This document shows positions 1 to 64,000 of a stretch of DNA of 64,000 bases, in pieces. The stretch covers positions 1 to 64,000 of the forward strand of contig NZ_NWUX01000006.1 of assembly GCF_002374315.1 (NCBI RefSeq), given 5' to 3'. This DNA is from Vreelandella nigrificans. GTDB lineage: Bacteria > Pseudomonadota > Gammaproteobacteria > Pseudomonadales > Halomonadaceae. The notes beneath the pieces are model-generated. The model was not told where the DNA came from. It did not search any database and worked only from the letters and a program-made list of their open reading frames with translations. The translations under genes and the position numbers were made by a program. Numbering within the stretch: the stretch's first letter is position 1; each line of letters starts with the position of its first letter.

Positions 1-68
1 TGACAAACCAAGGTTTTTACACCTTATTCACCGCTGGTAACGCTTGGCGTCCCCGGCAGCGGATGCGT

Positions 69-97
69 ACTTTACGGACTCGCTGCCGCTTTGGCAA
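69..97 (-). promoter_or_regulatory. Probable rRNA operon promoter firing leftwards
   Basis: On the minus strand there is a -35 TTGCCA (92-97), a 17-base spacer and a -10 TAAAGT (69-74), followed by a GC-rich start region. A very A/T-rich stretch lies directly upstream (98-130), as in UP elements of rRNA promoters. In Pseudomonas aeruginosa the tyrosyl-tRNA synthetase gene is followed by a 16S rRNA gene in this orientation, so I infer a promoter for an rRNA operon lying outside the window. No rRNA sequence is visible here. Confidence 0.5.
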
Positions 98-127
98 GGC
101 CTTTAGAGAGAAAAATTATCAAAAAGT

Positions 128-1327
128 TCAAATAAGCGTCACACGGGCGTAACGCTTCTTGCCTGCCTGAATAACATAGACCTTACCAGTGGCTAACATT
201 GTGTCTTGGGCAACCACATCCCCATCCACTTTAACACTGCCGTTTTTCAGCATGTCTTTAGCTTGGGCACTGTTCTTAGTAAGGCCAGAGCGGTTGAGCA
301 CTGCCGCAATAGGCGCCTGTTCATTGCCTTCAAAATCTACCTCTACTTCAGGAAGGTCTTCGGGCAGTTCACCATCAGCCAGCTGATTACCCGCTGACTT
401 ATGTGCATTTGCAGCAGCTTCTTCACTGTGATAGCGGGCAATAAGCTCACGCGCTAGCTCCATTTTTACATCACGTGGGTTCGCACCCTGCTCAACACTA
501 TGCTTAAGCGCATCTATCTCTGCGTTAGACTTCAAAGAGAGCAATTCGAAGTAGCGCCACATTAAACTGTCGGGCATAGACACCAGCTTGTTGAACATCG
601 CGCCTGGTGCTTCATCGACCCCAACATAGTTGCCGAGCGACTTGGACATCTTCTGCACGCCGTCCAAACCTTCTAGCAACGGCATGGTGATCACAACTTG
701 CGGCTCCTGACCGAAGTGTTTTTGGATCTCGCGGCCCATCAGCAGGTTAAATTTCTGATCGGTGCCACCTAGTTCCACGTCTGCCTCAAGCGCTACGGAG
801 TCATAGCCCTGTACCAGCGGGTAAAGGAACTCGTGAATGGCGATTGGCTGATTAGCTTTATAGCGCTTTTCAAAATCGTCGCGTTCCAACATTCGAGCCA
901 CAGTACTCTGCGCAGCCAGCTCAATCATTTTCGCAGCCGTTAGTTCACCAAACCACTCAGCGTTAAAGCGCACCTCGGTTTTTTCAGGATCGAGGATTTT
1001 AAACACCTGCTCCTTGTAGGTTTCTGCATTGGCTTTTACATCAGCTTCAGTGAGCGGCTTGCGAGTAACGTTTTTGCCGGTAGGGTCACCAATACGGCCA
1101 GTAAAGTCACCAATCAAAAAGATAACCGTGTGCCCTAAGTCTTGAAACTGACGCATTTTGGTCAGCAAAACGCTGTGCCCTAAATGCAGGTCAGGCGCGG
1201 TGGGATCAAAACCAGCTTTAATACGCAGCTTACGGCCCGAGGCCAGCTTCTTCTTCAACTCATCCTCTACAAGGATTTCGTGCGTACCCCGTGCTAGCAG
1301 TGCTAACGTCTGATCCACCTCACTCAT
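128..1327 (-). CDS. tyrS: Tyrosyl-tRNA synthetase
   Basis: Cytosolic class I aminoacyl-tRNA synthetase that charges tRNA-Tyr. The 399-residue product has the HIGH-type signature HLGH at residues 48-51, the tyrosine-site segment [18 protein letters not shown] around 173-191, the KMSKS loop at 226-230 and a C-terminal S4-like RNA-binding domain ending in YARVTLI. The sequence type is that of the TyrZ branch found in Pseudomonas. I chose the ATG at 1327 because a GAGAGAGG ribosome binding site lies just upstream; an in-frame GTG/ATG extension to 1363 lacks one. It is divergent from anmK and abuts a putative rRNA promoter at its 3' side. Confidence 0.95.
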
Positions 1328-1430
1328 TGCCTCTCTCCATGTAATATATGCCGTCACAGGCATTTAATGACTATTAGTGCGCAATATTATCATGCCCCAC
1401 CGTCTTGGTTGAGCCTTCACCCCGTTTTGA

Positions 1431-2585
1431 ATGAGTCGCTTTATGAAAACATCACCACCTACACCAGCTGCTTATTACGTTGGATTGATGTCAGGCACCA
1501 GCCTGGACGGTATCGACGCGGCTTTGGTCGCTATTGCGCCACACTCTGCGCCTGAATTACTCAGCACTTATGCAGCGCCTATGCCTGACGTATTACGCCA
1601 ACAGCTACTAAACCTATGCCATGCTCAGCGGGTAAGTTTTGCTGAACTAGCCTCAGCAGAAACTGCATTTTGTGAGCTGCAGGCAGAGGCAGTTAAAGGG
1701 GTATTGGCACAGCAAGGCGTGCCAACTGACCGGATTAGCGCTGTTGGTAGCCACGGACAGACTATCGAGCACGCTCCGAATGGGCACGATGGAGGCGCTG
1801 CCTATACGCTGCAATTAGATAACCCCAGCCTGCTTGCCGAGCTAACTGGCTGTACTGTAGTGGCTGATTTTCGCCGCCGAGACTTAGCCGCTGGGGGCCA
1901 GGCCGCCCCACTAGCCCCCGCATTCCACCAAGCCTTATTCAGCCAAACGTCAGGTGAGCGATTGGTGCTCAACCTCGGCGGTTTTGCCAATGTGACCTGG
2001 CTTCCTAGCGATACGGCTAAGTCTGTGATCGGCTTCGACACAGGGCCCGCGAACGTACTGCTAGACGCGTGGTTTTCAAAGCATTACCCAGGGCGCTTCG
2101 ATCAAGATGGTGCTTGGGCGGCCAGTGGCAGGGTAAACCAGACACTGCTAAATCGCTTACTTCAAGAACCCTTCTTTCACCAGCCACCGCCTCGTAGTAC
2201 TGGCCGCGAGCTATTTCATTTGCCATGGCTGGAAAGCCACTTGACCGGCAGAGAGGCGCCTCAGGATGTGCAGGCATCACTTGCTGAGCTTACCGCGGTA
2301 AGCATTGCGCAAGGGGTTCAGCAACTACCATTAAGTCACCAACGCATCACATTAATTACCTGCGGGGGTGGCGCACACAATAAGTACTTAATGGGTAGAC
2401 TTGCGTCTCACTTGCCTAACGCTGAGTTCGAGTCTCCTGCGGCTTATGGTTGGCCTGAGGACTGGATTGAAGCCGGTGCCTTTGCTTGGCTTGCCTATCA
2501 GAGATTACACAGTCTGCCCGGCAATCTGCCTTCGGTCACCGGCGCTCGTGGTCAGCGAGTTCTTGGCGGTGTCTACGCTCCTTGA
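1431..2585 (+). CDS. anmK: Anhydro-N-acetylmuramic acid kinase
   Basis: Converts 1,6-anhydro-N-acetylmuramic acid to N-acetylmuramic acid 6-phosphate using ATP and water, recycling peptidoglycan fragments in the cytosol. The 384-residue protein carries the family phosphate-binding signature GLMSGTSLDGID near residue 18, DFRRRDLAAGGQGAPL-type segment (here with QAAPLAPAFH) near 145, GFDTGPAN near 200 and CGGGAHN near 310. It is divergent from tyrS with 103 bases between start codons, the same neighbourhood as in Pseudomonas. A second ATG at 1443 is possible; neither start has a clear ribosome binding site. Its stop codon sits directly beside the remnant of pilT on the other strand. Confidence 0.95.
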   Translation: MSRFMKTSPPTPAAYYVGLMSGTSLDGIDAALVAIAPHSAPELLSTYAAPMPDVLRQQLLNLCHAQRVSFAELASAETAFCELQAEAVKGVLAQQGVPTDRISAVGSHGQTIEHAPNGHDGGAAYTLQLDNPSLLAELTGCTVVADFRRRDLAAGGQAAPLAPAFHQALFSQTSGERLVLNLGGFANVTWLPSDTAKSVIGFDTGPANVLLDAWFSKHYPGRFDQDGAWAASGRVNQTLLNRLLQEPFFHQPPPRSTGRELFHLPWLESHLTGREAPQDVQASLAELTAVSIAQGVQQLPLSHQRITLITCGGGAHNKYLMGRLASHLPNAEFESPAAYGWPEDWIEAGAFAWLAYQRLHSLPGNLPSVTGARGQRVLGGVYAP

Positions 2586-2627
2586 ATTTATGGGAGCCAT
2601 ATTCCACACCACACTATTGACCGTAAC

Positions 2628-2747
2628 AGGTACATTAAGCCGACGAATATCGCCGTCAACACGTATCATGGGTGGTAAAGCCATAGAAAGGTGCAAGTCA
2701 TATACATTCTGCTTTGCCGAGCATGCCAGCAGTTCGGTAATATCCAA
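2628..2747 (-). pseudogene. pilT: Remnant of pilT (twitching motility ATPase), N-terminal 40 codons
   Basis: The minus strand encodes LDITELLACSAKQ followed by DLHLSMALPPMIRVDGDIRR and LNVP, which reads as the N-terminus of PilT (family: MDITELL, SDLHLSAGLPPMIRVDGD, RRIN). After LNVP the similarity ends and anmK begins on the other strand, so about 300 codons including Walker A and the catalytic Glu are gone. The expected initiator codon is TTG (2745-2747). In Pseudomonas pilT is divergent from yggS exactly as here, so this is a decayed orthologue at its ancestral site, not a new gene. Intact pilT elsewhere in the genome cannot be excluded. Confidence 0.8.
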
Positions 2748-2781
2748 CTCTACTTTCCCAGCTGCGGTAAGGTGCTTGAGT

Positions 2782-3498
2782 ATGACAGACATCGCGCTTC
2801 CCGAGTCACTCGGCTATTCATTAGATCAGGCGCGTGCACGCTTGCGTAAAGCGCTAGAAGACGCGGAGCGTGCTCAGGGTACGGCCACATTATTGGCGGT
2901 GAGCAAAACAAAACCGGCATCATTGATCCGCCAAGCATGGCAGCTTGGCCAACGTGAGTTTGGTGAAAACTATCTGCAAGAAGCGCTGGAGAAGCAGACC
3001 GAGCTTGCCGATCTGGATGATATCGTGTGGCATTTCATTGGCCCACTACAGTCCAATAAAACCCGCGCAGTAGCAGAAAACTTTGACTGGGTGCATAGCG
3101 TCGAGCGCTTAAAAATCGCCAAGCGATTAAGCGAGCAGCGGCCAGCGAATCTCGCACCACTTAATATTTGCCTGCAGGTCAATATTAGCCGTGAGGCCTC
3201 TAAGTCAGGCGTTATGCCCGAAGAAGCGATTGCACTTGCACATGACGTAGCCGCACTCCCGCGGCTTCGGCTACGTGGTTTGATGGCGATTCCCGCGCCA
3301 GCCGAAAGCTTCGCTGCTCAACGGATACCATTTGCCGAGCTGCGCCAACTACTAACAAAGCTGCAAGCCGCGCTACCCGAAACACAACTGGACACGCTCT
3401 CCATGGGGATGAGTGACGATCTAGAAGCTGCCATTTCCGAAGGCGCTACTCTGGTACGCTTAGGCACGGCTATTTTTGGTGCACGCAGCAACAGTTAG
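2782..3498 (+). CDS. yggS: PLP homeostasis protein, YggS family
   Basis: Pyridoxal 5'-phosphate-binding regulatory protein with the alanine racemase N-terminal barrel fold; it buffers cytosolic PLP and has no known catalytic activity. The 238-residue product shows the PLP lysine segment LLAVSKTKP (near residue 43), GQREFGENYLQEA, WHFIGPLQSNK, LRLRGLMAIP and the C-terminal phosphate-binding SMGMSDDLEAAISEGATLVRLGTAIFG. I chose the ATG at 2782, preceded by AAGGTG; the frame stays open upstream into anmK but that part is not coding. It is the first gene of the yggS-proC-yggT-metX-metW order known from Pseudomonas. Confidence 0.93.
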   Translation: MTDIALPESLGYSLDQARARLRKALEDAERAQGTATLLAVSKTKPASLIRQAWQLGQREFGENYLQEALEKQTELADLDDIVWHFIGPLQSNKTRAVAENFDWVHSVERLKIAKRLSEQRPANLAPLNICLQVNISREASKSGVMPEEAIALAHDVAALPRLRLRGLMAIPAPAESFAAQRIPFAELRQLLTKLQAALPETQLDTLSMGMSDDLEAAISEGATLVRLGTAIFGARSNS

Positions 3499-3519
3499 AA
3501 CACTATCTAGAACACTATC
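3496..3519. repeat. Tandem 12-base duplication at the yggS stop
   Basis: TAGAACACTATC occurs twice head to tail (3496-3507 and 3508-3519). The first copy supplies the yggS stop codon and the second adds an in-frame TAG. It looks like a recent slippage duplication without coding effect. Confidence 0.85.
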
Positions 3520-3588
3520 GCAGTGCTGCTGCACAGAAACGTACATCACCGCTAACGTGCGGCCCATTTCTCAACACAGGATATCCAT

Positions 3589-4413
3589 ATGGCGAGTAAG
3601 ATCACCTTTATTGGCGCAGGCAACATGGCAGGTGCCATTATCGGCGGCCTGATCGAAAGCGGCGTTGCCCCTTCAGATATCACGGCAACAGCACCTAATG
3701 AGAGCGAGCTAGCGTCATTGAAGCAGCGCCTAGGAGTGAATACCCAGACTGATAACAATGCTGCAGTTAAGGATGCCAATGTGGTTGTCCTTGCGGTCAA
3801 ACCGCAAATTATGCGCAGCGTTTGTGAGGCAATGAGCACCAGCGTGCAGCAACAATCCCCACTGGTTATCTCTATTGCAGCAGGCCTCGATGCCGATACC
3901 ATTGATCAGTGGCTAGGTGGTAAAACAGCGCTAGTGCGCTGCATGCCCAATACCCCGTCGCTCGTCGGCATAGGTGCCAGCGGCCTGTACGCCAATGGCG
4001 CAGTTAGCGAGGCCCAGCGCACCCAGGCAACCCAACTGATGGAAGCGGTTGGTATTGTCGAGTGGGTGGAAGATGAGCATCTACTTGATGCAGTCACCGC
4101 TGTCTCTGGTAGCGCTCCGGCCTACTTTTTTTTAATGTTTGAGGCAATGGAAGAGGCTGCCGTCAAGCTTGGCCTACCTGCCGCTACCGCCCGGCGCTTG
4201 GCTATCCAAACCGCCCTCGGTGCCGCAACCATGGCACAACAGAGCGATAAAGATCCTGCCACACTGAAACAAAACGTGATGTCGCCGGGCGGCACCACAG
4301 AACGCGCTATTCAACATATGGAAGATGCCCAGCTACGCACTACTATTGCCGACGCCATGCAGGCCTGCGCTGACCGCGCCCAGGCAATGGCCAAGGAACT
4401 AAGTGCAAGCTAA
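3589..4413 (+). CDS. proC: Pyrroline-5-carboxylate reductase
   Basis: Catalyses the last step of proline synthesis, NAD(P)H-dependent reduction of 1-pyrroline-5-carboxylate, in the cytosol. The 274-residue protein begins with a Rossmann motif GAGNMAGAIIGGL (residues 8-20), has VLAVKPQ and CMPNTP in the middle, and the C-terminal signature region VSGSAPAY through LKQNVMSPGGTTERAI. Length is normal for the family. It lies 90 bases after yggS and 30 bases before yggT, probably one transcription unit. Proline is also an osmolyte in halophiles, but this gene alone does not show that role. Confidence 0.95.
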   Translation: MASKITFIGAGNMAGAIIGGLIESGVAPSDITATAPNESELASLKQRLGVNTQTDNNAAVKDANVVVLAVKPQIMRSVCEAMSTSVQQQSPLVISIAAGLDADTIDQWLGGKTALVRCMPNTPSLVGIGASGLYANGAVSEAQRTQATQLMEAVGIVEWVEDEHLLDAVTAVSGSAPAYFFLMFEAMEEAAVKLGLPAATARRLAIQTALGAATMAQQSDKDPATLKQNVMSPGGTTERAIQHMEDAQLRTTIADAMQACADRAQAMAKELSAS

Positions 4414-4443
4414 GCAAAAACTTAACGCAATGGAGACGCAGCC

Positions 4444-5037
4444 ATGGGCAACCAAGTGGGTAGTGCCGGGTTAATGTTAGTTAACACCCTTATTAACATA
4501 TATTTATTCTTACTTATGCTGCGCTTTCTGCTGCAGGCATCACGGGCTGATTATTACAACCCGCTTAGCCAGTCGGTCGTCAAAATCACCCAGCCTGTTG
4601 TTGGCTTGTTCCAGGGATTTTTAGGCCCAGTAGGCGGACGATTTGACCTAGCCACGCTGGCGGCTGGCTTCACTCTTAAAGTTGTCACTATTATTGCCAT
4701 CTTCATGGTAATTGGCATTGGCATGCCGCCGATCGCTGGGCTGCTAATTGCTGGAGTGGCCGCTTTAGCGAATGCCATCTTGAAGATTTACTTCTTTGCC
4801 ATGATTGTAATGATCATCCTGAGTTGGGTAGCCCCTAACGCCAGCCACCCTGGCGCGCTGCTGGTCATGCAACTAGTTGAGCCAATCATGGCGCCCGTAC
4901 GCAAGGTTATCCCTCCACTAGGAATGATCGACCTATCACCGATCGTGGTGTTTATCGCCATTAACGTCGTGGATGGCTTGGTAGTGGGATCATTAGTTCG
5001 TGCTGCTGGCCTGCCAGGATCATTGGTAGGGCTTTAA
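4444..5037 (+). CDS. yggT: YggT family integral membrane protein
   Basis: A 197-residue inner-membrane protein with two YggT repeats. Each repeat is a pair of hydrophobic segments joined by the family motif: first NTLINIYLFLLMLRFLLQ with YYNPLSQSVVKITQPVV, then LKIYFFAMIVMIILSWV with LVMQLVEPIMAPVRKVIPPLG. The biochemical role of the family is not settled; links to K+/osmotic tolerance and cell envelope have been proposed. The start ATG has GGAGACG upstream. It sits between proC and metX as in Pseudomonas. Confidence 0.9.
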   Translation: MGNQVGSAGLMLVNTLINIYLFLLMLRFLLQASRADYYNPLSQSVVKITQPVVGLFQGFLGPVGGRFDLATLAAGFTLKVVTIIAIFMVIGIGMPPIAGLLIAGVAALANAILKIYFFAMIVMIILSWVAPNASHPGALLVMQLVEPIMAPVRKVIPPLGMIDLSPIVVFIAINVVDGLVVGSLVRAAGLPGSLVGL

Positions 5038-5056
5038 CTTTAACGCCAAGTTCAGC

Positions 5057-5091
5057 AGGACTTATTTTCAATAGGACTTATTTGCAGGACT
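5057..5091. repeat. Short direct repeats in the metX leader
   Basis: AGGACTTATTT occurs at 5057-5067 and 5073-5083, and a partial AGGACT at 5086-5091, all in the 64-base gap before metX. Each unit contains AGGA and could mimic a ribosome binding site. I see no known riboswitch fold here. Confidence 0.6.
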
Positions 5092-5101
5092 AGCGCTCTC
5101 A

Positions 5102-6298
5102 ATGCCTGATTCAGACACTCTCGCGTTTAACGACCGGCCAGCGGACTCCGTTGGCCTTGTCACGCCCCACATTGCCAAGTTCGACACCCCACTGTCGCTT
5201 GCCTGCGGCAAGGTATTGCCCGAATATGAGCTTATTTATGAGACCTACGGCACGCTGAACGCCGAGCGCTCTAATGCGGTATTAATTTGCCATGCGCTTT
5301 CAGGCCACCACCATGCAGCGGGCTACCACAGCGCAGATGATCGTAAGCCAGGCTGGTGGGATGCCCATATTGGACCGGGCAAATCCATCGATACCAACCT
5401 CTTTTTTGTCGTCTCGCTTAATAATTTAGGCGGTTGCCACGGCAGCACCGGACCAGTTAGCCATAATCCGGAAACGGGCCGTCAATGGGGACCTGAGTTC
5501 CCTATGGTTACTGTCAGTGATTGGGTAGCCAGCCAGGCACGGCTTGCCGATCGTCTTGGTATTGATCGCTGGGCTGCTGCAGTAGGTGGCAGCCTGGGCG
5601 GCATGCAAGTGCTCCAGTGGACCATCACCTACCCCGAACGGGTCGCCAACGCAATAGTGATTGCAGCTACGCCACGCCTCTCAGCACAGAATATTGCCTT
5701 TAACGAGGTCGCCCGCCATGCAATTCGCTCTGACCCTGAATTTTTTGACGGCTGGTACGTAGAGCACGCTACCGTGCCTAAACGAGGGCTTAAGCTAGCG
5801 CGCATGGTAGGCCATATCACCTACCTCTCAGAAGACGCAATGGGAAGTAAGTTTGGCCGCGACCTGCGCAGTGAAGACTTGAATTTCGGCTTCGATGTAG
5901 AGTTCCAGGTAGAGTCTTATTTGCGCTATCAAGGAGACACCTTCTCCACCGCTTTTGACGCCAACACCTACCTGCTGATGACCAAGGCGCTGGATTACTT
6001 TGACCCCGCAGCCGCTCACTCCGGTGATTTGGCCAGTGCGCTAGCCCCTGCCCAGTGCCCATTCTTGATTGTCAGCTTCACCACCGACTGGCGCTTCCCT
6101 CCTTCACGCTCCCGTGAATTGGTAGACGCTTTAACCCGTGCGGGTAAGTCGGTTAGCTATGCCAATATCGACTCTCCCCACGGCCACGATGCGTTTTTAC
6201 TACCCGAACCGCGTTATCACGCCCTGTTCAGCGCTTTTATGGGCCGAGTAGCCCATGAGCTAGCGATCCATAAAACGGGTGGAGAGGAGACACAATGA
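5102..6298 (+). CDS. metX: Homoserine O-acyltransferase (probably O-succinyltransferase)
   Basis: First committed step of methionine synthesis: acylation of homoserine. The 398-residue alpha/beta-hydrolase has the nucleophile elbow GGSLGG with Ser164, the acid Asp329 in FTTDWRFPP and the base His362 in SPHGHDAF, completing a Ser-Asp-His triad. [10 protein letters not shown] near residue 65 and [12 protein letters not shown] near 107 are family blocks. The TDWRF segment resembles the gammaproteobacterial MetX enzymes reported to use succinyl-CoA, so the acyl donor call is an inference. It overlaps metW by four bases (ATGA), so the two are translationally coupled. Confidence 0.92.
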
Positions 6299-6891
6299 TG
6301 CGCGCTGATTTAGAGCTCATTTACGACTGGGTACCCCAGGGAGCCCATGTATTAGACTTAGCCTGTGGAGATGGAGCGCTCCTGGAACGCTTGGCGCAAG
6401 AGAAAAACGTCACCGGCTATGGGCTGGAAATCGACCCCAAAGGCATTACTCAATGCGTAGCGCGAGGCGTTAACGTGATTGAGCATAACCTCGACGACGG
6501 CCTAGGTAGCTTTTGCGATAACAGCTACGATCAGGTAATCATGACCCAAGCACTGCAAGCTCTGCGCCGGCCAGATAAAATGCTCGATGAAATGCTACGG
6601 GTAGCTGAAGAAGGGATTATTACCTTTCCTAACTTTGCCTACTGGCGTCACCGCATTCACCTTGGCTTGCGCGGCTATATGCCTGTTTCCAAATCGCTGC
6701 CCCACGCTTGGTACGACACCCCTAACATTCACCTGTCGACCTTCAACGACTTTGAGCACCTGTGCCGTGAAAAAGGGCTGGTGATTGTTGATCGTGCAGT
6801 AGGCGTTGGCGAGCACCGAGGGCATTGGACATCCAAGTGGTGGCCTAACCTATTTGGTGAAATCGCTATTTTTAGAGTACGCCGCCGCTAA
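6295..6891 (+). CDS. metW: Methionine biosynthesis protein MetW
   Basis: A 198-residue class I SAM-dependent methyltransferase-like protein. It has the SAM-binding motif [15 protein letters not shown] near residue 20 and EIDPKGI after it. MetW is required with MetX for homoserine acylation in several Proteobacteria and is thought to stimulate MetX; its own methyltransferase activity is unclear. GGAGAGGAGA at 6281-6290 serves as the ribosome binding site and two adjacent ATG codons (6295, 6298) are available. Overlap with metX indicates one operon. Confidence 0.93.
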
Positions 6892-6924
6892 CGCGGTTCA
6901 CATCAAGCAGTAGGAGAAAGCATC

Positions 6925-7374
6925 ATGTTACGCAGCTTACTACTCAGCGCTGGCTTGGCTACAATGCTAATGACCACAACCAACGCCAACGCGGAGCAGT
7001 TCGTTCAGGTTGGTGACTACGATATCCACTACAGTGCGGTGAGCACTAGTTTCCTTACACCGGAAGTAGCCCAGGCACACAGCATTCAGCGTAGCGCTAA
7101 CCGAGGCCTAGTTAATGTAAGCGTACGCGAGCGCATGGAGGACGGCAGCACTCGCCCAGTGAGTGCTGGCATACAGGGCTATGTTAGCGGCCTTACCGGC
7201 ACCCAAGAGCCTCTGAGCTTTCGTACCGTGCATGATGGAGATGCTACCTACCATCTAGCACCATTTACCATGCGACATGACGAGGCCATGCGCTTTGAAC
7301 TAGACGTGCGCTACGACCGTAATCAATCGCCCGAATCGGTCAATTTTATTCAGCGTTTCTATATCGAGCGATAA
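6925..7374 (+). CDS. Secreted DUF4426 family protein
   Basis: A 149-residue protein with a signal peptide of about 23 residues (MLRSLLLSAGLATMLM, cleavage near ANA-EQF). The mature part is about 125 residues, predicted all-beta, with conserved YDIHYSAVSTSFLTPEVA and the C-terminal FIQRFYI. Function is unknown; the family regularly follows metW in Pseudomonas and relatives, as here. It is 33 bases after metW with GGAG upstream, so likely co-transcribed. Its stop is only four bases from the sfsA stop on the opposite strand, leaving no room for a terminator between them. Confidence 0.85.
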   Translation: MLRSLLLSAGLATMLMTTTNANAEQFVQVGDYDIHYSAVSTSFLTPEVAQAHSIQRSANRGLVNVSVRERMEDGSTRPVSAGIQGYVSGLTGTQEPLSFRTVHDGDATYHLAPFTMRHDEAMRFELDVRYDRNQSPESVNFIQRFYIER

Positions 7375-7378
7375 GTAC

Positions 7379-8107
7379 TTATAGCCGAACCGGTAGCCGA
7401 CGCGCTAAGCGCACTGCGACTGGTTTATCTGCCTCCCACCGCAGCGTGATACCGTAAGCCAGCACTTCCACACCGGCCTTTACCGCCTCGGCTAGCGCTG
7501 CCGCATAAACAGGGTCGATATGAGCAGCCGGAGCTACATCGGCAATGCCTTCATGGGCGACGCAGAACAGTAACACCGCCCGCTCCCCCTGCTCGGCAAG
7601 CGCTGTTAGCGTATGCAGATGCTTGGTGCCTCTAACGCTCACGGAGTCTGGAAAATAGCCGTGACCATCGGCTTCTTTCAGAGTCACCTGCTTTACTTCG
7701 ATATAGACCGTACCACGCTGCGGGTCATCCAGGCGAAAGTCGAGTCGAGCATCATTAACTTTCACTTCCCGCTTGAGCGTTTGATAGCCCATCAGTGGTG
7801 TAATATCGCCCGCCTCAATTGCAGCCTCTACAATGCGGTTTGTCCGTCCGGTATGTACCGAAACCAGTGCCAGGGTGCCATCTGGCTGAGGTAGTTCAAT
7901 CCACTCCCAAGTCCAACCCAGCTTACGCTTAGGGTTATCGCTTGACGAAAGCCACACCCGGCAGCCTGGCATATTGACCGCCTTCATAGAGCCGGTATTA
8001 GGGCAGTGGGCAATGACCTCTTGGCCACTTTCCAAACGTATGTCCGCCAAGAAGCGTTTGTAGCGGCGTAGCAGCACACCCGGCTCCAAGCCTTCATAGG
8101 TGATCAT
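7379..8107 (-). CDS. sfsA: Sugar fermentation stimulation protein SfsA
   Basis: A 242-residue DNA-binding/nuclease-fold protein. It has the family blocks RYKRFLADIRL, VIAHCPNTGSM, RKLGWTWEW, VHTGRTNRIVEAAI, DFRL and YIEVKQVTL with FPDSVSVRGTKHL. SfsA was linked to maltose metabolism in Escherichia coli, but its molecular role remains uncertain. The start codon overlaps the stop of the upstream aminotransferase gene (ATGA), so both are read from one mRNA on the minus strand. Confidence 0.93.
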   Translation of the reverse strand: MITYEGLEPGVLLRRYKRFLADIRLESGQEVIAHCPNTGSMKAVNMPGCRVWLSSSDNPKRKLGWTWEWIELPQPDGTLALVSVHTGRTNRIVEAAIEAGDITPLMGYQTLKREVKVNDARLDFRLDDPQRGTVYIEVKQVTLKEADGHGYFPDSVSVRGTKHLHTLTALAEQGERAVLLFCVAHEGIADVAPAAHIDPVYAAALAEAVKAGVEVLAYGITLRWEADKPVAVRLARRLPVRL

Positions 8108-9264
8108 AACCGGCTCACGAAGCGGGAAATGCGTACTACGGCCTCCTGTAGCCGTGCCACATCGTTAGTAAAGGCAATACGCACGTGGTGCTCGCCGCCA
8201 ACAAGGGCAAAATCAATCCCAGGGGTAATAGCTACATTCTCTTCAACCAGCAACCGTTCGCAGAAGGCTTGGCTATCTCGGCTGTAACGAGAAATATCTA
8301 GCCACAGGTAAAACGCACCTTGAGGTGGAAGATCAGGTGCCAGGTCCAACTGCGCCAATCCATCCAGTAGCACTTGGCGACGCTGTTTCAGCGTTGCCCG
8401 ACGCGTTTCAAGAATATCCCGACACTCCGGGGTAAAAGCAGCAAGTGCGGCGTATTGGGAAGGTGTTGGAGCGGCAAGAAATACGTTTTGCGCTAGCCGG
8501 GTTAGCGGTTCTACCGCATGCTCCGGTGCTACCAGCCACCCTAAGCGCCAGCCGGTCATACCAAAGTATTTTGAAAAGCTGTTAACCACAAAGGCTTGAT
8601 CGGAAAGCGATGTCGCCGAGAGTGGTGTGTCGTCATAATTTAACCCCTGGTAGATCTCATCGACAATGACCTCGCCCCCCTTGGCTGCCACAGCCCTGAA
8701 TACCGCCTGCAGAGCCTCAGCACTCAACGTATGTCCAGTGGGGTTAGAAGGCGACGCTAACATGGCTAGGCGAGTGTGTGCCTGCCAATGCTGCTCTATC
8801 AACGGTGCGTCTAATTGCCAGCCACTGCTACGACCAACCGGAATGGCGTCAACCTGTGCACCAGCCAGGGCCATAAAATGGCGATTACAGGGATAGTTGG
8901 GATCAGCCATCAGCACCCTATCACCAGCCTCTACCAGTAGTTGGCTGGCCAACAACAGTGCCCCAGAGGCTCCCGGCGTTACTAGAATACGTGCGGGGTC
9001 TACGGCGGCATTGAAATGCTCGGCGTAATGGCCTGCAATGGCTTCGCGCAATGTAGCCAAACCGGCAGCTGGCGTGTAACGCGTTTTGCCCGTTGCCAGC
9101 GCCTGCTGTCCGGCAGCGACAATAGGCGCTGGTGTGGCAAAATCAGGCTCGCCTACCTCCAGGTGAATCACATCGTGGCCCTGAGCCTCTCGGGCCTGGG
9201 CCATTTCTAATAAGTGCATCACGCGGAAAGGCGCGACATAATTCACGCGGGAATTCCAGGCCAT
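8104..9264 (-). CDS. PLP-dependent class I/II aminotransferase
   Basis: A fold-type I aminotransferase of 386 residues. Visible blocks are HLEVGEPDFATP near residue 35, YTPAAGLATLREAI, the substrate/PLP segment SPSNPTG near 170, VDEIYQGL, the Schiff-base lysine in SFSKYFGMTGWRLGW near 235 and the carboxylate-binding Arg in VRIAFTND near 370. The family includes aspartate, aromatic and methionine-type aminotransferases and the exact substrate cannot be read from sequence. It is upstream of and overlapping sfsA, an arrangement also seen in other gammaproteobacteria. Confidence 0.9.
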   Translation of the reverse strand: MAWNSRVNYVAPFRVMHLLEMAQAREAQGHDVIHLEVGEPDFATPAPIVAAGQQALATGKTRYTPAAGLATLREAIAGHYAEHFNAAVDPARILVTPGASGALLLASQLLVEAGDRVLMADPNYPCNRHFMALAGAQVDAIPVGRSSGWQLDAPLIEQHWQAHTRLAMLASPSNPTGHTLSAEALQAVFRAVAAKGGEVIVDEIYQGLNYDDTPLSATSLSDQAFVVNSFSKYFGMTGWRLGWLVAPEHAVEPLTRLAQNVFLAAPTPSQYAALAAFTPECRDILETRRATLKQRRQVLLDGLAQLDLAPDLPPQGAFYLWLDISRYSRDSQAFCERLLVEENVAITPGIDFALVGGEHHVRIAFTNDVARLQEAVVRISRFVSRL

Positions 9265-9522
9265 AATGGCTCCTTCACCTTATATTCATAGAAACTCGGC
9301 TATACAAACAGCTACAACACACAATGTACCGTCGTAAAAATACGGTTTTAACAACACAACGAAAAAGTATGAGAGAGGTCAAATAACCACAAGACCTTGG
9401 TCGAATACTGACTATTATGCTTGCAACACAGCCAAATTTCAGCTAAACAAGCATCCCTTTGGCGTGAGATCGTGGCACACGCTCATGGTCGATCAGCAGT
9501 CACATACGTAAGGGGCACTCCC

Positions 9523-9960
9523 ATGCCAGTAGCGGAAAAGAAACCGGAAGCGTCCAAGTCCTTCACCCCGTATGAGCCAGCACCAGGTGAAGAGTATATG
9601 AATGAGAAGCAGCTTGCGCACTTCCGCCAGCTGCTTCTGGATTGGAAACAGGATCTCATGGAAGAGGTGGATCGTACCGTACGCCACCTGCAAGAAGACG
9701 CTAACAACTACGCCGACCCCGCTGACCGCGCTACCCAGGAAGAAGGCTTCAGCCTTGAACTGCGCACCCGGGACCGCGAACGTAAGTTGTTGAAAAAAAT
9801 TAATGAAACGATCGATAAGATCGATGAAGACGACTACGGCTTCTGCGAAGCATGTGGTGTTGAAATCGGTATTCGTCGTCTTGAAGCGCGCCCTACAGCG
9901 ACACTGTGCGTTGACTGCAAGACGCTGGCAGAGCTTAAAGAGAAACAGCTCGGCGGTTAA
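9523..9960 (+). CDS. dksA: RNA polymerase-binding transcription factor DksA
   Basis: Binds the secondary channel of RNA polymerase and, with ppGpp, represses rRNA and activates amino acid promoters. The 145-residue protein has the EEYMN N-terminal block, a coiled coil with the acidic tip DPADRA (Asp65, Asp68) and a C4 zinc finger with Cys108, Cys111, Cys129 and Cys132. I chose the ATG at 9523 with AAGGGG eight bases upstream; a longer in-frame extension to 9421 is unlike the family. A strong terminator follows at 10000. gluQ lies downstream as in many Proteobacteria. Confidence 0.95.
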   Translation: MPVAEKKPEASKSFTPYEPAPGEEYMNEKQLAHFRQLLLDWKQDLMEEVDRTVRHLQEDANNYADPADRATQEEGFSLELRTRDRERKLLKKINETIDKIDEDDYGFCEACGVEIGIRRLEARPTATLCVDCKTLAELKEKQLGG

Positions 9961-9999
9961 CAACCTCAGCGGTAAAGCTCTGGACGCAACTACAAAAGC

Positions 10000-10025
10000 C
10001 GGGCACCTTTAGGGTGCCCGTTTTT
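10000..10025 (+). terminator. Rho-independent terminator of dksA
   Basis: CGGGCACC and GGTGCCCG pair around a five-base loop and are followed by TTTTT. It lies 40 bases after the dksA stop and separates dksA from gluQ. Confidence 0.9.
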
Positions 10026-10060
10026 GTTGGTCACTTTAATTGAAGTCATTATTGGCCCCC

Positions 10061-10960
10061 ATGACACATTCTGCTCGCTATCGAGGGCGCTTCGCTCCCA
10101 CGCCATCAGGCCCTCTCCATTTTGGCTCGCTCGTTGCAGCCTTGGGCAGCTTCCTGGATGCCCGAGCGGCGGGCGGCGTCTGGCTGGTACGCATAGAGGA
10201 CATTGACCCTCCCCGCTGCCCAGTAGGCGCCGACAGCACCATTCTTCGCCAGCTTGAAGCATTTAGCCTGCATTGGGACGAAGAAGTGATTTGGCAACGC
10301 GGCCGCCATGAGATTTATCAGCAAGCATTAGACCGTCTAATTACGCTTGGCTTAGCCTACCCCTGTAGCTGCTCCCGTAAGCAGTGGCAAGACTTTGCGA
10401 TTTACCCTGGCTGGTGCCGTAACGGACAGTGTGAGGCTAACAAACCCGTTGCTTGGCGACTACGCAGCGATTTAGCTCAACGCCCCATTGCTTGGCATGA
10501 CCGCCTGTTTGGCTATCAACAGTTCGACCCCGCCACACTGGGCGACGTGGTGCTAAAACGCAAAGATCAACTGTGGGCCTATCAGCTTGCAGTAGTGATG
10601 GACGATGCCGAACAGGATATTAGCGATGTCGTCAGGGGCTTTGATCTCCTGGATAACACGCCTTGGCAGATCCAACTTCAAGCGGCACTCAACTTACCCA
10701 CACCCCGGTATCTTCACCTGCCGCTAGTGGTGACTGATGAAGGCCAAAAGCTCTCCAAACAGAACTTAGCCCCCCCATTGGCAGAGAGTGACGACGGCAT
10801 TCGTCACCAACTGTTTCAAGCCTTACAGGCGCTTGACCAAATGCCACCTTTCGAGCTGGCTCAAGAAGCACCAGAGACGCAGTTACGCTGGGCAATAGCG
10901 CACTGGTCAGTCGATCAGCTGACGCCTTTTCACCATCGTGCGCAACCCTCGGAGCACTGA
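10061..10960 (+). CDS. gluQ: Glutamyl-queuosine tRNA(Asp) synthetase
   Basis: Transfers glutamate to the queuosine of tRNA-Asp; a truncated paralogue of glutamyl-tRNA synthetase without an anticodon domain. The 299-residue protein starts with RGRFAPTPSGPLHFGSL (HIGH-like motif), has a zinc-site region with CSCSRKQW and YPGWCRNGQC (about 103-127), and the KLSKQN loop near 230. I placed the start at the ATG at 10061; a TTG at 10040 is the alternative and neither has a good ribosome binding site. It directly precedes cbrX-cbrA, as in Pseudomonas. Confidence 0.93.
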   Translation: MTHSARYRGRFAPTPSGPLHFGSLVAALGSFLDARAAGGVWLVRIEDIDPPRCPVGADSTILRQLEAFSLHWDEEVIWQRGRHEIYQQALDRLITLGLAYPCSCSRKQWQDFAIYPGWCRNGQCEANKPVAWRLRSDLAQRPIAWHDRLFGYQQFDPATLGDVVLKRKDQLWAYQLAVVMDDAEQDISDVVRGFDLLDNTPWQIQLQAALNLPTPRYLHLPLVVTDEGQKLSKQNLAPPLAESDDGIRHQLFQALQALDQMPPFELAQEAPETQLRWAIAHWSVDQLTPFHHRAQPSEH

Positions 10961-10961
10961 C

Positions 10962-11138
10962 ATGTACGTTTATCGCATCATGCTGTTTCTAGTATTTGGG
11001 GGCTACTTGCTCTCACCACTGCTAATGGATGGCTGGAGTGACCCCAGCGTTGCCTGGTATCGGCCGTTTGCTATCTGGGGTGGACTAATTGCGCTAACGC
11101 TATGGCTAGAGCAAAAGAGGAAGCTAGATGAGCGTTGA
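10962..11138 (+). CDS. cbrX: Small membrane protein upstream of CbrA (CbrX-like)
   Basis: A 58-residue protein with two predicted membrane segments (IMLFLVFGGYLLSPLL and the segment around WGGLIALTLWL), joined by a loop with WYRPF, and a charged C-terminus (EQKRKLDER). It starts one base after the gluQ stop and overlaps cbrA by 11 bases, so CbrA translation is probably coupled to it. A small gene named cbrX holds this position in Pseudomonas and is reported to couple to cbrA; the name is assigned from position and general character, not from an alignment. No catalytic motif is visible. Confidence 0.7.
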   Translation: MYVYRIMLFLVFGGYLLSPLLMDGWSDPSVAWYRPFAIWGGLIALTLWLEQKRKLDER

Positions 11139-14073
11139 GTTACTCGGTGTACTTCTCCTGGGCCTCGGCTACCTTGCGCTACTCTTTGGCTGCGGGACAG
11201 CCGTAGAGCGTGGCTGGGTGCCGGTGCGGGTGACACGCCACCCGGTTGTTTACACCTTGGCGTTAGGCGTATATGCCAGCGCCTGGGCGGTTTACGGCAG
11301 CGTTGAATTCGCCTCTAAATCTGGGTTTGGCTATCTAGCTTATTACCTTGGCGCCGCAGGCGCTTTTTTACTTGCTCCTGTACTACTGGTGCCCATTCAA
11401 CGCATCACCCGCACCTACCAGCTCTCCTCGCTAGCTGACTTATTTGCCTTTCGTTTCCGTTCGCGCTGGATAGGCACCATGGTCACGCTGCTTAGTCTTC
11501 TCGCAGTAATGCCGTTACTAGGCATTCAGGTGCAAACCCTGAGTGATGCAATACACCTACTGACCGGCAGTCGCTACAGTGCTGCCGTTGCACTGCTATT
11601 TTGTGCAGTAATTGCAGGCTGTGCAGTGCTGTTTGGCGCACGCTATAGCCATCGGCACCGACACGACACACTGCTGAGCGTGATTGCCTTTGAGTCAGTG
11701 ATCAAGCTCTTAGCCATGCTCGGGCTAGGTGCCATTGCACTATGGTGGGTGTTTGACGGGCCGCACGATTTACAACAGTGGCTAGAAGGCCCTGGTGCAG
11801 CAGCTCAGGCCGCAACATCACAGCTGGAACCACCGCAGTGGCGCACGCTGCTACTGCTGTTTTTTGCTGCTGCTTTTATGATGCCGCACTTATTCCAAAT
11901 CACCTTCGCCGAAAGCCTTTCCCGACACACTCTACTCCAGGCAAGCTGGTCGCTACCGCTGTTCCTACTGCTAATGGCGTTACCTGTGCCGCTTATTTGG
12001 TGGGCGGCACAGTCCACCAATGAGTCGGTGCCGATGGCTGCTTACGCTGCCTATGTAATGTCGGAGCACTGGTGGGTAGGGGCACTGGCATTCATTGGTG
12101 GTTTAGCGGCCGCTAGCGGCACCATGATGATGATCGCCCTGGCTCTTTCCGGGATGCTGCTGAACCACGTAGTATTAGTAGCACGCCCGCCGGAGGCACA
12201 AAGCGATTTATACGGCTGGCTACTGTGGCTACGCCGAGGCTTGGTAGTAGCAGTTATTTTGGGAGGCTGGCTATTTGCCGAAAGCGTTGGCCGCTACCAC
12301 TCACTAACCAACCTAGGGCTAGCTGCCTTTGTGGGCATGGCCCAGTGCCTACCTGGCATGCTGGCATTACTTTATTGGCCTGGCGCAAACCGTAAGGGCA
12401 TGGTGGCAGGGCTGATCGGTGGTACTACTATCTGGCTGTGGGGCCTGTGGTTGCCGCTCCTTTTCGACATATCACTGCCAACGCTTCCATTCACACCGTT
12501 GATGCCCGAGGGAGCACCAGACTGGTACAACGCCACACTAATTTCTCTCGCGATTAATATCCTACTGTTAATCGTGGTCTCGCTGTTTACCCGCACCTCA
12601 GAGGGAGAGCGCTCTGCAGCTGAAGCCTGCTCGGTAGACGCAGTGATCCGTTCCAAGCGCTTACCTCTAGAGGCGGCAACCGCTGCCGACTTTCCCACAC
12701 ACCTTGCCCAGGCGCTTGGTGATGAAGCCGCTGGCCGCGAAGTTGACCGCGCTTTGAAGGCACTCAATCTTACCCCCCAGGAGCGGCGCCCGTATGCGCT
12801 TCGCCGCCTGCGTGACCGTATTCAGGCCAACCTATCCGGCCTTATGGGTCCATCCGTGGCCAGGGATATTGTTGATCGTTATTTACCCTACCGCCACGAT
12901 GATGCCCCTATTACCGACGATATTCACTTTGTCGAAAGCCGGCTGGAGGCTTACCGTTCAAGGCTCACCGGGCTGGCCCGCGAGCTTGACGGCCTGCGCC
13001 GCCACCACCGCCAAACTCTGGCCAACTTACCTGTCGGGCTATGCGTACTAGGTGATGACGATGAACTGCTTATGTGGAACCAAGCACTCTCTCAGCTCTC
13101 AGGCATTAGCGGCGACAGCGTGATTGGCTCGCACCGGGATAGCTTGCCTGCTCCTTGGCCTGCTCTGCTAAGCAGTGTTCTTAAAGCTTCCCAGACACCG
13201 CTTTATAAGCAGTCAGTGTCGCTACACGGCAAAGACTACTTTCTGACACTGCACCAGGCCGTGCTAAGTGGTCACGACAGCCGAGGCGGCAGCGTAATTC
13301 TGGTGGAAGACCATACGGAAATGAAGTGGCTCGAAGATGAGTTAATCCACGCCGCCCGCCTTGCCTCTATTGGTCAACTTGCTGCTGGGGTTGCCCATGA
13401 AATTGGCAATCCTATTACCGGCATTTCATCACTGGCACAAAACCTACGCTATGACACCGACGATCCAGCCCTTCTAGAGACCGCTGATCAAATCCAGCAG
13501 CTTACCCAACGGGTCACTAAAATCGTTAACTCGCTAGTAGGCTTTGCTCACGGTGGGCGGCAGTCAACCCCACTACCCACAGCTCCTGCATCACTTAAGA
13601 CCATTAGCGAAGACGCGTTACACTTGATCCACTTAGCTCGCTCGGGAGAGGATGTTATCTTCACTAATGCCTGCCCCAGCGATATTGTGGTGCGTGGTGA
13701 TGACCAACGTTTAACCCAAGTCATGGTTAACTTATTGAGTAACGCACGGGATGCCTGCCAGTACCAAGGCAATATACGCATCGAAGCAGGCACAAAGGCG
13801 AGCCATGCATGGTGGCGGGTAAGCGATGATGGGCACGGCATTGCGCCTAGCGTTAAAGATCGTCTGTTCGAGCCATTTACTACCACCAAACCGGCGGGTG
13901 AGGGCACTGGGCTTGGGCTATCGCTGGCGTATCAAATTATTAACGAGCATCAAGGCAAAATAGAAGTGGCCTCGCCACCTCCCGGACAGCCTCGCGGCAC
14001 CGCCATTACTCTCTGGCTACCGCTCTACCAACAGGATGATCTTTCACCTTATGCCCAGGATACTGATTGTTGA
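11128..14073 (+). CDS. cbrA: Sensor histidine kinase CbrA with SLC5/SSF transporter domain
   Basis: Membrane sensor kinase of the CbrA/CbrB system, which governs carbon/nitrogen balance in Pseudomonas. The 981-residue protein has a sodium:solute symporter domain with about 13 hydrophobic segments (residues 1-490), a linker, a PAS-like domain (about 625-740), the phosphoacceptor box [14 protein letters not shown] with His757, and an ATPase domain with [23 protein letters not shown] and [10 protein letters not shown]. Transport of histidine by the SSF part is known for some Pseudomonas CbrA. The end overlaps the start of cbrB by about 23 bases. Length and order match Pseudomonas cbrA. Confidence 0.93.
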
Positions 14074-15448
14074 AGATGAAGCGATTATTCGCAGCGCCTT
14101 AAAACGCTTATTGGAGCGCCATGGCTATGCGGTGAGCGAAGCCGCAACGGCTGAAGAGGCTAGCGCTTTGCCACTCAGTGAGTTTGACCTCATCATCAGC
14201 GACCTGCGCCTACCGGGAGAGCCTGGCACAACACTGATCAGTGCTGCGGCGCCTGCTCCTGTGCTTATCATGACCAGCTACGCTAGCATGCGCTCTGCTG
14301 TTGACGCCCTCAAACAAGGGGCGGTTGATTATGTCGCAAAACCCTTTGATCACACGGAGCTTTTGGAAACCGTCGAGCGCATCCTACACAAACAGTCGAT
14401 GCAACAAGGTACTCCACCAGACATTACCGACGAAGGTGGGGGGCGTCAGACAATGATCGGCAACTGCGCCGCCATGCAGCAGGTCTACACTCGCATCAGA
14501 AAAACTGCACCTGCAGATGTTACCGTGCTAATCCAAGGGGAATCAGGTACCGGCAAAGAGCTCGTCGCCCGTGCTATTCACCAGCAAAGCAAGCGGGCCA
14601 AAGCGCCGCTAATCTGCGTTAACTGCGCGGCAATCCCAGAAACACTGATTGAATCAGAATTATTTGGTCATGAAAAAGGGGCCTTCACCGGCGCCAGTGC
14701 TGCCCGTACCGGTCTAGTGGAAGCTGCCGACGGCGGTACACTATTTTTAGATGAAATTGGTGAGCTGCCGCTGGACGCCCAAGCCCGCCTGCTGCGTGTA
14801 CTTCAAGAAGGTGAAATTCGTAAAATAGGCTCCGTCGAAACCCGTCACGTAGATGTGCGCCTCATCGCCGCCACCCATCGGGATTTACGCGCACTCTCAA
14901 AAAGCGGCGAGTTTCGTCTTGATCTTTATTACCGCCTAAACGTGATGCAGATAGAGCTACCTCCGCTGCGAGAGCGTGATGAAGACGTACTTAAAATTGC
15001 CGATATTCTGTTAGAAAAAGCGTGCAAGCGTCATGAGCGCCAGGGGCTCCGGCTATCACGTGCAGCCCGCCAAGATCTCCAGGACTATCCCTGGCCAGGA
15101 AATGTGAGAGAGCTGGAAAATGCTCTAGAGCGAGGCGTTATTCTAGCTGAAGGGCACCTGATCCACCCGGATGACCTGGGCCTGGGCCCGGTGGCTCACC
15201 GCCCGCCTCCACCCACGACCAGTTCACCAACAGCTAGCTCTACTAACGTGACCAATGAGGGCCCAATAGCAGCTGAAGAGGACGACCTTTCTTTGGAAGA
15301 TTACTTTCAACACTTTGTGCTAGAGCATCAGGATCAGATGAGTGAAACCGAGTTGGCTCAAAAACTTGGTATTAGCCGTAAGAACCTATGGGAACGCCGC
15401 CAGCGGCTAGGTATTCCACGCAAAAAAACAGCTCGAAGGCCCGGCTAG
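14051..15448 (+). CDS. cbrB: Sigma-54-dependent response regulator CbrB
   Basis: NtrC-type activator that opens sigma-54 promoters. The 465-residue protein has a receiver domain with phosphoacceptor Asp51 (IISDLRLPG), an AAA+ domain with Walker A GESGTGKE, the sigma-54 contact loop GAFTGA and Walker [11 protein letters not shown], a proline/threonine-rich linker, and a C-terminal Fis-type helix-turn-helix ([22 protein letters not shown]). An ATG at 14036 is an alternative start. In Pseudomonas the main CbrB target is the small RNA crcZ immediately downstream; a matching sigma-54 promoter is present here at 15667. Confidence 0.93.
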
Positions 15449-15528
15449 GTAATGCCACAAGGGCGGCCTCAAGGCCATCTTCTACTAACGTCTAATGTAC
15501 TGATTTTAATAAGAAACATTCAAAATTC

Positions 15529-15592
15529 GTTACCTCACTACTGTTACCTTCCCACACAATTAGAGCTAAAAATCGCTCAAAAGCGGGTAACA
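15529..15592 (+). promoter_or_regulatory. Candidate CbrB upstream activating sequence
   Basis: Three half-sites lie 100-165 bases upstream of the predicted crcZ start: CGTTAC (ending 15533), TGTTAC (15542-15547) and the inverted GTAACA (15587-15592). The Pseudomonas CbrB consensus, as I recall it, is TGTTAC with a spaced GTAACA, with several subsites before crcZ. The 39-base spacing between the second and third sites is wider than that consensus, so assignment as CbrB sites is an inference. Confidence 0.5.
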
Positions 15593-15666
15593 CTTTCTAC
15601 TGCCCTTGGTGACTTGGCATAGCTCAAAAACGCCAAGCTTATGAAATTCCTACCATATCCATTAGG

Positions 15667-15682
15667 TGGCACAGTGAGTGCA
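15667..15682 (+). promoter_or_regulatory. Sigma-54 promoter of the CrcZ-like RNA
   Basis: TGGCACAGTGAGTGCA has GG at 15668-15669 and GC at 15680-15681 with exactly ten bases between, the -24/-12 signature of sigma-54. The first half matches TGGCAC perfectly; the second is GTGCA against the consensus TTGCA. Transcription would start near 15692, where A-rich Hfq/Crc-type motifs begin. CbrB, encoded 220 bases upstream, is a sigma-54 activator. Confidence 0.75.
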
Positions 15683-15691
15683 ATATTACTG

Positions 15692-16178
15692 GGTAAGAAA
15701 AACAAACTGGGCAACGCGGTAAGTCGCCAACAAAAACAAAACATGACACCGCCCGACCTAAGCCATAACAAAAACAACAAGGCTAGGCAGAGATAACAGC
15801 ACTAACAAGAACAACAGGCTTGAGTCTCATTACTTGCACGCGCTATGCAGACGTTATGCAGACGTTATGCAACATAAGCGCAGCAAACAATAACAACAGC
15901 TAGCAAGAGCCCAAATGGACGCGACGTACAACAAGTTTTTTGCATACCAACAAAAATAATAGCAGAGCGTTTGTACACCCCGGAGCCAACAACAACTCGC
16001 CGGGTAGAAAAAGTTCGCGGTTGGATTATTGTTTTGAATACGAGGCGGTCGGAATCAGACTGGTTTCACGCCTACCGACTGCGGTGCGTATTCAGGGCGA
16101 TGTGCCATCATGAAGAAAAACAGCAGCATGGACGCTGATTGTCTACTTTATAGGGGAGGCTAACTTAGCCTCCCCTTT
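15692..16178 (+). ncRNA. crcZ: CrcZ-like decoy small RNA of catabolite repression
   Basis: No protein is encoded between cbrB and pcnB. The segment carries many AAnAAnAA motifs: 15695-15706, 15729-15743, 15767-15780, 15804-15816, 15886-15898, 15949-15960, 15988-15996 and 16113-16121. The one at 15988 sits in the loop of a CCCGG/CCGGG hairpin (15979-16004). A longer hairpin has outer arms GAATACG (16036-16042) and CGTATTC (16087-16093). In Pseudomonas this locus encodes CrcZ, about 400 bases, which sequesters Hfq/Crc through such motifs. Sigma-54 promoter, CbrB-like half-sites, terminator and synteny all agree. The predicted length is about 490 bases; both ends are inferred. Confidence 0.82.
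16153..16178 (+). terminator. Terminator of the CrcZ-like RNA
   Basis: GGGGAGGCTA (16153-16162) and TAGCCTCCCC (16166-16175) form a perfect ten-base-pair stem with a three-base loop, followed by TTT. It is placed between the A-rich RNA and the pcnB promoter region. Confidence 0.8.
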
Positions 16179-16223
16179 CCGCGTTTAGTGGCTTTTGCTT
16201 TTACTAAACCCACCATAGACGCT

Positions 16224-16251
16224 TTGCAAGTTTTAAGGGGTCGGCTACACT
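16224..16251 (+). promoter_or_regulatory. Possible sigma-70 promoter of pcnB
   Basis: TTGCAA (16224-16229) and TACACT (16246-16251) are separated by 16 bases and lie about 60 bases before the pcnB start. Each matches four of six consensus bases, so this is a weak call. Confidence 0.35.
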
Positions 16252-16311
16252 CAGCAGCTTGCCGCTAATTTATATGGTCACTTTTTATACCCTGCGAGTC
16301 GATATCGTCGC

Positions 16312-17697
16312 ATGTTCAAAGGATTTACCCGTTTCTTACATAACCCGGGAGAGCAATTGAAATCCCTGCTCAATTCCCCAGTGGAAGCCTCAGAGGCTCT
16401 CAGTCCACGTATTATTCCGCGCTCCGAGCACCCTGTTTCTCGTCAGCAAATCAGCGATGCCGCTCTAAAAGTTCTTTATCGCCTGAACAGTGCCGGATTT
16501 GGCGCGTTCTTGGTAGGTGGCTGTATTCGTGATGCACTGCTGGGAAAAATGCCTAAAGATTTCGACGTGGCGACAAACGCTACGCCGGAGCAAGTGCGCG
16601 ATTTATTTCGTAATTCACGCATGATTGGTCGGCGCTTTCGCATTGTGCACGTACGCTTTGGCCGCGAAGTGATTGAGGTCACTACTTTCCGTGGCAAGCC
16701 CCAAGACGAGCACGGCGATCATATCGCCCAGCAATCCGACGCGGGACTGCTTTTGCGTGACAACGTGTGGGGCAATATTGAAGAGGACGCCCTACGCCGC
16801 GACTTTACCGTCAATGCGCTGTACTACAACATTGCAGACTTCACCATTCACGACTTCGCGAATGGTGCGCGGGATATTAAGTCACGCACGCTACGTTTGA
16901 TTGGTGACCCAGCCACACGTTACCGAGAAGACCCAGTGCGTATGCTAAGGGCCGTGCGTTTCGCTGCCAAGCTAGACTTCACCATCGATCCGGCTACCGA
17001 AGCCCCGATGTTTGACCTCGCACCGCTGTTATTGCAGATTCCGCCAGCACGTCTATTTGATGAGGTGCTTAAGCTATTCATGTCGGGGCATGGCTTGATC
17101 ACTTTCCGCCTGCTCAGCCATTACAACCTATTTGGCATGCTTTTCCCCGAAGCGGAAGAAGCCATGGCAGACGCCGCCTGGGCCGAAGAGTTAATCGAGC
17201 TGGCACTGACGAATACCGATAAACGTATTGCTGAAGACCGCCCGGTTACCCCAGCTTTTTTGCTGGCTGCGTTTCTGTGGGCACCCGTAGCACACCGCCA
17301 GGCCGAGCTGGAGCGTGAAGGCATGCCCGCTATTCCTGCTCTGCAAACCGCTGCCCAGGAAGTAGTATCTCGTCAGCTTGAGCACACCTCGATCCCGAAG
17401 CGCTTCGGTATGCCCATGCGCGAAATCTGGGAACTGCAGACCCGCTTACCCATGCGCCGTGGCAAACGCGCTTTTCAGACCCGAGAGCACCCACGTTTCC
17501 GCGCCGCCTATGACTTGTTGCTACTGCGTGAGCAAGCCGGTGAACTACCGCGAGGCTTAGGGGATTGGTGGACAGCGTTTCAACAAGGCGACGAACACGA
17601 GCAGCGCCGCCTACTGCAAAAAGTCGGCAGCGACCCAGCGAGCCAAGGTGATCGGCGTCGCAAAAAACGCCGCAAACCGCGTAAAACAGATCCATGA
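16312..17697 (+). CDS. pcnB: Poly(A) polymerase I
   Basis: Adds 3' poly(A) tails to RNA and thereby promotes decay. The 461-residue protein has the class II nucleotidyltransferase signature FLVGGCIRDALLGKMPKDFDVATNA (residues about 63-87, catalytic DFD), RRDFTVNALYY near 161, the RYREDPVRMLRAVRFAAKL block near 203 and a basic C-terminus (DRRRKKRRKPRKTDP) typical of PcnB rather than CCA-adding enzymes. It overlaps folK by four bases. Order cbrB-crcZ-pcnB-folK is the Pseudomonas order. Confidence 0.95.
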   Translation: MFKGFTRFLHNPGEQLKSLLNSPVEASEALSPRIIPRSEHPVSRQQISDAALKVLYRLNSAGFGAFLVGGCIRDALLGKMPKDFDVATNATPEQVRDLFRNSRMIGRRFRIVHVRFGREVIEVTTFRGKPQDEHGDHIAQQSDAGLLLRDNVWGNIEEDALRRDFTVNALYYNIADFTIHDFANGARDIKSRTLRLIGDPATRYREDPVRMLRAVRFAAKLDFTIDPATEAPMFDLAPLLLQIPPARLFDEVLKLFMSGHGLITFRLLSHYNLFGMLFPEAEEAMADAAWAEELIELALTNTDKRIAEDRPVTPAFLLAAFLWAPVAHRQAELEREGMPAIPALQTAAQEVVSRQLEHTSIPKRFGMPMREIWELQTRLPMRRGKRAFQTREHPRFRAAYDLLLLREQAGELPRGLGDWWTAFQQGDEHEQRRLLQKVGSDPASQGDRRRKKRRKPRKTDP

Positions 17698-18230
17698 GTG
17701 TCACGATGGAACTTGCCTACATTGGCCTAGGCAGCAACCTGGAAAACCCCATCGCGCAGGTTCAACACGCGCTTACTGAGCTGGGGCAACTGCCGCTTAG
17801 TCAATTAGTAGCATGCTCCTCACTCTATGCCACCCCCCCTGTAGGGCCCCAAGACCAGCCCGATTTTATTAATGCGGTCGCTGCTATTGAAACAGCGCTC
17901 TCGCCCCTGGCGCTGCTCGACCAACTACAGGCCTTAGAACAGTGCCATCGACGCCAGCGTTTACGCCACTGGGGCCCTCGCACGCTTGATTTAGACCTGC
18001 TCCTCTATGGGCAGCGGACAGTTGAGCACCCACGGCTACGAGTCCCTCATGCTCATATGCATGAGCGTGCCTTTGTATTGGTGCCACTATCAGAAGTGGC
18101 CGCAGGTCAGTCGCTCCCGCTGCACCAGCAGCCACTAGATCATTGGCTAGCTCATCTAGACCACTCCGCGATCAAACGCTTAAGCCACACTGAGCTACTA
18201 GCAGATGTCACCACCTCTGCTACCATCTGA
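17694..18230 (+). CDS. folK: 2-amino-4-hydroxy-6-hydroxymethyldihydropteridine pyrophosphokinase
   Basis: Folate pathway kinase that transfers pyrophosphate from ATP to 6-hydroxymethyl-7,8-dihydropterin. The 178-residue protein has YIGLGSNLENP near the N-terminus, TPPVGPQDQPDFINAV, the signature RHWGPRTLDLDLLLYG around residues 91-106 and VPHAHMHERAFVLVPLSEV. An alternative start at 17706 is possible. It overlaps pcnB (ATGA) and precedes panB, giving a pcnB-folK-panB-panC-panD arrangement. Confidence 0.95.
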   Translation: MSVTMELAYIGLGSNLENPIAQVQHALTELGQLPLSQLVACSSLYATPPVGPQDQPDFINAVAAIETALSPLALLDQLQALEQCHRRQRLRHWGPRTLDLDLLLYGQRTVEHPRLRVPHAHMHERAFVLVPLSEVAAGQSLPLHQQPLDHWLAHLDHSAIKRLSHTELLADVTTSATI

Positions 18231-18366
18231 CACAAATCTCGACACCAAGCCCCCATTCAGGTAACAATTACCGGTTAAGCCACTTCACGCATGCAAGGAT
18301 GCAGCGTTAATAATGGCCGGCTTCCTATGAGACGCATCGGCCCCACGTAGAAAATGAGAGCACGCC

Positions 18367-19158
18367 ATGAAAACCGTCACCCTGAGCACTCTGCAGGCGT
18401 ACAAACGCGCCGGCGAAACGTTCAGCTGCCTGACCGCTTATGATGCCTCCTTTGCCCATGCTGCCAGCGATGCAGGCATTGATGTCCTACTAGTGGGCGA
18501 CTCCCTAGGCATGGTCCTGCAAGGGCACAACAGCACGCTACCCGTTACCATCGATGATATTTGCTATCACACCCGCTGTGCGGCACGGGGTAAAGGTCAC
18601 AGCCTACTGATGGTTGACTTGCCGTTTATGAGCAATGCCACTACCGAACGCCTGCTGGAAGACTCTGCCGCCCTAATGCGCGCCGGTGCCGAGCTGGTCA
18701 AAGTAGAAGGTGAAGCATGGATGGCCGACGGCATCCGCGAGATGACCCGTCGCGGCGTTCCGGTATGTGCCCACTTGGGACTAACCCCGCAAACCGTCTA
18801 TCAGTTAGGTGGCTATAAAGTACAGGGCCGTGAAGCTGCCCAGGCCGAGCAAATCATCAACGATGCCAAGGTACTGGTTGAGGCAGGTGCTTCGGTCATT
18901 CTACTTGAGTGCGTACCAGCAAGCTTAGGTAAAGCCGTTACCGAAGCCCTAGACGTGCCAGTGATTGGTATTGGCGCTGGCCCAGACACCGACGGCCAGA
19001 TATTGGTAATGCACGATGTGCTGGGCGTTACCAACGGCCGCACACCGCGTTTCGTCAAAAACTTTATGGTCGACGCTGATAGCATTCAAAACGCTTTTCA
19101 GAACTACCATGAAGCGGTCAAGACCCGTGCCTTCCCAGCACCGGAACACTGCTTTTAA
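18367..19158 (+). CDS. panB: 3-methyl-2-oxobutanoate hydroxymethyltransferase
   Basis: Makes ketopantoate from 2-oxoisovalerate and methylenetetrahydrofolate, first step of pantothenate synthesis. The 263-residue TIM barrel carries LTAYDASFA, VGDSLGMVLQGHNSTLPV near residue 45, KVEGEAW near 113, the segment AHLGLTPQTV and LLECVPASLGKAVTEAL with IGIGAGPDTDGQILVMHD. Metal ligands (Asp in VGDS, Glu in KVEGE) and the catalytic Glu (LLEC) are present. It starts 136 bases after folK with GAGAG upstream. Confidence 0.95.
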   Translation: MKTVTLSTLQAYKRAGETFSCLTAYDASFAHAASDAGIDVLLVGDSLGMVLQGHNSTLPVTIDDICYHTRCAARGKGHSLLMVDLPFMSNATTERLLEDSAALMRAGAELVKVEGEAWMADGIREMTRRGVPVCAHLGLTPQTVYQLGGYKVQGREAAQAEQIINDAKVLVEAGASVILLECVPASLGKAVTEALDVPVIGIGAGPDTDGQILVMHDVLGVTNGRTPRFVKNFMVDADSIQNAFQNYHEAVKTRAFPAPEHCF

Positions 19159-19203
19159 GTAGTGCCTTCGGCTTTTTTACAGCCTGTGAACGATACTTCT
19201 CTT

Positions 19204-20073
19204 ATGCGCACTTTGCGAGATATCAACGACCTACGCAGCATCCTCCGCGAGCACCGTTTGGGTGGCCAACGGATTGCGTTGGTGCCCACAATGGGCAACC
19301 TACACAAAGGCCACTTAGCGCTCGTTTCTCGAGCCCGCCAGCATGCCGACATCGTAGTTGCTAGTCTGTTTGTGAACCCCATGCAGTTTGGTCCTGGTGA
19401 AGACCTGGACGCTTACCCGCGTACGTTTGAAGCGGACCACGCACAGCTAACTGATGTAGGCTGCGATATCTTGTTCGCTCCAACCGTTAGCGCGCTTTAC
19501 CCTAATGGCCTGTCTGCTCAAACAACAGTGCATGTACCTGAGGTGGGAGAAGGCCTTTGCGGCGGATCACGACCTGGGCATTTCGATGGCGTGTCCACTG
19601 TGGTGAGCATGCTGTTCAATCTGGTGCAGCCTGACATTGCCTGCTTTGGCGAGAAGGATTACCAGCAGCTAGCGGTAATTCGTAAGCTGGTGAGTGACCT
19701 GCATATGCCCATTGAAATTATCGGCGTGCCTATTGTGCGGGCAGAGGATGGCCTTGCACTCTCTTCACGCAATGGCTACCTCAACAAGCAAGAGCGCGCT
19801 ACGGCTCCGGCTCTCTATCGCACCCTTTGCACACTAAGGGATGCATTAGAGCGCGGCGAATGCGCCAAACAGGTACTACAACGTGGCAAAACGACGCTGT
19901 ATGATGCTGGCTTTACGCCCGATTACCTTGAGCTACGTGATACTACCCTTGGCCCGGTGACTTCCGCAACGCGCCAAGCGGTAATCCTAGCCGCCGCGAA
20001 ACTCGGCCCTGCTCGGCTTATCGACAACCTCAGCGTGCAGCTGCCAAATGCTGCTACTGACGCTAGCCGCTAG
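19204..20073 (+). CDS. panC: Pantothenate synthetase
   Basis: ATP-dependent ligation of pantoate and beta-alanine. The 289-residue protein has VPTMGNLHKGHLALV (HIGH-like motif, near residue 27), SLFVNPMQFGPGEDLDAYPRT, the GGSRPGHFDGVSTVV block near 122 and FGEKDYQQL and LSSRNGYL (KMSKS-like). I chose the ATG at 19204; an upstream in-frame start at 19162 would add 14 non-conserved residues. It follows panB by 45 bases and precedes panD by 26. Confidence 0.95.
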   Translation: MRTLRDINDLRSILREHRLGGQRIALVPTMGNLHKGHLALVSRARQHADIVVASLFVNPMQFGPGEDLDAYPRTFEADHAQLTDVGCDILFAPTVSALYPNGLSAQTTVHVPEVGEGLCGGSRPGHFDGVSTVVSMLFNLVQPDIACFGEKDYQQLAVIRKLVSDLHMPIEIIGVPIVRAEDGLALSSRNGYLNKQERATAPALYRTLCTLRDALERGECAKQVLQRGKTTLYDAGFTPDYLELRDTTLGPVTSATRQAVILAAAKLGPARLIDNLSVQLPNAATDASR

Positions 20074-20099
20074 GCTAGCTTCGTTATCTAGGAGTTACC

Positions 20100-20480
20100 A
20101 TGCAAACCATTATGCTCAAAGCCAAGCTGCATATGGCCCGCGTTACCCATGCGGTACTCAACTACGAAGGTTCCTGCGCTATCGACGGTGAGCTGCTCGA
20201 TATGGCAGGCATTCGCGAAAATGAACAGATTCAGATTTATAACGTAGAAAACGGCGAGCGTTTTACTACTTACGCCATTCGTGGCGAAGAAGGCTCTCGC
20301 TTGATCTCTATTAATGGTGCGGCTGCGCATTTAGCTGCACCAGGGCACCGTATTATTATTTGCAGTTATGCTCACTACTCCGAAGCTGAACTTGATAATC
20401 ACCAGCCTGCACTTGTGTACCTGCAGGAAGGTAACCACGTGAGCCATACCAGCAATGCGATTCCTGTGCAGCTAGCATAA
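20100..20480 (+). CDS. panD: Aspartate 1-decarboxylase precursor
   Basis: Decarboxylates aspartate to beta-alanine for pantothenate. The 126-residue proenzyme self-cleaves between Gly24 and Ser25 (YEGSCAID) to form the pyruvoyl cofactor; Lys9, His11 and the [16 protein letters not shown] block of the active site are present, as is the [12 protein letters not shown] segment. AGGAGTTACC gives a good ribosome binding site. It ends the panBCD operon and is followed by a terminator. Confidence 0.95.
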
Positions 20481-20510
20481 GGCGTATGACCGAGCAAGTG
20501 CACTTGTTAA

Positions 20511-20535
20511 CGGGCCTTTAATCGGCCCGTTTTTA
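20511..20535 (+). terminator. Terminator of the panBCD operon
   Basis: CGGGCC (20511-20516) pairs with GGCCCG (20524-20529) around a seven-base loop and is followed by TTTTTAT. It lies 30 bases after panD. Confidence 0.85.
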
Positions 20536-20690
20536 TTTGCCCGTAATTGCGTATTGCCGCAATGCACTCCCTTCCCCTATGCTGACAGTAAGTTTGACAA
20601 AACACGGCTGACAAAAATGGATGGGCAGCGATACTTATGCTGACCTATCGTCAATCGGACCGTTGCGTTACTTACCCAAGGAGTCATCGT

Positions 20691-21869
20691 ATGCAAGACG
20701 TGGTTATCGTTGCGGCACGCCGCACCGCCGTAGGCAGTTTTGGTGGATCGCTTGCCGGCATTCCTGCCAGTGACTTAGGCGCACTGGTAATAAAAGACAT
20801 CCTCGCGACTACAGGCGTTGCCCCCGAGCAGATTGACGAAGTACTGCTTGGCCAAGTGTTAACCGCCGGTGTCGGCCAAAACCCTGCTCGCCAAGCGGCA
20901 ATTAAGGCAGGTCTTCCCGAATCCGTACCGGCAATGACGATTAATAAAGTGTGCGGCTCTGGCTTGAAAGCGCTGCACCTAGCCACTCAAGCTATCCGCT
21001 GCGGAGATGCTGAAATTATTTTGGCTGGCGGTCAGGAGAACATGTCAGCATCGCCCCATATTTTGCCTAATTCCCGTAATGGGCAGCGTATGGGTGACTG
21101 GAAAGCTATCGACTCAATGGTACATGACGGCCTATGGGATGCCTTTAACAACTACCATATGGGCATTACCGCAGAAAACTTGGCAGAAAAATACAGCATC
21201 ACACGTGAAGCAATGGACGAATTTGCCGCTGCTTCCCAGCAAAAAGCTGCTACTGCGATTAAAGAGGGTAAGTTCAAAGGGCAAATCGTGCCTGTTGAAA
21301 TTCCCCAGCGCAAAGGCGACCCCGTAGTATTTGATACCGATGAAAACCCGCGCGAAGTAACGGCTGAGAAACTCGGTGGCATGCGCCCTGCTTTTAAAAA
21401 AGATGGCACCGTTACCGCTGGTAACGCTTCATCCTTAAACGATGGCGCTGCCGTCGTTATGCTCTGCTCCGCTGAAAAAGCGAAAGAGCTAGGTCTGGAG
21501 CCACTGGCACGTATTGCCGCTTACGCTAACGCAGGCGTCGATCCTGCTATCATGGGCATTGGCCCAGCACCTGCAACCCGCCGCTGTTTGGAAAAAGCGG
21601 GCTGGAGCCTGGACGACCTAGACTTGGTTGAAGCTAACGAAGCATTCGCTGCGCAGGCACTTTCCGTGAACAAAGAACTTGGCTGGGATACCTCCAAAGT
21701 CAATGTTAACGGCGGTGCTATTGCCATTGGCCACCCTATTGGTGCTTCAGGCTGCCGAGTGCTGATCACTTTACTACATGAAATGATTGCCCGTGACGCT
21801 AAAAAAGGCCTCGCGACGCTGTGCATTGGCGGTGGCCAAGGGGTAGCGCTAGCTATTGAGCGTCCCTAA
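20691..21869 (+). CDS. Acetyl-CoA C-acetyltransferase (thiolase)
   Basis: Biosynthetic-type thiolase of 392 residues that condenses or cleaves acetoacetyl-CoA. It has the nucleophilic Cys in [11 protein letters not shown] near residue 89, the GHPIGASG block with the catalytic His near 350 and the second Cys in CIGGGQGVA near 380. Homologues are PhaA and AtoB, and PHB synthesis is common in Halomonas, but no phaB or phaC lies beside it. AAGGAG ten bases before the ATG at 20691 fixes the start; the frame is open further upstream. A strong terminator follows. Confidence 0.93.
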
Positions 21870-21992
21870 CTATTGATCGTTGCTAGCAATTCATCGATTG
21901 CAATTTACGAATGTTCGATGAGGGTAATCGCTAACGATATGCTTCACGCAATGCGTCTGAAATATGCCACATTGAGTGGTGCTGCCCACAAA

Positions 21993-22017
21993 AATGCCCC
22001 GCTTTAGGCGGGGCATT
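21993..22017 (+). terminator. Terminator after the thiolase gene
   Basis: AATGCCCCGC (21993-22002) pairs with GCGGGGCATT (22008-22017) around a five-base loop, followed by TCTT. It separates the thiolase from the acidic protein gene on the opposite strand and may serve both. Confidence 0.85.
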
Positions 22018-22069
22018 TCTTAGCTCATCCATGAGCAGGGGTAGAAGTTAATCCTTTCGCAGTGTTGGA

Positions 22070-22369
22070 TTACCAGCCGGATTCATCTTCCTCCTCTGTT
22101 TCCCACTCATCCTGCTCTTCTTCCTCCTCTTCATAAGTGAACTCTTGCTCTTCCTCTTCATATTCGGTAGTTACACCGTCATGAGTCGTACCATGCTCTT
22201 GCTCAGAGTCGAAAGAGTTAAAGGCGCCTTGCTCATCCTGCGTTGTTTCTTCTTGCGGAGTAGGCTCATACTCGTCGTTACCTTCCATGCCAGCAAATGC
22301 TAGCGGGCTGGCGATTAAACCGAAAGATACGCCTAGGATGCCAAGTTTCTTGAGAGCTTCCTTCTTCAT
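22070..22369 (-). CDS. Small secreted extremely acidic protein
   Basis: A 99-residue protein of unknown function. The N-terminus is a signal peptide (MKKEALKKLGILGVSFGLIA, cleavage near AFA-GMEG). The mature chain of about 72 residues contains no Lys or Arg and is dominated by Glu and Asp, with runs EEEEQ, YEEEEEEQ and EEEDES, and no Cys. This composition suggests a disordered periplasmic polyanion, perhaps for cation binding or salt adaptation, but that is a guess. A strong AGGAGG ribosome binding site and a real signal peptide support expression. I recognise no domain. Confidence 0.75.
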   Translation of the reverse strand: MKKEALKKLGILGVSFGLIASPLAFAGMEGNDEYEPTPQEETTQDEQGAFNSFDSEQEHGTTHDGVTTEYEEEEQEFTYEEEEEEQDEWETEEEDESGW

Positions 22370-22624
22370 GATCGTGCCTCCTGATATGGCTTCGCTTTCA
22401 TTTCAATATTTAAAAACTGTGATTTCAAAACTGTGCTGATGGTAAGAGCGTCGTGTCTTCCTGACATTTCACTCTTATCAAAACTATTGCAGATGCCATA
22501 CCAACCCATACCAAAAAAATAAAAACCATCAAAAAATACAACAACTTAAACAACGACAACTTGTGCCAACACTATTATCAAACGACATTTAATTAGTATT
22601 TTATTGTTTATTAATGACACATGA

Positions 22625-22650
22625 GCCCCGCTGCATCATGCCAGCGGGGC
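22625..22650 (-). terminator. Possible terminator of the SMP-30/MFS/SDR operon
   Basis: GCCCCGCTG (22625-22633) and CAGCGGGGC (22642-22650) form a perfect nine-base-pair stem overlapping the end of the lactonase gene. No T-run follows on the minus strand, so it may only be a 3' stabilising hairpin. Confidence 0.45.
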
Positions 22651-23535
22651 AGCATATGATGGCTCAACACACCCCAGCCTTCCCACTTCCATTTGCAGCA
22701 AGCTACCTGCCAGAGGCCAGCGCTCCTTGTCTGCTGCATCCAGGTGTTGCATAGCGGTAGTAATGTAGAGGGTATCCAGCTGTTTACCGCCAAACGCCAC
22801 CATGGTGGGGTGCGGGCAAGGAACGGGGTAATTTCCCACTAGTTCTCCTTGCGGCGAAAAACGCACGACCCGCCCGCCATTGTAGAGCGCGCACCAGTAG
22901 TCGCCCTGGCGATCAACTGCAGCACCATCCGGCACACCAGGTAGGTCCAGCGCATCCAGGTCGACCCAGCAGTGCGGCTCCCCCTTTTCGCCGCTTGTCA
23001 CATCATAGGGATAGCGTTGAATGGATCGGCTTAGCGAATCAGCGTGATAGAGCCAGCGGCCATCGGGGCTAAACGCCAGCCCATTTGAAATCGTTAGGTG
23101 TGGGATTTGCGGTTTAAGCTCACCTTCTCGATAGCAGTAGAGTGCGGCGGTTGGCTGTGACTCTTGAGCATCAATGGTACCAACCCAAAAGCGCCCAGCA
23201 GCGTCACAGCGGCCATCGTTAAAGCGGTTTCCCTGGCCTTCCTGCCACTCTGGATTAGCAGCAAGCCGTTCATACTGTCCGGTGAAAGGCAGCGGAATAC
23301 GCACCACTCCCGACGCCAGGGCCGCGAGCAAGCCACCTTCGCATAGCGCGATACAGCCCACTTTTTCACCTAACTCCATTTGAGTGAGGCCTGTCGACTG
23401 AGAAGTTTGCCAGGCATAGATAACTCCCGCGTTTATATCCACCCAATAAAGCGTTTGCCGCTCAACTGACCATAACGGGCTTTCCCCCAGGCTCATATTG
23501 AGCGCCTGAGCTACTTCTACACGTTGTTGCGTCAT
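22636..23535 (-). CDS. SMP-30/gluconolactonase family sugar lactonase
   Basis: Six-bladed beta-propeller lactonase of 299 residues. It has the metal-site blocks LGESPLW (Glu near residue 17), GNRFNDGRCDAAGRFWVGT (Asn near 103), ISNGLAFSPDG (Asn near 149) and the catalytic Asp in LPGVPDGAAVDRQGDYW near 200. In the oxidative arabinose pathway such an enzyme opens L-arabinono-gamma-lactone to L-arabinonate. It is the last gene of the SDR-MFS-lactonase operon, so arabinonolactonase is the likely role; gluconolactone or xylonolactone are alternatives. Confidence 0.85.
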   Translation of the reverse strand: MTQQRVEVAQALNMSLGESPLWSVERQTLYWVDINAGVIYAWQTSQSTGLTQMELGEKVGCIALCEGGLLAALASGVVRIPLPFTGQYERLAANPEWQEGQGNRFNDGRCDAAGRFWVGTIDAQESQPTAALYCYREGELKPQIPHLTISNGLAFSPDGRWLYHADSLSRSIQRYPYDVTSGEKGEPHCWVDLDALDLPGVPDGAAVDRQGDYWCALYNGGRVVRFSPQGELVGNYPVPCPHPTMVAFGGKQLDTLYITTAMQHLDAADKERWPLAGSLLQMEVGRLGCVEPSYAAPLA

Positions 23536-23561
23536 TGTGGTGTCCTTCTTGGCAGTGTTGT

Positions 23562-24968
23562 TTACTCGTAGGCCATCGCTTCAAGCTCTTTACCGCGAGT
23601 CTCTTTGACGAAGTAGATAACAAAGAAGACCGAAGCAATGGCGCTGATGGCATAAAAACCATAGGCACCGAACAGCCCGATGGATGCCAGCATAATCGGG
23701 AAGGTCATGGTGATACCGAAGTTGGCCAGCCACTGGAAAAGACCAGCAATTGCAAGCCCCGAGCCACGCATCTGATTGGGGAACATCTCTCCCAGCATGA
23801 CCCACATCACCGGCCCCCAAGAGGCATTAAAAAACAGCACATAAAGGTTGGCACACAGCAGTGCAAACACCCCCATGTCATCGGTTAAGCGTAGGCTGCC
23901 ATCTACCATCGCTGCGGTAGAGAAGGCGTAGGAGAGGCACGCTAAAGTCGCCGCCATGCCTACCGACCCTACCCAGAGCAGCGGCTTGCGGCCAATTTTG
24001 TCGATCAGCGCAATGGCGAGCAGGCAGGCACCAATACTCACTGCACCGGAGATCACATTGATGAGTAGCGCATCGCCTTCGGAGAAACCCACCGACTGCC
24101 ACAGCACCGCGCCATAATAGAACACCACGTTAATGCCCACCAACTGCTGGAAGACCGCCAAACCAATCCCTACCCAAACGATGCCATGTAGCTTGCCAGT
24201 GGTACGGTTAACCACATCGCTTAAGCGCGGCTTGTGATCTTGATCCAGCGTGGCGTTAATTTCATCAATTTTGCTACTGACATCCCGTTCTGGCATCACT
24301 AATCCAAGCACACGGCGGGCTTCGCTCTGTTTGCCAGTGCTAATCAGATAACGAGGGCTTTCAGGGATAAACAGTAACGCTAACAAGAAGATAGAAGCAG
24401 GTATCAATTCAATCCAGAACATCCAGCGCCAAGTCGCAAAACCAAACCACAGCTCAGACATTGCGGAACCGGATACATACGCCAACACGTAGTTGCTCAA
24501 GAAAGCCATAAACAGACCCGAGATAATGGCCACCTGTTGAATGGTAGCCAAGCGGCCACGGTAAGCAGCAGGCGCGACTTCGCTGATATAGGCCGGAGTC
24601 ATCACACTGGCAGCACCTACGGCAAGCCCGCCAAGAATTCGATATACCACAAACTCCATTGAACTGCCGGCTACGCCCGACCCCCAGGCGCTAATCAGAA
24701 AGAACACCGCCGCTACGATCAGCAGCGTGCGACGACCAAAGCGATCTGCCAAGCGGCCAGCAAAGAAAGCCCCAACTGCGCAGCCCAGCAACATTGACGC
24801 GACATTGAAGCCAGTGCCTGCACTATCAGAGTTAAAAGAGGTTTGTAGACCATCCACCGTGCCATTGATCACGCCACTGTCGAAGCCAAACAGGAAACCG
24901 CCGATGGCGGCAATACAGCAGATCACCAAAATATAGGATGAGCGGCTTAGCGTTTTTTGGGGTGTCAT
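23562..24968 (-). CDS. MFS sugar porter
   Basis: A 468-residue inner-membrane proton/sugar symporter of the sugar porter family (AraE, XylE, GalP relatives) with 12 hydrophobic segments. Family motifs are RLADRFGRRTLL between segments 2 and 3, the PESPRYLI block near 215, QQLVGINVVFYYGAVLW in segment 7, DKIGRKPLL and the C-terminal KETRGKELE. Given the neighbours the substrate is probably L-arabinose or another aldopentose or galactose. The leader has AATAACAAC just before the ribosome binding site, a candidate Hfq/Crc site. Confidence 0.88.
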   Translation of the reverse strand: MTPQKTLSRSSYILVICCIAAIGGFLFGFDSGVINGTVDGLQTSFNSDSAGTGFNVASMLLGCAVGAFFAGRLADRFGRRTLLIVAAVFFLISAWGSGVAGSSMEFVVYRILGGLAVGAASVMTPAYISEVAPAAYRGRLATIQQVAIISGLFMAFLSNYVLAYVSGSAMSELWFGFATWRWMFWIELIPASIFLLALLFIPESPRYLISTGKQSEARRVLGLVMPERDVSSKIDEINATLDQDHKPRLSDVVNRTTGKLHGIVWVGIGLAVFQQLVGINVVFYYGAVLWQSVGFSEGDALLINVISGAVSIGACLLAIALIDKIGRKPLLWVGSVGMAATLACLSYAFSTAAMVDGSLRLTDDMGVFALLCANLYVLFFNASWGPVMWVMLGEMFPNQMRGSGLAIAGLFQWLANFGITMTFPIMLASIGLFGAYGFYAISAIASVFFVIYFVKETRGKELEAMAYE

Positions 24969-24984
24969 TGTTTAGCTCCTCGGA

Positions 24985-24993
24985 GTTGTTATT
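24985..24993 (-). promoter_or_regulatory. AAnAAnAA motif before the MFS porter
   Basis: The minus strand reads AATAACAAC directly upstream of the CCGAGGAGC ribosome binding site of the sugar porter. This matches the A-rich motif bound by Hfq/Crc in Pseudomonas. Function is inferred. Confidence 0.45.
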
Positions 24994-25030
24994 GAGCATT
25001 TCGAGCATTTTCTTTCGATCTAATTTGCGA

Positions 25031-25801
25031 CTACGCCCAGCCGGCATCCACCGCCAACTCCTGGGCAGTGATGGCCTGGCTTTCGGCACTGGCTAAAAAC
25101 AGTACAACAGGCGCGACATGCTGGGGCTCAAGGCGCATCTTGAGACACTGGCGCTGTTGAATGGCGACTTCGTCCTCAGGGCTAATCCACTTTTCAAGCT
25201 GGCGTTCGGTTATCACCGAGCCGGGCACCAGGGTATTAACGCGAATATTGTGTTCGCCTAGCTCTCGGGCCAGGCTGCGGGTCAGGCCGTGGGCCGCCGC
25301 TTTTGCGGTGACATAAGCGGGTAACCCACCCAGCGCCATCTGCACGCTGACCGATCCAAAATTAATGATCGAGCCCCCACCTGCTTTAACCATCTGTTCC
25401 GCCGCCGCCTGGGCGGCAAAAAACATCGGGCGCAGGTTTAGCGACATACGCTCATCCCAATAGGCAACATCCACATCCCTCCAAGAGTGGCGGTCATCAT
25501 TGGCGGCATTATTCACCAGTGCATAAATCGGCCCGATATTCTGACCAGTCTCGGAGATAACTTGCTGTAGACTTGCCACATCGCGAATATCGCAGTGGTG
25601 ATAGCGCGGCGCCTCGCCAGTTTCGGCGCGTAGCTCCTCGACCAGCGCCTCACTGGCATCATCGTTAATATCGACAAACACCACCCGTGCGCCCTGAAGG
25701 TGAAAGGCGCGGGTAAGCGACGCGCCAATGCCGCTACCGCCGCCGGTAATAAAAACAACCCTTTGTTCAAGGCCGGTATAGTGTGCTGAGTCCTGCTTCA
25801 T
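25031..25801 (-). CDS. SDR family sugar dehydrogenase (probable L-arabinose/D-galactose 1-dehydrogenase)
   Basis: Short-chain dehydrogenase of 256 residues that would oxidise an aldopentose to its lactone with NAD(P)+. It has the cofactor motif TGGGSGIG (about residues 18-25), a conserved Asp after the second strand (FVDIND), NNAA near 95, the catalytic Ser in FGSVS and Tyr-Lys in AYVTAKAA near 160. I prefer the ATG at 25801 over the GTG at 25813 because GGGAGG lies too close to the latter. It begins an operon with the MFS porter and lactonase, and is divergent from the ROK regulator. Confidence 0.82.
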   Translation of the reverse strand: MKQDSAHYTGLEQRVVFITGGGSGIGASLTRAFHLQGARVVFVDINDDASEALVEELRAETGEAPRYHHCDIRDVASLQQVISETGQNIGPIYALVNNAANDDRHSWRDVDVAYWDERMSLNLRPMFFAAQAAAEQMVKAGGGSIINFGSVSVQMALGGLPAYVTAKAAAHGLTRSLARELGEHNIRVNTLVPGSVITERQLEKWISPEDEVAIQQRQCLKMRLEPQHVAPVVLFLASAESQAITAQELAVDAGWA

Positions 25802-26161
25802 ATCGTTTTCCACCTCCCTCTTCTAGCGTGTTTAATCTGTTTAAGTGTATTTGATCGATATTCTCCCACTGGCCACCCTCGGTACTGGTGTAGCAAGCGG
25901 ATTGGCACTTATGCCGTTTTAATACGCATGAATTTGCACGACGAAATTGCAATAGAGTTGGGTGAAGGGCTCAGATGATGTCTGTTGTTATTGTCTTGGG
26001 GCTAATCAGCATCGATTGCGTTAAGGAACGCTTGAATTACTTTAGGACCTAAAATAAATATCTGCATATGCAACTTAGGTCGTATTTTGACAAACACGCT
26101 CACGCGCCAGGATGAGGGCACAAAGCAATTTTTTCTCATCACAAACCGTAACGGCGATCCT
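25802..26161. other. Divergent regulatory region between the SDR operon and the ROK regulator
   Basis: No gene is visible in these 360 bases. The region holds the palindrome TTTAGGACCTAAA (26041-26053) and, on the minus strand, an AATAACAACA motif (25983-25992) that would fall in the SDR operon leader. The ROK reading frame is open back to a TTG at 26087, so part of this stretch could be its N-terminus. Confidence 0.5.
26041..26053. promoter_or_regulatory. Candidate operator palindrome
   Basis: TTTAGGACCTAAA is a perfect 13-base palindrome around a central A, in the divergent region 120 bases before the ROK regulator. A related half-site ACTTAGGTC follows near 26072. Binding by the adjacent ROK repressor is an inference. 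Confidence 0.4.
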
Positions 26162-27388
26162 ATGGCGCTTCCATTGACTGATACCACCCGCCTCGACAAT
26201 ACCCTGGCGGTGATTCGCACTCTGCGTGAACAGGGGCCGGTGGCACGCATCGATCTAGGCGCACTCAATGGCATTAGCCCTGCTACCGTGACTTCTATTA
26301 GTGCGGAGTTACTTCAACAGGGCTTGATTACTGAGCGGCCGCCCGAAACACTCCGTCCCAGCGGTAGAGGCCGACCAAAAACCTTGATTGAACTCTCCCC
26401 CACTGCTGCCTGCGTGGTATGCGTCAAACTATCCATTAATGAGATTCAGCTGGTAGTGGGCGATTTCGCGGGCCAAATTCGCCATAGTGAATACCACACA
26501 GTGCCTACCTTAACGTTGAGTGCCAACGCTCTGGAAAGATTGCTGGAAGAGAAAATCAGCGCTGTTTGTGCGCAACAACTACAAAGTTTTCAACGCTTAG
26601 CAGGTATCTGCCTAGCAGTACAAGGGGTGGTGTCGTCGCATAGCGGTACAATTATCTGGTCACCTGCTTTAGGCTTGCGTAACGTGCCAATATCCGCTTG
26701 TTTAGCAGAACGTTTTCACTGCAGTGTACTGCTGGAGAACGATGCCAACTGCATTGCCAACCTACTAACGGCGCAACCCGCCTATGCGGATTGCCCCAAT
26801 TTGGTGGTCATTATGCTGGGCTATGGCATCGGTATGTCAGTGCTAATTAACGGCGAGCCATTTGTTGGTGCCAATGGCTCAGCAGCAGAGTTTGGGCATA
26901 GCAAATACCTTCCGAATGGTGCCCTATGTGCTTGTGGTCGCCGGGGTTGTATCGAGGCTTACGCTAGCGATTACGCTCTTTATCGAGCCGCAGTCAACCA
27001 TTTAGAGCTGCCGCCTGGCGATAGCGCCCACCCTTCAGAGCAGCAAATGCAGGCGCTGACGCAGCTTGCCCAACAGGGCAATCCAGAAGCCCAGCGCATC
27101 TATTCCGAAGCTGGCCAGGCACTCGGCTATGGTATCGCCAACGTATTGGCACTGTTCAACCCCGATTTAGTGATTATTACCGGCTCAGGAGTACGCGGCT
27201 TTGACGCCATGAAGGCCGCTATGCATAGCGCCATTGATGAAGCGCTGGTAACCGAGCTGATAGGTAATACACGCATCGAAAGCTACGCCTGGGATCGCGA
27301 TATGACCTGCATGGGTGGCATCGCAATGGCGCTACACGCCACCGATGCCCAAACGCTTTTAGATAGTCAAACCGCTAGGGAAGCCTAA
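26162..27388 (+). CDS. ROK family transcriptional regulator (XylR-type)
   Basis: A 408-residue sugar-responsive repressor. The N-terminus has a winged helix-turn-helix (VIRTLREQGPVARIDLGALNGISPATVTSISAELLQQGLI), followed by a ROK sugar-binding domain with an ENDANC segment, GYGIGMSVLINGE, the zinc motif CACGRRGCIEAY and a GHxxxxxxG-like EFGHSKYLPNG. It should control the divergent SDR-MFS-lactonase operon and perhaps the downstream genes. I chose the ATG at 26162; a TTG at 26087 would add 25 residues without conserved features. It is convergent with the arabinonate dehydratase gene, 11 bases between stops. Confidence 0.88.
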   Translation: MALPLTDTTRLDNTLAVIRTLREQGPVARIDLGALNGISPATVTSISAELLQQGLITERPPETLRPSGRGRPKTLIELSPTAACVVCVKLSINEIQLVVGDFAGQIRHSEYHTVPTLTLSANALERLLEEKISAVCAQQLQSFQRLAGICLAVQGVVSSHSGTIIWSPALGLRNVPISACLAERFHCSVLLENDANCIANLLTAQPAYADCPNLVVIMLGYGIGMSVLINGEPFVGANGSAAEFGHSKYLPNGALCACGRRGCIEAYASDYALYRAAVNHLELPPGDSAHPSEQQMQALTQLAQQGNPEAQRIYSEAGQALGYGIANVLALFNPDLVIITGSGVRGFDAMKAAMHSAIDEALVTELIGNTRIESYAWDRDMTCMGGIAMALHATDAQTLLDSQTAREA

Positions 27389-27399
27389 AGCGCAAAAAC

Positions 27400-29145
27400 T
27401 CAATGCGAATGACGCGGCACATCAGCCCCCCGGCAGCCGACCAGGAAGTCAAAATCACAGCCTTCGTCAGCCTGTAGCACACGTTCGATATAGAGCTGAC
27501 GGTAGCCACCCTGGCTAGCGATGAGCGTCGCAGCCGCGGAGGGGTCACTTTCGGCAAGCCGTGATGCGAGTTCTTCATCGCTGATATCGAGATGCAACCG
27601 GCCGCTTTCGCAGTCAAGCTCAATCCAGTCGCCGTTGCGTACCGCCGCTAGTGGGCCACCCGCGGCGGCCTCGGGCGCTACGTGTAGTACCACGGTGCCG
27701 TAGGCCGTGCCGCTCATGCGGGCATCAGAAATACGCACCATATCGGTAATCCCCTGGGCGAGGATTTTGGGCGGCAACCCCATATTGCCCACCTCCGCCA
27801 TGCCGTGATACCCCCGCGGCCCGCAGTGTTTCATGACCAGAATGTCGCTAGCTTCAACGTCCAAGTCCGGGTCGTTAATGCGCGCTTTGTAGTCGTCAAA
27901 ATCCTCAAACACCACGGCACGCCCCCGGTGCTGCATCAGTTCCGCCGTTGCTGCTGAGGGTTTTAGCACCGCGCCGTTAGGGGCTAAGTTGCCGCGCACT
28001 ACGCAGATGCCACCATCCGCCGTAAGGGGTTGATCCAGCGGACGAATCACTTCCTCGTTGTAAAGTGGCGCATCTTGAACGTTCTCCCATAGGGTTTTGC
28101 CGTTGACGGTGAGCGCGTTTTTAAAGGGCAACCGATCGGCCTCACCCAGGCGTTTGAGCACTGCAGGTAGGCCACCAGCGTAGTAGAACTCCTCCATCAG
28201 AAAACGCCCCGAGGGCTGTAGATCGACCACCGTGGGAGTGCCACGCCCTACCCGGCTCCAGTCATCCAGGGTGAGATCGACGCCGATGCGCCCGGCAATC
28301 GCCTTGAGATGAATCACCGCATTAGTCGAGCCGCCGATAGCAGCGTTAGTGCGAATGGCATTATCGAAGGCTTCCTTAGTAAGGATTTTGGACAGACGCA
28401 GGTCCTCGTTGACCATTTCGACAATCCGGTTGCCCGAGAGGTGGGCAAGCACGTAGCGGCGAGAGTCCACCGCAGGGATGGCGGCATTGTGAGGTAGCGA
28501 GGTGCCCAGCGCTTCGGCCATACAGGCCATGGTAGAGGCGGTGCCCATAGTGTTGCAGGTACCGGCGGAGCGGGACATACCGGCCTCAGCAGCCATAAAG
28601 TCGTGAAGTGAAATTTCACCCGCCTTGACCTGCTCGGAGAGCTGCCATACCGCGGTGCCGGAACCGATATCCTTACCTTTATGCTTACCGTTGAGCATTG
28701 GCCCTCCGGACACCACGATAGTGGGGATATCGCAGCTCGCCGCGCCCATCAGCAGCGCGGGGGTAGTTTTATCACAGCCCACCAGCAGCACTACTGCATC
28801 AATCGGGTTACCGCGAATGGCTTCTTCCACATCCATACTGGCTAAATTGCGCGTAAACATTGCCGTAGGCCGCAGGTTGGATTCACCGTTAGAGAAGACC
28901 GGAAACTCCACTGGGTAGCCGCCCGCCTCCAACACGCCCTTCTTAACGTGTTCTGCCAACTTACGAAAATGCGCGTTGCAGGGGGTTAATTCCGACCATG
29001 TATTGCAAATACCGATAATCGGCTTGCCCTGAAATTCATGGTCGGGAATCCCCTGATTTTTCATCCAACTACGGTACATAAAGCCGTTTTTATCGGTAGT
29101 GCCAAACCATTGGGCAGAACGTAAAGGGCGCTGGCGATCAGACAT
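27400..29145 (-). CDS. L-arabinonate dehydratase (IlvD/Edd family)
   Basis: Fe-S dehydratase of 581 residues that would remove water from L-arabinonate to give 2-dehydro-3-deoxy-L-arabinonate. Cluster cysteines are in SELTPCNAH (near residue 56), VGCDKTTPA (near 124) and [12 protein letters not shown] (near 198); the metal/substrate lysine region and PNGAVLKPS and SDARMSGTAYGTVVLH are typical of the pentonate dehydratase group (rhizobial L-arabinonate dehydratase). Length 580 fits that group; the second dehydratase at 47286 is closer to XylD. It follows araFGH on the same strand, 57 bases after araH. Confidence 0.87.
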   Translation of the reverse strand: MSDRQRPLRSAQWFGTTDKNGFMYRSWMKNQGIPDHEFQGKPIIGICNTWSELTPCNAHFRKLAEHVKKGVLEAGGYPVEFPVFSNGESNLRPTAMFTRNLASMDVEEAIRGNPIDAVVLLVGCDKTTPALLMGAASCDIPTIVVSGGPMLNGKHKGKDIGSGTAVWQLSEQVKAGEISLHDFMAAEAGMSRSAGTCNTMGTASTMACMAEALGTSLPHNAAIPAVDSRRYVLAHLSGNRIVEMVNEDLRLSKILTKEAFDNAIRTNAAIGGSTNAVIHLKAIAGRIGVDLTLDDWSRVGRGTPTVVDLQPSGRFLMEEFYYAGGLPAVLKRLGEADRLPFKNALTVNGKTLWENVQDAPLYNEEVIRPLDQPLTADGGICVVRGNLAPNGAVLKPSAATAELMQHRGRAVVFEDFDDYKARINDPDLDVEASDILVMKHCGPRGYHGMAEVGNMGLPPKILAQGITDMVRISDARMSGTAYGTVVLHVAPEAAAGGPLAAVRNGDWIELDCESGRLHLDISDEELASRLAESDPSAAATLIASQGGYRQLYIERVLQADEGCDFDFLVGCRGADVPRHSH

Positions 29146-29202
29146 AGGAAGACTCCGTACAAACCAAGAAATTAATGAAAAGAGAAAAGAGAGGCATGGG
29201 CC

Positions 29203-30213
29203 TCAGGCCCGCTGACGGCGGTTCTGTTTCCAGCGATCAAACATCACCGCCAGCAGCAGAATCGCGCCACGCACCAAGTATTGGTAAAAGGTCGGAACGT
29301 TGAGCAGGCCCATGGCGTTCTGTACACAACCCATGATCAGCACCCCAACCAAGACGCCGGTTATCGTGGCAACACCGCCAGACAACGCCACACCGCCCAG
29401 CACACAGGCGGAGATAACCGCCAGCTCCAAGCCCATGGAGGTGTTGGGATCACCTAATCCCATACGTGACGCCAGCAGCACACCAACCACACCCGCGACG
29501 ACTCCCTGTAGGCCGAAGACAATCACTTTAAGGCGCTGGACATTAACCCCTGCCAGCGCAGCGGCTTCCGAGTTTCCTCCCGTGGCCAGCACGTTGCGGC
29601 CAAAGGCAGTCATATTGAGCACCACGCCGAAGATCACAAAGCAGGCCAGCATGGTCCATACCGGCAGGGTTAGACCAAGAAACGAGGCGCTGCCCAGATC
29701 AAAGAAGCCTGGCACGGTAATCATCACCGCGTCGCCACCGGAGGTGATGTAGGCGAGCCCACGCACAAACTCCATGGCGGCCAGGGTCGCAATTAGTGAG
29801 TTAATACCGAACTTGGCAATCACCAAGCCGTTAAATACCCCCACCGCGCCACCGGCCAAGACGCCTCCCATCACGCCGATAAATACACTCCCAGAGGTAG
29901 AGGTCACCACGGCAGCCACCACCCCGGCAAAAGCCACCGTAGACGCTACTGAGAGATCAACCTCGCCTAGCGCCAGCACCAGCATCATGGTGGTTGCCAA
30001 GCTGCCGATCAGGGTGATCGATAGCAGTAGCCCAACCATATTGCGGCCGGTCAGAAAGCCGGGGATAAATACCGCTAGTGCCACAAACAGCAGTAAGAAA
30101 ATCGCGATCAGACCTGATGTATCCAGTAGCGTGCGTAGTGGCTTGATAAGCCCCTGGCGCCCCGCCGGGCGGGCAGGCAATGTCTTGCCTTGGGCTGCAT
30201 TGTTAGTTGTCAT
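29203..30213 (-). CDS. araH: L-arabinose ABC transporter permease
   Basis: A 336-residue CUT2-family membrane permease with about nine hydrophobic segments and the family signature region AALAGVNVQRLKVIVFGLQGVVAGVVGVLLASRMGLGDP, then GLELAVISACVLGGVALSGG. With AraG and AraF it forms a ribose/arabinose-type importer. I chose the ATG at 30213 with AGGACAACC upstream. The frame remains open to a TTG at 30330 through a 15-base tandem repeat coding for Lys/Leu-rich KNKLL units, which probably is leader RNA rather than protein. Confidence 0.9.
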   Translation of the reverse strand: MTTNNAAQGKTLPARPAGRQGLIKPLRTLLDTSGLIAIFLLLFVALAVFIPGFLTGRNMVGLLLSITLIGSLATTMMLVLALGEVDLSVASTVAFAGVVAAVVTSTSGSVFIGVMGGVLAGGAVGVFNGLVIAKFGINSLIATLAAMEFVRGLAYITSGGDAVMITVPGFFDLGSASFLGLTLPVWTMLACFVIFGVVLNMTAFGRNVLATGGNSEAAALAGVNVQRLKVIVFGLQGVVAGVVGVLLASRMGLGDPNTSMGLELAVISACVLGGVALSGGVATITGVLVGVLIMGCVQNAMGLLNVPTFYQYLVRGAILLLAVMFDRWKQNRRQRA

Positions 30214-30226
30214 AATGGTTGTCCTG

Positions 30227-30301
30227 AGCTTTTTCTTTAAGAGCTTGTTCTTTAAGAGCTTGTTCTTTAAGAGCTTGTTTCTTTTAAGAGCGCGTTCTTT
30301 T
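30227..30301 (-). repeat. 15-base tandem repeat in the araG-araH spacer
   Basis: On the plus strand AGCTTGTTCTTTAAG is repeated at 30242-30256 and 30257-30271, with degenerate copies at 30227-30241, 30272-30288 and 30289-30301. On the mRNA strand the units contain AAGAACAA (30245-30252, 30260-30267) and AAGAAAAA (30230-30237), which match AAnAAnAA. The array therefore looks like a cluster of Hfq/Crc-type sites in front of araH. The unit length is a multiple of three and keeps the frame open. Confidence 0.8.
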
Positions 30302-30330
30302 ACGTGAGGGAGTCCTGAGAAAATGCCCAA

Positions 30331-31824
30331 TTAGGCGGGAAGTGCTAGCCCCAGCAGGCGCTCCGGGGTGGCAGATTCCCGTGGTACGACCTCCACCAGC
30401 GCCCCATCACGCATTACCGCGATGCGGTCACAAATGGAGCTGACTTCGGCAAGGTCGCTGGAGATCACCACCACGCTTTTACCCTGCTCAGCCAAATCGT
30501 AGAGCAGCGCGTAAATATCCCGCCGCGCCCCTACGTCAATGCCTCGGGTCGGCTCATCCATTACGAACAGATCAATCTCTTCAGAGAGCCAGCGGGCCAG
30601 GATCACCTTCTGCTGATTACCCCCAGAGAGCTTGCCGATGGGTGCCCGGGGGCCCGGCGTTTTAACGCTGAGCTGCTGGATATAGGCTTCTGCATTGCGC
30701 CGCTCCCGGCCAGGATGGCGGAATACACCCCAGCGTTTGAAAAAGCGTCGACAGCTGATATTGAGGTTATCGGCCACGCTGGCGACGGGAAAAATCCCTT
30801 GGGATTTGCGATCCTCCGGGCACATGGCAATCCCCGCGCGGATGGCTTCACCGGGGCTCTTAAAGCGCCGCGATTCGCCGTTGAAGGTCACATTGCCCGC
30901 TTTGGGTGACTCAACACCGCAAACCAAACGCAGCAGCTCGCTGCGCCCGGCGCCGACCAAACCAAATAACCCAAACACTTCACCGCGTTTGACGGAAAAA
31001 CTGACCGGTGCTTTTAGCCCACGCCCCTGAATGCCCTCCACGTTCAAGACAACATCGCCCTGCTCACGGGGGCGATAGCCGTACACATCGTCAATATCGC
31101 GACCGACCATTTCGCTAACCAGTAGATCGTGATTTAGCGCCGACATATCCTCATGGGTACGGATATGTTTGCCATCGCGAAAAATCGTCACCGCATCACA
31201 CATCTCAAATACTTCTTCCATGCGATGGGTGACATAGAGCACCACCCGGCCTTCATCACGCAGCCGTTTGACAATACGCTTAAGCTGGCGAATTTCCTGA
31301 ATAGAGAGGCTGCTGGTGGGTTCATCAAAGGCAATGACCTTGGCGTCGCGTAGCAGCGCTCGACCAATTTCGATCATCTGCTGCTGGCCAATGGAAAGCT
31401 CGCGCACCTTGGTGGAGGGGTGAATCGCTCCCTCTCCTAGGTCGGCTAGGATCGCCAACGCTTTCTCGCGCAGCTTACGACGGTTAATAAATCCACTCCG
31501 TGTCGGCAGCTGACCGAGCAGCAGGTTCTCAGCCACCGACATATTGGGCGAGAGTGTCAGCTCCTGGTAAATGATGGCCACCCCTTCACGCAGCGCTTCG
31601 CGAGCATTACTAAACACATGGCGCTGACCATTGATCCAGAGCGCCCCTTCAGCAACGCGATTGACGCCACTAAGTACTTTGAGGAGGGTAGATTTACCCG
31701 CCCCATTCTCGCCCATTAAGGCATGCACCTGACCGGCGTGAGCAGAGAAACTCACCCCATCCAGCGCGCGCACGCCGGGGAAGACAACGCTAATCGCGTC
31801 GAAACGTAGATATGGATCAGACAT
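30331..31824 (-). CDS. araG: L-arabinose ABC transporter ATP-binding protein
   Basis: A 497-residue ATPase with two tandem ABC domains, as in AraG/RbsA/MglA. Domain 1 has Walker A GENGAGKST near residue 38, ELSIGQQQMIEI and DEPTSSLS; domain 2 has a degenerate Walker A GLVGAGRSE near 288, KLSGGNQQKVILARWL and DEPTRGIDVGA. It energises import through AraH in the inner membrane. It lies between araF (40 bases upstream) and araH (117 bases downstream, containing a tandem repeat). Confidence 0.92.
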   Translation of the reverse strand: MSDPYLRFDAISVVFPGVRALDGVSFSAHAGQVHALMGENGAGKSTLLKVLSGVNRVAEGALWINGQRHVFSNAREALREGVAIIYQELTLSPNMSVAENLLLGQLPTRSGFINRRKLREKALAILADLGEGAIHPSTKVRELSIGQQQMIEIGRALLRDAKVIAFDEPTSSLSIQEIRQLKRIVKRLRDEGRVVLYVTHRMEEVFEMCDAVTIFRDGKHIRTHEDMSALNHDLLVSEMVGRDIDDVYGYRPREQGDVVLNVEGIQGRGLKAPVSFSVKRGEVFGLFGLVGAGRSELLRLVCGVESPKAGNVTFNGESRRFKSPGEAIRAGIAMCPEDRKSQGIFPVASVADNLNISCRRFFKRWGVFRHPGRERRNAEAYIQQLSVKTPGPRAPIGKLSGGNQQKVILARWLSEEIDLFVMDEPTRGIDVGARRDIYALLYDLAEQGKSVVVISSDLAEVSSICDRIAVMRDGALVEVVPRESATPERLLGLALPA

Positions 31825-31864
31825 GATTGAAAACCTCCGGCAGACAGCCCTTCACAGTTGGCCG

Positions 31865-32860
31865 TTACAAGCCAAGCGCTTCACGCACATCTTCCCAGTT
31901 GTCACGTGTCATTAACGTGCCGGAGGTCTCGGTATTCGCCGCTGGCTCTTGATTTTCAGCAATCCAGTGGTAGAGGTCTTCGGCTGTCTGACGGCCATGC
32001 ATGGTGGAGCTAACCGCCACGGTGCCGTGAAAGCCTGTGGGATTATTGCGGGAGAACTCAGCAAAGGCAGCGCCCGAGCCATTAATCCCGACGCCGATCA
32101 CATTTTCTGCTGCTAGACCGTACTGCTCAGTTGCTCTAACGCCGCCGAGGACGCTCTCCTCATTCAGGGCATAGATAATCCAGTGCTCATACTCCCCACG
32201 CTGGGAAAGGACAGGTGATGCGGCTGAAAAGGCCCCGCTGGTATCGGTGCTCTGTTGGGGAGCATCAAAAATATTAGCTTCCGGAAATCCTGACGCTAGC
32301 AGTGCTTGGGTGGCGCCATCCGTACGCTCTACCGCGGTAGGTAGCTCGTTGTTGGTAATACGCAGTGCGGCGACTTCCTCAGGGTTCCAGCCACGCGCTT
32401 CCATTTCGGCGGCAATCGCCTCACCGACCTGCTGACCGATTTTGGTTCCCGACATGCCCAGGTGTGGCACGCCCTCCATCGGCTCGCCACTGGAAGTCAC
32501 AAACTGATCATCCACAGTGATCACCTTCATACCGTACTGCTCGGCACGGTTCATGATGGCAGGCCCAAGGCGCACATCCGGCGGACAAATCACAAACCCT
32601 TGGGCCCCTTGGGCGTAGAGGTTATCAATGGCACTAAGCACTTCCTGACCGTCCTTGCCGCTCAGGCGCACAACGTCAAAGCCAAGCTCTTCACCACGCT
32701 CGGTGGCCGCTCGCTGCTCGTTAATGAACCAAGCCTGCTCGGGTTGCTTAACGATAAAGCCAATTTTCACACCGTCTTCCTGCGCCTGCACTGGGCCCAA
32801 AGAAGCCAGCATAATGGCGCTGCCTAGCGCTAAACGGGTAAACACTGTCGTCAATCTCAT
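31865..32860 (-). CDS. araF: L-arabinose-binding periplasmic protein
   Basis: A 331-residue substrate-binding protein with a signal peptide of about 26 residues (cleavage VQAQ-EDG). The mature part matches AraF closely in ligand-site blocks: IGFIVKQPEQAWF, FVICPPD, MKVITVDDQF, NNELPTA, ALNEESVLGGVRATEQYG and GVGINGSGAA. It delivers L-arabinose (AraF also binds D-galactose weakly) to AraGH. The leader has AATAACAACAAC about 25 bases before the start. First gene of the araFGH-dehydratase operon. Confidence 0.92.
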   Translation of the reverse strand: MRLTTVFTRLALGSAIMLASLGPVQAQEDGVKIGFIVKQPEQAWFINEQRAATERGEELGFDVVRLSGKDGQEVLSAIDNLYAQGAQGFVICPPDVRLGPAIMNRAEQYGMKVITVDDQFVTSSGEPMEGVPHLGMSGTKIGQQVGEAIAAEMEARGWNPEEVAALRITNNELPTAVERTDGATQALLASGFPEANIFDAPQQSTDTSGAFSAASPVLSQRGEYEHWIIYALNEESVLGGVRATEQYGLAAENVIGVGINGSGAAFAEFSRNNPTGFHGTVAVSSTMHGRQTAEDLYHWIAENQEPAANTETSGTLMTRDNWEDVREALGL

Positions 32861-32884
32861 TGTTATACTCCTGCTATTTTTAGC

Positions 32885-32896
32885 GTTGTTGTTATT
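32885..32896 (-). promoter_or_regulatory. AAnAAnAA motif before araF
   Basis: The minus strand reads AATAACAACAAC 25 bases upstream of the araF start codon, just before AGCAGGAG. Four consecutive AAn triplets fit the Hfq/Crc target motif of Pseudomonas. Confidence 0.55.
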
Positions 32897-32930
32897 GCTA
32901 GCTCAGTCTTTTATTACGAACCCTTTGGGG

Positions 32931-34154
32931 TTATGACTCAAAATCCTGTTGTGCCGAAAAGCGGTACACCGTACGCGAGCGGTATGTATCGCCTGGCGCT
33001 AGGATCGTGCTGGGAAACGCCTCTTGATTGGGAGAGTCGGGGTAGTGCTGGGTTTCCAACGCAAAGCCGGAACGATGTCCATAGGCCTGGCCCTGTTTCC
33101 CAGTCAGGTCGCCGTTAAGAAAGTTGCCGGAGTAGAACTGGATCGCGGGTTCGGTGGTGGTGATTTCCACCATGCGCCCACTTTGCGGTTCCCATACCTT
33201 AGCCGCCACGACAAGCGCATCCGCTGCCGCGTCACCGCGAGCAAGCACAAAGTTATGGTCATAACCACCGCCAAACGTGAGCTGCTCGTTGTCCTGCTCA
33301 ATCCGTTCACCGATTGGCGTGGCTTGGGTAAAGTCGAAAGGCGTGTCTTTTACCGATCGGATCTCGCCGGTAGGAATCAGGGTGTCGTTAACCGGGGTGA
33401 ACTCAGGGGCGTTGATCATCAGCTGATGATCAAGAATGGTATCGCTACCCTCTCCTTTTAAGTTGAAGTAGCTATGCTGGGTAAGGTTCACGGGGGTGGC
33501 TTTGTCGGTTACCGCCCGATAATCAACCACCAGTTCATCATCATCGGTTAGCGTATAGGTAACTTCGCTCTCCAGCCTGCCGGGGTAGCCCTCTTCGCCG
33601 TCCTCACTGGTATAGCGTAATACCAAGCCGGTACCTGCTTCACTCTCAAACGGCTCAGCTTGCCACAGTACTTTGTCGAAACCCTGCTGACCGCCGTGCA
33701 AATGATTGCTGCCATCGTTAGCCGCCAATGCGTACTGCTCCCCATCTAGGGAGAACTGCCCATTGGCGATGCGATTCCCGTAACGCCCAATAATGGCACC
33801 GAAGTAGGGATTAGACTGGAGATAATCATCGGAGAGATATGCCTCTAGAGAGTCGAAACCCAGTGCAATATCCTCAAACTCACCGGCTATGTTGGGAGTT
33901 TTCAGCGACAGGATGATGCCGCCATAGTTGGTCACCCGCAATTCGATACCATTGGCATTGGTGAATTGATAAACATCGACCTGACGGCCATCAGGCAAGT
34001 GGCCAAACACCGACCTCTCTACGCCATTTTTAGCGCCACTATCAGCGGCCGTGGCAGTTTGCGCATGAGTTGCATTAAACATCAGTAAAGCCAACCCGGC
34101 GCTCAGCAGCATTTTTGACCCAACATCATGTTTTTGGGCGTATATGAGCGGCAT
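32931..34154 (-). CDS. galM: Aldose 1-epimerase, exported
   Basis: Mutarotase of 407 residues that interconverts alpha and beta anomers of aldoses. Family blocks are GGIILSLKTP, FGAIIGRYGNRIANG, SNHLHGGQQGFDKVLW (catalytic His), VNLTQHSYFNLKG (catalytic His) and ALETQHYPDSPNQ (catalytic Glu). An N-terminal hydrophobic segment (MLLSAGLALLMFNATHAQ) is a signal peptide, so it acts in the periplasm, next to AraF and the porin. Start at ATG 34154 has AGGAG seven bases upstream; initiation at the internal Met of SKMLLS would give a more normal signal peptide. It is divergent from a LysR remnant. Confidence 0.9.
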   Translation of the reverse strand: MPLIYAQKHDVGSKMLLSAGLALLMFNATHAQTATAADSGAKNGVERSVFGHLPDGRQVDVYQFTNANGIELRVTNYGGIILSLKTPNIAGEFEDIALGFDSLEAYLSDDYLQSNPYFGAIIGRYGNRIANGQFSLDGEQYALAANDGSNHLHGGQQGFDKVLWQAEPFESEAGTGLVLRYTSEDGEEGYPGRLESEVTYTLTDDDELVVDYRAVTDKATPVNLTQHSYFNLKGEGSDTILDHQLMINAPEFTPVNDTLIPTGEIRSVKDTPFDFTQATPIGERIEQDNEQLTFGGGYDHNFVLARGDAAADALVVAAKVWEPQSGRMVEITTTEPAIQFYSGNFLNGDLTGKQGQAYGHRSGFALETQHYPDSPNQEAFPSTILAPGDTYRSRTVYRFSAQQDFES

Positions 34155-34177
34155 CACTTTTCTCCTGATAGGGCATC

Positions 34178-34186
34178 ATTATTGTT
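34178..34186 (-). promoter_or_regulatory. AAnAAnAA motif before galM
   Basis: The minus strand reads AACAATAAT 24 bases before the galM start, close to the AGGAG ribosome binding site. Assignment as an Hfq/Crc target is by motif only. Confidence 0.4.
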
Positions 34187-34213
34187 ATGGCAGTGTCGTT
34201 ATTACAGTCCTTA

Positions 34214-34250
34214 CAGTAGAGAATTCCGCCATAACCAACAAATATACAAA
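34214..34250. promoter_or_regulatory. Conserved 37-base element, copy A (galM side)
   Basis: This stretch matches 43483-43519 in 33 of 37 positions by my count, although both are non-coding. Both copies lie about 55-90 bases upstream of a LysR start codon and between divergent genes. It is a candidate LysR-type binding site. It contains CATAACCAAC and AATATACAAA unchanged in both copies. Confidence 0.6.
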
Positions 34251-34303
34251 TACGTCATGATCAATACACTTTTATATATCAACAACACCGCAAGGCTTAT
34301 TCC

Positions 34304-34470
34304 ATGGGCGTTCTTGACGAGAAAGAGTTTCGAGACGTGAGACTAAAGTTGCGACGTTTTCAGCTATTTTTAGCGCTGGATGGGGAGCTAAACCTACTTC
34401 GTATAGCAGTTCAGCCTATCAGCCAGCTACCGCACCTAGGCTAATTAAAGAGCTAAAGGCCGTCTCATAA
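34304..34470 (+). pseudogene. Truncated, frameshifted LysR-type regulator remnant
   Basis: The frame from ATG 34304 gives MGVLDEKEFRDVRLKLRRF then QLFLALDGELNLLRIA, a clear copy of the start of the intact LysR gene at 43573 (DVRLKLRHFQLFLALD, RNLHRAA). After that a one-base shift is needed to continue with YQPATAPRLIKELKAVS, the recognition-helix region, and a stop follows at 34468. The effector domain is absent. The upstream non-coding region is also shared with the intact copy, so this is a decayed duplicate, not a chance match. Confidence 0.85.
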
Positions 34471-34497
34471 AAAAGGCGCCCATCACTGCTGGGCACC
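34469..34497 (-). terminator. Terminator of the porin gene
   Basis: On the minus strand GGTGCCCA and TGGGCGCC pair (one G-T wobble) around a seven-base loop and are followed by six T. It lies about 55 bases after the porin stop and overlaps the end of the LysR remnant. Confidence 0.85.
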
Positions 34498-34550
34498 AAG
34501 AATCGAAACAGCGCGCGAACTAGCTCCTTCTACCTGGGCTTGCGGGTCTA

Positions 34551-35708
34551 TCAGAAGAAGTATTTGAGACGTATTCTGGCACCATAGCGGTCGGAATCAC
34601 TGCTATTAGTACTATCGCTATGATCTACATAGCTGTAGTAAGCACCAATAAAGGTATCGAATCCATTCAGTCCAAGCACATTAGCAAAACGGTACGAAGT
34701 ATAGATCGTATTCGACTCGTTCCGTCCTTCGGGTGTGATAACGTCTTGCTCAACAGCGGGATTGATAGCGTCAATTTGATTGCGGGAATAAATATATCCC
34801 AGCCCGATATTGTTCCAGATGGTGTTAATCCCCACAGAACTATTGCTCTCCTCATGGGCTTCCAGATGGGCTAGACTGAAATTGAAGATTACATCTCCTC
34901 CGTGATAAGAGGCAGTGGCCCCATATCCTGTTCGGTCACCAATGTCGGCCCCTCGCTCATCAACCACTGAGTTGCTAACCAGATTTGTTTCCATGCCCAG
35001 TGCAAACGACCACTCCCCAGGTTGCCAGGCGATCACAGGACGTATAATAGCTGCGCTTTTAGTATCATTATCAATGCGGTAACCATGATACGTATCACCA
35101 TCAAAAAGGCCCGAGCGATCACCAAGCAGCGTAGTCACCTCAGCATAAAAGTCATTGGCAAAGCGATGGCTAAGCGCAATTTGCCCATCGTCACCACGCC
35201 CTCGCCCTTCGCGGGCCTGATAAACATAACTCTGCCCATCACTATAGAGACTGTCAGAAGTCGTCCCGCTGTACTGGATAAAAACATCCTGCCCTAGCGG
35301 GAACAAATCGTAAGCTTCAAAGCGGCCAACCTTGATTTCACTTCCCCCTTGAGTACCGATCGCCAGCCATGCATCATCCAAGCCAGCATTACCACTAGTA
35401 CCCCAAAGCGGCTGTAACTTGAACCGCGCAAAGTTACCTTGGTGGTGGCGCTCACCACTAATATCTAACAGTATCCGCCCATCTTGATTGAAGCGATCAT
35501 CGCGATCGAGAGGCTCGCCTGATTGGCTCCGAAAAAGAGAAACGCCCCCTTCGTGTTCGTTATAAGCATTAATATCCAGCTCTACATCGCCTCCAAAACT
35601 TAGCGAGCCCCTTTCATCTTCAAAAGTTATAGCCCCCATCGCTGAGGTTGTGGAGCCTACTGTAATAGCAACTAACAGAGGGAGTTTTTTATATTTAGCT
35701 AAAAACAT
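34551..35708 (-). CDS. Outer-membrane carbohydrate porin
   Basis: A 385-residue beta-barrel protein with a signal peptide (KKLPLLVAITVGSTTSAMGA). The mature chain has alternating amphipathic strands, many Asp/Asn/Gly turns and a C-terminal aromatic strand ending RIRLKYFF, the usual outer-membrane assembly signal. It resembles carbohydrate-selective porins of halophilic gammaproteobacteria. Its place between galM and the arabinanase suggests passage of arabinose or arabino-oligosaccharides. ATG 35708 is nine bases from AAAGGG; ATG 35714 is the alternative. Monocistronic, with its own terminator. Confidence 0.82.
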   Translation of the reverse strand: MFLAKYKKLPLLVAITVGSTTSAMGAITFEDERGSLSFGGDVELDINAYNEHEGGVSLFRSQSGEPLDRDDRFNQDGRILLDISGERHHQGNFARFKLQPLWGTSGNAGLDDAWLAIGTQGGSEIKVGRFEAYDLFPLGQDVFIQYSGTTSDSLYSDGQSYVYQAREGRGRGDDGQIALSHRFANDFYAEVTTLLGDRSGLFDGDTYHGYRIDNDTKSAAIIRPVIAWQPGEWSFALGMETNLVSNSVVDERGADIGDRTGYGATASYHGGDVIFNFSLAHLEAHEESNSSVGINTIWNNIGLGYIYSRNQIDAINPAVEQDVITPEGRNESNTIYTSYRFANVLGLNGFDTFIGAYYSYVDHSDSTNSSDSDRYGARIRLKYFF

Positions 35709-36130
35709 GTTCATTTACCCTTTAAGATTATTGTATTTAAGAGTCAAACTATCAATAAAATTGAGCCACATAATTTTCACACAAGCTCCCCATGAATGGC
35801 TTAACCACCCATAACTTATGGAAATAATTATATTGGCGACGCAAAAGGCAACTGTTCTTCCCATAAAAATGCAAAAACAATTCCAGACAAGCAGCTTAAG
35901 CCAATGTCTAAATACAGAAAGCAACAGATAAGCGACATTACACTGGGCTATTAACGACCATCACTATCAGCCGTTAACAAATCAACACTAGCATTTAAAC
36001 ATAGAAACACCTCCTTATTTTACGGGTAATATAAGCGAATAAAATCTGCGCCTTTCACTTCAAAAAAGACGCCTACAAAGAACCAACAACCTACATTCAG
36101 GTACCTCAGCTGAGCAACGTATTAAAGGTT
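35709..36130. other. AT-rich intergenic region before the porin gene
   Basis: No convincing gene is present; a short open frame (35715-35924, minus) has neither ribosome binding site nor recognisable motif. The region must hold the porin promoter. GCGCCTTT (36048-36055) and AAAGACGC (36065-36072) can pair into a weak hairpin that may end the arabinanase transcript on the minus strand. Confidence 0.4.
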
Positions 36131-37204
36131 TCATTCATTTAATATAAGCTTACTTTGATACTCTTCGAGTACAGATTCACTCACTACTGGCCAATCATCA
36201 GCCCACTCAATTTCCGTAATTTTGAGTTTTTGTAGCCCTTCATCAGCAGCTTCGTAAGCGTGAAAGACCAAGTAATGCTGCCCATCAAATTCATAGATGC
36301 TGTTGTGTCCAACGCCATACCACTCATTGTTGCCTTCAAGAATGACCGATCCTCCACCCGATGCCATATCTATACCATCTTGATCCAGATACGGCCCTCG
36401 CACATCTGACGAGCGCCCAACGGCCATGTGGTAGGTGCTATCTTCGCCACGGCAACACTTGCCATAAGACACAAATAAGTAATAGTAATCCCCGTGTTTA
36501 AAAATGAATGGGGCCTCAATTTCAGCAGGGCCTGCTTCTCTATCGGGAACAAACGCCGGGCGCTCTAGTTTAGCCAAGCTGTACCACTCTTCCGGCTGGG
36601 CTAAATCGATCAAATTATCTGCTAAACGTACTAACTTCAGGCCTCCCCAGAAAGAGCCAAAGCTCATCCAGGCAACGCCCTCTTCATCAATGATGATATT
36701 GGGGTCGATAGCATTCCATAGATCCCGGTTAGGTACCGACTGCAAGACTACTCCCTGATCACGCCAGTGGTAGTCAGGGCTTTCTGGGTCCAGCGTTGCA
36801 TTAACCGTTACGCCAATCGCCGATGTATTAAGACCAAAAGCAGACACCGAGTAGTAAAGATAGAATTGCCCTTCATGCTCAATGATATCGGGTGCCCAAA
36901 GGTGGCCTTCGAACCCTGGCACCACCTCTCGCGCCCACTCTGGTTCGGGCTCGAAGACTTGTCCTGCGTGCTCCCACTCCTGCATATCCTGAGAGCTATA
37001 AAAGGTAATCCCAGGCCCGGTAGAAAACAGGTAATAAGTACCGCCTTCTTGGGCCATTACGGGATCGTGAATACTTACTTGGGTATCTGCTGAAATCTCC
37101 GTACTTAGAGTAGCCGCGCAGAATAGAACCCCGGCTGACACGGACAGCTGCTTTGTTATCGTGTCGAAATACCGTGTGCTGGGCATAGACCGTTTACTGA
37201 GCAT
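36131..37204 (-). CDS. Secreted GH43 arabinan endo-1,5-alpha-L-arabinosidase
   Basis: A 357-residue five-bladed beta-propeller glycoside hydrolase that cleaves alpha-1,5-arabinan. The signal peptide (about 39 residues, hydrophobic SVSAGVLFCAATL) directs export. Catalytic residues by family alignment are Asp47 (SIHDPV), Asp167 (NAIDPN) and Glu230 (EIEAPFIF); HLWAPDI, SFWGGLKL and the endo-arabinanase block GKCCRGEDSTYHMAVGRS are present. AGGAG eight bases before ATG 37204 fixes the start, 30 bases after the permease stop. AATAATAAA overlaps that ribosome binding site. Last gene of the CUT1/GH51 operon. Confidence 0.9.
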   Translation of the reverse strand: MLSKRSMPSTRYFDTITKQLSVSAGVLFCAATLSTEISADTQVSIHDPVMAQEGGTYYLFSTGPGITFYSSQDMQEWEHAGQVFEPEPEWAREVVPGFEGHLWAPDIIEHEGQFYLYYSVSAFGLNTSAIGVTVNATLDPESPDYHWRDQGVVLQSVPNRDLWNAIDPNIIIDEEGVAWMSFGSFWGGLKLVRLADNLIDLAQPEEWYSLAKLERPAFVPDREAGPAEIEAPFIFKHGDYYYLFVSYGKCCRGEDSTYHMAVGRSSDVRGPYLDQDGIDMASGGGSVILEGNNEWYGVGHNSIYEFDGQHYLVFHAYEAADEGLQKLKITEIEWADDWPVVSESVLEEYQSKLILNE

Positions 37205-37216
37205 AGATAGCACTCC

Positions 37217-37225
37217 TTTATTATT
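37217..37225 (-). promoter_or_regulatory. AAnAAnAA motif at the GH43 ribosome binding site
   Basis: The minus strand reads AATAATAAA running into GGAG, so an Hfq/Crc complex here would mask the ribosome binding site of the arabinanase gene. Inferred from motif and position only. Confidence 0.4.
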
Positions 37226-37233
37226 GGTAGCTG

Positions 37234-38133
37234 TCATCCCTTGACCCCCGAGGAAATCATCACCGCTTCGGTCACTTTTTTCTGGAAAATGAGGTAGGCA
37301 ATCGCCACGGGAGCCGCTCCCAATAGCGCCACCGCCATCACCCGTGCGTAATTGACGCCAAAGGTATCCCGCACCTGGGTAATCCCCACAGGAATCGTCA
37401 TCATGTTTTCTGAAGTAGTCACCAGGAAAGGCCAGAAGAACTGATTCCACGCCATAATGAAGGTGATGATCGCCAAGGCAGTAGTGATACCCCAGTTGAG
37501 CGGTAAGTAGACTTTAAACAGCAGCGTATACTCACCGCCGCCATCCAATAACACCGCCTCGCGCATCTCTTTTGGCACTGCATCAAAAAACTGCTTATAG
37601 ACGATAATCACAACTGGAACAATAAGTTGCGGTAGGATGATCCCTGCCCAGGTATTGACAAGCCCAAGGTCATTCATTAGTACGAACTGAGTCACCACCA
37701 ATGCCTGAGTGGGAATCATAAAGCTGGCCAGAACGACCGCATACAATGCTCTGCGACCAGGGAAGCGCATCTGCGATAGCGCGTAAGCGCACATCATCCC
37801 CGTAATCAGCACCGTGACAGTGATAATGATCGACGTCCCGATTGAGTTGACATACCAGGTCAGCAGGTTGGAATTGAACAGCGCATCGCTATAGGCCGTC
37901 AGGTTCAGCATATCAGGCAAAAGCCCGGCGTCAGAACTGACCACGTGGCTCTCATCACGAATCGAGGTGACAAAGGCCCAGTAAAGCGGAAATATCCAGA
38001 TTGCTGCGGCGGTCAGCGTAATTACCAGCAACACCGTATTCTCTATTTTTCGGGTACCGATTCTCGTCCCTCGCGGTTTGGCGGCGTGTGCAGTGGCTCT
38101 CCAGCGTGGATTGGTAACTCTTTGAATACTCAC
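37234..38133 (-). CDS. CUT1 ABC sugar transporter permease (MalG-type)
   Basis: A 299-residue inner-membrane permease with six hydrophobic segments. The EAA loop (EAVLLDGGGEYTLLFKVYLPLNWG) that docks the ATPase is present near residues 205-230. It pairs with the permease encoded just upstream to import oligosaccharides. The start is GTG at 38133, within the GTGA overlap with that gene; the frame extends further upstream but would run through it. Substrate is inferred as arabino-oligosaccharides from the flanking arabinanase and arabinofuranosidase. Confidence 0.87.
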   Translation of the reverse strand: MSIQRVTNPRWRATAHAAKPRGTRIGTRKIENTVLLVITLTAAAIWIFPLYWAFVTSIRDESHVVSSDAGLLPDMLNLTAYSDALFNSNLLTWYVNSIGTSIIITVTVLITGMMCAYALSQMRFPGRRALYAVVLASFMIPTQALVVTQFVLMNDLGLVNTWAGIILPQLIVPVVIIVYKQFFDAVPKEMREAVLLDGGGEYTLLFKVYLPLNWGITTALAIITFIMAWNQFFWPFLVTTSENMMTIPVGITQVRDTFGVNYARVMAVALLGAAPVAIAYLIFQKKVTEAVMISSGVKG

Positions 38134-39008
38134 TTGCGCCCCCCGATTCTCAGCAGTTGGAATTGCAGTACAGAGACAATCATGATGAGTACAAACAGAA
38201 TCACGGCCACCGCAGAGGCATAGCCACCGTGATTGAGCTGGAAGGCTTCGCGGTACACCATCATCAACAGCACGTAAGAGGAGTTGAAGGGTCCACCTCC
38301 GCTCAATAGATATACCTGATCGAACAATTTCAGCTGGAGAATAAGCTGTAACGTCAGCACCAGCGCAGTCACCGGCCATAGCAGCGGCCAGGTGATTTTC
38401 ATAAACAGCTGACGCCGGGAAGCACCATCCAAGGCCGCGGCTTCATACAGGTCGGGAGAAATATTGCGTAGCCCGGCAATAAACAGCAGTACATTGAAAC
38501 CGTTGGTCCACCAGATGGTGATACTCGCGACAGCCGGCATCACCCAGGAAGGATGGTTGAAGACGGCGACCGGCTTACCCGTTACCCATTCAATTAGCGG
38601 CTGGAGTATGCCGAACTGAAAATCGAGCATCCAGGCCCAGATCTGAGTAACTACCGAAACGGGTAGAATGTAGGGCAGAAAAAAGACCGCAAGGACTAAT
38701 GCCTGCATACTTCCCGCCAGACGATTGACTGCCAAGGCAATGGCCAGCGCAATCACCGTGGTCGGCACTACCGTCAATAACACGAAATAGCCGTTGTTCT
38801 TGAGCGAGGTATAAAACAGATTATCGTTAAAAAGACGGCGATAGTTATCCAGACCGACCCATTCACCTGAGCCAATCAGTGGCGCATTGGTAAAGCTCAA
38901 CTCAACCATTTTCAGAGTGGGATAGAGGAATACCAGCGCGAAGATAAACACGAAGGGCGCGATCAGTGTCATCGCCACCACGATATGCTTGCGCCGATTT
39001 GTGATCAT
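38130..39008 (-). CDS. CUT1 ABC sugar transporter permease (MalF-type)
   Basis: A 292-residue permease with six membrane segments and the EAA loop YEAAALDGASRRQLFMKITWPLLWP near residue 200. It overlaps the next permease by four bases (GTGA). The start is uncertain: ATG 39008 (MITNRRKH) is family-like, TTG 39014 has GGGAG eight bases upstream, and ATG 39062 gives an unlikely extension. It lies 98 bases after the binding-protein gene. Confidence 0.87.
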   Translation of the reverse strand: MITNRRKHIVVAMTLIAPFVFIFALVFLYPTLKMVELSFTNAPLIGSGEWVGLDNYRRLFNDNLFYTSLKNNGYFVLLTVVPTTVIALAIALAVNRLAGSMQALVLAVFFLPYILPVSVVTQIWAWMLDFQFGILQPLIEWVTGKPVAVFNHPSWVMPAVASITIWWTNGFNVLLFIAGLRNISPDLYEAAALDGASRRQLFMKITWPLLWPVTALVLTLQLILQLKLFDQVYLLSGGGPFNSSYVLLMMVYREAFQLNHGGYASAVAVILFVLIMIVSVLQFQLLRIGGRK

Positions 39009-39106
39009 AGCCAATGGCGGAACTCCCTTGAGTGCCGCACTACCAATACATTTGTCAGGCATGCATCAGTAGCGCGGGGGGCAATAGTGTTTTAGCCAAT
39101 TTGGCC

Positions 39107-40384
39107 CTAGTTAAGCAGCGCCTGCAGTTCTTGCCGCATATGCTCGGCTGCCTGCTCCGGCTCTAGGAAACCGTGGATGGCGGGCGCAATAACATTCAGC
39201 GCCGCATCGTAGACGGGGGAAGCTACACCAGCGATATCCGAACGGGCGTCGTACACCGCTTTATCGGCAAGCGACGCGTAGGTGGCATTGGGTTCCATCT
39301 GGGTAAACGCTTCGCTTTCGGCGACGGGAAGATAGGCGGGAATGTGCCCGGCAGCCGCCCAATCAAGCACATGTTTTTCCATCCATCCGATCACGGTCAT
39401 TACCGCTTCTCGCTTTTCGGGGGCCATCTCTTTATTACCCTGGATAGGAACAGCAAAGGCATGGCTATCGGCCCAAATAGCGTCCTCTTCAAGCAATGTC
39501 GGCACCGCTACCGCTCCCCACTCAAAGCCAAGAGTGCCCGCCGCCTCCATATCGACTAGCGTGGGCACCTCCCATACACCGTTAATGAAGAAAGCTGAGC
39601 GCCCGGAAGTAAACAGAGCCACCGACGCTTCATACTCGGCATGCTCTGGTTGATAGTTCTTATCGCCCCAGTCTTGCATGATCGCAATGGCACGTGTGGC
39701 CTTGTCCAAGTTGTCGCCAGGCAATACTTCGCCATTTTCGATCAGCGTCCCGCCCTGCTGGCTAAGCAGCGTATGGAAGATCCGCCAGATACCACCAGGC
39801 CCGCTCGTCTGGTAGGAGAGCGGCGTCTGGGAACCATTGTCTTGGGCCAGTGCCAACGCAGCGTTTAGATCATCTAAACTCTCAATGCCGACCAAATTCC
39901 CTGCTTCGTCCAGATAATCGCTACCTTCTAGATAACTTTTGTTGTAATACAGCACGATCGAATGGATATCGAAGGGTACTGCGTACAAGGTTCCTTCATC
40001 ATTGGAAGCGGCTTCGATTGAGCGTGGGAAGAAATCGTCGCGGGCTAGCCCCGCCTGCTCAAGGTCGCTGTCAGTAATCGGCGTCAGAATCCCTTCCGAC
40101 AGCGCCAGAGGCACCCTGGACAGGTGGTAGCTCATTATATCTGGCCCTTGGCCCACCGCAGCAGCAGTGCGTACTCGGGTGTAGAATGGAACGCCCCACT
40201 CAGATGAGGTAGCATTAATCTGGATGTCCGGGTGTTCGTCATTAAACTGGCCGATCAGCGCCTTCATGCGCTGGCCATCCCCCCCAACAAAGAAGTCCCA
40301 CCAAACGACTTCAGTCTGTGCCATCGCAGAGCCAGCAGAGGCAAACGTTGCCGTGGCCAGTATCATTGATTTCAGTAATTTCAT
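39107..40384 (-). CDS. CUT1 ABC extracellular sugar-binding protein
   Basis: A 425-residue periplasmic binding protein with a 22-residue signal peptide (cleavage AMAQ-TEV). It has the UgpB/MalE-type blocks VVWWDFFVGGDGQRMKALIGQFN, TAAAVGQGPDIMSYHL, YAVPFDIHSIVLYYNK and SAFFINGVWEVP. Many acidic surface residues fit a halophile. Between the ATPase gene and the permeases, it should deliver arabino-oligosaccharides. The start codon itself is embedded in AATAACAATG. Confidence 0.88.
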   Translation of the reverse strand: MKLLKSMILATATFASAGSAMAQTEVVWWDFFVGGDGQRMKALIGQFNDEHPDIQINATSSEWGVPFYTRVRTAAAVGQGPDIMSYHLSRVPLALSEGILTPITDSDLEQAGLARDDFFPRSIEAASNDEGTLYAVPFDIHSIVLYYNKSYLEGSDYLDEAGNLVGIESLDDLNAALALAQDNGSQTPLSYQTSGPGGIWRIFHTLLSQQGGTLIENGEVLPGDNLDKATRAIAIMQDWGDKNYQPEHAEYEASVALFTSGRSAFFINGVWEVPTLVDMEAAGTLGFEWGAVAVPTLLEEDAIWADSHAFAVPIQGNKEMAPEKREAVMTVIGWMEKHVLDWAAAGHIPAYLPVAESEAFTQMEPNATYASLADKAVYDARSDIAGVASPVYDAALNVIAPAIHGFLEPEQAAEHMRQELQALLN

Positions 40385-40391
40385 TGTTATT
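40383..40391 (-). promoter_or_regulatory. AAnAAnAA motif overlapping the start of the CUT1 binding protein
   Basis: The minus strand reads AATAACAAT, whose last two bases are the AT of the start codon. Binding of Hfq/Crc here would block initiation directly. Motif-based inference. Confidence 0.4.
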
Positions 40392-40439
40392 GTCCTGTTA
40401 CGATTAAAATCTCAGCTGAAGCGCTGATGCCAGGTGGCA

Positions 40440-41519
40440 TTAGCGCAAACGCTGACCATCCTGGGCGAAAACCAGCACATGCTTGGGATCGGCCCAGACC
40501 GATATGCTTTCGTCCTGATGAGATTGGCGCTCGCCCCGGCGCTCAATCACGATTTTTTGCCCGCCCATCAAGCGTGCGTGTAGATAGGCAACGCCGCCGA
40601 GGTTTTCAGTCATCTCGACAGTAGTGCTCAAACCACTTTCGCAGATGTGCATATGCTCGGGCCGTATACCCAGGGTCACTTTTTGACCCGCCTCGAGGGT
40701 GGTATCGAGCAATTGAGCTTCCAGCGACTGACCATCACTACCCTCGATAGAGGCCACCACCCCCGCCGTGGTCACAGCGCTAACCGTGGCTGAAAGAAAG
40801 TTCATTGCCGGTGAACCTATAAACCCAGCGACAAACTGATTAGCCGGATCGTCATACAGCGCCAGGGGCGTCCCGGACTGCTGGACGACTCCTCCTCGCA
40901 GGACAAAAATCTTATCCGCCAGCGTCATTGCCTCAACCTGATCGTGAGTCACATAAATCATGGTCGAGCCAAGCTGCTTGTGGAGCAGCGAAAGCTCAAG
41001 CCGCATCTGTACGCGCAGCTCGGCATCAAGATTGGAGAGCGGCTCATCAAATAAAAACACTTTGGGCTGCCGCACGATCGCCCGGCCAATCGCAACCCGC
41101 TGGCGCTGCCCACCCGACAGCTTGGAAGGCTTTTTATCCAGTTGTTCTTCAATCTTGAGAATGCGGGCCGCCTCGTTCACCTGCTTTGTGATCTGCTGTT
41201 TAGGCGCACGCGCCAGACGCAAACTGAAGGCCATGTTTTCGAACACAGTGAGATGCGGATACAACGCATAGGACTGAAAGACCATCGCCACTCCGCGCTG
41301 TGCGGGTTCGGTCTGGGTGACGTCCCGCCCCTCTATTTCGATAGCACCGGCGCTGGTCTCTTCAAGCCCTGCAATCATTCTCAGCAAGGTCGACTTCCCA
41401 CAGCCCGACGGGCCAACGAAGACCGCAAACTCGCCCTGGGCAATATCCATCGACACATTGTCGATGATCTTGGTCGAGCCAAAGTCTTTATCGACGCATT
41501 TCAGCGTAACCCCAGTCAT
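40440..41519 (-). CDS. ABC sugar transporter ATP-binding protein (UgpC/MsmX type)
   Basis: A 359-residue ATPase with Walker A GPSGCGKST near residue 36, Q-loop VFQSYALYPHLTV, signature KLSGGQRQRVAIGRAI near 134, Walker B VFLFDEPLSNLDAELR and H-loop THDQVEAMTLAD, followed by a C-terminal TOBE regulatory domain. It energises the CUT1 permeases downstream. Its start overlaps the stop of the GH51 gene (ATGA), so both are co-translated. Confidence 0.92.
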   Translation of the reverse strand: MTGVTLKCVDKDFGSTKIIDNVSMDIAQGEFAVFVGPSGCGKSTLLRMIAGLEETSAGAIEIEGRDVTQTEPAQRGVAMVFQSYALYPHLTVFENMAFSLRLARAPKQQITKQVNEAARILKIEEQLDKKPSKLSGGQRQRVAIGRAIVRQPKVFLFDEPLSNLDAELRVQMRLELSLLHKQLGSTMIYVTHDQVEAMTLADKIFVLRGGVVQQSGTPLALYDDPANQFVAGFIGSPAMNFLSATVSAVTTAGVVASIEGSDGQSLEAQLLDTTLEAGQKVTLGIRPEHMHICESGLSTTVEMTENLGGVAYLHARLMGGQKIVIERRGERQSHQDESISVWADPKHVLVFAQDGQRLR

Positions 41520-43051
41520 GCGCCGACTCCCTTAGCCACATCCATCACATCAAAACGTATTACGTGATAGGAGAGCGCCACCAAGTGACCCTTAACGCGG
41601 CCATTATCGACTCCTACCCCTGTTCCATCACGCGGCGCCACTGCGTTGGGGTGGTCTGGCCCGTTGGCATCGCGCAAACCAAAACCTGCCATGACTTTGT
41701 GCTCAATCAAACGAGCAGTGGGGAATCCTGTCATCGGCATATCAAGCTCGACAGTTTCCTCAAGATGACGATTGACCAGAAACAGCGTGACCGTACATGC
41801 CCGCTCATCATGCACTGCGGCGACGTCAAGATAGTTCACATCGTCAGCCACCTTGCAGTCGTAGGTCGGGCCATCCACAGCCACCTTCAGGGCCGTGCCA
41901 CGTCCATAAAGCGAGGCGAATTGATAGGGGTAATAGATCGTTTGCCGCCAGGCTGGCCCACCTCTCTCCGCCCGGATAGGAGCAATGACATTAACCAATT
42001 GAGCGATGCAGGCAATCCGCACGCGGTCGCTACGACGGATAAACTCATTGATTAATCCCGCTACGAAGAGCGCATCCTCAAAGTTGTAATCCTCTTCGAG
42101 CAGATCCGGCGCTTCAGGCCAATCCCACGTACGCCAACGCTGCGCGTCTTCTTCTCGGCGGTGATACCAAACATTCCATTCGTCGAAGCAAATATAGACA
42201 TCGTTCTTGGCGCGCTTTTTAGCTTTCACAAAATCAATCACGCCACCAATGGCCTGGATATAACGTCCGGTCTCCTCGATTTTGGCAAAGTAGTTCAGCG
42301 TGTCGTTGCTCGAATTACCGAAGTATTTATGCAGCGAGATATAGTCGACATTCTCGTAGCACTCTTCGAGCACTTCACGTTCCCAATCGGGATAGGTCGG
42401 CATCTGATCATTGGATGAACCACACACGATCGCTTCAATATCGCCATCAAGCGCCTTGAGTGCTTTGGCCGTTTCATTGGCTAACTGGCCATACTCTTTG
42501 GCCTTCTTATGACCAATCTGCCAGGGCCCGTCCATTTCATTACCCAGGCACCACATCTTGACGTTATAGGGCTCTTTCACCCCATGACTGCGGCGCAGCT
42601 CTGACCAGTAGGTTCCTTCGGGATGTATGGCATATTCGGCAAAGTTGCGCGCATCCTCGAGGCCACGCGAACCAAGATTGACGGCGAGCATCATCTCGAT
42701 ACCCGCCATCTCGGCCCACTGGGCAAACTCATTGATACCTACTTGATTGGTTTCCTTTGAACGCCAGGCAAGATCTAACCTCACAGGCCGTTGTTCCTTT
42801 GGGCCTATCCCATCCTCCCAGCGGTAAGCAGATACGAAATTACCTCCAGGATAGCGAATGGCAGGAATCTTCAAATCACGAACCAGTTCGAGCACATCTT
42901 TACGAAAGCCATTGGGATCGGCTTGAGGATGGCCTGGCTCATAGATTCCGGAGTAGATCGCCCGCCCCATATGCTCAATAAATGCAGAATAGAGGCGGTC
43001 ATCAATACGACTGATTTTGAAATCACGATGTAACGACGCACGAACGCGCAT
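41516..43051 (-). CDS. Intracellular GH51 alpha-L-arabinofuranosidase
   Basis: A 511-residue cytosolic glycosidase that releases L-arabinose from arabino-oligosaccharides. The TIM barrel has RYPGGNFVSAYRWEDGIGP near residue 66, the acid/base Glu172 in WCLGNEMDG and the nucleophile Glu291 in CFDEWNVWY; a beta-sandwich follows. No signal peptide is present, fitting import of oligomers before cleavage. ATG 43051 has GGGAGG upstream. First gene of the operon GH51-ATPase-binding protein-permeases-GH43, transcribed away from the LysR gene at 43573. Confidence 0.92.
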   Translation of the reverse strand: MRVRASLHRDFKISRIDDRLYSAFIEHMGRAIYSGIYEPGHPQADPNGFRKDVLELVRDLKIPAIRYPGGNFVSAYRWEDGIGPKEQRPVRLDLAWRSKETNQVGINEFAQWAEMAGIEMMLAVNLGSRGLEDARNFAEYAIHPEGTYWSELRRSHGVKEPYNVKMWCLGNEMDGPWQIGHKKAKEYGQLANETAKALKALDGDIEAIVCGSSNDQMPTYPDWEREVLEECYENVDYISLHKYFGNSSNDTLNYFAKIEETGRYIQAIGGVIDFVKAKKRAKNDVYICFDEWNVWYHRREEDAQRWRTWDWPEAPDLLEEDYNFEDALFVAGLINEFIRRSDRVRIACIAQLVNVIAPIRAERGGPAWRQTIYYPYQFASLYGRGTALKVAVDGPTYDCKVADDVNYLDVAAVHDERACTVTLFLVNRHLEETVELDMPMTGFPTARLIEHKVMAGFGLRDANGPDHPNAVAPRDGTGVGVDNGRVKGHLVALSYHVIRFDVMDVAKGVGA

Positions 43052-43482
43052 AAAGGCTTTCCTCCCATAGTTAAGTTGTATTAAAAAAGTGTATTCGCCC
43101 AATAAACAGGCCATAGCCCGTAAATTAGCGAAATTTATTAAATAACTTTATTCAGGTAAGGAAAGTCCGCAGATTTGAAAATAAACATAACGCTTCTCTT
43201 ATTGTGATTGTGTTTTTTTGATAAAGCTTAGCGTGCTTCAAATGACGAACTGTTGAAGCTTGCAATACTATTGAAACTTGTAATTACTCAGATAGAGCTT
43301 GGTTAGAGATGAACTAATGTTAGGCATACCAGCAACATCTTAATAGGAGTACTGAACAACAGTGGCGAACCATTTTTTAATCGTTGGCTATAAATTAAAG
43401 GCATGATCTTCCTCATTGAAGATATTGTTGTTATTCAATCATGGGTATCATGACGTCAACCTCACCGTCTTTACATGTCCTA

Positions 43483-43519
43483 CAGTAGATAATTACGACA
43501 TAACCAACCAATATACAAA
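43483..43519. promoter_or_regulatory. Conserved 37-base element, copy B (LysR side)
   Basis: Matches 34214-34250 in 33 of 37 positions by my count. It lies 54-90 bases upstream of the intact LysR start and about 430 bases from the GH51 start, a typical place for an autoregulatory LysR site. Confidence 0.6.
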
Positions 43520-43549
43520 CCTATCAATATCGATATACTTATAGTTATC

Positions 43550-43558
43550 AATAACAAC
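43550..43558 (+). promoter_or_regulatory. AAnAAnAA motif before the LysR gene
   Basis: AATAACAAC lies 15-23 bases before ATG 43573, immediately upstream of TAGAGG. It matches the Hfq/Crc target motif; function is inferred. Confidence 0.4.
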
Positions 43559-43572
43559 TAGAGGCTTATTCT

Positions 43573-44517
43573 ATGGGCATTATCGGTGATAACTGGTTTC
43601 TAGACGTGCGACTAAAGTTGCGCCATTTTCAACTGTTTTTAGCGCTAGATGAGCATCGTAACCTGCATCGTGCCGCAGCCCAGCTCAATATGAGCCAGCC
43701 CGCCGCATCAAAACTACTCAGCGACCTGGAAGCCAAGCTTGGGATTCGTTTATTTGATCGTCATCCCCGCGGGCTAACGCCTAACTGGTATGGCGAGATT
43801 ATGATTCGTCACGCCCACAGCATGCTTTCGGCATTGCGCCACACAGGAGAGGAGTTGAATGCATTACGAGGGGGCAATGAGGGAACAGTGGCAGTTGGCA
43901 CCGTAATGGCTCCAGCAGTGACACTACTCACCAACGCGATTGAACAAGTCCACCGCACTCGCCCACGACTAAAAATCAGCGTGGACGTAGATGTTAGTAA
44001 GGAGCTGGTGCCGCGTCTTCTCGAAGGAGAGCTGGATTTCGCGATTACGCGTATTCCGGCAGGCATTGATATAGAGCGCTTTGTGTTTGAGGAGATTGGC
44101 GAGGAGGAGCTCTGCTTCGTGTGCCGAGATGGACATCCGTTGATGGGTAAAACGCCACTCAGCTTAGAGAAGATGGCCATTTACCCATGGGCATTGCAGC
44201 CTGCTGGCACCCTCATGCGGCAGCGAGTAGACAGCCTATTTTTACACCATCAGGAAGAGCCGCCCGAGCAAATCGTCGATACGGCGGACCTGCTACTATC
44301 CCTAGCACTGGTCGATAAATCAGACACTATCACAGTGACTACACGTGAAACTGCTGACCTTCTTTGCACGCCGCAGCGATTTCATGTGCTGCCTTTCAGC
44401 GAGACGCTGAGCGTTCAACCCTATGGGCTGGTGAGCTTGCGACACCAGCGCCTTTCACCCGGTGCGGCGGCACTGATGAGCACTCTACGTGAGATTATTG
44501 CGCGGAATACACCGTGA
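43573..44517 (+). CDS. LysR family regulator, GbpR-like
   Basis: A 314-residue LysR-type transcription factor. The N-terminal helix-turn-helix spans about residues 14-75 (LRHFQLFLALDEHRNLHRAAAQLNMSQPAASKLLSDLEAKLGIRLFDRHPRGL), followed by a periplasmic-binding-protein-like effector domain. The LKLRHFQ start and overall pattern resemble GbpR, which controls sugar-binding-protein genes in Agrobacterium and Azospirillum. It is divergent from the GH51 operon and probably activates it with an arabinose-derived effector. A decayed duplicate lies beside galM. Convergent with the next gene, ten bases between stops. Confidence 0.87.
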   Translation: MGIIGDNWFLDVRLKLRHFQLFLALDEHRNLHRAAAQLNMSQPAASKLLSDLEAKLGIRLFDRHPRGLTPNWYGEIMIRHAHSMLSALRHTGEELNALRGGNEGTVAVGTVMAPAVTLLTNAIEQVHRTRPRLKISVDVDVSKELVPRLLEGELDFAITRIPAGIDIERFVFEEIGEEELCFVCRDGHPLMGKTPLSLEKMAIYPWALQPAGTLMRQRVDSLFLHHQEEPPEQIVDTADLLLSLALVDKSDTITVTTRETADLLCTPQRFHVLPFSETLSVQPYGLVSLRHQRLSPGAAALMSTLREIIARNTP

Positions 44518-44527
44518 CCGGTACAGA

Positions 44528-45466
44528 TCACTCAATAAACGCGTCCGTGACCTCGCGGCGCCCATATAGAAATGCATCTGCGACTTGGCGAAGTGGCGCC
44601 ACATCCACTTCGCTAATGCCGCTTGCTATCAACTCGGCAAAACGCGCATAAAGTTCTGGATATTCGCGCTCCTCGGCTTCATTAACTAACTGTCCATCAA
44701 TTTCCAAGCGACACCCTCCCTGAGTGAGGCTTAAGCGACCACCATCGGTATCAATATGAATATCCCAAATTGGCGGGCCGCTTTGGCGAAAATCGAATGC
44801 CGCCTCTATCTCCACGCCGGTTGGGTCAGCAAAGGAGAGATCTGCTGCAATCGGGGTTTGCGCATTACTCGGCACTAGCAGCCGTGCTTGGCGCAGAAAA
44901 AATGGCTGGGGAAGAATAACGGTGGCAATCGACAGCGCGTTAATACCTGGGTCAAACACCCCCATACCACCAGGTTGCCAGATCCAGGTTTGCCCTGGAT
45001 GCCACACTCGTACGTCTTCTTTCCACTCGATCTTTACCCGCTGGACCTGACGCTCTACCAGCCACTTTTTGGCCTGGGCCACACCGGGAGCAAAACGCGA
45101 ATGCCAAGCAGCAAACAGGCTGACGCCTTGTTCAGCAGCGAGTGATATCAAGCTTTCCACTTCGCTTAATGTAGCGCCAGGTGGCTTCTCAAGCAGCACG
45201 TGCTTGCCACGTAGTAGCGCAAGGCGTGCCTGAGAATAGCGCAGGTGCGTCGGTGTACAAATTGAAACTGCGGTAATGTCGGGGTGCGCATCCAGCATTG
45301 CACCCAGAGCCCCATAAACGGGTACATCAGGCAAGGATGCTTTTGGGTCCGCTGCTGCAATAAGGTGGCAGTTAGTGGTCGCAGCAATAGCAGGTAGATG
45401 TTGGTCGCGGGCAATTTTGCCTACGCCCACTAGGCCGAGGCTGAAGCCAGAGTTGAGGTCAGACAT
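44528..45466 (-). CDS. L-arabinose/D-galactose 1-dehydrogenase, Gfo/Idh/MocA family
   Basis: A 312-residue NAD(P)-dependent dehydrogenase that oxidises the sugar to its lactone. It closely follows the Azospirillum L-arabinose 1-dehydrogenase pattern: VGVGKIARDQHLPAI (cofactor), GKHVLLEKPPGATL (catalytic Lys), WKEDVRVWHPGQTW, then GVFDPGINALSIAT (catalytic Asp/Asn), VPSNAQTPIAA and the C-terminal VADAFLYGRREVTDAF. I chose ATG 45466. It ends the xylD-EamA-GntR-dehydrogenase run. It is unrelated in fold to the SDR at 25031, giving the island two candidate sugar 1-dehydrogenases. Confidence 0.88.
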   Translation of the reverse strand: MSDLNSGFSLGLVGVGKIARDQHLPAIAATTNCHLIAAADPKASLPDVPVYGALGAMLDAHPDITAVSICTPTHLRYSQARLALLRGKHVLLEKPPGATLSEVESLISLAAEQGVSLFAAWHSRFAPGVAQAKKWLVERQVQRVKIEWKEDVRVWHPGQTWIWQPGGMGVFDPGINALSIATVILPQPFFLRQARLLVPSNAQTPIAADLSFADPTGVEIEAAFDFRQSGPPIWDIHIDTDGGRLSLTQGGCRLEIDGQLVNEAEEREYPELYARFAELIASGISEVDVAPLRQVADAFLYGRREVTDAFIE

Positions 45467-45497
45467 ATGCTTGCCTTTGTTTAATTGAGAACAGGAG

Positions 45498-46268
45498 TTA
45501 GGGGGCGGTGTGAGGCAACTCAACACTGCGGCCAAGAGAGCTCGCACTATGCTCAAGCCCCAACGCATCTGCAGTACCTGCCAGCACCGCCTGGGCGGCC
45601 AAAAAAGCTTCTTTAGGGCGGCGTAGGCGGATACTTTCCATCAATCGACGGTGGCGTTCAAGGCTCTCTTCAGGGTCAGAAGCACTCTCATTGGACATAG
45701 ATATCAGCATATAAATCGAAGGACGCAGAATATGCGATAACTGTGCCCAGACAATATTGTGGGTCGCCTTGAAGATAGCCTCGTGAAAGGCAACATCACA
45801 CTCGCTATGCAAACGCCGCTCTTCTTCGCAGGTGGCGTTACGCAAATTCTGTCCTAGCCCTTCAAACGCTTCTTCAATAGCGACGAGATCACGCGCCTTA
45901 GCGCGTTTGGCAGCTGTCATTGCCACATAGGGCTCAACATCCAATCGGAAAGCGAGAATTTCACGTTGAATATCCGGGTTGGGCGCGGCGTAACGGGTCA
46001 GCCAATCGGTCACCTGAGCATCGAGAATATGCCACTCCGAGTACTCTCTCACCTTGGAGCCATGCCCAGAGATACGTTCGATAATACCGACATCTACCAG
46101 TTGACGCAGGTCGCTGCGCACCGCTGAGCGGTTAATCGCAAAACGCTCGCATAGGTCCAGTTCACGAGGCACAAAATCCCCGGGATGGTAGCGTCCACCA
46201 AAGATCTCCTCGGCAAGATGTTCAGCAATGCTAGGGCGAGCTTCTGGCTTATTAAAAGATGATGTCAC
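45498..46268 (-). CDS. GntR family regulator with FCD domain
   Basis: A 256-residue repressor of the FadR subfamily. The N-terminal winged helix includes SIAEHLAEEIFGGRYHPGDFVPRELDLCERFAINRSAVRSDLRQLVDVGIIER; the all-helical C-terminal FCD domain has the metal/ligand-site pattern of Asp/His residues (FHEAIFKATHN, ERHRRLMESI). GTG 46268 has AGGGG seven bases upstream; a TTG at 46286 is the alternative. It likely binds the palindrome ATATGTTGAACATAT between the two divergent operons of this block, with a sugar acid as effector. Confidence 0.88.
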   Translation of the reverse strand: MTSSFNKPEARPSIAEHLAEEIFGGRYHPGDFVPRELDLCERFAINRSAVRSDLRQLVDVGIIERISGHGSKVREYSEWHILDAQVTDWLTRYAAPNPDIQREILAFRLDVEPYVAMTAAKRAKARDLVAIEEAFEGLGQNLRNATCEEERRLHSECDVAFHEAIFKATHNIVWAQLSHILRPSIYMLISMSNESASDPEESLERHRRLMESIRLRRPKEAFLAAQAVLAGTADALGLEHSASSLGRSVELPHTAP

Positions 46269-46296
46269 TATTGAGCCCCTATTCAATTGCTGCCAA

Positions 46297-47238
46297 TCAT
46301 AACGTACGCGACCGGTCTGTTGGTAACGCTAGCGCCACCTCACTCCCCACTCGCTGCCTCAGTTCTAACCGACGATCATAAAGCCCCTTGGCAAAGAGCG
46401 TACCCAACACCAGAGTGCCCCCCACCATTGCTATGGGTGTGGGCTGCTCAGCAAGAATCCACCAGGCTAGTAAGGTGCCAATAACCACTTCTAGCAATAT
46501 CAGCAGGCCAACTTCAGCGGAGGGCAGATAGAGTGGCCCACGCTGCAGCAGCGTAACCCCACAAGGCACAATAATCAGACACAGCAGAATCACCACAGCG
46601 AGCTGATTGGTTGCTGGCAAAGATGGTGTGCTGCCTATCAGCCAAAACAGCCCGGCGACGCTACCGACAATCAGGCCGTTGAAGACCAGCATCGGACTCA
46701 TATCCACGCCTGGACGCGTGCGGCATAGGGTGAAATTAATCGCCAGCGTCGTGGCCGCCATTAAAGCGAAAGCGTTCCCCACCCAAGACCCCGCCCCAGC
46801 GTCATCCAAGGCAATCATTGCTATCCCTGCCATACACAGCAAAATTGCCAACCAGGTTCGCCTGGGCAAACGCTCCTTGAGGATAACCCACGAGAGCGCC
46901 GCGGCGATCAGCGGCGAGCTGGCCAGTATCATCAATACGTTGCCTACGGTGGTGTACTGATTGCCCAGCACGAACCCACAGGTCGTCAAGCTGAACAGCA
47001 GCGCCACGGCGATACCGGTCCAGCCACAGCGGCGATAGGCTACCAGGGTACCGCGGCCATAGCGCAGCAGAGCAATAAGCAGGAAACCCAGCCCAGACAG
47101 GAAGCCGCGCCACATCAGAATTTCTGCATCGGGTAGGTCAGCCACCTTGATCAGTAGCGCATCAGGGGCCATGATCAATGCCCCACCACCGGTCAATAGC
47201 AGCCCCTGCTGGCGATGCGATAAGGAACGTAGACTCAT
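46297..47238 (-). CDS. EamA/DMT family transporter
   Basis: A 313-residue inner-membrane protein with ten hydrophobic segments in two EamA repeats. The first repeat ends with LASSPLIAAALSWVILKERLPRRTWLAILLCMAGI, the typical drug/metabolite transporter block, and the second with LLILLEVVIGTLLAWWILAEQPTP. Substrate is unknown; in this operon export of a pathway acid or sugar is conceivable. It lies 47 bases after xylD and just upstream of the GntR gene. Confidence 0.85.
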   Translation of the reverse strand: MSLRSLSHRQQGLLLTGGGALIMAPDALLIKVADLPDAEILMWRGFLSGLGFLLIALLRYGRGTLVAYRRCGWTGIAVALLFSLTTCGFVLGNQYTTVGNVLMILASSPLIAAALSWVILKERLPRRTWLAILLCMAGIAMIALDDAGAGSWVGNAFALMAATTLAINFTLCRTRPGVDMSPMLVFNGLIVGSVAGLFWLIGSTPSLPATNQLAVVILLCLIIVPCGVTLLQRGPLYLPSAEVGLLILLEVVIGTLLAWWILAEQPTPIAMVGGTLVLGTLFAKGLYDRRLELRQRVGSEVALALPTDRSRTL

Positions 47239-47285
47239 AATAGTGCTTGTCCTGTTAGTGCTAACCCCTGCTAGAGATCGCCCCT

Positions 47286-49088
47286 TTAATGATTATCCCT
47301 GGGCGGATGCTGGCGCGCCACATCACGGTATTTGGTAGCGGGCGCTAAAGTCATACCACGATCCAGCGGTTCAACCATGCTGCGCTGAATCTCTTGCCAG
47401 GGCGTTTGGTGGTCTGGGTAACGGTAGCCACCCTGCTGGGCTAACCGCTCGCGGCGTGCTTCCAGCTCACTCGTTTCGATCAGCAACTGCACCTCACCAC
47501 GCTTGAGATCAACCCGCAGCCGGTCGCCGCTCTCCAGCAGCGCCAAACCGCCTCCTGTGGCCGCTTCTGGGGAGGCATTAAGAATCGACGGCGAGCCGGA
47601 AGTACCCGACTGACGACCATCGCCCAGGCATGGAAGTGATTCAATTCCCTGCTTGATAAGCGCCTCTGGTGGCTGCATATTGACCACCTCCGCCCCCCCA
47701 GGGTGACCCACTGGACCAGCGCCACGCATAACCAAGATGGTACGTGCATCGATATTTAACGCAGGGTCATCAATACGCGCGTGGTAATCCTCCGAGCCAT
47801 CAAACACCACCACCTTGCCTTCAAACGCCTCAGGGTCATTGGGATCATTGAGAAAGCGTTCGCGAAAATCCCGTGAGATCACGCTGGTTTTCATCAGCGC
47901 CGAGTCGAATAAGTTGCCCTTGAGATTGAGGAAGCCTGCGTGCGCAACCAACGGGTCGGCATAGCGGCAAATCACATCGGTATCCTGAGTTTCACGCCCC
48001 TGCAGATTATCGCCCAGCGAGCGGCCATTCACGGTCAGGGCATCGCCGTGAAGCTTACCTGCCCCATACAACTCGTACAGAATGGCGGGAACGCCTCCCG
48101 CGCGGTAAAACTCCTCACACAGAAAAGCGCCTGCTGGCATCACGTTAGCCAGTAGCGGAATTTCATGACCTAAGTGCTGCCAGTCATCGTTATCCAACTC
48201 TACGCCTGCATGGCGGGCAATGGCATTGACATGCACCGGTGCATTAGAGGAGCCGCCCAGCGCCGAGCAGGCCACGATGGCGTTCTCGAAAGCTTTCCGG
48301 GTGAGAATATCCAGCGGGCGTAGATCTTCCCACACCATCTCGACAATCCGCGTACCGGTGTCATAAGCCACCATGGCCCGCTCTTTGTAAGGAGCCGGAA
48401 TCACCGCTGAACCCGGCAGGCTCATGCCCAACACTTCGGCCATGGAGTTCATGGTGGAAGCGGTGCCCATGGTATTGCAGTGACCAATCGAGGGTGCCGA
48501 GTCGCTGGCCCGTGAAAGAAACTCAGCGTAGTCAATATCACCGGCTGCCAAACGTTTCCGCAGCTCCCAGATAATGGTGCCCGAGCCCACCCGCTCGGCG
48601 CCGCGCCAGCCATTAAGCATCGGCCCACCAGACAATACGATAGCGGGAATATTCACCGTTGCCGCCGCCATCAATGCTGCAGGGGTGGTTTTATCGCAGC
48701 CGGTGGTTAATACCACCCCGTCTAACGGGTAGCCATGGAGTACCTCCACTAATCCTAAGTAGGCGAGGTTGCGGTCCAGCGCTGCGGTTGGTCTGCGCAC
48801 ATTTTCGTGGATCGGGTGCATGGGGAATTCAAACGGCACGCCGCCTGCGGCACGAATGCCATCTTTTACCCGCTTAACCAAATCAATATGGTGGCGATTG
48901 CATGGGGTTAAATCAGAGCCTGACTGACAAATACCAATAACCGGCTTACCGCTAGTCAGCTCCTCCAAAGTGATACCGTAATTAAGATAGCGTTCGATAC
49001 ACAGAGCCGTGGTGCCGGGATGATCAGGGTTATCGAACCAGTAGCGTGAACGCAGCTTCTCAGAGGTGATCCGGCGGGCTTTGGCCAT
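47286..49088 (-). CDS. xylD: D-xylonate dehydratase (IlvD/Edd family)
   Basis: A 600-residue Fe-S dehydratase converting D-xylonate to 2-dehydro-3-deoxy-D-xylonate, a Weimberg pathway step. It strongly resembles Caulobacter XylD across its length: [98 protein letters not shown] and [23 protein letters not shown]. Cluster cysteines lie in TPCN, GCDK and HCNT. GGAGTAAGACC precedes ATG 49088; the upstream open frame is not coding. Broad specificity for other aldonates, including L-arabinonate or D-galactonate, is possible. Confidence 0.92.
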
Positions 49089-49241
49089 GGTCTTACTCCA
49101 TGCCTGATAGAAAATAAAACGAACGTTAGTAAGCGAACCTAAGCCACCAACATTTATCGATTCAGTTACCCCGAATACGCTTGCAGGGTAGCCACTATGA
49201 CGGTACGCCATCCCTTGCACATAGTCGACACATACAAAAGT

Positions 49242-49256
49242 ATATGTTGAACATAT
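49242..49256. promoter_or_regulatory. Candidate GntR operator palindrome
   Basis: ATATGTTGAACATAT is a perfect inverted repeat of seven bases around a central G, near the middle of the divergent region. GT/AC-containing short palindromes are typical of GntR/FCD operators. The only GntR gene in the window lies in the operon starting here. Binding is an inference. Confidence 0.55.
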
Positions 49257-49325
49257 GCCGGAAAAGTTAGACATTTACACTCAGGTTGCGGCGCCTTTCG
49301 CTCAAAAAGGGTTCCGTTCAAACAC

Positions 49326-49334
49326 AACAACAAT
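49326..49334 (+). promoter_or_regulatory. AAnAAnAA motif in the TRAP operon leader
   Basis: AACAACAAT lies about 75-83 bases before the DctP start, probably within the mRNA leader. It is further from the ribosome binding site than the other motifs, so its meaning is less clear. Confidence 0.35.
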
Positions 49335-49408
49335 AGCAACCATGCTGCAGTTCGCTGAGAACACAACCCTTGGGTAGCGATCATCAGCACGCTAGGAGAT
49401 TGACCACT

Positions 49409-50488
49409 ATGTCTTACCTTTGGAAGCGCACCCTGCTACTGACCGGTGCCACGCTCCTCAGCACAAGTATCGCTTATGCACAAACGCCTGACCTATCCGA
49501 CCCTCCCCCCATCCAGGGCGAGGTGATCACAGAAAATCTTGGTACACATACTATTCGTGTTGGTCTTGGCTTAGCCGAGACATCACCGCTGTATATCTCC
49601 ACACGCTATTTTGGTGACATTCTGGCTGAGCGCACTGAAGGGCGTTTGACGGTAAATGTGTTTCCTAACAGCCAGTTGGGCGACGATGCGCAGATGATGG
49701 AGATGCTGCAGACGGGAACACTGGATATGACCATCCCTTCGACTTCGCCAGCGACCAGCTACGTTCAAGAGCTAGCCGTCTTCGATCTGCCGTTCCTGCT
49801 CCCCACTCGTGAAGCGGCTATCGCGGTGCTAGAAAGTGATGTCGCCCTTGGGCTACTCGATAAGTTTGAAGGGACCGGCATTAAGGCCTTTGCCTATCAT
49901 GAGAACGGCTATCGGCAGTTAACCAACAGCGTGCGTCCCGTGGAGTCGCCCGACGATGTCGCCGGGTTAGATGTCAGCGGCCTAACCATTCGCACCATGG
50001 AAAACCCGGTACAACTGAGTATCTGGCAGGCACTGGGTGCTAACCCTACGCCAATGGCATTTGGCGAAGTGTTTTCGGCGATGGAGCAGGGAGTAATCGA
50101 CGGCCAGGAAAATCCCTGGAGTACGATTCTGACCTCCAACTTCCATGAAGTGCAGGATTACGGCTCTGAAACACGCCATGTCTACACCCCCTTTATAATC
50201 ATGATGTCTGAAAGAACTTGGAATCGCCTTGACCCGGCCTATCAAGAGTTAGTGCAGCAGGCAGCCCAAGAAGCGGCAGCCTACGAGATCCAATTAGCCA
50301 CTGAATACGACGATTGGGCACGGGGACAGCTTGAAGCGCGAGGTATGCAGATCACGCGTCTTGATGATGAGCAGATTGCCGCATTCCAGGCCGCCGTACA
50401 GCCCGTTTACGATCAATGGGCCCCGCGCATTGGTGAGGATTTGATCGCTGAAATTCAGCAAATTGTCGAGTCAACGATGGCTGAGTAA
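49409..50488 (+). CDS. TRAP transporter solute-binding protein (DctP family)
   Basis: A 359-residue periplasmic binding protein. A signal peptide of about 28 residues ends near AYAQ-TPD. The mature part has the DctP pattern: HTIRVGLGLAETSPLY, RTEGRLTVNVFPNSQLGDDAQMMEMLQTGTLDMTI, the conserved ligand Arg in GLTIRTMENPVQLSIWQALGANPTPM, then FGEVFSAMEQGVIDGQENP. It hands the ligand to the DctQM permease downstream. In this operon a sugar acid such as xylonate, arabinonate or a uronate is a likely substrate. ATG 49409 has TAGGAG upstream. Confidence 0.9.
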   Translation: MSYLWKRTLLLTGATLLSTSIAYAQTPDLSDPPPIQGEVITENLGTHTIRVGLGLAETSPLYISTRYFGDILAERTEGRLTVNVFPNSQLGDDAQMMEMLQTGTLDMTIPSTSPATSYVQELAVFDLPFLLPTREAAIAVLESDVALGLLDKFEGTGIKAFAYHENGYRQLTNSVRPVESPDDVAGLDVSGLTIRTMENPVQLSIWQALGANPTPMAFGEVFSAMEQGVIDGQENPWSTILTSNFHEVQDYGSETRHVYTPFIIMMSERTWNRLDPAYQELVQQAAQEAAAYEIQLATEYDDWARGQLEARGMQITRLDDEQIAAFQAAVQPVYDQWAPRIGEDLIAEIQQIVESTMAE

Positions 50489-50548
50489 TTGTCACCAGGG
50501 CAAGGGGCAGAAGCCTCTTGCCACATTACTCGCCGACTTGGAGAACTC

Positions 50549-51142
50549 ATGGATATTCCCAACGCCCCTATTCCTAATACCACGGATTTTCTTGACGATC
50601 CTCAACGCTATCCTCTGGAAATCGACACCGAGAAACGCCGCGGCCCGGCGCTCTTTCGTTGGTTAACACTGGCGATGGAACACATTATTGCCACCTTATT
50701 GGTGGCGCTCATTATTTCGGTGTCGGCCAATGTGATCGGACGCTCCTTGTTAAACCATTCACTGCCTTGGGCCGATGAGCTGGCCCGTATGTTGTTTATC
50801 TGGTTAATTTTTATCGGCGCAGCAGCTGCCTTTGCCCGCTACGAGCACATTGCTGTGGATTTTTTAGTGCGCAGGCTTAAGCCACGTGCAGCCCATATGC
50901 TGTACTTATTTCAGCACCTGATCATCACTGCACTTATGGGCGTCATTATCTGGGGTGGTTTTCTAGTCATGTCTAGATCAACCGGACGCACTGCGATTCT
51001 TGGTGTGCCATGGAACCTCGTCAACGTTTCATTGGTGCTTTGCGCCATGTTTATTGCCGCAGTGGCCATCTGGCGTGCTTGGCAGAGCATTCAACAAATA
51101 CGCTCGCCTAATGTGACCTCTACCATCGTTGGAGGCCGTTAG
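50549..51142 (+). CDS. TRAP transporter small permease (DctQ family)
   Basis: A 197-residue inner-membrane subunit with four hydrophobic segments and the DctQ landmarks NVIGRSLLNHSLPWADELARMLFIWLIFIGAAAAFARYEHIAVD. It has an unusually long N-terminal cytoplasmic stretch (about 45 residues) before the first segment. GGAG precedes ATG 50549. It lies between dctP and dctM, three bases before the latter. Confidence 0.9.
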   Translation: MDIPNAPIPNTTDFLDDPQRYPLEIDTEKRRGPALFRWLTLAMEHIIATLLVALIISVSANVIGRSLLNHSLPWADELARMLFIWLIFIGAAAAFARYEHIAVDFLVRRLKPRAAHMLYLFQHLIITALMGVIIWGGFLVMSRSTGRTAILGVPWNLVNVSLVLCAMFIAAVAIWRAWQSIQQIRSPNVTSTIVGGR

Positions 51143-51145
51143 ACC

Positions 51146-52429
51146 ATGCTATGGATCTTCCTAGGCATTCTGTTCGCCTCCTTGGCATTAGGCCTGCCTA
51201 TCGCCTTTGGCCTGGGTGTAGCTGCCGTGGTCATGGCGATAATTTCGGATATTCCACTCTCCATCATGATCGAACAGTCGATCCGTGGTGTTAATAGTTT
51301 TCCGCTACTGGCGATTCCGTTCTTTATTCTGGTCGGTGAAGTGATGAGTAACGGTGGCATCGCCCGTCGTTTAATGGAGCTAGCCGGTGCCTTGGTGGGG
51401 TTCGTGCGCGGTGGCTTGGGTCAAGTGGCGATTACCGGCTCCATGTTTTTCGGTGGCATTAGCGGTTCAGCGGTGGCCGACACTGCAGCTACCGGCGCGA
51501 TGATGATCCCCTCAATGAAGCAACAGGGTTACAGCGCCCCTCAAGCCACTGCGATCAATACTGTCTCGTCGGTGATCGGTATTATTATTCCACCCTCTAT
51601 CCCGCTAATTCTGTTTGGCATCGTTACCGAAACCTCCATCAGCCGTCTGTTTATTGCTGGCATCGTACCAGGACTACTCATCGGCTTTGGCCTAATGGCA
51701 ACCACCTTCATTATGGCTAGCTTCGGCCAGGCCGGGCAGACCCGTAAGTTCCGTCTCGATTTACTGTGGGAAGCGTTTAAGGCTGCATGGCTGGCCCTGG
51801 TACTTCCCGTCATCGTGATTGGCGGCATTATAGGCGGCATATTTACCGCCACTGAGGCCGCTGTCGCGGCACTGCTTTACTCGCTGTTTATCTCCTTAGT
51901 GGTCTACCGCGAATTTAAGATTCGTGAGCTGTGGGGCATGCTGATTCGCACTGCTCGTTTGACGGGCATGGTCTTGTTGCTGCTCGCATTTGCCACCGTT
52001 ATTGCGTGGTTTTTAACCATCAATATGGTGCCGCAAACTCTGGTTACCCAAGTACAAGCAATCACTCAAGACCCCTTCCTACTGTTGTTGATTGTCGCGG
52101 GCTTGCTCCTGCTGGTGGGGTTTGTAATGGATTTGACCCCCGCCATGGTGATTATGGCACCGATGCTAACCCCCATTGTGACCTCAGTAGGCGTTGACCC
52201 AGTTTATTTCGGCGTGTTGATGTCCTTCATTCTTGGCATCGGTCTGTTAACCCCACCCGTGGGTACCTGTCTTTACGTAGGTTGTGGGGTCGGCAAAGTC
52301 TCCATGGAGCAACTTGTTAAGGCAATGCTGCCTTACTACGCGGCACTACTAGTCGTGCTGGTTATCCTGATTGCGTTCCCCGGCATTGTTACCTGGCTGC
52401 CGGACCTCACCGCCGTGCGTGGCAACTGA
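51146..52429 (+). CDS. TRAP transporter large permease (DctM family)
   Basis: A 427-residue inner-membrane sodium/solute permease with about 12 hydrophobic segments. DctM blocks seen are LLAIPFFILVGEVMSNGGIARRLMELAGALVG, GGISGSAVADTAATGAMMIPSMKQQGY, IGIIIPPSIPLILFGI and the C-terminal ILGIGLLTPPVGTCLYVG. It forms the transport channel with DctQ and DctP. GGAGG precedes its start. Confidence 0.92.
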   Translation: MLWIFLGILFASLALGLPIAFGLGVAAVVMAIISDIPLSIMIEQSIRGVNSFPLLAIPFFILVGEVMSNGGIARRLMELAGALVGFVRGGLGQVAITGSMFFGGISGSAVADTAATGAMMIPSMKQQGYSAPQATAINTVSSVIGIIIPPSIPLILFGIVTETSISRLFIAGIVPGLLIGFGLMATTFIMASFGQAGQTRKFRLDLLWEAFKAAWLALVLPVIVIGGIIGGIFTATEAAVAALLYSLFISLVVYREFKIRELWGMLIRTARLTGMVLLLLAFATVIAWFLTINMVPQTLVTQVQAITQDPFLLLLIVAGLLLLVGFVMDLTPAMVIMAPMLTPIVTSVGVDPVYFGVLMSFILGIGLLTPPVGTCLYVGCGVGKVSMEQLVKAMLPYYAALLVVLVILIAFPGIVTWLPDLTAVRGN

Positions 52430-52470
52430 TAACGAATACTACAACTATCTACAATAAGGAGTAGCTTACG

Positions 52471-53463
52471 ATGCGACTGATTCAATACCGCGACCAGCAA
52501 CAGGTTCGGGTCGCCCTGGTGGAAAGTGCCGATAGCGTTCGCCCACTTAATATTGAGGGCGGCACTTACGCCTTGGCTCAAGCGGCTATCAGCGCTGGGG
52601 AATCCCTTAAACAGGCGATAACAGCACGCTTAGGCGATGCTCTTATCGATTATCAGGCGTTAATAGATGAACAGCGTTTACTACCGCCACTGACCCACCC
52701 TGACCCTGCTCACTGTTTGGTCACTGGTACCGGCTTAACTCACCTTGGCAGCGCTGATACCCGCTCCGCTATGCATGCTAAAACTCAAGTGGCGGAAACC
52801 GAGTTAACCGACTCCATGCGCATGTTTAAGCTCGGAGTTGAGGGTGGCAAACCCAGCGACAATACACCGGGTGCCCAGCCGGAGTGGTTCTACAAAGGCG
52901 ATGGCGACTGCATCGTTGCCCCCGAAGCCGAGATACCAAGTCCCGCATTCGCGGAGGATGCCGGGGAAGAGCCCGAGCTTGCTGGGCTATATATCGTGGC
53001 GGCAGATGGAACTCCTTGGCGGATCGGCTATGCAGTGGGTAATGAATTTTCCGATCACATCACCGAACGCTTTAACTACCTATGGCTAGCACACTCTAAA
53101 CTGCGCGCCTGTAGCGTTGGGCCGGAGCTGTTGATCGGCGAATTGCCCGATTATCTTGAAGGCACCAGCCGCATTGTGCGTGATGGCCAAATCTTGTGGG
53201 AAAAACCTTTTCTGACCGGCGAAGCCAATATGGCCCATAGCATCGCCAACCTTGAGTACCACCATTTCAAATACCCTGGCTTTCGCCGCCCAGGCGATGT
53301 CCACGTTCACTTCTTTGGCACCGCGACCCTAAGCTTTGCCGACGGTATCCAGCCCCGTGAAGGTGACCGCTTCGAGATCACACTTGGCGACTTTGGTAGA
53401 CCACTGCGTAACACACTGCGCATGGAACAACCCCATGGATCAACGAAAGTTAACACCCTTTAA
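52471..53463 (+). CDS. AraD1/GguC family protein (FAH fold)
   Basis: A 330-residue protein of the fumarylacetoacetate hydrolase superfamily. The pattern TGTGLTHLGSADTRSAMH, WFYKGDGDCIVAPEAEIPSPAFAEDAGEEPELAGLYIV, GNEFSDHITERFNYLWLAHSKLR and VHVHFFGTATLSFADG is that of the AraD1/GguC family found beside sugar-acid genes. The metal-site acidic residues (EEPELAG) are present. Function is not firmly known; because the island lacks a DapA-type L-2-keto-3-deoxyarabonate dehydratase, this protein is the best candidate for that step. It precedes the semialdehyde dehydrogenase by 12 bases. Confidence 0.85.
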   Translation: MRLIQYRDQQQVRVALVESADSVRPLNIEGGTYALAQAAISAGESLKQAITARLGDALIDYQALIDEQRLLPPLTHPDPAHCLVTGTGLTHLGSADTRSAMHAKTQVAETELTDSMRMFKLGVEGGKPSDNTPGAQPEWFYKGDGDCIVAPEAEIPSPAFAEDAGEEPELAGLYIVAADGTPWRIGYAVGNEFSDHITERFNYLWLAHSKLRACSVGPELLIGELPDYLEGTSRIVRDGQILWEKPFLTGEANMAHSIANLEYHHFKYPGFRRPGDVHVHFFGTATLSFADGIQPREGDRFEITLGDFGRPLRNTLRMEQPHGSTKVNTL

Positions 53464-53475
53464 AAGGAGGCCAAG

Positions 53476-55053
53476 ATGACACTGCAAGGCACACTACTTA
53501 TCGGTCAACAGGCCGTTACCGGCTCACAGGCTGAGATTTTCGCGATTAACCCAGCTACCGGTGAAGCATTAGCACCGACATACCATGGCGGCAGTCGCGC
53601 TGAGGTAGAACAGGCCTGCCAGCTTGCTGAGGCAGCCTTTGATCACTACCGCGAGACCTCACTGGAAACCCGTGCCCATTTCCTGGAAACCATCGCCGAG
53701 GAGATTGAGGCCATTGGCGCAGAGCTTACCGAACGCGGCGTAGCTGAGACTGGCCTACCTCAGGCACGCCTTGAAGGCGAGCGTGGCCGTACCTGCGGCC
53801 AGCTGCGGCTGTTCGCCTCCGTCGTGCGCGCGGGTGAATGGCTAGACATTCGCCTCGACCCCGCCCTGCCAGAGCGCCAGCCGCTACCCCGCGCAGACCT
53901 GCGCCAGCGGCATATTCCATTAGGGCCAGTGGCCGTATTTGGCGCCAGTAACTTCCCGCTCGCGTTTAGTGTGGCAGGCGGCGACACCGCCTCTGCCCTC
54001 GCGGCAGGCTGCCCGGTGGTAGTGAAAGGCCACTCTGCCCACCCCGGAACCTCTGAGCTAGTAGGCAGTGCCATTCAGCGCGCCGTCGCCAAATGCGGGC
54101 TCCCTGAAGGGGTATTTTCACTGCTATTTGGCTCAGGCAAAGAGATCGGCCAGGCACTGGTTGCCGACCCACGCATTAAAGCCGTTGGTTTCACTGGTTC
54201 ACGAAGCGGTGGCACCGCCTTGATGGCAACGGCGCAAGCGCGCCCCGAGCCAATTCCTGTTTACGCCGAAATGAGCAGCATCAATCCGGTCTTCCTGCTA
54301 CCCGAAGCGCTAAACGCTCGCGGCAGCAAGATTGCAGAAGGCTTTGTGGCTTCGCTGAACATGGGCGCGGGCCAGTTTTGCACCAACCCTGGCTTGGTTA
54401 TCGGCCTTAAAGGTCCTGACCTCGATGCATTTGTGGCGACTGCCGGTGAAGCCGTTAAGGCCAGCGCGGCACAAACTATGCTGACGCCGGGCATTCACAC
54501 GGCTTATCAAAGCGGTGTCGCAGCCCTGTCAGGTAGCCCTCACGTTAAGGAAATCGCCCGCGGCCAAACCAACAATGCCCCTCATGGCTGCCAGACAGGG
54601 CTATTTGTTGCTAGCGCCAACGATTTTTTGACCGATGAAGCCCTGCAGAGTGAAGTTTTCGGCGCTACATCACTGGTAATTGAGTGCCGTGATAGCGATG
54701 AAATGCAGCGTGTCGCCGATCAGTTGGAAGGCCAATTGACCGCAACGCTACAACTTGACGATGGCGATCTGGCCGCCGCTAAGCGCTTGCTATCCATTCT
54801 AGAGCGCCGTGCTGGTCGCATTTTGGCCAACGGCTGGCCCACCGGGGTCGAAGTGTGCCACGCCATGGTACATGGTGGCCCTTACCCGGCCACTTCTGAT
54901 GCGCGCACTACCTCTGTGGGTAGCGCAGCAATTTACCGCTTCCTGCGCCCGGTCTGCTACCAGGATCTGCCTGCGGGGCTGCTGCCTGAAGCACTGCGCG
55001 ATGACAATCCCTTTAACATCGCCCGCCTGGTGGATGGCAAGCGCGAGGGCTAG
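53476..55053 (+). CDS. 2,5-dioxopentanoate (alpha-ketoglutarate semialdehyde) dehydrogenase
   Basis: NAD(P)-dependent aldehyde dehydrogenase of 525 residues, last step of the oxidative pentose route, giving 2-oxoglutarate. It has the cofactor region [39 protein letters not shown], the general base Glu265 ([10 protein letters not shown]) and nucleophile Cys302 (GQFCTNPG). The [21 protein letters not shown] and AEMSSINPV blocks are characteristic of the KGSADH subgroup. AGGAGG precedes the start. Both L-arabinose and D-xylose branches would converge on it. Confidence 0.92.
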
Positions 55054-55056
55054 AAC

Positions 55057-56238
55057 ATGAAGGCACATATGCAAGCACTCGCATTGAAAGAGGTGTTACC
55101 CACTGACGCTGAAAAAGCTTTGCTCATTGGTCGTGCCTGGGTAGATAGCCCACAGCCAGGTCCCGCATTGATTACCCTACATGGCGACAATGTTATTGAT
55201 CTCACTGAGTTTGGCCCAACCATGGCCGAGCTGCTTGAGCGCGAAGATCTGCTGGATATCGTGAAGCAAGCACAAGGGCCGTCGTTAGGCAGTTCAGAGG
55301 CGCTATTGGCCAATTCTCAGCTATCACCACCACAGGCTCCCTATCTACTTGCTCCCTGTGATGTGCAGGCCGTTAAAGCTTGTGGCGTTACTTTCGCAGT
55401 TAGCCTGTTGGAGCGGGTGATTGAGGAGCAGGCGGGGGGCGATCCGGCCAAGGCCGTTGAATTGCGCGATGACCTACAAGCACTGATCGGCACCGACCTT
55501 TCCAAGATTAAGCCAGGCTCGGATGAGGCGATGGCGCTTAAAAAAGCGCTTCAAGCCCGCGGCGGCTGGTCGCAATATATGGAAGTCGGCATCGGCCCCG
55601 ATGCAGAGGTGTTTACCAAAGCCCAACCGCTCTCCTCGGTAGGCTTTGGCACCCCGGTGGGCTTGCACCCATCCTCCCAGTGGAATAACCCCGAGCCGGA
55701 AATTGTCTTGGCAGTCGATAGCCGCGGTCAGGTGCGCGGTGCCACCTTGGGCAACGACGTAAACCTGCGCGATGTTGAAGGGCGCAGTGCCCTGCTGTTA
55801 GGTAAAGCAAAAGATAACAACGCCTCCTGCTCCATTGGCCCCTTTATTCGCCTATTTGATGATCACTTTGATATCAACAGCATACGCAACTGTCAGGTAT
55901 CGCTACGCATTGAGGGTAAGGATGACGACTTTCTGCTGCAAGGCGAGAGCGATATGCGCGAAATCAGCCGCGACCCACTGGACTTGGTAAGCCAAACCAT
56001 CGGCGACCACCATCAATACCCTGACGGTTTTATGCTATTCCTAGGCACCATGTTCTCGCCGATTCAGGACCGCGATGGTAAAGGCCAGGGTTTCACCCAC
56101 CATCTAGGCGATCGCGTCACCATCGCCACCCCTGTCCTTGGCGCCCTGGTCAATTCGGTCGGCAGAAGCGACCAATTGCCACCTTGGACCTATGGGATTT
56201 GCGAACTGATGCGTCACCTTAAGCGACGCAGTCCCTGA
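55057..56238 (+). CDS. xylX: 2-keto-3-deoxy-D-xylonate dehydratase (XylX, FAH family)
   Basis: A 393-residue enzyme that dehydrates 2-dehydro-3-deoxy-D-xylonate to 2-oxoglutarate semialdehyde. It follows Caulobacter XylX closely: CDVQAVKACGVTFAVSLLERVIEE, WSQYMEVGIGPDAEVFTKAQPLSSVG, SSQWNNPEPEIVLAVDSRG, GATLGNDVNLRDVEGRSALLLGKAKDNNASCSIGPF and HHQYPDGFMLFLGTMFSPIQDRD. Metal ligands are the Glu residues of NNPEPE and the Asp of GNDVN. It begins three bases after the dehydrogenase stop. Confidence 0.92.
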   Translation: MKAHMQALALKEVLPTDAEKALLIGRAWVDSPQPGPALITLHGDNVIDLTEFGPTMAELLEREDLLDIVKQAQGPSLGSSEALLANSQLSPPQAPYLLAPCDVQAVKACGVTFAVSLLERVIEEQAGGDPAKAVELRDDLQALIGTDLSKIKPGSDEAMALKKALQARGGWSQYMEVGIGPDAEVFTKAQPLSSVGFGTPVGLHPSSQWNNPEPEIVLAVDSRGQVRGATLGNDVNLRDVEGRSALLLGKAKDNNASCSIGPFIRLFDDHFDINSIRNCQVSLRIEGKDDDFLLQGESDMREISRDPLDLVSQTIGDHHQYPDGFMLFLGTMFSPIQDRDGKGQGFTHHLGDRVTIATPVLGALVNSVGRSDQLPPWTYGICELMRHLKRRSP

Positions 56239-56247
56239 GTACATCCA

Positions 56248-57672
56248 ATGAAGGACATCAACATCTTCTTAAATGAGCTAACCAGCCTACTTGGTGAACG
56301 GGGTTTAGTCCGCGAACCAAATGCCATGGCGCGCTATGTGAGCGACTGGGCAGGCGATACGCTAGGCATGCCGCTAGCTGTGGCCCGCCCGGCGACTACT
56401 GCGGAAGTCGCCGAAGTCGCTAAGCGCTGCTATGCACAAGGCATCGCGATGACGCCCCAGGGAGGCCATAGTGGCTTGGTGGCAGGCGCCTTGCCCGCCG
56501 CAAACGGTCAGGAACTGGTGATCAGTCTGGAGCGCTTAAATAGTGTGCGCGCCATAGACCCGGTTAACTTCACCATCACCGTCGACGCGGGCTGTATTCT
56601 CGAGAACGTGAAGTTAGCGGCTTTTGAGCATGACTGCGACTTCCCCCTTTCGTTAGGCGCCCAGGGCAGTTGCCAGATTGGCGGCAACATCGCGACCAAT
56701 GCAGGCGGGCTTAACGTGCTGCGCTACGGCATGATGCGCGAGCTGGTGCTTGGGCTTGAAGTCGTTCTTCCTGATGGACGCCTGTGGGAAAGTCTTAACG
56801 CGCTACATAAAGACAACCGAGGCTACGACCTTCAGCAGCTGTTTTTAGGCAGCGAAGGCACCCTGGGTATTGTCACCGGTGCGGTACTCAAGCTCTCACC
56901 ACGCCCGACCCAGAATCGTACCGCACTGCTTGGTCTACCCTCCGTTCAGGCGGTGATTGACCTATACGGTTTGGCCCGCCGCGACTGCTGCGATCTGCTG
57001 ACGGCTTTCGAGCTGATTCCCCGCCGCTGCATTGAGCTGGCCATTGAAGCAACGCCTGAACTGCGCGACCCAATGGAGAGCGCTTACCCCTGGTATGTGT
57101 TGATGGAAGTCGCCGCCACGGGCCCGGTAGATCTCGGTTCGATGCTGGAACAGTTGCTGGAGACCGGGATGGAGCGCGAGCTGGTACTGGATGGCGCGCT
57201 GGCATCCAGCGACACCCAGTCTGCCCAGCTGTGGCAGATCCGGGAGAGTATGTTGGAAGGCCAACGCCGACGCGGCGAGCACTTGCGCACCGATATCTCG
57301 GTACCCATCTCGGCAATTCCAGACTTCGTTACCCGTGCAAGTGAAGTGGTGATGGCGGCGTCACCAGAGTGCGAAATCATTGCCTACGGGCATGTTGGCG
57401 ACGGCAATCTGCACTTCAATATCCTACCTCCCCTCGCCATGGCGGACAGCGATAAGAGAGCCCACCTGCATGACCTGGAAGAGAAGCTGTTTGACGTACT
57501 CGATGAGTTCCACGGCAGCATCAGCGCCGAACACGGCATAGGCCGCACCAAACAAGCTCCTTATCTGGCGCGCTTATCACCTATTGAGCGAGAGTTGATC
57601 AGCGGTGTGAAAGCCCTCTTCGACCCCAAGGGGCTGATGAATCCAGGGAGGATATTACCTGACAATGGCTAA
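56248..57672 (+). CDS. FAD-binding 2-hydroxyacid dehydrogenase (VAO family)
   Basis: A 474-residue flavoprotein of the D-lactate/D-2-hydroxyglutarate dehydrogenase group. The N-terminal FAD domain has VARPATTAEVAEVAKRC, PQGGHSGLVAGALP, LGAQGSCQIGGNIATNAGG and LGLEVVLPDG; the C-terminal oxidase domain has YGHVGDGNLHFNI (metal site) and SAEHGIGRTK. Two roles fit: removal of D-2-hydroxyglutarate formed from 2-oxoglutarate, or oxidation of glycolate/D-hydroxyacids from a Dahms-type branch. It is the last gene of the operon, nine bases after xylX, with a terminator behind it. Confidence 0.87.
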   Translation: MKDINIFLNELTSLLGERGLVREPNAMARYVSDWAGDTLGMPLAVARPATTAEVAEVAKRCYAQGIAMTPQGGHSGLVAGALPAANGQELVISLERLNSVRAIDPVNFTITVDAGCILENVKLAAFEHDCDFPLSLGAQGSCQIGGNIATNAGGLNVLRYGMMRELVLGLEVVLPDGRLWESLNALHKDNRGYDLQQLFLGSEGTLGIVTGAVLKLSPRPTQNRTALLGLPSVQAVIDLYGLARRDCCDLLTAFELIPRRCIELAIEATPELRDPMESAYPWYVLMEVAATGPVDLGSMLEQLLETGMERELVLDGALASSDTQSAQLWQIRESMLEGQRRRGEHLRTDISVPISAIPDFVTRASEVVMAASPECEIIAYGHVGDGNLHFNILPPLAMADSDKRAHLHDLEEKLFDVLDEFHGSISAEHGIGRTKQAPYLARLSPIERELISGVKALFDPKGLMNPGRILPDNG

Positions 57673-57679
57673 CCGCCCG

Positions 57680-57727
57680 AACTGCCCCGATTGGTCATGT
57701 CACCACATGGCTAATCGGGGCAGTTTT
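57680..57727. terminator. Long terminator between convergent operons
   Basis: AACTGCCCCGATT (57680-57692) pairs perfectly with AATCGGGGCAGTT (57713-57725), with a further CATGT/ACATG pair inside the loop region. TTTT follows on the plus strand. It ends the XylX/FAD-dehydrogenase operon and lies 15 bases from the DctM stop of the opposite operon, so it may work both ways. Confidence 0.85.
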
Positions 57728-57741
57728 CGTACAAGGCCTAA

Positions 57742-59037
57742 TTAATACCCCATCACACCGGGTAACCATGTCGCCAACCCAGGCACCGCGATCAATAGCA
57801 AAATGGTAGCAATAATCGGCAGCAAGAAAGGCATTATCGCCCTAACAACCTGACCGTAGCGTAATCGCGTGATCCCGACCATCAGGAACAGTACCGTGCC
57901 AAACGGCGGCGTAATGACCCCCACCGAGAGGGTGATCACCATTACAATGCCGAAGTGAACGGGATCCAGCCCGGCGCTTAATGCGGCTGGCACCACAATC
58001 GGGGTGAAAATCAGGATGCTTTCAATCACCGACATAAAGCAACCGATCAGCAGAAAGAACAGCGCAAAGCAGAGCAGTAGTACAAACATTGGCATATCAA
58101 TACTCGCCACCTGCCCCGCCAATGCCTGGGGAATCCCCATGCGCACCAAGATCCAACCATAGAAGCTGGAAACGGCGATAATCAGCAGAATCACCGCACT
58201 AAACATCAAGGTGCGGCGAAAGGCGTTATAGAGATCCCGCAAGTTCAAATCACGGTAGATAAGCCCGCCCAGAATCACTGCATACAGTGAAGCAATGGCG
58301 CCTGCTTCTGTGGGGGTAAAAAAGCCCCCCCAAATCCCGCCGACGATGATCGCAGGCATCATCATTGGCAGGATGGCACGCTTGCCGGTGCGAGCAACTT
58401 CACAGGCATCAAAGGGCGTCGGTTTAGGCATCACCACCTTGCCGGTAGCTCCTAACAGTACCGTCATTCCCATCAGCAGCAGCGCCATCAAAATACCCGG
58501 CAGCAAGCCCGCCATAAATAGCCCACCAATGCTTACATTGGCCAGCCAACCATAAACCACCAGCGCAATACTGGGCGGCAGAATAGGGCCTATAACACTG
58601 GAAGCAGCCGTCACGCCGGTAGAATAACCTAGCTCGTAGCCGCGCTCTTTCATGGCTTTAATTTCTATACTGCCAAGCCCAGCAGCATCTGCTACCGCAG
58701 TACCGGACATGGTTGCAAAGATAGAGCTGGCCACCACATTAGCGTGGCCAAGACCGCCCTTGGTAAAGCCAACAAGCGCAGTGGCAAAGTCAAAAATCCG
58801 TGTGGTCGTAGAGCCAATATTCATAATGTTGGCTGCCAAAATAAATAGCGGTATCGCCAGCAGCGTGAAGTTATTGAGTGTCTGCACCATACGCAGTGAG
58901 AGCAACTCGACCGGCAGCCCGCCCGCCCCCGTAACCCCAAGAGCAATAAACGAGGTCACACCGATAGCAACCACTACGGGCAAGCCAATCGCCATCAGCA
59001 CCAATAGCCCGCCAACAAAAATTAGTAGCTCGGTCAT
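57742..59037 (-). CDS. TRAP transporter large permease (DctM family), second system
   Basis: A 431-residue permease with about 12 membrane segments and DctM blocks FTLLAIPLFILAANIMNIGSTTTRIFDFATALVG, ATMSGTAVADAAGLGSIEIKAMKERGYELGYS, ASSVIGPILPPSIALVVYG and VITLSVGVITPPFGTVLFLMVG. It belongs to a different TRAP system from that at 49409. The start overlaps the dctQ stop (ATGA). Convergent with the pentose operon. Confidence 0.92.
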   Translation of the reverse strand: MTELLIFVGGLLVLMAIGLPVVVAIGVTSFIALGVTGAGGLPVELLSLRMVQTLNNFTLLAIPLFILAANIMNIGSTTTRIFDFATALVGFTKGGLGHANVVASSIFATMSGTAVADAAGLGSIEIKAMKERGYELGYSTGVTAASSVIGPILPPSIALVVYGWLANVSIGGLFMAGLLPGILMALLLMGMTVLLGATGKVVMPKPTPFDACEVARTGKRAILPMMMPAIIVGGIWGGFFTPTEAGAIASLYAVILGGLIYRDLNLRDLYNAFRRTLMFSAVILLIIAVSSFYGWILVRMGIPQALAGQVASIDMPMFVLLLCFALFFLLIGCFMSVIESILIFTPIVVPAALSAGLDPVHFGIVMVITLSVGVITPPFGTVLFLMVGITRLRYGQVVRAIMPFLLPIIATILLLIAVPGLATWLPGVMGY

Positions 59038-59573
59038 GGCTTGATCTCCTCTTCACGGGGCGCTTCTAGCCAAGCTACTGGGCCGCGTAGCGTTTGCCAT
59101 ACCGCAATCAGTGCCATGCCCGCAAAACTGAAGAAAATACCGTAATAGAGGTAGCTGAAACTAATGCTCAAAGAGACCGTTTTATTGTTGGAACTCATAT
59201 CCGACATAATCCAAGCGCCCCAAGCGGCGAGCACAAAAAAACCGCAGGAGATAAGCGCGGTAATCCGATATTGCACATTTTTACCCAAGCCAGACAGCCT
59301 GTGACTGAATAGATCCACTACTAAATGTTCACTGCGCACCCAGGCAGATAGCGACCCAAACCCAATGGCATAGATGGCCAATAGGGACGCCACCTCTTCA
59401 GTCCATGGCATGCCCAATCCCAGCAAATCTCTTGCCACCACTGCCGACACAATCAGCAACAAGATAGCGGCAACTAATGCTACCCCTATGCCGTCACAAA
59501 GCCGGGTTAAGTAGCGCAATATATAAAAAGCGATTCGATCAGGCCCTTTTTGGGGCGCTACTGCGTTATCCAC
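59034..59573 (-). CDS. TRAP transporter small permease (DctQ family), second system
   Basis: A 179-residue inner-membrane protein with four hydrophobic segments. LLIVSAVVARDLLGLGMPWTEEVASLLAIYAIGFGSLSAWVRSEHLVVD is the DctQ signature region. It overlaps dctM by four bases and follows dctP by 81 bases on the minus strand. Confidence 0.9.
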   Translation of the reverse strand: MDNAVAPQKGPDRIAFYILRYLTRLCDGIGVALVAAILLLIVSAVVARDLLGLGMPWTEEVASLLAIYAIGFGSLSAWVRSEHLVVDLFSHRLSGLGKNVQYRITALISCGFFVLAAWGAWIMSDMSSNNKTVSLSISFSYLYYGIFFSFAGMALIAVWQTLRGPVAWLEAPREEEIKP

Positions 59574-59654
59574 AGAAAAACTCCTCAGTATTTAGCAACG
59601 TGAGAAACGTCAACGACGGCCCAGTGGGCCGCCGCTGCTCGTTTCATACACGTC

Positions 59655-60635
59655 TTATTCGCCGTCGTTACTTAGCGCATCTTCGCGTACGCCATCTGCC
59701 ATTTTGGCCATCACTCGATCAATCGCCGGCAATGCCGCTTCACGGAAGGCTTCGATATCGGGCTCAATAATGGTCATACCCTCTTCCTGCAGTGCTTCCA
59801 GGTAGTACTCATCCAATTCGCGCTCCCGCTCAGAACCATGCTTGCGGGCAACGTGGATGGCCTCCTCAATTAACGCTTGGTCTTCTTCATCAAGCCCTTC
59901 CCACCAACGCGAGCTCGCTACCCAGTTCCACGGAAACTGCACATGGCTGGTAAGAATGATGTGATCCTGTACTTCCCATAGTCGGCGGGTATAAGGCGAA
60001 GAAAGGGAGTTCTCGTGGCCATCTACCTGGCGGGTCTGCATGGCAAGATAAATCTCTGGTGCGGGTACATTCACCACCTGTGCCCCAATCTCTTCCCATA
60101 CTTCTAGCCATACTGGCAGTGAAGGAAGGCGTAGGCGGAACCCCTGGAGATCATCCGGCGTGTTAATAGCTTTATTCGCCGTCATATGGCGCGGGCCACG
60201 GTGCTGGGTGCCAAAGTATTTTAGACCACCTTGGCTTTCCGCCTGCTCTATCAGCGCCTGACCAGATGGGCTTTCCATATAGGCGTCGACTTCTTCCCAA
60301 GTGGTGAAGACAAACGGCACGGTAATCGCGTCGTATTCGGCGGCGTACTGCTGTCGCCAGTTACCACCGGTAATAGATAGCTGTGTCTGGCCCAGATTAA
60401 GCAACTCGAGAATAGCGTTTTCACCCCCCAACGAGCCTGCTAAAAAGGGGCGCACGTTAAAGCGGCCTGGGGCTTGCTCTTCCAGGTATTCAGCAAAGCG
60501 CTCCACAGCGGCGCTTTCAGAGCCGCCCTCACTCATGGTGTTGTTAACTTGAATTTCGATAGGGTTGGCTAGGACGAAGGGAGCCGCCGTTAGCATTCCA
60601 AGGGTAGCCAGCATAGCAAACAGTTGTTTCCGCAT
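59655..60635 (-). CDS. TRAP transporter solute-binding protein (DctP family), second system
   Basis: A 326-residue periplasmic protein with a signal peptide of about 23 residues (MRKQLFAMLATLGMLTAAPF, cleavage VLA-NPI). The ligand Arg lies in DDLQGFRLRLPSLPVWLEVWEEIGAQVVNVPAPEIYLAMQTRQVDGHENSL, and WRQQYAAEYDAITVPFVF is typical of DctP. ATG 60635 has GGAG upstream; a longer open frame to 60818 is not coding. By context the ligand may be a dicarboxylate degraded by the CoA-transferase/lyase pair across the divergent LysR gene. Confidence 0.9.
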   Translation of the reverse strand: MRKQLFAMLATLGMLTAAPFVLANPIEIQVNNTMSEGGSESAAVERFAEYLEEQAPGRFNVRPFLAGSLGGENAILELLNLGQTQLSITGGNWRQQYAAEYDAITVPFVFTTWEEVDAYMESPSGQALIEQAESQGGLKYFGTQHRGPRHMTANKAINTPDDLQGFRLRLPSLPVWLEVWEEIGAQVVNVPAPEIYLAMQTRQVDGHENSLSSPYTRRLWEVQDHIILTSHVQFPWNWVASSRWWEGLDEEDQALIEEAIHVARKHGSERERELDEYYLEALQEEGMTIIEPDIEAFREAALPAIDRVMAKMADGVREDALSNDGE

Positions 60636-60945
60636 CGTAGGACACTCCACGATTATCGTTATTGGATGTGCTTTTGTAATAGCTTTAGTAACGCTTGCTT
60701 GATCTTGAAACAAGCAACCAAAGGGCTCAAATCGACGTTCAAGAAGGCTGACTTCGTTAAATACGATGGCTAGAAACGTCGCTATAGCGCGCTGTTTTGC
60801 CGAGTCACCCAACGTCATACGACCAAAGATTAATACTTACCTGAAGTGATTAACCACTGGCTCGCATTTATTAGGCCCCAGGAGGAGTAAGCAGGAATTC
60901 TTCGCTTTCTCAAAACACGAAGCCATAAAGAGGTCATTTTTGCGG
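60636..60945. other. Intergenic region before the second TRAP operon
   Basis: I see no gene in these 310 bases. The TRAP promoter on the minus strand must lie here, after the end of the LysR gene; I could not pick out a convincing -35/-10 pair or palindrome. Confidence 0.4.
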
Positions 60946-61845
60946 CTAGTGATCATCTTGCTTGTGGATGAGGTGATCCACCAAGTGCCGAGCAGTCACC
61001 GGCAACGTGGCGTAACGGCGCATACCAATCACCAGCTCACGCTGCGCCCAGGAGTCGCTCAGCGGAATACTTTTAAGCTGCAAGTCACCCAGGTCACGAT
61101 AAATGGTTTGCTCTGGTAGCACACCCACGCCCATACCGTGGTGAATCATGCGGCAAATGGCGTCAAAACTACGTACCTGAATACGCATCCGCAGCGCCTT
61201 TCCCGCTACATTGGCCTGCTCATTTAGCAGTGACTGAAGCGACGTATCCTGCTGCAGCCCAATAAAATCGAAGGCCAATGCTTCGTTAAAAGCGATACTT
61301 TCACGTTCAGCCAGAGGGTGATCCAAGGGCGTCATTAGCACTAAGCGGTCATGCCGATAAGAGAGCTGCTGAAGATCAGGCGCAGCCACATGCCCGGCAA
61401 AAATACCGATATCGGTGAGACCATCACGTACCGCAGCAATAATTTCGTTGCTGACCCGCTCTTGCAGGTCAATTTTAATTTCTGGGTAGAGACGCGAGAA
61501 AGCGCTTAGGTCTTGAGGGAGAAACGCGATAATCGCCGAGGTGTTGGAGTGGATGCGCACATGGCCGCGCACACCTTCACCATACTCACTTAATTCAGCA
61601 TGCAGGCGTTCTATGTTATCCAGAATGCGTCTTGCATGATGTAAAAAAGCCTGCCCAGCCGGGGTTAGCTCGACCCCTCGCGGACGGCGATAAAGCAGCG
61701 TAGTACCCACCAGTGCTTCCAAGTCACTAATCCGCTTGCTGACCGCAGCAAGTGCTAAATGTTCGCGCTCGGCCGCTGCCGTTAAGCGGCCCTCATCCGC
61801 CACGGAGATAAACAGCTTAAGAGTCACAAAATCAAAGCGGCGCAT
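60946..61845 (-). CDS. LysR family transcriptional regulator
   Basis: A 299-residue LysR-type regulator. Helix-turn-helix residues about 1-60: RRFDFVTLKLFISVADEGRLTAAAEREHLALAAVSKRISDLEALVGTTLLYRRPRGVELTPAG; then an effector domain with VRIHSNTSAIIAFLPQDLSAF. The ALAAVSKRISDLE helix type is that of the CynR/YafC-like regulators often divergent from CoA-transferase operons. It lies between the TRAP genes and the divergent CoA-transferase gene (150 bases between starts) and probably controls both. Confidence 0.88.
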   Translation of the reverse strand: MRRFDFVTLKLFISVADEGRLTAAAEREHLALAAVSKRISDLEALVGTTLLYRRPRGVELTPAGQAFLHHARRILDNIERLHAELSEYGEGVRGHVRIHSNTSAIIAFLPQDLSAFSRLYPEIKIDLQERVSNEIIAAVRDGLTDIGIFAGHVAAPDLQQLSYRHDRLVLMTPLDHPLAERESIAFNEALAFDFIGLQQDTSLQSLLNEQANVAGKALRMRIQVRSFDAICRMIHHGMGVGVLPEQTIYRDLGDLQLKSIPLSDSWAQRELVIGMRRYATLPVTARHLVDHLIHKQDDH

Positions 61846-61995
61846 GCAACAAACTCCTCAGAGACAAGCACCTAATGCTAACTCACCCCTTCGCCAGCCA
61901 CGAACCCTTTGTTACCCATTGCCTAATTGTCGCCACTTAGTGCCTCGCGCATGCTGACAACAAGTAATAAAGCCAATGATAAAGAGAGAGCCTAA

Positions 61996-63201
61996 ATGAA
62001 TGCTTCCGAAGCGCGCCAGCTTCCGCTTCAGGGCCTGAAAGTTCTGGAACTAGGCCAACTAATTGCAGGGCCATTCGCCACCAAGTTGCTGGGTGAATTT
62101 GGTGCTGACGTGATCAAAATCGAGCCTCCCGGCACCGGCGATCCACTTCGCAAATGGCGAATGTTAGAAGAGGGCACATCGCTCTGGTGGCATGTGCAAA
62201 CCCGCAACAAACGCTCAGTGGCACTGGATTTGCGCAGTGCAGAGGGCCAAAAGCTGGTGCGCCAGCTTGCCGCTGAGGCAGACGTGGTGGTGGAAAACTT
62301 TCGCCCTGGCACGTTAGATAACTGGGGGCTAGGTTGGGAAGCGCTTTCAGCACTGAACCCACGGCTGATCATGGTACATATTTCCGGCTACGGGCAAACG
62401 GGGCCTTATCGCGACAAGCCCGGTTTTGGGGTGATTGGCGAGGCCATGGGCGGGCTACGTTACCTCACCGGTCAACCGGGTGAGCCTTCGGTACGCGTGG
62501 GCGTCAGCATCGGTGATTCGCTTTCTGCCCTCTACGCAGTGATCGGCACACTGTTAGCGCTTCAGGAGCGCAACCGCAGCGGACTAGGCCAAGAGGTCGA
62601 TGTTGCGCTGTATGAATCAGTATTCGCGATGATGGAGAGCCTACTGCCGGAGTTCGATGCCAGTGGACAAGTGCGAGAACCCAGCGGCAGCGCCCTGCCG
62701 GGCATTACCCCCTCAAACGCCTACCGCTGCCAGGGTGGCGATTACGTGCTAATTGCCGGTAACGGTGACAGCATCTTCAAACGCTTAATGGGTGTGATTG
62801 GCCGAGAAGACCTTGCTAACGACCCAGCGCTGGCTCATAACGATGGGCGTAGCCAGCAAGCTGAGATAATTGATGCCGCCATTCAGGCATGGACTAAAGA
62901 GCGCCCAAGAGATGCCATATTGCAAGCACTGGATGACGCCCGTGTGCCTGTAGGCTATCCCTATACCGCTGAAGATATCGCCCATGATCCCCACTATTTA
63001 GCCCGGGAGATGATTCAAACCTTTACCCGCCCCAATGGCAAACCACTCAAAGTGCCCGGCGTACTACCCAAGCTTAGCGCTACCCCTGGGCGGCTGGGCA
63101 ACGGTGGCCCACAGCTAGGGCAACATACCGACGATGTGCTGGATGAGCTAGGTATCGACCACGAAACCCGCGCCAAACTGCGCCAAGCGGGCATTATCTA
63201 G
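61996..63201 (+). CDS. Class III CoA-transferase (CaiB/BaiF family)
   Basis: A 401-residue acyl-CoA:carboxylate CoA-transferase. Family blocks are LKVLELGQLIAGPFATKLLGEFGADVIKIEPPGTGDPLR near the N-terminus, RNKRSVALDLRSAEGQ, VENFRPGTLDNWGLGWE, ISGYGQTGPY and the catalytic Asp in VGVSIGDSLSALYAVIG. It would activate a dicarboxylate using succinyl-CoA or another donor. The partner lyase follows after ten bases. Human SUGCT (glutarate/HMG CoA-transferase) and bacterial itaconate CoA-transferases are members of this family; the exact substrate is open. Confidence 0.9.
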   Translation: MNASEARQLPLQGLKVLELGQLIAGPFATKLLGEFGADVIKIEPPGTGDPLRKWRMLEEGTSLWWHVQTRNKRSVALDLRSAEGQKLVRQLAAEADVVVENFRPGTLDNWGLGWEALSALNPRLIMVHISGYGQTGPYRDKPGFGVIGEAMGGLRYLTGQPGEPSVRVGVSIGDSLSALYAVIGTLLALQERNRSGLGQEVDVALYESVFAMMESLLPEFDASGQVREPSGSALPGITPSNAYRCQGGDYVLIAGNGDSIFKRLMGVIGREDLANDPALAHNDGRSQQAEIIDAAIQAWTKERPRDAILQALDDARVPVGYPYTAEDIAHDPHYLAREMIQTFTRPNGKPLKVPGVLPKLSATPGRLGNGGPQLGQHTDDVLDELGIDHETRAKLRQAGII

Positions 63202-63211
63202 GGAGCGTGTT

Positions 63212-64000
63212 ATGAGCCAGTTATCACCGTGCCCCACAAAAATAGAGATCAACGAAGTCGCTCCCCGGGACGGCCTGCAGATTGAAGCGCGTTTTGTGCC
63301 TACCGAAGAAAAAATTCTTTGGATCAACGCGCTCTCCACCACCGGGCTGCGGCGCATAGAAGCGACCTCGTTCACATCACCCAAAGCGATCCCCAATCTG
63401 CGTGATGCCGCTGATGTAGTGACCGGTATTCAGCGCCGGGAGGGCGTCGACATCACCGTGCTGGTACCCAACGTAAAAGGTACCGAACGGGCGCTGGCCT
63501 GCCAGGTGGATGAGATCAACTTAGTCATGTCCGCCAGCAATAGCCACGGGTTGGCCAATCTACGCATGACGTCAGAGCAATCCCTTGAGCAGTTCGCAGC
63601 GATTTTAGAAGTGACGCAGGGTAGCGGCGTCTTTATCAACGCCTCTCTGTCCACGACCTTCGGTTGCCCCTTTGAAGGTGAAGTACCCGAGGCACGAGTG
63701 CTGTCGCTTGTTGAAAAGCTTATCGGCCTTGGCATTCAGGGTATTACGCTCTGCGACACCACCGGTATGGCAAACCCAGCACAGGTGAAGCGCCTGTGTG
63801 AAGCAGTGCTTGAGCGCTGGCCAGAAACGCCGTTCACACTGCACTTTCACAACACCCGCGGGATGGGCTTGGCTAACGCACTAGCAGCATGGCAAGCGGG
63901 CATTAGCCGCTTCGACTCTTCACTAGGTGGATTGGGCGGCTGCCCCTTCGCCCCAGGCGCCAGCGGCAATGTATGCACCGAGGACTTAGTGCATATGTTT
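63212..64000 (+). CDS. Hydroxymethylglutaryl-CoA lyase family protein (partial, cut by window end)
   Basis: The first 263 residues of a DRE-TIM metallolyase; about 40 residues are missing at the C-terminus. Visible are INEVAPRDGLQIEA (catalytic Arg, metal Asp), ASLSTTFGCPFEGEVPEA, TLCDTTGMANP, the metal histidines in FTLHFHNTRGMGLAN and the catalytic Cys loop GGLGGCPFAPGASGNVCTEDLVHMF. The family cleaves HMG-CoA to acetoacetate and acetyl-CoA; related enzymes cleave citramalyl-CoA-like substrates. GGGAG precedes ATG 63212, and it shares an operon with the CoA-transferase. Confidence 0.88.
   Translation, partial: MSQLSPCPTKIEINEVAPRDGLQIEARFVPTEEKILWINALSTTGLRRIEATSFTSPKAIPNLRDAADVVTGIQRREGVDITVLVPNVKGTERALACQVDEINLVMSASNSHGLANLRMTSEQSLEQFAAILEVTQGSGVFINASLSTTFGCPFEGEVPEARVLSLVEKLIGLGIQGITLCDTTGMANPAQVKRLCEAVLERWPETPFTLHFHNTRGMGLANALAAWQAGISRFDSSLGGLGGCPFAPGASGNVCTEDLVHMF

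Follow-up and report, generated by a model that had tools for sequence, protein, structure and literature searches.

The window, a 64,000-nucleotide stretch of Vreelandella nigrificans DNA, carries a cbrA-cbrB pair preceded by gluQRS and followed on the same strand by pcnB. The gap between cbrB and pcnB, put at roughly 860 bases by the first-pass annotation, measures 863 bases (15449-16311) and holds a putative regulatory RNA with its own promoter. The features are as follows.

11128..14073, + strand: cbrA, sensor kinase with a transporter-like N-terminal part (PDB 10ed, Pfam)
14036..15448, + strand: cbrB, sigma-54-dependent response regulator (Pfam Response_reg and Sigma54_activat)
15529..15533, + strand: CbrB-type half-site GTTAC(C), by sequence match
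15543..15547, + strand: CbrB-type half-site TGTTACC, at -124 from TGGCAC
15587..15591, + strand: CbrB-type half-site GTAACA, at -80 from TGGCAC
15634..15646, + strand: weak IHF-like site, 7 of 9 positions
15667..15682, + strand: sigma-54 promoter TGGCACAGTGAGTGCA, with TGGCAC at 15667
15692..16182, + strand: predicted decoy RNA of about 490 bases, its start estimated from promoter spacing and its end from the stem
15695..16120, + strand: array of eight A-rich AAnAAnAA clusters, from a motif scan and shuffles
16035..16095, + strand: family-specific 3′ stem domain with arms at 16035-16051 and 16076-16095, the outer arms nearly invariant
16153..16178, + strand: 10-bp stem resembling a terminator, its tail poor in T (three T)
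16312..17697, + strand: pcnB, poly(A) polymerase (TIGR01942, 535 bits, cut-off 306)

Residues 1-590 of CbrA match PDB 10ed (E 3e-179), described as CbrXA SLC5-STAC (PMC13022988), and Pfam finds HisKA and HATPase_c in the protein and no transporter domain at E ≤ 0.001. CbrB passes the cut-off of no NCBIfam model, so it is named from synteny and from relatives that stand before a CrcZ which Rfam recognises. The genome also encodes a Crc-like protein (L004:1492-2259), whose best solved matches are 2myi (E 4e-74), deposited as exodeoxyribonuclease III and which we take to be Pseudomonas Crc, and 4jg3 (E 1e-71), a catabolite repression control protein. The L004 protein also scores over the NCBIfam exodeoxyribonuclease III cut-offs. 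Relative to exonuclease III, QETK is changed to QNIK, MGDFN to CGTWH and SDHAP to SEFAP; we take these three to be the catalytic motifs of that enzyme. The product of L001 was set aside as a Crc candidate, since it is an exonuclease III, leaving L004. A Crc-like protein is present in all 151 family genomes (E ≤ 1e-45), and matches at that level occur in 225 of the 293 order genomes, where some may be nucleases. A motif search of the window and of the loci read turned up no Hfq.

Promoter, A-rich array and stems of the putative RNA

The half-sites announced by the first-pass annotation lie at 15529, 15543 and 15587, and they match the TGTTAC and GTAACA type mapped for CbrB in P. putida (PMC6296734). 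The GTAAC at 15587 is invariant across 46 aligned promoters. The GG-N10-GC element, likewise proposed earlier as a sigma-54 promoter at 15667-15682, is present with GG at 15668-15669 and GC at 15680-15681, and its sequence is conserved across relatives: columns G132, G133, C134 and A135 as well as G144 and C145 are invariant in the same 46 promoters. Within the family the half-sites lie near -124 and -80, and the first motif mostly begins 27-30 bases past the first base of the promoter. The IHF-like site was scored against what we take to be the IHF consensus; 44 of 102 relatives, versus 6% of shuffles, have a site that reaches at least 8 of 9 positions, which in the relatives mostly lies at -32/-33. 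When the genome was scanned with the promoter pattern, the cbrB-pcnB locus was the single match (a control pattern gave two), which argues against a second decoy copy in this genome. A second weak Rfam place, L007 (12.1 bits), shows no such promoter by eye in the 300 bases inspected.

Eight AAnAAnAA clusters follow the promoter, at 15695, 15729, 15767, 15804, 15886, 15949, 15988 and 16113, and one precedes it at 15508. Counted without overlap, the gap holds 9 motifs on the sense strand versus 1 on the antisense strand. Dinucleotide shuffles of the gap averaged about one motif and none of 60 reached 9, so the earlier count of at least eight clusters is borne out. Folding of the window RNA predicts that the adenines of the motifs are more often unpaired (0.93) than other adenines (0.57), although the last cluster, at 16113, is predicted unpaired at only 0.50. 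In 22 of 22 further loci, too, motif adenines are predicted to be more often unpaired than other adenines.

Downstream in the RNA lies a 3′ stem domain that is found in 87 of 89 family RNAs. It is missing from L181 and L182; the PcnB of L182 is identical to that of Carnimonas nigrificans. In the inner stem of this domain 181 of 204 cells are paired, compared with a shuffle mean of 166.8 and a maximum of 179. This count is inflated by related rows, it keeps at least one row with a wrong right arm (L174) and two with a shifted one (L104 and L105), and its register was chosen after a first register, one base off, had given 77 of 170 cells. Pseudomonadaceae-type RNAs have a different core stem, as judged by eye.

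The ten-base-pair stem at 16153-16178 is present, and similar stems occur in many relatives. Its identity as a terminator, which the first-pass annotation had asserted, fared less well: the tail has three T, and a terminator scan called none on the + strand and four on the other, so we regard the stem as a likely terminator. A coding reading of the RNA stretch was rejected, as no open reading frame reaches 80 aa. Nine frames of at least 25 aa touch the stretch, the longest being one of 67 aa on the other strand; on the + strand the maximum is 57 aa. A short ATG frame near the 3′ end of the RNA was also dismissed, since several relatives have ACG there by eye.

Distribution of the locus and distance from Rfam CrcZ

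CbrB was found in 245 of 293 genomes of the order (E ≤ 1e-110), representing 98 of 118 genera, and in 114 of 151 genomes of the family at E ≤ 1e-100. From these matches we read 110 loci (L008-L117, the window locus included). In 101 of the 110, pcnB lies 3′ of cbrB on the same strand, and half-sites, sigma-54 site and motifs occur together in 104, which cover 27 of the 28 families read. Sense motifs outnumber antisense motifs in 106 of 110 loci; among 103 rows with a strong promoter, in which the window is counted twice, 1533 motif starts fall after the promoter versus 81 before it. Related genomes are not independent, and these recurrence counts should be read with that in mind. In aligned cbrB-pcnB gaps the promoter, half-sites and A-rich motifs are conserved, so the poor conservation that would have counted against the initial reading was not seen and that reading survives the comparison.

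Six loci lack the full layout: L038 (at a contig end), L043, L044, L046, L047 and L106. In the genomes of L043 (G386) and L046 (G157) the array lies before pcnB instead (L186 and L184, respectively), so that cbrB is separate from the RNA and the array and half-sites stay with pcnB. In G329 (L047) motifs are found before pcnB (L185) and a clear promoter is absent. One family genome with CbrB, G024 (L106/L183), has no array either after cbrB or before pcnB. Two loci hint at tandem decoy genes: in L077, 14 motif starts precede the strongest promoter, and in L089 a second TGGCAC with a GTAAC before it was seen by eye inside the gap.

A PcnB scan with a query from one relative returned 80 named loci. 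All 44 with cbrB have the array, and carriers include Chromohalobacter, Litchfieldella, Billgrantia, Onishia, Aidingimonas, Franzmannia, Bisbaumannia, Marinobacter and Atopomonas. The array occurs in 6 of the 36 named loci without cbrB, all six from Halomonadaceae. The other 30 come mostly from Enterobacterales, Vibrionales, Aeromonadales and unplaced bins; their motif counts are 0-3, and none has a promoter that fits. Outside the family, five order genomes without CbrB (L187-L191) show 0-3 motifs ahead of pcnB, so the RNA is missing there along with CbrB; in a sixth, G202, pcnB was not found.

When the search was extended to the class, 29 of 321 genomes had CbrB-like proteins, and 26 of the 29 lie outside the order. 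We read 20 of these 26 loci over up to 1200 bases, and none has a motif cluster (0-1 motifs each) or pcnB after the gene; they were thus rejected as carriers, and the tie between CbrB and the RNA seems to belong to the order. At one outside-order locus (L341:210-1500) the CbrB-like gene is followed by a GTTAC-rich stretch with no decoy array, and then, by eye, by genes for a short membrane protein-like product and a sodium symporter-like product.

According to two papers, CbrAB and the gene order cbrA-cbrB-crcZ are confined to Pseudomonadaceae (PMC8871633, PMC6296734). With the full layout in 27 of 28 order families, the range is wider than printed, and wider than the extension to Halomonadaceae that the first-pass annotation had supposed. 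We found no paper on CrcZ in Marinobacter or Alcanivorax and know of no report of the locus in Halomonadaceae, in a literature search that left most subscription journals outside its reach. In passages of a sea-water study, cbr transcripts are described and a decoy RNA does not appear (PMC5073097).

The Rfam CrcZ covariance model (RF01675), named earlier as a check, does not recognise the window RNA: the score is 17 bits (E 0.42), below the cut-off of 95. In a search of its own genome the window locus is the better of two matches (E 0.04); sub-threshold CrcZ matches at E ≤ 10 also turned up in 9 of 14 control genomes. Given this score, we do not file the RNA as a member of the Rfam family, and our claim is that it works like CrcZ. 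When 20 loci were searched together, four f21 loci with the same layout scored 307-320 bits, on which basis we take f21 to be Pseudomonadaceae. Scores in other families were 102.5 bits (f2), 66.9 (f35), 39.3 (f44), 36.0 (f20), 30.2 (f40), 26.9 (f14), 24.9 (f29), 23.2 (f37) and 21.4 (f4). In this joint search no match at E ≤ 0.5 was obtained for L008 (the window locus), L041, L044, L048, L053, L065 or L068. The stepwise drop across families fits the divergence of one RNA.

Loci without CbrB and genomes without Crc

CbrB fell below threshold in 36 sampled family genomes from seven genera. A 37th, G105 (L192), was set apart: no CbrB was found in it, its genus otherwise has CbrB, and its promoter is weak. 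A sigma-54 site and a motif array before pcnB are kept in 34 of the 36 (L168-L182 and L193-L212, with the L181 promoter picked by eye and with L203 and L213 as the exceptions). By eye, the gene before the array is gluQRS-like in 14 of the first 15 (L181 differs), and cbrAB therefore looks to have been cut out. The 3′ stem domain is common to 31 of 33 CbrB-less RNAs, which identifies them as the same RNA. Identical PcnB proteins place four of the genera as Phytohalomonas, Larsenimonas, Halotalea and Carnimonas.

The promoters of these loci differ from the others in their upstream sites. At least two GTTAC/GTAAC copies are left in 2 of 33 CbrB-less loci, versus all 56 family loci with CbrB and all 45 loci from other families, meaning that the CbrB half-site pair is lost in 31 of 33 testable CbrB-less loci. 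In most CbrB-less promoters TGCACCA, or a sequence close to it, lies near -135 or -144; a second dyad near -103 or -112 is present in many. Judged by what we take to be the NtrC consensus, these dyads look like NtrC sites. The best dyad pair of the glnK-amtB promoter also sits at -135/-103 in two g4 genomes and in G012 (Franzmannia), as in the CbrB-less RNA promoters; in the window's own genome it sits at -145/-113.

For a quantitative comparison we used a matrix built from 17 sites hand-picked, with the assumed consensus as a guide, from glnK-amtB sigma-54 promoters of the family (18 amtB loci were searched and weak sites were left out). The counts exclude L203 and L213 (no promoter over threshold, and stops in the L213 pcnB), L199 (contig end) and L192/G105. 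NtrC-type sites over the 95% shuffle level were found in 31 of 33 CbrB-less RNA promoters, 16 of the 31 CbrB-bearing family loci that do not belong to g1, none of 25 loci of g1, the window's genus, and 1 of 45 loci from other families. At 8 bits, a level of our own choice, the matrix gave 33 of 33 CbrB-less loci (all seven genera), 17 of 31 and, for g1, 0 of 25. A weaker test that asked for a 32-base pair gave 20 of 33, 9 of 31, 0 of 25 and 1 of 45 for the same four classes. With 16-17 of 31 CbrB-bearing loci having NtrC-type sites, many such genera have both kinds, interleaved, as does Chromohalobacter; g3, g5 and g22 have CbrB sites only.

Mapped on a PcnB tree with 111 rows, the CbrB-less label requires two changes, a number that the well-supported branches also impose. 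The tree is a quick one with some long branches, and L192, where no CbrB was found, is labelled as having CbrB. These sequences are most simply explained by a gain of NtrC-type sites followed by two losses of CbrAB. A single loss followed by a regain is possible, and it is also possible that another activator with an NtrC-like site drives the CbrB-less promoters. We consider a hand-over from CbrB to NtrC in these relatives probable. At hut promoters, CbrB, NtrC and HutC have binding sequences in common (PMC8871633), and the kinship of CbrB and NtrC and these shared sequences may matter for such a hand-over.

A second group of carriers, in family f29, appears to lack Crc. Ten f29 genomes have only exonuclease-level Crc matches (E 2e-9 to 1e-18, or none at 1e-6), and in the eleventh, G178, Crc is present. 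The best Crc match of G215 is 61% identical to the exonuclease III of the window's own genome and keeps QETK. The RNA is found in 8 of the 9 Crc-less f29 genomes read (L070, L330-L335 and L337); in the ninth, L336, it was not found within 1200 bases. The decoy in such genomes would act on Hfq alone.

Both sets of genomes are offered as new leads. We lean slightly towards a reading in which the decoy RNA changed its master and, in part of f29, outlived Crc, with Hfq then its core target. NtrC-type sites would have been added and CbrAB lost, probably twice, so that the relief of carbon preference came to depend on nitrogen; the window's genus, in which CbrB sites are kept and NtrC-type sites are absent, would represent the other outcome. 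The CbrB-less genera offer a natural test for which sites serve CbrB and, if this reading is true, a concrete case of a regulatory RNA passed from a carbon to a nitrogen regulator, and the Crc-less genomes pose the question of what Crc contributes beside Hfq.

A candidate CrcZ-type decoy and its alternatives

Placement between cbrB and pcnB, a sigma-54 promoter, CbrB subsites, motifs predicted to be unpaired and a Crc-like gene fit the identity proposed by the first-pass annotation, and we conclude that 15692-16182 very probably encodes a CrcZ-type Hfq(-Crc) decoy RNA driven by CbrB and sigma-54. This conclusion draws on DNA layout, order-wide conservation, predicted motif exposure and the CbrA, CbrB and Crc-like genes, and it carries over from the Pseudomonas system the transcript itself, its activation by CbrB and sigma-54, the binding of Hfq and Crc, and the catabolic effect. 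On this model, when good carbon sources are scarce phosphorylated CbrB would bind the GTTACC/GTAACA half-sites and turn on the sigma-54 promoter. The eight single-stranded A-rich segments would bind the distal face of Hfq, and the RNA would take up Hfq, plus Crc where present, releasing catabolic mRNAs from translational repression. In Azotobacter a cbrB-crcZ co-transcript is described (PMC6292655), and by analogy cbrB and the RNA may be co-transcribed in the window's organism too.

Instead of a free decoy, the A-rich stretch might be a long, regulated pcnB leader with a cis effect on poly(A) polymerase. The array does remain before pcnB in 34 of the 36 CbrB-less family genomes and in L184 and L186, where cbrB is elsewhere, and no good terminator was called on the + strand. 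However, the arrays of L069, L074, L082 and L083 follow cbrB with no pcnB in the stretch read, the stem closes the RNA about 130 bases 5′ of pcnB, and the Pseudomonas RNA from the same place acts in trans (PMC8871633). We consider such a leader unlikely. A small RNA that acts by base pairing, with the motifs holding Hfq and the 3′ stem domain pairing with targets or binding other partners, would explain why that domain, needless for a plain decoy, is the best conserved part of the RNA in the family (87 of 89). The number and exposure of the motifs (a mean of 8.4 per family gap) nonetheless exceed what one Hfq site would call for, and two genera keep the array without the domain, which makes this alternative quite improbable. 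That the gap is A-rich by chance and its motifs are look-alikes, as the sub-threshold Rfam score might suggest, is contradicted by strand bias, shuffles, fixed spacing and recurrence, and we give it next to no weight.

As a CrcZ-type decoy, the window RNA is known in kind, new in range and outside the Rfam model. It is like CrcZ of Pseudomonas and Azotobacter in its cbrB-pcnB placement, its sigma-54 promoter, its TGTTAC/GTAAC subsites at equal distances and its unpaired A-rich array. It differs in that its sequence is too distant for the Rfam model, its predicted length is about 490 bases versus a 398-position model, gaps in the family hold a mean of 8.4 motifs (57 loci) versus 6.4 (5 loci), and the family RNA has a different 3′ stem domain. 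If the wider distribution is true, Hfq-decoy control of carbon preference is an old trait within a large group, whose halophilic and marine members include Halomonadaceae and Marinobacter.

RsmY and RsmZ, decoys of CsrA/RsmA, follow the same logic of repeated motifs that titrate an RNA-binding repressor, and differ from the CrcZ type in protein, motif and regulator. CrcY and CrcX are CbrB-driven Pseudomonas decoys of the same kind (PMC8871633) but, unlike the window RNA, they do not adjoin cbrB. A further Rfam family, the Pseudomonas sRNA P36, scored over its cut-off at L059:2086-2148 and L060:227-287. Both matches fall inside the CbrB-site region before crcZ, and P36 may therefore be part of the crcZ control region.
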